Positions 1 through 20,354 of a DNA stretch of 20,354 bases are shown one piece after another; positions within the stretch are counted from its first letter, which is position 1, and each line of letters starts with the position of its first letter. The stretch is from positions 1 through 20,354 of the IMG/VR virus record IMGVR_UViG_3300025889_001203, one strand, 5' to 3'. The notes below the pieces were generated by a model. It was not told where the DNA came from and searched no databases. It worked only from the letters and a program-made list of their open reading frames with translations. This stretch comes from a virus. Made by a program: the position numbers and the translations under genes.

Positions 1-164
1 ATAACGACCTGCGCCGCTGCCTGCTCGATGGCGTGGCTGTTGGTCACGAGCGCCATGTTCAGTTCGCGCTCGATCTCGGCCCGTTTGTTCTGGTCTTCCG
101 GCAAGATCCGGCCCAGGACATCTCCGACAAGCGGAGCCAGGATAGGCAGAAGTGCTCCAATCAT
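1..164 (-). CDS. Three-TM phage holin (GTA holin-like), N-terminal part only
   Basis: The gene begins at ATG 164 and runs off the left edge, leaving 54 codons. The start overlaps the stop of the upstream gene as ATGA, which fixes it. The visible protein opens with MIGALLPILAPLVGDVLGRI, followed by an acidic/basic helix (EDQNKRAEIERELNMALV) and a Q/A-rich stretch. From memory this resembles the N-terminus of the three-TM holin family found in gene transfer agents and alphaproteobacterial phages (PF11351), where the transmembrane helices come later. Such proteins make lesions in the inner membrane at lysis. The position at the distal end of the late operon fits a lysis role. The membrane segments are outside the window, so the call rests on the N-terminus and context. 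Confidence 0.65.
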   Translation of the reverse strand, partial: MIGALLPILAPLVGDVLGRILPEDQNKRAEIERELNMALVTNSHAIEQAAAQVV

Positions 165-466
165 TTCATCACCTCACGCTTCAACTGATCGACCTCGACA
201 CGCAGGCGCTCGACTTCTCGATGTCGGCGTTCCATCGTGTCTGGCGACGACATGTTGGCTAGGATGCCGATCCGGTGCTGCGTCGTGTCAACGACGTTTT
301 CCAATTTGTCTACGCGCTGGTCCAGCTTGCGCAAGCGGGTCTCGATATCGTGCGCCTGATCCGCTAGCAGCTTTATCTCGCGTTTTGCTATAGCCGCTGC
401 ACTGACGACGCTCACCAGCATCCCGGCGAGCGTCAGCATCAGCTTGATATCAATTGCCCCGTCCAT
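161..466 (-). CDS. Membrane-anchored coiled-coil protein (possible spanin-like or lysis-associated)
   Basis: This 101-residue protein has one hydrophobic N-terminal segment (about residues 9-27, LMLTLAGMLVSVVSAAAIA) followed by a long charged helix with heptad character (about residues 32-100, including DIETRLRKLDQRVDKLENVV). It is therefore a probable inner-membrane protein with a coiled-coil domain outside the membrane. It starts 6 nt after the DUF7936-like gene and its stop overlaps the holin start. The layout resembles an i-spanin or small Mu-type accessory proteins (DUF2730-like), but no family-defining motif is visible and no embedded Rz1-like lipoprotein was found. Function is unproven; a lysis role is inferred only from topology and position. 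Confidence 0.6.
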   Translation of the reverse strand: MDGAIDIKLMLTLAGMLVSVVSAAAIAKREIKLLADQAHDIETRLRKLDQRVDKLENVVDTTQHRIGILANMSSPDTMERRHREVERLRVEVDQLKREVMK

Positions 467-472
467 CGCGAT

Positions 473-844
473 CTATTCCGCCGGTGGCGCTTCAGGTTCT
501 GGCTCGGAAACTTCGACCTGCCATGGCGTTCCGCTTGCAATGTTCGTTTGCAGGTATTTTGTTAGGCGCGCCGTTGCGCTTGCTTCGACTGCCGCGACTG
601 CGGTTTCGCCCATGGCCGCTTTAGTCCATGTGACTGCGTCCTCAGCCGTTACATTGTCGTATGGGCAGAAGTCAGACAGGTCGCTGATCTGAATGCTTTG
701 TTTGCCACTGGCATTCGCGTTGATGCCAGTCGCTTGGTCGGTAACGATGCAGCGCCAATGCGTCTCAAAGATGACGTTGGATCGACCGTCATGGTCGATC
801 ATGTACTTAACGCTCTCTACTACCCAGTCCGAGGTTGTTGTCAT
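473..844 (-). CDS. DUF7936-like phage protein
   Basis: This 123-residue protein starts at ATG 844 behind an AAAAGG ribosome site about 8 nt upstream. Its layout matches a widespread small phage protein family as I remember it: an N-terminal WVVESV, then SNVIFETHWRC, a central FCPYDNVTAEDAVTWTKAAM, and a helical C-terminus. The pattern 'nV.f..HWrc...' followed by 'F.PY..lt...v..W' is characteristic of what is now called DUF7936. The C-terminal tail is acidic and proline-rich (EPEPEAPPAE). Members usually sit near the end of the late operon beside fibre and lysis genes, as here. The molecular role is not known. Confidence 0.72.
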   Translation of the reverse strand: MTTTSDWVVESVKYMIDHDGRSNVIFETHWRCIVTDQATGINANASGKQSIQISDLSDFCPYDNVTAEDAVTWTKAAMGETAVAAVEASATARLTKYLQTNIASGTPWQVEVSEPEPEAPPAE

Positions 845-933
845 TGGATGTGCCTTTTCTTAAAGCGCCGCAATGATGAACGCCAGCAACTCGTCATAGC
901 GAATGCCGTATTGATTGCCATTTGTTTTGCTCT
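845..933 (-). other. Short spacer between DUF7936-like gene and small gene
   Basis: These 89 bases separate the DUF7936-like gene from the 50-residue gene upstream. They contain the orphan copy of an S74 fibre C-terminus, listed separately, and the AAAAGG ribosome site of the DUF7936-like gene. No independent gene with a start codon and ribosome site is visible. Confidence 0.6.
860..916 (-). pseudogene. Orphan 3' end of a second S74-type tail fibre gene
   Basis: In one minus-strand frame this stretch encodes NQYGIRYDELLAFIIAAL followed by TAA. The full fibre gene just upstream ends in ERYGIRYDELLAFMIAAL, so 15 of the last 16 residues agree. At DNA level the two 48-nt stretches differ at 13 positions, nearly all silent. 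This shows the fragment comes from a diverged relative that was under protein-level selection, not from a recent tandem duplication. The frame has no upstream ATG within the spacer; it continues upstream a short way under the 50-residue gene before a stop. It is best read as the remnant of a lost or exchanged fibre gene. Confidence 0.6.
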
Positions 934-1086
934 TTACCCTATAGGGTTCCAACCCGAATTGTCCGGGTCGATTTCGTCGAGCCACGCATCACGCAGCTTT
1001 GGGTCTTCCTGCATATGTTCCTGCCATTGCCGCTCATTGATCTGGCCGCTGCGGTAACAGGCGATGAGAAGTTCTTGCTCGGTCAT
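934..1086 (-). CDS. Small fibre-associated phage protein (50 aa)
   Basis: The ATG at 1086 overlaps the TGA of the fibre gene (TGATG), and the frame runs to TAA at 934-936. The product opens with MTEQELLIACYRSGQINERQ and continues WQEHMQEDPKLRDAWLDEID, a compact, acidic, probably helical protein. Many phages carry small proteins of the type 'ELL.AY.SGQ.sE.QWQ.HL' directly after a tail fibre gene, as I remember; the function is unknown. There is no strong ribosome site of its own, so translation is probably coupled to the fibre gene. It is flanked by two copies of the fibre C-terminus coding sequence, which suggests it belongs to an exchangeable fibre cassette. Confidence 0.65.
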   Translation of the reverse strand: MTEQELLIACYRSGQINERQWQEHMQEDPKLRDAWLDEIDPDNSGWNPIG

Positions 1087-2651
1087 CACAGCGCCGCAAT
1101 CATAAATGCGAGGAGTTCATCGTACCGGATTCCGTAACGCTCACCAGCTTCGATGCCCGGATTAATTACGTTGCCTTCATCGTCTGTTTCTTCTGGCTCC
1201 GCTTCCCACGTATCGTGGCACAGCAGCGCATAGCGTGTGGCGTCAAGACCTTCTGCCGCAAATGCCGCGATAACTTCCTGTGCAATCACGCCAACATGAA
1301 TGCGAGCATCGTCGCCCTTGGCGGCAACCGCATCATTGTATTTGAACTTTTTAACGAGCCCTTTGAGCGCGACAGCGACGCGCCGCTCGGCGTCATCAAG
1401 ATCGGCGATCTGCTGTTTTTCGCGTTCGTCGGATGTGTTGATAGTGCCAGTTCCCGCGTAGACGACTGACCAGCGGTACGAGGCTAATCCAAGCGTCTGC
1501 GTGTTGTCAGCGCCGGGACGCACGACACCGCTGCTGGTGATACGCATACGTTCTGTGTCAGCAGTTCCAAACGAAAGACTGCTCCCGGCCTGTCGGTCGG
1601 TGACGTAAGACACGCTTCCGTCCTTTGAAATTAACAGCGAGTTGGTGACGCCCGTTGCGTCACCATCAGTTAGATAAAGGCGAACTGAGTCTCCTTCGTC
1701 ACTCTGAATATGAAGTTGACCGCCGGGATCAGTCAGCCCGATAGCGACCCTGCCGCCCGGGAGGATGCGCATGCGTTCCAAGGCATTGACATTGAACCGC
1801 ATTGCTTCGCTTGTACGATCCAGCATAATGTAGTTAGCATCTGCATCGCCAAAATTGTCGTGGTCAAACACAATTGCCGGGTTAGCAGCAGCAGAACCTG
1901 TATCTGTTCGAATGGCTCCAGCAACGTGCAGCTTCGTGTCAAGTGCCGTATCAACAGTTGTTACACCAATGCCGACCTTGCCATCATCAATCGTAAAGCC
2001 TACGCCAGGAATGCTGAAATAATCATTGCTGGTATTGCCAATAATAATCTCATTAGATGAAGTGCTAGATGTTGTTTGCGCTTGCTTACCAATGACGATA
2101 TTGTTATCGGCAGTAGAAGCGCCAGTAAAATTATTTCCTGCGTCATATCCAATTAGGATATTATAATCGCCTTCTTGGAAATAGCGGCCTGCAAAATAAC
2201 CTATGCCAATATTGTAAGTCCCAGTGGTAACAGCGCCCAGCGAACTGTATCCACCAACGGCGGTGTTTCCACTGCCGGTTGTGCAAACGCCAAGAACGCC
2301 GAGACCGCCCAGCGCCACATTGTAGTTTCCTGTTGTAATATCTTTGCCAGATAAGTACCCAGCGGCAAGATTATAATTGCCTGTAGTCAAGTCTGTTAGC
2401 GTGTAAGTGCCAAGCGCCGTGTTGCCAGCGCCCGTCGTCCTGGCATCCAGCGCTTCATATCCCACGCCCAGGCTAGAAATACCATTGGTGTAGATGTTCA
2501 ACACCGAGTTGCCGGTCATATTCACGTCTTTGAAAAGGTTGTCTTTTGTGACCTTTTTCGTGGTGCTAGTAGAGACATCGACTACCGGCAACACGTCGCT
2601 GCCATCGACCGTCGTCAGCGCCGTCAACTGAGTGATTTTTGAGTCGGCCAT
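1086..2651 (-). CDS. Tail fibre/spike with C-terminal S74 intramolecular chaperone
   Basis: This 521-residue protein is a receptor-binding or structural fibre. Residues 1-45 form a short adaptor (KITQLTALTTVDGSDVLPVV) like those at the N-termini of many phage fibres. Residues 60-205 hold repeated units of the type TTGxYNxALGxxxL, for example at 72, 89, 106, 124 and 142, typical of trimeric beta-structured fibres. Residues 225-400 are beta-rich. The C-terminal ~115 residues are an endosialidase-type chaperone (peptidase S74): NTSDEREKQQI at 405-415 with the conserved Ser-Asp near the expected self-cleavage site, HVGVIAQEV at 452-460, and a terminal YDELLAFMIAAL. In this family the domain guides trimer folding and is then cut off. 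The start at 2651 has an AAAGGGG site just upstream. Confidence 0.85.
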   Translation of the reverse strand: MADSKITQLTALTTVDGSDVLPVVDVSTSTTKKVTKDNLFKDVNMTGNSVLNIYTNGISSLGVGYEALDARTTGAGNTALGTYTLTDLTTGNYNLAAGYLSGKDITTGNYNVALGGLGVLGVCTTGSGNTAVGGYSSLGAVTTGTYNIGIGYFAGRYFQEGDYNILIGYDAGNNFTGASTADNNIVIGKQAQTTSSTSSNEIIIGNTSNDYFSIPGVGFTIDDGKVGIGVTTVDTALDTKLHVAGAIRTDTGSAAANPAIVFDHDNFGDADANYIMLDRTSEAMRFNVNALERMRILPGGRVAIGLTDPGGQLHIQSDEGDSVRLYLTDGDATGVTNSLLISKDGSVSYVTDRQAGSSLSFGTADTERMRITSSGVVRPGADNTQTLGLASYRWSVVYAGTGTINTSDEREKQQIADLDDAERRVAVALKGLVKKFKYNDAVAAKGDDARIHVGVIAQEVIAAFAAEGLDATRYALLCHDTWEAEPEETDDEGNVINPGIEAGERYGIRYDELLAFMIAAL

Positions 2652-2656
2652 CGCCT

Positions 2657-2839
2657 TTACCCCTTTTGCCTGCTGTTGGAGCGTCCCAGCAGGCGCTGGA
2701 CGGTATCTGTCTCGTAAATCCGGAGCGACAACCAGATGACCGACAAAAGAGCGCTGATCGCAGGCAGGAACTCGAAGAAAGTTCCTGCTGCAATCGTCAC
2801 AGCGGTCCAGTCGATTATGCTGCGCTCGTCCTGCATCAT
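2657..2839 (-). CDS. Small membrane protein, possible holin
   Basis: The gene encodes 60 residues starting at ATG 2839 (second ATG at 2836), overlapping the upstream stop as ATGA. After a short polar N-terminus (MMQDERSIIDW) there is a hydrophobic stretch at about residues 12-41 (AVTIAAGTFFEFLPAISALL then SVIWLSLRIY), with room for one long or two short membrane helices. A basic tail follows (VQRLLGRSNSRQKG). The ending 'IW..lRIYET.TVQRLLGR' is common among small phage membrane proteins near fibre and lysis genes. Size and topology fit a small holin or antiholin, but a second holin candidate lies at the left edge, so the division of labour is unclear. Confidence 0.6.
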   Translation of the reverse strand: MMQDERSIIDWTAVTIAAGTFFEFLPAISALLSVIWLSLRIYETDTVQRLLGRSNSRQKG

Positions 2840-3270
2840 GCCATCATTCTATCATAGACGGATTGCAAGTCAGCCGTGCTCCCGGCAAGGTCGATCTGCT
2901 CCTGCAAAACAGCATATTTCTGCCTGATTTGACTACGAGCAGCCTCGGCGGCGGAAGCGCTTTCGCCAGGGATCTGTGCGGCTATGATCCGATCATGCGG
3001 CTCAAATTCTTCAGACCGCTTGATCCGGCGATGCGTATGCGCAATGGTTTTTGCGGCCGGCAAGTCAACATCGACGCTGCTGCCGTTTTGCCGCCAAGCG
3101 TCGCGGAATGTCCGGTCGGCCGGAAGATCATCAGCGCTGACAATCGTGTATTCCACCCCGGCTGGAATATCCCTGGCCGCAATCTCCTCTATCGTCATCG
3201 CTGCGAGCGCTTCTGGCGACGGGATGACAATCGAGACGCCGCTATCGGTTTTATAGACGATCCTCTGCAT
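2836..3270 (-). CDS. Fibre-associated phage protein with DRTFRDAW motif
   Basis: This 144-residue protein starts at ATG 3270 behind AGGTGAGC, 3 nt after the fibre gene. The central motif DRTFRDAW (52-59), followed by a stretch with DLPAAKTIAHTHRRIKRSEE (69-88), belongs to a common phage protein type found next to tail fibre genes; the usual pattern is 'DRtFRnAW......D...A..i.rd.lR..R'. Residues 10-50 are a small beta/alpha region and residues 103-143 are a helix that may form a coiled coil. The position between two fibre genes suggests a fibre assembly or attachment role, but I know of no established function. Confidence 0.65.
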   Translation of the reverse strand: MQRIVYKTDSGVSIVIPSPEALAAMTIEEIAARDIPAGVEYTIVSADDLPADRTFRDAWRQNGSSVDVDLPAAKTIAHTHRRIKRSEEFEPHDRIIAAQIPGESASAAEAARSQIRQKYAVLQEQIDLAGSTADLQSVYDRMMA

Positions 3271-3273
3271 GGC

Positions 3274-4185
3274 TCACCTAATTATGCTCAATGTTGCGCG
3301 TAGGGGATCGACAGTGGCGGAATAGGTCGTCACCTCGCCCACCGTCTGTTCCAGGATGACAACGGTTTGGATCCGCACGCTGCTAGTAGTCGGCGTCGTT
3401 CCATATTTGATCATACCAACGGGCGGCAGAGTTGTATATGGCGACACAGGCTGTCCGCCAAACGCCAGCGCATAATTCGCATCGGTCAGCGTGCTCGTAA
3501 AATTGATCGTATAATCGCCCACCCCGTGGTCTGTGATGCTGCTGACATTCTCACTAGCCCTGATCGCGACGGTGCCAGTGCCGTTAAAATTAACCCAGGC
3601 AACGACATTGTCGGCGGTGCTCAGGGATTGAAACGACGGCGCGGTGCCGCTGCCGGTTGAGGTCAACACCTGCCCAGCGGTTGACCCTGCGGCGCTGATC
3701 TTGGCGACCGTCACCGCCGCGTCGGCAATGCCACTCGTCGCAAGCTGCTCGAACGCAGCCAGTGATGAGCCGTTGGAAACCAGCGGGTAATTATTAGTTC
3801 CCGCCGCAACAACTGTCGGAACACCGCTTGCATTGTAAGCGACTAACTTGCCGGCGTTGCCTGCGACCGTGGCCAACTTGGCAACCGTGACCGCGCCATT
3901 GTTTATCTTGGCCGTCGTCACCACGCTATCATTCAGCGTCACCGCAAAATTGTTGGTGGTCGCATCGACCGTGCCGATAGCGATATCGTCCGACCCGTCA
4001 AAGATTCTGATAGTCCATGGAGAGGATGTTGTATCAAGCCAAAGCGTGCCGGCCACGGCATAACTTGGCCTTGACGCGCCGCTGTGCAACGAATGCAGCG
4101 CCGTCCGCCATGAGTTTAGGTCGCTGGCCAGGGCTATACCAGATTTGGTAGATGCGTCTATCGTTCCGAAATCATATTGGCTCAT
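3274..4185 (-). CDS. Tail fibre protein
   Basis: The 303-residue product starts at ATG 4185, overlapping the tail-tip stop (ATGA). It is rich in Ala, Thr, Ser, Gly and Val and nearly lacks Cys. Residues 15-75 resemble the base of many fibres (SDLNSWRTALHSLHSGASRP, then AGTLWLDTTSSPWTIRIFDG). The middle contains repeated short units such as AKINNGAVTVAKLA (92-105) and AAVTVAKISAAG, typical of extended trimeric fibre shafts. The C-terminal ~100 residues are a beta-rich globular region (NVVAWVNFNGTGTVAIRASE onward) that could be a receptor-binding head or trimerisation domain. Its position directly after the tail-tip gene matches a side or central fibre. Receptor is unknown. Confidence 0.75.
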   Translation of the reverse strand: MSQYDFGTIDASTKSGIALASDLNSWRTALHSLHSGASRPSYAVAGTLWLDTTSSPWTIRIFDGSDDIAIGTVDATTNNFAVTLNDSVVTTAKINNGAVTVAKLATVAGNAGKLVAYNASGVPTVVAAGTNNYPLVSNGSSLAAFEQLATSGIADAAVTVAKISAAGSTAGQVLTSTGSGTAPSFQSLSTADNVVAWVNFNGTGTVAIRASENVSSITDHGVGDYTINFTSTLTDANYALAFGGQPVSPYTTLPPVGMIKYGTTPTTSSVRIQTVVILEQTVGEVTTYSATVDPLRATLSIIR

Positions 4186-7100
4186 GCTTTTTCCCGTCCA
4201 TAGCCATAGGCCTGATAGTCAAAGGTCCGGCTGATGATGCTGCCACTACTATCACGGAACGTGATCGCGAAGCCAGACCTAGATTTGCTGCTGATCGTAT
4301 AGTAGTCGCCAGTTGCCATGTCTTGCGGCAGAATTGTGATTGATTTGAGGGCGTAAAACTCTGGCGCGAACGTGACGTTATAGGACGAAGTCCCCGAAGA
4401 AATGTCCTCTTCGCTAACGATAAGATCCTCTAGCTGCATAGCGACCGAAGCCGCCTCTAGCGTCGGGCTATAACCGCCGTCCCTTGTTTCCAATACCGCC
4501 CTGAATTTCAAATGGCGCGCGGTGTATTCCCCAACGACGAATTGTTGCCATGCCCCATAGGAAGGCGTGCCGCTGTCCACCGTCGATATCGCCACCTGCA
4601 TTGTCACCTGAACCGCGTTGGGGCTGATGCCGCCGTCAAGAGTTACCACCGACGCCAGCGTTGCCCAATCTTCCATGAATGAGCCCGTCGCTAAGATGTT
4701 AGAGCCAATGTCAGCTTTCAACCTAACGCTTGTGACCATACCCAAATCGGTCGCCGCGGCGAACTCGTAGTATCCGATGGGCACGAAGTCGCCAGCCGCA
4801 TCAACATCTAACTCTATATCGCCATCACCGTTTAGGACCGTATCGGTATAAGTGCCGCCCGTCAAAGCGTCCGTATTCGTCGCCGCGGTATAATATGCCT
4901 TTGGATCAGACAATCCTACGTTTGCATATAAAGCCGTTTCAGAGCGCGTGCCGTTAACGTCGATAGCCTTAATGGCGTAGGTGCCGTGCCGCGACGGCAC
5001 CGCATAGGAGCGAGCGTCGCGAGGGATGTTAGACGCGATGGGCGTCATAGTCGCCCAGTTCGTCACGCCTTGGCTTGAGTGGTAGCGGATTTCGTAAGCG
5101 ATCACGTCAATCGGGATATCATCATACGACCAGATCACATAAGTTTGATCGCCGGTCGTGTTAACGACAAAGCTGGTCAGGGTCGTTGGCGCGGCTGTCG
5201 TTCCCAAAACTGTCTGATTGAGCGCCTCCGTCCAGCTACTGCTTGCGCCAAACCGGTCATACGCTTGCACGCCGATGTCGTATGACTCACCATTCTCAAC
5301 GCCCTGGATCAGATACGCCTCAGCATCCTGTAAGAGCGGGCTGTATGAATATCCATTTTCAGCGCCTGACTCGCGCCACCTGACGCGGAAGTTCTCAGCA
5401 AGTGCGTACTGCCTGCCATCGTTAGCTGGGTCGCTTACACCGCGCCGGAAGAAAACATTGATGCCGGGGAGGATGTCGCCGAGGGCAGTCCTGGTTAGGG
5501 CGCGCTCGTCTAGCACTACATCGGTAATCTCCGGGTTGGCCGGGCCTTTCATCGAGCGAGTATTGACGATGCTGACCTTGCTATCGAAAGCCGGAATAGA
5601 CGTAGCCGCGTCGAAGATCTCCGGCGAATATGGATAGCACTCAATGGTCGCTGTCAAATTATCGCTTGGCCGGATGCTATGGATAATCAGATCAAATGTT
5701 TCCGCTCCCACCGGCCCGAACATGAACAAGTCACCTATTTCTGGAGTGTCGGTGATCGGGTCGGAATTGCTCAAAGTCACTGTCGTGTACTCGCCGACCG
5801 TGAGGACGACGGACCTCAACAGCGTTTCGCCGTCGGCCAGCCGGAAGCGCATGGAGTAGTTTTTGCCGCTCTCCATAATAATAGCTTGGTCGAGCGTGAT
5901 AACTTGGCCGCTCACGCCTGACACGCGGCCATAGCCTGTCCCTAACAGCGGCACGTCGTGATTTAGAAGAACGCGATCACCGCGCGTTGCGACCAAACCT
6001 TCAATATCGACATCAAATGTGTGGATCTCTGGCCGCAGGCGTGTGATGGCCAAAAATTGGCGAGCGATAACATATGCTTGATCGGAGTTCTGTACGCCTG
6101 GGAGTTCCAGAGCCTCGAAGATCGACGCATTGCTTACGTCGTAGCCGTCGTCGTAAACGGTCATCTCGTCAGTGATATAGTCGCGATCTTGGTTGACAAA
6201 ACGGACCCGGAAGCCATGCGGTTGTTCCGGCCACAAACGCTGGCCGGTGTAGTTCCAGGTGTTGCGAGGCGTGAAATGCTGCACAACTGTCGGCCTGTAG
6301 GTGTCGATGATGACACCCCACTTGCTATCGACGACACTGGGTGTGGCGCGGCCAGCAGATGCTATCTGGACGAGCAGATCCCAGATCGAGATGTCAAAGT
6401 CGATGACGTGGCCATAGGTGAAATTGTTGTCGTCGCAGAACTGCCACCACGCTGCCAAGGCGTCGTCATCAATACTAGAGATGCCAAGCGCTCTTTTGTT
6501 CTCGTCGGCGGTTAGAATGTAACGATATATGTCTGCCGGGTTGCGACTATAACCAGTCGTGAGCCAGTTGCCGCCGCTGTACACCGGAATGCGACGCTCA
6601 ACGATGGCATTAATCTGATCAAGCACACCATTGAGTTGGTCCGTGGCCCGCACTCGGATCGCTGTATAGGAGAGCCCGTCAAGCTGGATCGGGTCTTCGT
6701 TCTTGAACGACCTCAATGCCGTCCATGTTGCGTCAGCGCGGACCCTGTCGGGGTTTTCCAGCGCCGCACTGATCACATAGCGATAGCGCACGCGAACATC
6801 ATATTGATCTCGGCTTACCGTTGTGCGCCAGGATCGGCGCAGCGGCTGGGCAGTATGCGCGACAACATCTTCATCGACGAACGATGTCCACGACGCCGCG
6901 CCGGCCACGCTGTATTCAGCCTGCACATGCGTCGTGAAATCGAGGCGCTTGCCGCTGGATGAGTATCGCGTCAAGCCTTGTGACCAAGTGACGGTGATGC
7001 CAATCTCATCAGTTTCAATTGGCGTTGTGCGCTCCTGCCAGTCACTGTAGTTGCCCGCGTCATCTTGGTTGAAAGCGATGGACAAATCTTCCTGCCGAAC

Positions 7101-7820
7101 TTGGTCAGGGTACAGCGTGACGGCTGTCGCCCCGCCGTCGTTCAGCACATGCTCATACTCAATGTCGTCATAGTCGTCTATGGCCGTCTCACCAATTTTA
7201 AGACTGCTAATCCGGCAAGTGCCATAAGACCACACCACCAGCAGGCGTAGATATTGATCGTTATCAACAATCTCGGTGTAGGGCAGGCCGGCATAAGGCG
7301 GCACGAAGCGCGCTTTGCCAAGGACGCTTGGGATGACGCCAAATGGCTGGGCTGAATTTCTCGCGCCGCTAATGTTGTAGACCGTCGGCTCATCAGGGTT
7401 GCGAGCGATCTCTGGGGCTTTCGGTGCCAGTAGAAGCGATGAGATGAAACTCAGCGCGGTTGAGATCACAAGCATCGCGACATTAACGATGATTGTTGCT
7501 GTAGCCGCGCTTACGCCTAATGCGGTTGCTGTCAAAGCGGTTAAGCTGACAGGATCGTGCAGCGTCGGCTTCAGATATAACGTCGTCCCCGCATTTGGAC
7601 GTATGCGGTGCAGCTTGGTCGGATCGAGCGGCTGGTCATGTATCCAGGCCTGATAAGTCATATCGCGCGGCAAAGCGACGTTGGCTATAGCATCAGCTAC
7701 AGTGCAGTCAGGCGACAAATTAAACGTGACGTTGCGCTCAGAGAACGGGCTGGTGCGCGCTACAACGCGGTAAGTGGTTGGAGTGGCCGCAACTTCTTGA
7801 TCTACCTTGGTGACATTCAT
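4182..7820 (-). CDS. J: Tail-tip / host-specificity protein: gpI-like domain fused to gpJ-like body
   Basis: This large protein forms the tail tip that contacts the host and opens the path for DNA. I choose ATG 7820 (1212 aa) because it overlaps the NlpC/P60 stop as ATGA and has GAGG 8 nt upstream; ATG 7856 would add 12 residues. Residues 1-90 look like a beta-grasp domain ending in RIRPNAGTTLYLKP, followed by a hydrophobic segment (92-131), the arrangement of lambda gpI. The body follows (LGKARFVPPYAGLPYTEI near 167), with the central tube-forming part at about 370-750. Two fibronectin type III-like domains lie at about 761-873 and 874-968. A beta-rich region and a small C-terminal module (about 1145-1210, ending TFDYQAYGYGR) finish the protein. 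Lambda has separate I and J genes. Confidence 0.88.
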   Translation of the reverse strand: MNVTKVDQEVAATPTTYRVVARTSPFSERNVTFNLSPDCTVADAIANVALPRDMTYQAWIHDQPLDPTKLHRIRPNAGTTLYLKPTLHDPVSLTALTATALGVSAATATIIVNVAMLVISTALSFISSLLLAPKAPEIARNPDEPTVYNISGARNSAQPFGVIPSVLGKARFVPPYAGLPYTEIVDNDQYLRLLVVWSYGTCRISSLKIGETAIDDYDDIEYEHVLNDGGATAVTLYPDQVRQEDLSIAFNQDDAGNYSDWQERTTPIETDEIGITVTWSQGLTRYSSSGKRLDFTTHVQAEYSVAGAASWTSFVDEDVVAHTAQPLRRSWRTTVSRDQYDVRVRYRYVISAALENPDRVRADATWTALRSFKNEDPIQLDGLSYTAIRVRATDQLNGVLDQINAIVERRIPVYSGGNWLTTGYSRNPADIYRYILTADENKRALGISSIDDDALAAWWQFCDDNNFTYGHVIDFDISIWDLLVQIASAGRATPSVVDSKWGVIIDTYRPTVVQHFTPRNTWNYTGQRLWPEQPHGFRVRFVNQDRDYITDEMTVYDDGYDVSNASIFEALELPGVQNSDQAYVIARQFLAITRLRPEIHTFDVDIEGLVATRGDRVLLNHDVPLLGTGYGRVSGVSGQVITLDQAIIMESGKNYSMRFRLADGETLLRSVVLTVGEYTTVTLSNSDPITDTPEIGDLFMFGPVGAETFDLIIHSIRPSDNLTATIECYPYSPEIFDAATSIPAFDSKVSIVNTRSMKGPANPEITDVVLDERALTRTALGDILPGINVFFRRGVSDPANDGRQYALAENFRVRWRESGAENGYSYSPLLQDAEAYLIQGVENGESYDIGVQAYDRFGASSSWTEALNQTVLGTTAAPTTLTSFVVNTTGDQTYVIWSYDDIPIDVIAYEIRYHSSQGVTNWATMTPIASNIPRDARSYAVPSRHGTYAIKAIDVNGTRSETALYANVGLSDPKAYYTAATNTDALTGGTYTDTVLNGDGDIELDVDAAGDFVPIGYYEFAAATDLGMVTSVRLKADIGSNILATGSFMEDWATLASVVTLDGGISPNAVQVTMQVAISTVDSGTPSYGAWQQFVVGEYTARHLKFRAVLETRDGGYSPTLEAASVAMQLEDLIVSEEDISSGTSSYNVTFAPEFYALKSITILPQDMATGDYYTISSKSRSGFAITFRDSSGSIISRTFDYQAYGYGREKA

Positions 7821-8221
7821 CGCCCCGGCCTCTGATAATAGCGTATCGGTCGCCATGTATTCGGCGTCCGCGATACATCCATAATAACAGACCCCACGCC
7901 TTCTTGCACATGCAGAATTTTATTCTTGCGACCCACGACTATCCCAATGTGGTTCTGAGTTTTTACCCCGTCTCTCATCGACCACATGTGCAAGACATCG
8001 CCGTCAACCGGATCGTCGGTCGGCTGCGTTATCATCTGGAAGTCGGTGCAATCAATTGCTTCGCCTCGATGAGCAGCGAGAAGATGATGACGATGATGCT
8101 CTAGCCTGATTCCAAAGATTTCTTGGTACACCAGCACGACAAGCCCCCAGCAATCGACGCCGTCGCGGCTCGTCCCAAGCGGCGACACCGGCAGGCCGAT
8201 GTACTGAGTTGACCAATGCAT
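7817..8221 (-). CDS. K: NlpC/P60 tail assembly peptidase (gpK-type)
   Basis: A 134-residue NlpC/P60-family cysteine peptidase. The catalytic Cys is C24 in GVDCWGLVVLVY, the His is H91 in NHIGIVVGR, and H104 in ILHVQEG fits the third polar residue; this Cys-His-His order is family-typical. In lambda-like phages this protein takes part in tail-tip assembly and may cut cell-wall peptides during DNA entry. Unlike lambda gpK it lacks the N-terminal JAB/MPN domain, so it is the peptidase part alone. It starts at ATG 8221, sharing one base with the previous stop (TGATG), and ends inside the tail-tip gene start. Confidence 0.88.
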   Translation of the reverse strand: MHWSTQYIGLPVSPLGTSRDGVDCWGLVVLVYQEIFGIRLEHHRHHLLAAHRGEAIDCTDFQMITQPTDDPVDGDVLHMWSMRDGVKTQNHIGIVVGRKNKILHVQEGVGSVIMDVSRTPNTWRPIRYYQRPGR

Positions 8222-8778
8222 CAGAATAGCGCCGGAAACAGATTTGGGGTGAAGCGATTGGGTGGGAACGGTTCCGTTAAAAAGTCCCCCAGAATTAGAT
8301 CGGCCTGGATGGCCAAGGCGTCAAAGCTGATATTACGAAGCTCATAGTTTGAATACGATCCGACGAGCTCGACAGGCTCGTCCTGTACAAGTTTATCGCC
8401 GTTTTCCAGTAGCAAGAAATCTCCAGTCTCAAGCAACAAGAACTCTGTCGTGACCTGACCCGACATCAAGATGTGGAAGTCGATGCGAATGCGCTCGCTG
8501 CCGCCGACCGAGCGGATCTCGTCCATGATCTCCCGCGTCACGTTTCCGACAACAAGACGCGCCTGTGGCGCACGTTCTGCATTGTCGTCGGGGAGAGTCA
8601 GCGCGAATGGGAACGGCTCATAGGTGTATCCGTTAGCGATCACAGGGATCGGATTATTAACAAAGTGGAAAGTGGACTCGAACTCGCTGTGAGATATATC
8701 AAGCAGTGTCAAGAAGGCCTTGCTTGTTTGCTGGGCTAATATAGCCTCTTTCGCAGCCGTGGAGAGCGATCTTGCCAT
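8221..8778 (-). CDS. DUF1833-like minor tail protein (gpL position)
   Basis: The 185-residue protein starts at ATG 8778, 2 nt after the gpM-like gene. Its frame matches DUF1833-type phage tail proteins: an N-terminal FLTLLDISHSEFESTFHFVN, central RAPQARLVVGNVTREIMDEI, then ELRNISFDALAIQADL and a C-terminal ending FPPNRFTPNLFPALF. By position it stands where lambda has gpL, which acts in the tail tip. An unusual piece sits in the middle: two tandem eight-residue units, FLLLETGD and FLLLENGD (113-128), followed by KLVQDE. This looks like a short repeat insert within the family fold. The two units use different codons, so the repeat is not recent. Confidence 0.72.
   Translation of the reverse strand: MARSLSTAAKEAILAQQTSKAFLTLLDISHSEFESTFHFVNNPIPVIANGYTYEPFPFALTLPDDNAERAPQARLVVGNVTREIMDEIRSVGGSERIRIDFHILMSGQVTTEFLLLETGDFLLLENGDKLVQDEPVELVGSYSNYELRNISFDALAIQADLILGDFLTEPFPPNRFTPNLFPALF
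8395..8442 (-). repeat. Tandem 8-codon repeat (FLLLE-T/N-GD) in the DUF1833-like gene
   Basis: Two consecutive 24-nt units encode FLLLETGD and FLLLENGD. Seven of eight residues agree while the DNA differs mainly at silent positions, so the repeat has been kept at protein level. Confidence 0.6.
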
Positions 8779-8780
8779 GT

Positions 8781-9161
8781 CTAAGCCGGAAGTATCTCAA
8801 GTTGAAGATCGACGCTCCAGAGCGACGCCGCGGCTCCTGGGGACCCTGTGCCGCCTCCATTGACGGCCGTGAATGCTGGAACTTCAACAAAGCGCATACT
8901 GACGACAGACCCGTCCACCGGGTCGTACCAGTCAAATGCGTCTGATCCATATCCGAGCGTTGAACGGTAGAACGTGTCAAACGTCTGCCGCTGCGCCTGC
9001 GTCAGCAGCATCGTCCCAGATAGATAGCGCGTAGCGGCGGTGAAGCGACCACGCTGCTTGTATGGGCCAGCATCCATCTGCGTGCGTAGAAATGCCTTCT
9101 GCGCGGTCTCGGTCGCTCCTAGATGCAACGCCTGCGGCAGTGTCCCAGGCCAAGTCGCCAT
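8781..9161 (-). CDS. M: Minor tail protein (gpM-like)
   Basis: This 126-residue protein starts at ATG 9161 with GAGGAG 8 nt upstream, 3 nt after the tape measure gene. It opens MATWPGTLPQALHLG, typical of gpM-like minor tail proteins ('WP..LPq....'). The middle TMLLTQAQRQTFDTFYRSTL and the following FDWYDPVDG, then MRFVEVPAF, match the family pattern of a compact beta-barrel protein at the tail tip. In lambda, gpM joins the tip complex with gpL, gpI, gpK and gpJ at the end of the tape measure. Gene order here (tape measure, M-like, L-position, K, I/J) is the same as lambda. Confidence 0.72.
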   Translation of the reverse strand: MATWPGTLPQALHLGATETAQKAFLRTQMDAGPYKQRGRFTAATRYLSGTMLLTQAQRQTFDTFYRSTLGYGSDAFDWYDPVDGSVVSMRFVEVPAFTAVNGGGTGSPGAAASLWSVDLQLEILPA

Positions 9162-9164
9162 CGC

Positions 9165-11357
9165 CTATCTCCTCGTCAGCCGCGTGCTAGTCTCGAACCG
9201 TTGGCCGATGGCGCGATAAATCTGTCCGCCATTTGCAATGTCAGACGTGACGGCGCGACGGATGATGACATCAATGTCCGGTCCGTTTTGCTTGGCCTCA
9301 ACATCCGCCCCAGCCTGATTGATGATGTTGACGTTGACGTTTGCGCCGCCGCCAGCGACGCCCAACTTACCGTCTGGCCCGCGGGTCAATGGCATGATCG
9401 CTTCCGGGCCGGCCTCACCCATCAGGCCTGCGCCCTTCGCCATCGGGAACAGCGTTGGCTTGCCAATCACACCGCCGCGGGCGAAGGGTACAACATTTCC
9501 ATGGCTAAAAGCGCCGCCCTTCGCCATGCCTGGGCCGATGAACGGAACAAAACCGCCACTGGCCATAGTCCCCAACCCGGTCCTGCCGAGCGCTGCACTT
9601 GCGCCGTACCCGCCGCCGAATAAGCCGCCAAGGCCACTGAATAACGACCCAAACAGGCTTGCAGCGGCTTTCTGAGCCATCATCTTGGCGAAGTCGGCAA
9701 GGATCGAGCCAACCATTTCTTTGAACGCCTGCGAAACGCTCTTTGTGCCGTTGACGATGCCGGTGAATGCCGTTGTGAACGCGCTCGACACTTTGTCGAG
9801 CACGGTGTCGGCAAGTTCTCTAAACGCCTCTTGAAGACTCTGCACGGGCGTTTTGAGTTGCTCTAATTCTTGCAGCTTGGGGACCAGCACCGACATCTGC
9901 TCATTAGTCAAGCCGACCTGAACCTTTAGCTCCGCAGCTTGCTTCGCTAGTTCAGGGCTGAAGCCACCAGTGTTGATAAGATCCATGGAGAGCCGCGCAA
10001 TATCAATCTGCTGCTGCACCTTGGTGATTTCCGCTAAGAACGGCCTAATTTCAGGCCGAGCCTGGGGAACGGGGACTCTGCCGGTTCTAACGCCGCCCAT
10101 GTCCTCTCGCTTTGTTAACTCTTCTGTGATCGCTTTTTGAGCAGCAAGGTGCGCTTCGACCGCGGCCCTCGCGCGCTCAACCTCATTGCCAACCCCAGTA
10201 GCCGCTATTCTCTTGGCTTCCTCGTGAGACGCACCTTGCCGCAGGAGTTGATTGATTTTCTCCTGGATATCCAATTGCCGAATCAACGGCTCAAGTGTGC
10301 CTTTGGTAGTATCAAGCGGCTCAAGTTGCGCCAGCAAATCCTTCGTGGCTTTAGTTAATCTGCCGGTTGACGACGTGGCCTTATCAACCCTACCCGCATA
10401 TTCGTCCATTTGTGCTCGGGCGCGAATAGCAGCGTCTACTAAACCCTTAGTGCCGAGAATTGCGAGTTGCTGCTCTGGCGGCAGTTCCTTCACCGCGGCA
10501 ACCAAATCAACAAGTATCGAATCAAAATTTTGGCCGGCAGCCGCAGCAATTTTGAACTGCCTGAACAGATTGTCTACCTCGCGTGCCGCCTCTGGTATCT
10601 TCTGTTTAAGATCCTCTATGGCTTTTTTTTGCTGCCGTACAGCATTTGCAAAATCAACTGCGCTTTCCCCGGCCGCTGGCGAGAGGACCACATCTATCCT
10701 ATTTAGTTCTTCAAGGTTCCTCCTAATATCAGCCGGCAATGCTTCGCGAAATTTACTCAGCGCATTTATCCCGGCAGTCTTTGACGCCTGCCTTTCAACC
10801 TCTCGCTGGGCGTCAAGGAAAGTTCTTAATGCGGCTGTAACCTTGCCGTACCTTTTCTCCGCTTCCTCTAAACTGGATGCGACGCTTGTATCAAAGGTTG
10901 AAGCGACCCTGTTGCCAGCGGCGTTTAATTGCGAAATCGCATCGCTGAGGTCTTTTACCTTTGGAGTATTTTTCTTCGCCGCTTCCCCAGTTTTTTCAAA
11001 CACAACGGCGACAGCCGCAAAGACAGAAACGGCTGCGCCGACAATCGAGCCAATCGGACCAAAGATTTGCAGAAGCTGCGGAGCCTGCTGGCCAAAAGCC
11101 TGTATCGCAGACGTGCCATTGCCGACCTGAACGGCGAAGTCGCCAACCTGATATCCAACTTGTTGTAGCCCAGTGCGGAAGAAGCGATTGCCGCCGCCCT
11201 TGCCTTGCAGCAACTTTTCCATGCGGGCAAGGTTATCATTTGCCGGCTTAATGGCCCGGTCAAGTTTCTTTACAGAGTCCGTCGCTTGGTTAAGGCCGCG
11301 TACAGCGGAGCCGACATTGGCGGCGACTGCCAAATTAATGTTTATGCCGGCGGCCAT
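9165..11357 (-). CDS. H: Tail tape measure protein
   Basis: The 730-residue protein sets tail length and is expected to leave the tail with the DNA. It starts at ATG 11357 behind AGGAG. Early residues (6-60) contain a helical stretch, SVKKLDRAIKPANDNLARME. A hydrophobic segment lies at about 95-120 (LLQIFGPIGSIVGAAVSVFA), as often seen in tape measures. Residues 125-540 are mostly charged helices rich in Ala, Gln, Glu and Lys. A second hydrophobic Gly-rich region lies near 565-620, followed by the frequent tape-measure ending LMGEAGPEAIMPLTRGPDG. Residue count times about 0.15 nm predicts a tail near 110 nm, a rule-of-thumb estimate. The gene overlaps the frameshifted chaperone extension by 23 nt. 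Confidence 0.92.
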   Translation of the reverse strand: MAAGININLAVAANVGSAVRGLNQATDSVKKLDRAIKPANDNLARMEKLLQGKGGGNRFFRTGLQQVGYQVGDFAVQVGNGTSAIQAFGQQAPQLLQIFGPIGSIVGAAVSVFAAVAVVFEKTGEAAKKNTPKVKDLSDAISQLNAAGNRVASTFDTSVASSLEEAEKRYGKVTAALRTFLDAQREVERQASKTAGINALSKFREALPADIRRNLEELNRIDVVLSPAAGESAVDFANAVRQQKKAIEDLKQKIPEAAREVDNLFRQFKIAAAAGQNFDSILVDLVAAVKELPPEQQLAILGTKGLVDAAIRARAQMDEYAGRVDKATSSTGRLTKATKDLLAQLEPLDTTKGTLEPLIRQLDIQEKINQLLRQGASHEEAKRIAATGVGNEVERARAAVEAHLAAQKAITEELTKREDMGGVRTGRVPVPQARPEIRPFLAEITKVQQQIDIARLSMDLINTGGFSPELAKQAAELKVQVGLTNEQMSVLVPKLQELEQLKTPVQSLQEAFRELADTVLDKVSSAFTTAFTGIVNGTKSVSQAFKEMVGSILADFAKMMAQKAAASLFGSLFSGLGGLFGGGYGASAALGRTGLGTMASGGFVPFIGPGMAKGGAFSHGNVVPFARGGVIGKPTLFPMAKGAGLMGEAGPEAIMPLTRGPDGKLGVAGGGANVNVNIINQAGADVEAKQNGPDIDVIIRRAVTSDIANGGQIYRAIGQRFETSTRLTRR

Positions 11358-11843
11358 TCTTCATCTGCTCCTGTTCGATCCGAGTGAACGCGATCCACTC
11401 GTTCAACTCATCAATCGAAATCTCTTCGATCTCGGCGATGGTCTTGTGCAAGCGATCCGCAAGCGCGATGAGATTGAAGCGAAGCGGATCGTTCCTTAGT
11501 TTTTTTCATGTTCCTCGGCGCTAGTGGCGTCGAAGATCGAAGCGAATACATTGCCGATGACATTGACTGGCTCACGCAACAGGATCGGCTTGTCCTCCAG
11601 GTCGAATGCATTGTTGCCGTCGGCGTCTTTGCACTTGACGACGATCAGTTCGACCATTGAGTCAGTAGTCGGGCTGCTCAAGAAGTCTTTGTACCTCTTT
11701 TGCACACGGCTGATATCAGCACCCGTGACCGGGCCATAGTAAAGTTTAAGCGGACCTTTGTCGTCGCCCCACTCTGGGACTTCAAGCACGCGCATCTCAT
11801 TCGACGCGCGTGCTGCTGCAATCCGCTGACCAAGAGCACTCAT
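11335..11843 (-). CDS. GT: Tail assembly chaperone GT, made by -1 frameshift
   Basis: The ribosome reads the G frame from 11843 to base 11499, slips back one base on A AAA AAC, and continues in the -1 frame from 11499 to the TAA at 11335-11337. This gives 115 + 54 = 169 residues. The added part runs LRNDPLRFNLIALADRLHKT, then IAEIEEISIDELNEWIAF, TRIEQEQMKNGRRHKH. The 'sidELnEWiaf...' pattern is that of lambda-type gpT parts, which bind the tape measure. The extension has no early start codon of its own, so frameshifting is the only sensible route to it. It ends inside the tape measure gene start. In lambda, G and GT in unequal amounts keep the tape measure soluble and recruit tube protein. 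Confidence 0.88.
11453..11505 (-). promoter_or_regulatory. Programmed -1 frameshift signal: slippery heptamer, spacer, stem-loop
   Basis: On the minus strand, A AAA AAC occupies 11505-11499 in the correct phase (zero frame GAA AAA AAC TAA). After a 7-nt spacer comes CGATCCGC (11491-11484), and its exact complement GCGGATCG lies at 11460-11453, making an 8-bp perfect stem around a 23-nt loop. Within the loop CGC and GCG could add three inner pairs. The zero-frame stop is the codon right after the heptamer. All elements of a canonical -1 site are present at normal spacing. Confidence 0.88.
11496..11843 (-). CDS. G: Tail assembly chaperone G (unshifted product)
   Basis: The 115-residue zero-frame product starts at ATG 11843 behind AGGTGATTA, 13 nt after the tail tube gene. 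It contains VLEVPEWGDDKGPLKLYYGP, a pattern common in phage tail chaperones where a short beta region precedes a helical core (VTGADISRVQKRYKDFL). It ends FDATSAEEHEKN with the TAA directly after the slippery heptamer. The position between the tube and tape measure genes, and the frameshift at its end, identify it as a G-type chaperone. It is expected to be the major product and not part of the finished virion. Confidence 0.88.
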   Translation of the reverse strand: MSALGQRIAAARASNEMRVLEVPEWGDDKGPLKLYYGPVTGADISRVQKRYKDFLSSPTTDSMVELIVVKCKDADGNNAFDLEDKPILLREPVNVIGNVFASIFDATSAEEHEKN

Positions 11844-11856
11844 TAATCACCTATGA

Positions 11857-12249
11857 TTAAGACACTGTCGCCGACGTTAGGGCTCCATTGCCCTGGATGC
11901 CGATGCTCATCTCGACCATGCCGTCGTAAGACGCAGTGATTGAGCGAGAAGTGACAATAGCGCTGCCGGTGTAGTAGACATCGCCGGTCGTCGATCCTTC
12001 TGGATAGACTGAGAATGTGATCTCGGCTTGAACCGTCAGGGCGTCCTGACCGCCAACGTCGCTTTCGACCCAGAAAACATCCAAGCTGCCATCGAACGAT
12101 TTCAAGCTTGGTTTGTATGTGCGAACCACCGAGCCCATGCTGCTGTCTTCTAGAACGTCGGCATTTTCATTCAGCGTATACGAACGAATTTGCGCGACAG
12201 CGGTCGAGCCAATCTTAACAGTGCCTTCAGAACCTGTATGCGTAGCCAT
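11857..12249 (-). CDS. V: Major tail tube protein
   Basis: The 130-residue product starts at ATG 12249 behind a TTGGAG site 7 nt upstream. It opens MATHTGSEGTVKIGSTAVAQ and continues IRSYTLNENADVLEDSSMGS, with FDGSLDVFWVESD in the middle and GMVEMSIGIQGNGALT near the end. This is a compact beta-barrel tail tube pattern, in which the early beta strands and the long loop build hexameric rings. Length is typical for small tube proteins; lambda gpV is longer because it has an extra C-terminal Ig-like domain, absent here. It is followed by the G/GT chaperone and tape measure, the normal order. It should be one of the most abundant late proteins. Confidence 0.85.
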   Translation of the reverse strand: MATHTGSEGTVKIGSTAVAQIRSYTLNENADVLEDSSMGSVVRTYKPSLKSFDGSLDVFWVESDVGGQDALTVQAEITFSVYPEGSTTGDVYYTGSAIVTSRSITASYDGMVEMSIGIQGNGALTSATVS

Positions 12250-12270
12250 TTTGCAACTCCAAGCTATTGG

Positions 12271-12468
12271 TCAAGCAAACGGACAGGCATGTCCATTTAT
12301 AGCGTCTATAACACATAGAAAATTTTGTGCCAAGACAGCCGTAATCGTCGGCACTGTTGTCAGTAAGTGTACACCAACTTGTCGCCGCTCTCCAACAACA
12401 TATAGTCGGAATACAGCCTGAATATTGAGCCTGAGCCGCGCAGCGTCGTCATCGCGCCGTTTCCACAT
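12271..12468 (-). CDS. Doubtful small hypothetical protein (65 aa)
   Basis: A frame from ATG 12468 to TGA 12271 overlaps the end of the preceding gene by 20 nt. The product opens MWKRRDDDAARLRLNIQAVF and continues RLYVVGERRQVGVHLL, ending CVIDAINGHACPFA. It is basic at the N-terminus and has a hydrophobic middle. I recognise no family. No ribosome site is visible upstream of the ATG. The frame runs through the possible promoter and inverted repeat, so it may be chance or a decayed gene. Against that, the gap is unusually long for this operon unless something is encoded in it. Confidence 0.3.
   Translation of the reverse strand: MWKRRDDDAARLRLNIQAVFRLYVVGERRQVGVHLLTTVPTITAVLAQNFLCVIDAINGHACPFA
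12281..12294 (-). repeat. Short inverted repeat before the tail tube gene
   Basis: GGACA and TGTCC surround a 4-nt centre, giving a 5-bp stem. It lies just downstream of the possible -10 element, about where a transcript 5' end would be. It could be a 5' hairpin or a small operator; no T-run follows, so it is not a normal terminator. Confidence 0.3.
12305..12333 (-). promoter_or_regulatory. Possible sigma70-type promoter for tail genes
   Basis: On the minus strand TTGGCA (12333-12328) and TATAGA (12310-12305) are 17 bp apart, matching the consensus at five and four of six positions. It lies about 55 nt upstream of the tail tube start in an AT-rich gap. It would boost expression of the tube, chaperone and tape measure genes. 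This is a pattern match only. Confidence 0.35.
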
Positions 12469-12892
12469 CTGTCAGCGAGGTCACATACTGTACGGAGTAA
12501 CGTAATCGCGCGACGCCAATTGGAGCCTCAGCGTCCCCAGCAAGCTGGAGGTCTGTTCCATCAAGAACGCACCGCTTGGCCAAGCCGTTCAGCGCGAAGT
12601 CATTTCCGAGTGCCTCTTCGATCTCGATGCAGATGTCGTCGATATCGTCATCGATGCTGTCCGTCGCGCTCACATAGACATCAACCATGATGCTGACGAC
12701 GCGGTCGCTGGTCTTCGTCGCGATAGTAATCAGAGAACTCGACTCAGAGTCAAACGATATCGTTATGGCTGGCAGTTTCAACGCGCTCAGAGAATAGACG
12801 CGGTTGGTGTAGACGCGGCCCGCCACGGACGCAGCGCCCGCGGCGATGACGCTCTGCATCCTCTCACGCAGTTGCTGCCGAACGTGCGCCAT
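12449..12892 (-). CDS. Probable tail terminator / minor tail protein (gpU position)
   Basis: The 147-residue protein starts at ATG 12892 immediately after the previous stop (TAAATG). It opens with a helix (MAHVRQQLRERMQSVIAAGA) and continues with alternating strands: GRVYTNRVYSLSALKLPAIT, then ISFDSES, VVSIMVDVYV and a helix DDDIDDICIEIEEALGND, and ends with a beta hairpin (GVARLRYSVQYVTSL). This order (helix, strands, helix, strands) is that of lambda gpU/gpZ-type tail terminator and completion proteins, which cap the tail tube and join it to the head. Only one gene occupies the place of lambda Z and U. The fold is inferred from pattern and position. Confidence 0.68.
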   Translation of the reverse strand: MAHVRQQLRERMQSVIAAGAASVAGRVYTNRVYSLSALKLPAITISFDSESSSLITIATKTSDRVVSIMVDVYVSATDSIDDDIDDICIEIEEALGNDFALNGLAKRCVLDGTDLQLAGDAEAPIGVARLRYSVQYVTSLTDVETAR

Positions 12893-13213
12893 TTATTGCT
12901 TTTCCAGTCGGAGTTGCGTTTCGCCAGTACCATCGTCGGTTACTTCGCGGACAAGATATTCAACCGCATCAATGACCAATGAAGCACCGTCCATCGTCGC
13001 CTCATACGCCGAGATGTCTACCGACCTGCAAGTGAACACCGGAACGCGCATGATAACAGCGACAGCGCCATCTACTTCTTGCTCTTCTAGCGCCTTATCG
13101 AAGATCCCGCGCAGCGCGATGGACGACCCACCGACAGGCGTCAACGTCGCCGATATGGCGAAATCGTTGACGTTTATCAGCATTGCTAGGTCGTCGTTAA
13201 ACGATATCGCCAT
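12893..13213 (-). CDS. Head-tail joining protein (gpFII-like)
   Basis: The 106-residue product starts at ATG 13213, overlapping the previous gene by 17 nt. It opens MAISFNDDLAMLINVNDFAI and contains ATLTPVGGSSIALRGIFDKA, VPVFTCRSVDIS and a closing VREVTDDGTGETQLRLEKQ. The run 'FNDDL...N...FA..AT.TP.GG......GIFD', ending in 'V.D..G...L.LE', is that of lambda gpFII-type attachment proteins, which add to the completed head and form the tail docking surface. Length is close to lambda FII (about 117 aa). The position between the FI-position gene and the tail terminator matches lambda order. Confidence 0.8.
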   Translation of the reverse strand: MAISFNDDLAMLINVNDFAISATLTPVGGSSIALRGIFDKALEEQEVDGAVAVIMRVPVFTCRSVDISAYEATMDGASLVIDAVEYLVREVTDDGTGETQLRLEKQ

Positions 13214-13409
13214 CTTCTTCGATCTCTGGCGCGCTTACGGCCGTGATGGAGCGATCAGCCTTGGGCGGACGACCACGACGCTTCACTTCCTCCGCGTAGC
13301 CGCGCGCAATCAGTTTCCGCGCAATCATGTCAACAAGGTCAACCTCTTCGCCGGCCATAAGATTGCCACCAGTTCCGGCAAAGCACTTTTCGAGGATCTT
13401 AACTCTCAT
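13197..13409 (-). CDS. Small phage protein in the FI position
   Basis: The 70-residue protein starts at ATG 13409 with TGGAG 6 nt upstream. It opens MRVKILEKCFAGTGGNLMAG and continues EEVDLVDMIARKLIARGYAE. The remainder is basic (EVKRRGRPPKADRS, with an AT-hook-like RGRPPK) then acidic. The first 45 residues match a widespread small phage protein pattern ('kVkiL.....g....aGevvel.d..Ak.LI.rGyAe'), often found right after the capsid gene. Lambda FI, which helps DNA packaging, sits at the same place, but sequence similarity is not evident. The RGRPPK stretch could touch DNA; this is speculative. Confidence 0.65.
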   Translation of the reverse strand: MRVKILEKCFAGTGGNLMAGEEVDLVDMIARKLIARGYAEEVKRRGRPPKADRSITAVSAPEIEEDGDIV

Positions 13410-13427
13410 GTTATCTCCAGACGGTTA

Positions 13428-13451
13428 GGGGAGGCAGTTGCCCACCTCCCC
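13428..13451 (-). terminator. GC-rich hairpin after the capsid gene (terminator-like, no T-run)
   Basis: GGGGAGG and CCTCCCC form a perfect 7-bp stem around a 10-nt loop in the 50-nt gap after the capsid stop. The transcript has no U-run afterwards, so strong intrinsic termination is unlikely. It could act as a partial terminator, or shield the 3' end of capsid mRNA so that capsid is made in larger amounts than downstream proteins. Confidence 0.45.
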
Positions 13452-13459
13452 CTTGGCTA

Positions 13460-14764
13460 CTAGGCCACCGACACTTCGTTAGTGACCGCGAAGCTCTCGC
13501 CGTTCCGAACAGCAACATCGACCTCTTGGAGGACGGTGATGCGCACGGTGCCAGACTTGTCGCCGGCATACGGGTTGACCATGATCGACGGGCTGGAGAA
13601 CAAGCCGATCATCATCTGCGAGAAGTCGCCGAACACCAAAGCCGACGCATCGTTGCCGCCGTCACCGGGGTCAAGGTTCGTCGGGATGTTGCTGGTGAAC
13701 GCAGCGCGGTAGCCGTACATCGACGCCCACGGATCGTTCAACAGCATCACGCTGTCGGTGCCAGACACCTTCGCGGTCGAAGCCAATTTGGCTTTGACTG
13801 CTGGGTGCGACAGCCAACCGAGAGCGCCAGCGTTGATGACACCGTTCGCCTGCTCGACAGTCTTCACCAGAGCGACGATGTCGGCCCAGGTCAGGCTGTC
13901 AACGTCAGTGCCGGCAGAGATGTCAACGTCGCCGATGCCGGAGGTGTTCAGCAGGCCAGTCGGCTGACCGCCGGAGCCGGTTCCGTTGATCGCGTAGTAT
14001 TCCAGGCGATCAGCCATCGACGCCAGCAGGTCGTTGCGAACGATCTGCTCAATCGAGGGTACACTTTCAAGCGCTAGCAGCCTAGATATTTCTACGTATG
14101 AGCCGAAAGTGCGGGGCTGCAAGCTAATAGAGGAGTCGGTCTGGCTTTGATCCGAAACGTCTCCGCCTTCCTCAACGAACGCGGCCTGCGCGCCCGACAG
14201 TTTCGGAATGCGGATGCGGTTCGTCAGGCCACCCATATAGGTGACGCCGAGGCCACCGAGCACCTGACGAGCACGCAGGGCTTCGATGAACAGATCACCG
14301 CGCTGGATCGTCGGGACGAAATTGTCAGTGACAGCTTCGCCAGAGATCGCACCAGTCGCCGCGGTCGTCATCACGCCAGAGCGCCATGCAAAGTCAGGAA
14401 CATAGAAGCCCTGGCTTTCCTTGCCGGTGCGGCGCACGATTTCCTCGTGCAGTTCGCGCTCGTAGCCAGCGTGCTTCCAGTCACCGCTGACTTGAGCGCG
14501 GATCAGGTTGCCGATGGAATAGTTGCGCTGCTCTTTCGGCTTCACATCGTGCGAGAGCGGAGCGACATCGAGGGCTTGACGCTTCTCAATATCATTCAGC
14601 AGTTCGCCGCGGAATTGCTCGACAGAGATGCCACGGCCGAGGGCGGCTTCGCCCAGGTCGCGACGGTTGAAACGGGCGGCAAGGTCGAGGATCGCCTTGT
14701 CGTTTTCGCGAGCGGCGCGGACAGCTTCTGCCTTGGCCACTTCGACATCAACATGGGGTTCCAT
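13460..14764 (-). CDS. Possible separate major capsid protein from an internal start
   Basis: Within the fusion, the Met at residue 389 (ATG 14764) is preceded by AGAAAGGA 8 nt upstream, a strong ribosome site at good spacing. Starting here gives a 434-residue protein, the normal length for an HK97-type capsid with its N-terminal delta domain (EVAKAEAVRAARENDKAILD). The codons just before it (VTSSTSTPKERTES) look like a flexible linker. Independent initiation would give the hundreds of capsid copies needed without equal amounts of protease. That both products are made is inferred, not shown by sequence alone. Confidence 0.5.
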   Translation of the reverse strand: MEPHVDVEVAKAEAVRAARENDKAILDLAARFNRRDLGEAALGRGISVEQFRGELLNDIEKRQALDVAPLSHDVKPKEQRNYSIGNLIRAQVSGDWKHAGYERELHEEIVRRTGKESQGFYVPDFAWRSGVMTTAATGAISGEAVTDNFVPTIQRGDLFIEALRARQVLGGLGVTYMGGLTNRIRIPKLSGAQAAFVEEGGDVSDQSQTDSSISLQPRTFGSYVEISRLLALESVPSIEQIVRNDLLASMADRLEYYAINGTGSGGQPTGLLNTSGIGDVDISAGTDVDSLTWADIVALVKTVEQANGVINAGALGWLSHPAVKAKLASTAKVSGTDSVMLLNDPWASMYGYRAAFTSNIPTNLDPGDGGNDASALVFGDFSQMMIGLFSSPSIMVNPYAGDKSGTVRITVLQEVDVAVRNGESFAVTNEVSVA

Positions 14765-15928
14765 GCTTTCAGTCCTTTCTTTAGGAGTAGATGTTGAGGA
14801 GGTAACAGGCGGATGCGAACGCCCTACGCCGACTTGATCGGACATGTCAGCCGGAATCGAGACAATCGACACCTCAAGCGGCTTGGTTTTCACCCGATAG
14901 TACTCCTCGGGATCGTCCTTCCGCTCTACTCGGCCATGAAGTTCATAGCCGACACTGATGTTGCGACGAATGCCGTCAACAACATCATCGAACACTTCAG
15001 AAGCGAGCGCGCCCTTTCCAAAGCGCACCATTGCCCGCAGACGGCGGGTTGCCTCATCGAGTTCGATGTTCTCTACGACGCCGATTACTTTGGACATGTC
15101 GTGATCCAACAGCAACGGCGCACGACCAGACCGCAGGAACGTCAGGTCCATGCTGTCGGCGCTGTGATCAATAACTTCCAGGCCAAACGACCTGCGAACC
15201 GGCTCTTCAGTGCTAACGCCGACCGTGATGCGTCGTGCGTCCGCGTCAATACCGGGCTCTTCCATCGTAATTGCGCGCTTGACCATGTTCTCGCGATCAA
15301 ATCGTTGCTCAATCTCGACGATTTCGTCCGAGATTTCTGATGGAATTTCTGTCGCTCTTTCTTCCATAGTCGCCGCCTCAAAAGTAATGGGATCAAAGTC
15401 GTGATCCATCAACCATTCTTTCGCCTCTTCCGCAGTCTGGATCGAAGCATCGAAGCGAATGCTCTGTATTTCGCTCTTACCATCTTTGATGCCATAAATA
15501 AAGTCGATGCCTTCTCCGCCAGCGTTTGCTTCGCGACGGAAATCATCAAACTGATCAGGATCAGCCAGACGTGCAGCGTGTTCATTCGGGTAAGGGCGAA
15601 TCTCATCCATCGCTCTGTACTCCTTGACCTTCTCATCAGCAAAGCTCTTGCCTGCGTTCCCCCCCCACAATGACCATGCAATTCTTCCATTGCTAGGATA
15701 CCCAGGCTCACCTGGCGAGAAACCTTCAGCCTTCTTGTCTACCTCATGCCTGGCGAAGAACGAATGCATCCGTTTGATCGTGCTGGGCGACAAGGTTTCG
15801 TTATTAACAATGTCGCGTGCGCGTGCAATGCCGACCTCGGTCCCACCGCGCCCGAACTCCTTACGCCAATCAAGGCCACGCTGCGCCTCCGCACACATAC
15901 CAGCCGTCGGTTTATGGCCATCCATCAT
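13460..15928 (-). CDS. Fusion: accessory domain + S78 prohead protease + HK97-type major capsid
   Basis: One 822-residue frame joins parts that are usually separate genes. Residues 1-100 contain a phage domain with RMHSFFARHEVDKKA and IAWSLWGGNAGKSFA; residues 105-185 hold a second small domain (YPNEHAARLADPDQFDDF, then QSIRFD and AKEWLMDHDF). Residues 230-365 are a peptidase S78 prohead protease with LLLDHD (probable catalytic H276), NISVGY (probable S325) and PLEVSIVSIPA. From 389 onward is a helical delta region and then an HK97-fold capsid (QGFYVPDFAWRSGVM; EGGDVSDQSQTDSSISL; INGTGSGGQPTGLLNTSG). The start overlaps the portal stop (ATGATG; GGAGG is 3 nt from the first and 6 nt from the second ATG at 15925). 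The capsid part also has its own ribosome site. Confidence 0.9.
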   Translation of the reverse strand: MMDGHKPTAGMCAEAQRGLDWRKEFGRGGTEVGIARARDIVNNETLSPSTIKRMHSFFARHEVDKKAEGFSPGEPGYPSNGRIAWSLWGGNAGKSFADEKVKEYRAMDEIRPYPNEHAARLADPDQFDDFRREANAGGEGIDFIYGIKDGKSEIQSIRFDASIQTAEEAKEWLMDHDFDPITFEAATMEERATEIPSEISDEIVEIEQRFDRENMVKRAITMEEPGIDADARRITVGVSTEEPVRRSFGLEVIDHSADSMDLTFLRSGRAPLLLDHDMSKVIGVVENIELDEATRRLRAMVRFGKGALASEVFDDVVDGIRRNISVGYELHGRVERKDDPEEYYRVKTKPLEVSIVSIPADMSDQVGVGRSHPPVTSSTSTPKERTESMEPHVDVEVAKAEAVRAARENDKAILDLAARFNRRDLGEAALGRGISVEQFRGELLNDIEKRQALDVAPLSHDVKPKEQRNYSIGNLIRAQVSGDWKHAGYERELHEEIVRRTGKESQGFYVPDFAWRSGVMTTAATGAISGEAVTDNFVPTIQRGDLFIEALRARQVLGGLGVTYMGGLTNRIRIPKLSGAQAAFVEEGGDVSDQSQTDSSISLQPRTFGSYVEISRLLALESVPSIEQIVRNDLLASMADRLEYYAINGTGSGGQPTGLLNTSGIGDVDISAGTDVDSLTWADIVALVKTVEQANGVINAGALGWLSHPAVKAKLASTAKVSGTDSVMLLNDPWASMYGYRAAFTSNIPTNLDPGDGGNDASALVFGDFSQMMIGLFSSPSIMVNPYAGDKSGTVRITVLQEVDVAVRNGESFAVTNEVSVA

Positions 15929-17412
15929 TCGCCTCCATCAACAATCGGAGCGGCTGCGCTCTTGTCGCCGAATGGCTCATGGGCGAACTTCAGACCATAT
16001 TGCGCAGCCAGTTCTTTATCCGCTTGCAGCGAGCCCAGAAGTTCTTCCACGTCCTTACCATAATTCGCCGCGATGTCCGAAAGCGAGATGATACCATTCG
16101 TGAGAGCCGTGACATTCGCGTTGATCTCCTTCTGCGGATCGACCCAGGCGTAGCCTCTGCCACGCCAGATGACGTTCTCGCTGAACTTGTAAAACTTGTT
16201 CGCGGGGATCGGGAAGTTGTCGAACGACAACAGTGTTTCTAGCCACTGCGAATAGATGGGAGCGCACATATGATCAATCATAAATGATTGCAACATACGG
16301 TAGTAATCGCGGTCTTCGATGGTTCCCTGCCGGATGGAAGAATAGCTGACGCCCTCCAGGTTCTGGCTGAGGCTGGTGTAGCTGACGTTCAGACCAGCAG
16401 CGATGCCTCTGAGGATCGCAGACTCGAAATCAGCGTATGCTGTAACAGGATGGGTCGGGTCGATGAGTTTCAGATCGTGTCCCGCCGGCAACTGATACAT
16501 GGCCCCTGGGTTCATATCGATGATTGGAACGTCATCGACTTCATCATCCCCGGCAAATTCATCGCCGCCCGGCGTCGTAATGACGCCGAACTTGGCCGCA
16601 GCCGATCTGGCCGCGATCAACTCGGCTTCGCGATAACCGTGCAGCATTTTCAGCGACGCAATAGCAGGCGCCATAAACGGCTCGCCTCGCGTCTGGAATG
16701 GCCGCGACGGCATATAGATGTGCAGGATCTCGTCCGCCGGCACACGAATATGCTTTCGCACATTGCTGAAGCGAGCGTTGAGGGAGTCGCCAGGATGGGC
16801 CGTCAGAACATAATATGCGACAGCCTTCTGGTTGCGATCAACCTCGACGCCCATCCTGATCTGATTGCCGTTTTCGGCAGTGCCGGTCTTGTCGTGATCA
16901 ATCAGATCACTCTCTAGAAATTGGATGGCAAAGTTGTTGTAGTAGCGCGCGCCACGCAGAAGCCTGATAAAGACTTCGCCGTCGCGCGCCAACGTCTCAA
17001 CCGCATGACGCTGACAATCAACCCAACTCATCCGACCGCCTACTTCGGCGCGGCCCAGCCGACCCCACTGTTTCCAAGCGGTCTCGATAATATCGTTCCC
17101 ACTGATATCGATGCTGCCATCTTGATTTCTCGCGCGGACCTGCAACGTGAACCCGCGTTCGCCGACGACGTTTGTCTTCATCAGTGTTAGAAAGCGTTTC
17201 GCATACTCGTTGTTTCGCGCCAAGTCTCGGCAGCGATTGCGCAGCAGCGGCAGGGCTTGGTTTAGATCGCCATCCGCCGTGAACATCGAGCCAGGAAAGT
17301 CCGCAAACAGTCGCCCTTGGTTCGCCCCGCCATAGTTCCGGCGCTGCATACGACGCTGTGGCTGCGGCTCCATATCTGGCGAGCGGCGAAAGAAATCTAG
17401 AAGCCCCATCAT
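15925..17412 (-). CDS. B: Portal protein (lambda gpB family)
   Basis: The 495-residue portal forms the dodecameric ring at one capsid vertex through which DNA passes. Family signs include the N-terminal ARNNEYAKRFLTLMKTNVVG, TLARDGEVFIRLL near 140-152, the loop LHIYMPSRPFQTRGEPFMAP (equivalent to the 'H.y...RpgQ.RG.P' motif), and NLEGVSYSSIRQGTIEDRDY, then VIWRGRGYAWVDPQKEINAN near the C-terminus. The length is near lambda gpB (533 aa). The start at ATG 17412 overlaps the previous stop as ATGA with GAGG 5 nt upstream; ATG 17409 is an equally good alternative. The stop overlaps the protease-capsid start, so the two are coupled. Confidence 0.93.
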   Translation of the reverse strand: MMGLLDFFRRSPDMEPQPQRRMQRRNYGGANQGRLFADFPGSMFTADGDLNQALPLLRNRCRDLARNNEYAKRFLTLMKTNVVGERGFTLQVRARNQDGSIDISGNDIIETAWKQWGRLGRAEVGGRMSWVDCQRHAVETLARDGEVFIRLLRGARYYNNFAIQFLESDLIDHDKTGTAENGNQIRMGVEVDRNQKAVAYYVLTAHPGDSLNARFSNVRKHIRVPADEILHIYMPSRPFQTRGEPFMAPAIASLKMLHGYREAELIAARSAAAKFGVITTPGGDEFAGDDEVDDVPIIDMNPGAMYQLPAGHDLKLIDPTHPVTAYADFESAILRGIAAGLNVSYTSLSQNLEGVSYSSIRQGTIEDRDYYRMLQSFMIDHMCAPIYSQWLETLLSFDNFPIPANKFYKFSENVIWRGRGYAWVDPQKEINANVTALTNGIISLSDIAANYGKDVEELLGSLQADKELAAQYGLKFAHEPFGDKSAAAPIVDGGE

Positions 17413-17996
17413 ACAAACCTCGCCAAAATGGTTGCTCGGCCCTTTTTGCCACGTTTAATGTCCATTTTTCGACGATGAGCCGTAACCTCCTGCCGATAGG
17501 CGTCGCGCCACTTCATCAACTCTTCTGGCGTCATCTTGGTCAAAGACCGGCCAGCGATGGCATAGCTATTAATATCGCCGTCAGCACGGTTCTCCAGGAC
17601 TGACTCAATCTTGTTGAGCATGATCTCGGCGTGAGTGCGCGGATCGGACTGGTTCTCATCAAGATCGACAACAGCGGTGAACTCGCCTCGGTCAACAACA
17701 AGGCGATTGCCGGTCGAAGTCTGAGTGATCTCAAGTTGCCAATGATAGCGTCCCGGCGAGAACGCAGCGCTGGTAGCGCTATCGACCTCAAACCAATAGT
17801 ATGTGCTTCGCTCAGTCGCCAAAAACTTGATTTCGTTCGAGCCGCCGCCAGTGATCCTGGCTACATACTCGGCGCTGTAGCTTGCGGTCGGGTAATCAGC
17901 GACAAGGTCGGACCGCTTCCAGGAAATATAATCGCCGACTACGATCTCTGTCGGCTCGCCCTCCGGCGCGTTTGCTTCGTCGAATAAGTTGGCCAT
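17409..17996 (-). CDS. gpW-position protein with extra N-terminal beta domain
   Basis: The gene sits between the large terminase and portal, where lambda has the 68-residue head-completion protein gpW. The product is much longer: 195 residues from ATG 17996 (one-base overlap TGATG with the terminase stop; TTG 17999 is less likely). Residues 118-195 are helical then basic (MLNKIESVLENRADGDIN; YAIAGRSLTKMTPEELMKWR; RRKMDIKRGKK; RATILARF), the layout of gpW/DUF6148-like proteins, with 'GRSLtkm...EL..wR..y' as the best match. Residues 1-113 are a strand-rich region (GDYISWKRSDL; YYWFEVDSATS; GRYHWQLEITQTSTGNRLVV) that reads as an Ig-like sandwich. The role of the added domain is unknown; a head-surface decoration or joining role is a guess. 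Confidence 0.68.
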   Translation of the reverse strand: MANLFDEANAPEGEPTEIVVGDYISWKRSDLVADYPTASYSAEYVARITGGGSNEIKFLATERSTYYWFEVDSATSAAFSPGRYHWQLEITQTSTGNRLVVDRGEFTAVVDLDENQSDPRTHAEIMLNKIESVLENRADGDINSYAIAGRSLTKMTPEELMKWRDAYRQEVTAHRRKMDIKRGKKGRATILARFV

Positions 17997-19849
17997 CAAG
18001 CGTACCCCGTCACAAAGTTCCTGCGCGGTGAAATCTTAGTTTTGCGCCGGCTAGTCGCATTGGGGTTGTGTACTATATTTTGCATGTTTTTGTAAAGCGC
18101 GTCCAAGTTTATGTTGACGATGGCCAAGGCCGCGATTGCGTAGACCCGACAGTCAAGCGCCTCGTTGCGCGTCCGGACCTTAACCCATTCCAGTCTTGGC
18201 CTTCCCTTGTAGTACTTCGTCACTCGCCTTTCCGCCGTTAGCATCCTGTAATATTCTGCATCGCGATCCGCCGGGAAATGACAGTAACCGGGTCCATCGG
18301 CCTCGATCTTCAGTCGCGCATACACCAACTCTTTACAGGTGTTGACGCCAACGCTGAACAGGTTGATGCGACCAATGTTGTTGCGGCTTGGCCTTGAGAC
18401 GATTGGCCGACCATCGCCGCCGACACCTTTGATGGCGAATATGCGTTTACCTGTCTGCTGTTTGACAAACTCATACGTCTGCTGAGTGTAATGACCGCCA
18501 GTGTCGATGGCGATGCCGCGCGGAACCATGTCGCCTGCAATAGGATGAGCCCATGTTTTGCCAAGAGCGATAGCTAGGTCGTTCCACAACTGCTTGGTCG
18601 ATGGATCGCCGAATATGGTTTCATACGCGAGTGAATAGCTTTTCTCCCCTGGAGCCCAACCAACGACTTCATACGCAAGATAGGCATCCTGAACGTCAAC
18701 ACCAATGGTGATGGCGGCAACATCCTCTGGCAGCATCTCGCCCCAGTTGTGCGCCCTCGCCATTAAGTCATGTTCATCGACGCCGGCAGCTTGATCAATT
18801 TCCTCGAACGTCTCGCCCAGAAACGTGTTGACCCACGCTCTCAGGCGCATTGGGTCGCCCTTACTAGCGATGAAGTCACGAACGCCATCCTCCAGCGTCG
18901 CCCATGGCGAGTACAGAGCGTTCAAATGGAAGCCCGCTGTCTTGCCATCGCCGGTCGATGTTGCTCGCCATTCACCGTATCGAATGGCTCGATAGCGAGC
19001 GGCGTCGTTCCAGCAAGATCCGCAATGCTCGCAAACGTAATGCGCGGTGCCGGGTAGATCCTTCTCCCACTGCACCTGCGACCACTTCAGGTGCTGGTAT
19101 TCAGTGCAATCCGGGCATTTGACGAAGTATTTGCGCTGGTCGCTCTCCTCATATGCCGCCTCAATCCGCGACGCACCTTTGGTCGTCGGCGTGCTCACGA
19201 GCACGATCTTGCGGTTCCAGAAGGTTGCCGCCCGCCGTCGAGCAAGAGCGACAGGGTCGCCCTCGGCTCCAGCACTGACAGGGTAGCGATCAACCTCATC
19301 GCAGAGGATTAAGCGGCATGGCCGGCTTGCCAATGACGACGGGCTGTTCGCGCCGCAGGCGGTTACATGGCCTCCCTTGAAGCTCTTATGCAGTACGGTG
19401 TTTCCACTGTCGCGAGACTTCGGATCGGATATGACGTTGCGCAATGCCGGTGTATCGCGGATACAAGGCGCAAGCCGATCCTTGGCCCAGGTCTGCGCCA
19501 TCTCCAGAGTCGGCTGTACCACCAAAGCTGGACATGGGTTCTGAGCGATATGGAAGCCTATGACGTTGTTAATCAGTTCCGTCTTTCCGACCTGGGCTGC
19601 GGTCATAAGGACGACGGTCTCGATTGCCGGGTCGGTGACGGCATCCATCATGCCGCGCTGGTATTCCGCTCTGGATGTTGACCATTTACCGGCTTCTGCG
19701 CTGCTTTCGCTCGACAGATACCGGTATTGGTCAGCCCATTGGCTGACGGTCAACTTAGGCGGTGGTCGCAGCGCGCTTGCAACAACATCCGAAAGACGAC
19801 GACTAAGCTGCTCCGCCTGCGTCTTCCTCGTCTTCTCGTCCCAGTTCAT
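17996..19849 (-). CDS. A: Terminase large subunit (gpA family)
   Basis: This 617-residue motor and nuclease packages DNA into the prohead. The ATPase shows Walker A AAQVGKT (84-90), Walker B LILCDE (180-185) and coupling motif VLVSTPTTKG (216-225). Four Cys in CPDC (245-248) and CEHC (273-276) suggest a zinc-binding insert, common in the gpA family. The nuclease has GVDVQD (D385/D388), AIDTGG (D449) and NEALDCRVYAIAA (E563/D566), giving the acidic cluster expected for metal-dependent cutting. The start at ATG 19849 has GGAGG 6 nt upstream and overlaps the small subunit by 47 nt. gpA-type enzymes in lambda-like phages usually cut at cos sites; the end type here cannot be proven. Confidence 0.96.
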   Translation of the reverse strand: MNWDEKTRKTQAEQLSRRLSDVVASALRPPPKLTVSQWADQYRYLSSESSAEAGKWSTSRAEYQRGMMDAVTDPAIETVVLMTAAQVGKTELINNVIGFHIAQNPCPALVVQPTLEMAQTWAKDRLAPCIRDTPALRNVISDPKSRDSGNTVLHKSFKGGHVTACGANSPSSLASRPCRLILCDEVDRYPVSAGAEGDPVALARRRAATFWNRKIVLVSTPTTKGASRIEAAYEESDQRKYFVKCPDCTEYQHLKWSQVQWEKDLPGTAHYVCEHCGSCWNDAARYRAIRYGEWRATSTGDGKTAGFHLNALYSPWATLEDGVRDFIASKGDPMRLRAWVNTFLGETFEEIDQAAGVDEHDLMARAHNWGEMLPEDVAAITIGVDVQDAYLAYEVVGWAPGEKSYSLAYETIFGDPSTKQLWNDLAIALGKTWAHPIAGDMVPRGIAIDTGGHYTQQTYEFVKQQTGKRIFAIKGVGGDGRPIVSRPSRNNIGRINLFSVGVNTCKELVYARLKIEADGPGYCHFPADRDAEYYRMLTAERRVTKYYKGRPRLEWVKVRTRNEALDCRVYAIAALAIVNINLDALYKNMQNIVHNPNATSRRKTKISPRRNFVTGYA

Positions 19850-20276
19850 CTAACGCCTCCAGCACCGCTCGCTCGATGATGTCCTGGACTTCTGGGACGG
19901 TTTCGACGGCATTGCATTCTGGCGCGACCTTCGTTGGGATGACAAGCAGCTTACTCCTGACCCGGTAAAGCTGTCGCTCCAGTTGCGAAGCAACGTCCTT
20001 AATATAGACAAGTTCACCGCGCTCCACTTCGTTCTGCATCTCTTTAGCATCTGCTTGTTCTTTTGCCAATCTTGCACGCTCGTTGGCTAGATCAAGACCT
20101 TCGCTTGTCATGCGGCTGGCGGCGACTTCACGAATATGGTGGATGTAGGCCGCTCGAACTTCGTCGATGTCATATTTACCATTTTGTTTCTTATCTATTA
20201 TCCCTTTATTAATCATAATTCTTATATTTTTTTCGTTCATCTCAAGATGTCTTGCGCATTCAGCTATAGTTGCCAT
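19803..20276 (-). CDS. Terminase small subunit (Nu1-like)
   Basis: The 157-residue DNA-recognition subunit of the packaging enzyme. I choose ATG 20276 because GAGG lies 6 nt upstream and the next upstream start (20315) would overlap the likely -10 element. Residues 1-40 form a winged-helix-like DNA-binding domain (MATIAECARHLEMNEKNIRI, then INKGII..GKYDIDEVR), as in lambda Nu1 and MerR-like proteins. Residues 60-90 are a charged helix (LANERARLAKEQADAKEMQN) and the rest is the helical region that contacts the large subunit (VASQLERQLYRVRSKLL). The C-terminus is acidic and Ala/Gly-rich. The 5' part of the gene is markedly AT-rich compared with the rest of the operon. Confidence 0.9.
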   Translation of the reverse strand: MATIAECARHLEMNEKNIRIMINKGIIDKKQNGKYDIDEVRAAYIHHIREVAASRMTSEGLDLANERARLAKEQADAKEMQNEVERGELVYIKDVASQLERQLYRVRSKLLVIPTKVAPECNAVETVPEVQDIIERAVLEALDELGREDEEDAGGAA

Positions 20277-20306
20277 GATAACCTCGAATATTTGGCGGAT
20301 GCAGCC

Positions 20307-20335
20307 CTTATACACAAAATTACACTAAAAATCAA
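20307..20335 (-). promoter_or_regulatory. Probable promoter for the late operon
   Basis: On the minus strand TTGATT (20335-20330) and TATAAG (20312-20307) are 17 bp apart, matching four and five of six consensus bases. They lie about 30 nt upstream of the small terminase ATG in AT-rich DNA, where a transcript of the whole late region should begin. A phage activator may still be needed because the -35 is imperfect. Confidence 0.5.
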
Positions 20336-20354
20336 AAGAGCTTCGCCGCGGACC

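Follow-up and report, generated by a model that had tools for sequence, protein, structure and literature searches.

A 20,354-base virus record (IMGVR_UViG_3300025889_001203, analysed over its whole length and hereafter called the window; 20 genes counted) from an uncultured siphovirus very probably carries a programmed −1 ribosomal frameshift like that of lambda G-T, with predicted stimulators. Most ribosomes would stop at the TAA that ends gene G, releasing the tail assembly chaperone G. In a minority, the tRNAs on AAA and AAC would re-pair one base back on AAA AAA by tandem −1 slippage, and the slipped ribosomes would read CTA AGG AAC and onward, giving a G-T product of about 169 aa. From the lambda precedent, G would be expected to coat the tape measure protein, and the T domain to recruit the tube protein. 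A hairpin 7 nt downstream probably raises slipping at an intrinsically weak bacterial site, and an upstream Shine-Dalgarno (SD)-like GAGGA probably does so by pairing with the anti-SD of the elongating ribosome. The slipping itself, its stimulation by the hairpin and GAGGA, and the G:GT ratio are what we infer from the sequence.

Table 1. Features of the predicted frameshift cassette and its flanking genes in the window.
Feature	Coordinates	Strand	Basis
Major tail (tube) protein, upstream of G	11857-12249	−	phrog_1407, E 2e-18
Gene G, zero-frame tail assembly chaperone, 115 aa, ending EEHEKN and stop	11496-11843	−	ORF, phrog_344, AlphaFold model
SD-like GAGGA, 6 nt upstream of heptamer	11512-11516	−	codon conservation
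Slip heptamer AAAAAAC, in phase A_AAA_AAC	11499-11505	−	sequence; relatives
Zero-frame stop TAA, abutting heptamer	11496-11498	−	sequence
−1 frame T domain, 54 codons plus stop (11337-11335)	11335-11499	−	ORF; pN/pS; phrog_337
Hairpin 5' arm CGATCCGC, 7 nt past heptamer	11484-11491	−	fold; covariation
Inner extension 5' side, CGC	11479-11481	−	minimum-energy fold
Inner extension 3' side, GCG	11464-11466	−	minimum-energy fold
Hairpin 3' arm GCGGATCG	11453-11460	−	fold; covariation
Tape measure protein, ATG at 11357	9165-11357	−	phrog_339, E 7e-32

All elements of the cassette lie on the minus strand, where the order tube gene, G, (T), tape-measure gene places G-T between tube and tape measure. 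The window also encodes a lambda-type portal, a GpA terminase, a protease-capsid fusion, a GpJ-like tail tip and an NlpC/P60 protein. The fusion (13460-15928, minus strand) is an 822-aa prohead protease plus capsid protein whose N-terminal ~250 residues match no Pfam family, and a tail fibre/spike-like protein (1086-2651, minus strand) ends in a Peptidase_S74 intramolecular chaperone and shows a weak endosialidase-family match.

The profile match of G to the phrog_344 tail assembly chaperone was weak (E 0.0016). The AlphaFold model of G (pLDDT 87) found its best PDB fold match in 2OB9, the HK97 tail assembly chaperone (E 2e-4, prob 1.00, TM about 0.5, about 20% identity); this match came from fold comparison only, and a PDB sequence search with the G profile returned no relevant match. 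As modelled, the fold of G resembles that of this HK97 protein. The −1 product matched phrog_337, 'tail protein' (E 5e-5), as did all of the 24 members tested. A Pfam search with T gave nothing significant, the lambda gpT family PF06223 was matched by 3/24 members (best E 0.047), and hhalign against lambda T gave a probability of 27%, so that the resemblance of T to lambda T itself is only suggestive.

The 3' end of G reads GAG GAA CAT GAA AAA AAC TAA, confirming the claim of a first-pass annotation that an in-phase A AAA AAC is followed at once by the zero-frame stop. No other gene among the window's 20 has an in-frame X_XXY_YYZ heptamer that abuts a stop. A TGA immediately 5' of the heptamer closes the −1 frame, whose translation past that point is LRNDPLRFNLIALADRLHKTIAEIEEISIDELNEWIAFTRIEQEQMKNGRRHKH (54 codons). 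It ends within the tape measure gene with an overlap of 23 nt and holds no ATG, GTG or TTG in codons 1-16; the same annotation had correctly placed the end in that gene and noted the lack of an early start codon. Two further in-frame heptamers near gene ends were seen on the minus strand. C_CCA_AAT lies 6 codons before the stop of 8221-8778, with a −1 frame entering the overlapping NlpC/P60 gene (7817-8221), and A_AAG_GGC lies 9 codons before the stop of 17409-17999, with a −1 frame entering the portal gene; each is probably an incidental gene overlap.

Relatives gathered by scans comprised 258 analysable loci, the scan for relatives of L085 giving one locus. An in-frame X_XXY_YYZ slip heptamer was present in 254 of the 258, nearly always touching the stop or one codon ahead of it. 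Most loci carry AAAAAAC, one clade AAAAAAG, and a few GGGAAAC or AAAAAAA; the exceptions are L071-L073 (GGAAAAG) and L172. The −1 frame (median 50 codons) is open in 257/258 loci, and the one exception, L135, ends at a contig edge. L071-L073 keep a conserved T, yet the site before the stop is the non-standard G_GAA_AAG. In L172 (around position 1506), T is intact, but the G zero frame terminates before the expected heptamer position, an arrangement that could be an assembly error or a changed organization.

The downstream stem was found exactly as first described, a perfect 8-bp helix after a 7-nt spacer, and the suggested three-pair inner extension (C-G-C/G-C-G) was present in the minimum-energy fold, which also predicts two A-U pairs beyond a bulge. 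The spacing agrees with the published rule that frameshift hairpins generally begin 5-8 nt downstream (PMC4066793). The window alone argues only weakly for this stem: z was −0.6 in a 71-nt fold and −2.0 in a shorter, 58-nt fold, and the comparison with synonymous recodings gave p = 0.022 (0.012 for a near-identical allele). The relatives make the case convincing. An Rfam scan returned only a chance-level PreQ1 match (E 1.5, below the gathering score). Most of the window's clade has a hairpin in the same register, usually longer than that of the window (as many as 19 pairs, with z down to −8) and with compensatory changes, and inner helices are also predicted, for example in L026 and L036; the earlier statement that the stem is specific to this sequence was therefore wrong.

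Because both arms encode conserved T residues (DP.R and ADRL), their conservation is partly a matter of protein sequence, and folding was for this reason compared with synonymous recodings. The stem could be a mere by-product of these residues with no role of its own, as would fit the absence of reduced synonymous variability in the arms (0.48-0.52 versus 0.47 elsewhere in T) and the existence of closely related phages without it. However, in 37 of 48 distinct loci the native RNA is more stably folded than its own protein-preserving recodings (z < −1.64), and in L065, L070 and L081 other residues encode an equivalent hairpin. Covariation of the two arms, a check suggested with the original claim, was also found. 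In a gapless alignment of 32 sequences, an 11-pair core was formed in 85.8% of cells, versus at most 44% in slid controls, and its covariation was 0.267, above all 500 shuffles (0.167 ± 0.018). Five double compensatory changes were counted in the core on the G tree, versus 0-2 in twelve slid controls, and partner permutation of compensatory changes gave P 0.0005. In the clearest case, L052, a G-C pair became U-A: one side changed Asp to Tyr, and the 3' side exchanged one Arg codon for a synonymous one. These paired changes and the recoding result make a by-product origin unlikely. The hairpin is conserved as RNA in most of the clade.

For the core statistics, explicit pair counting replaced RNAalifold, which recovered only 6 outer pairs from all 32 sequences, probably on account of shifting inner loops and bulges. 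The full 19-pair helix was less clean than the core, a slide of −1 giving more double changes than the true register; the claim is therefore limited to the 11-pair core.

The window-type hairpin is missing in CRP-811, CRP-821, CRP-406, L048 and most of the L068 and L074 clades. The first-pass annotation had named loss of the −1 frame and stem in G-bearing relatives as evidence against the cassette; the frame is kept in nearly every locus, but the stem has indeed been lost in some. Since the losses include the window's nearest cultured relatives, the roseophages CRP-811, CRP-821 and CRP-406, the hairpin is best read as a modulator, maintained yet not required, which would tune frameshifting and not enable it. 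In this capacity the stem may set frameshift efficiency. In the L074 clade (L086-L165, AAAAAAG), 0/32 loci have the hairpin, and the RNA past the slip site folds worse than synonymous recodings (mean z +0.66), so that this clade perhaps avoids structure there.

The SD-like GAGGA is a third part of the cassette that the earlier annotation missed. Its position agrees with the published rule of a GAGG, AGGA or GGAG motif 6-17 nt upstream, and GAGG and AGGA in this range are stimulatory by experiment in E. coli (PMC4066793). In the window's clade, 30/31 distinct loci use GAG for Glu at codon −6, versus a minority use of GAG elsewhere in G (107/245 Glu codons; P 3e-10), and the Glu codons at −5 and −3 are GAA (15/16 and 31/31). 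The same preference was seen in the L068 clade (51/55, P 3e-21). In the AAAAAAG clade, GAG occupies this codon in only 13/33 loci (P 0.41). Thus GAG at −6 is conserved beyond codon use in the window and L068 clades.

Both candidate stimulators suit ribosomes, which bears on the alternative that RNA polymerase slips on the A run, yielding mRNAs minus one A (or plus two) that encode G-T. The window has 7 consecutive A, A7 occurs at 32/35 distinct sites of its clade, and sites of the L068 clade (L183-L262) are mostly 8 A. However, A7 is short for transcriptional slippage, the phase against the zero frame is strict (always A_AAA_AAC), other relatives have only 6 A, and the GGGAAAC relatives (L056/57, L069, L167/168) have no homopolymer run at all. 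Mainly because of the last group, transcriptional slippage is considered improbable as the source of G-T. The 8-A runs set the L068 clade apart from the window's clade, and polymerase slippage could contribute there.

Frameshifting on the ribosome is the preferred reading. The conservation of T begins at the heptamer, upstream of every candidate start codon. Across 31 gapless sequences, T showed a pN/pS of 0.31 and its frame was free of stops, versus 117 and 115 in the two remaining frames. Residues LA..L..T make up the invariant core, and an E...W farther along is conserved as well. T thus evolves as a protein under purifying selection. With the counts of heptamers and open frames and the 2OB9 fold match, this supports the claim that the −1 cassette would give a G-T tail chaperone. 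An independent gene T with an internal start and an incidental heptamer would explain the in-frame NTG codons carried by relatives within T, and in phi3LM21 a piece of T has its own ORF annotation. Such a gene would have its earliest start in the window at a TTG at codon 17, just within the hairpin end and without an SD, and the position of the first candidate varies among relatives; an ATG at 11509 is in another frame and missing from most of them. With conservation running from the heptamer, an internal start is highly improbable. That the heptamer is a chance, unused sequence at an ordinary gene end can practically be dismissed: X_XXY_YYZ heptamers are frequent (30 per window strand), but position, phase and open frame are conserved in about 98% of the 258 relatives and T is under purifying selection.

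Frameshifting in tail chaperones is among the most widespread recoding events. Xu, Hendrix and Duda reportedly described in 2004 the programmed −1 frameshift of lambda G/G-T and its relatives.

Lambda G/G-T and related frameshifts have been reviewed (PMC5009743). Lambda has likewise the same gene order, a short chaperone that gains an extension through a −1 shift close to its end, and a T that ends in the tape-measure gene. Its heptamer is G_GGA_AAG, whereas that of the window sits directly at the stop; the T of the window has 54 codons versus 144 aa in the lambda T ORF, shows no significant sequence match to it, and is accompanied by a hairpin and an SD-like element that are additions relative to lambda. 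An AAAAAAC adjoining the chaperone stop codon is also described for gp12/gp13 of Acinetobacter phage Loki, in passages (PMC5313236) that mention no stimulator; the host is unrelated, and the likeness is one of description. The layout of SD-like motif, slip heptamer and hairpin is that of dnaX and IS911 (PMC3711429, PMC4066793), which are different genes with the stronger A_AAA_AAG in place of A_AAA_AAC; in dnaX the frameshift shortens the product, unlike the extension predicted here. By these comparisons, the window cassette is a predicted lambda G-T frameshift with a dnaX-like set of stimulators. Hairpins have been predicted for 3/5 phage clusters (PMC4066793), and reporter frameshift efficiencies of 6-7% were obtained for two HK97-like chaperone genes (PMC3711429). 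The G-T frameshift is already widely known, and AAAAAAC beside the chaperone stop and predicted hairpins have precedents. In the open literature, to which the search was confined, no paper was found with a covarying hairpin and a conserved SD-like element at a tail-chaperone slip site. To our knowledge, comparative evidence for stimulators of tail-chaperone frameshifting is seldom documented.

In E. coli, A_AAA_AAC is a low-efficiency site and A_AAA_AAG a strong one (PMC5009743, PMC4066793), which suggests why stimulators accompany the former. We tentatively consider, as a possibility that is more doubtful than not, that stimulators offset slip-site strength: A_AAA_AAC lineages keep the SD-like motif, and the window's clade also a covarying hairpin, whereas the A_AAA_AAG lineage mostly has neither. 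The pattern is limited by the L068 clade, which has AAC but little hairpin, and the tree holds only 1-2 independent switches between AAC and AAG. If such compensation were real, the G:GT ratio would stay constant as one cis element is exchanged for another. The relatives form a dense natural series in which three clades differ in heptamer and in whether they carry the hairpin and the SD-like motif, which makes the setting of the G:GT ratio by phages open to study by element swaps.

Cultured relatives include roseophages and pelagiphages. The roseophages CRP-811, -821, -822, -823, -831 and -406 carry a related G (50-51% identity); those inspected (CRP-811, -821, -831 and -406) share the heptamer and T, and the window forms a supported group with CRP-811 and CRP-821 on the tree. 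Frameshifting is never mentioned in the text of the paper on the CRP phages (PMC12629253). As the first reading had predicted of ordinary annotation, T is left blank in the public records of CRP-811, CRP-821, CRP-831, CRP-406 and HTVC026P, and public genomes of related marine phages would thereby omit a likely essential product, G-T. In Pelagibacter phage HTVC112P (L268, 991-1137, minus strand), an AAAAAAG slip site is followed by a 59-codon −1 frame, and over the T region the record places a hypothetical protein on the opposite strand, an ORF that is likely spurious.
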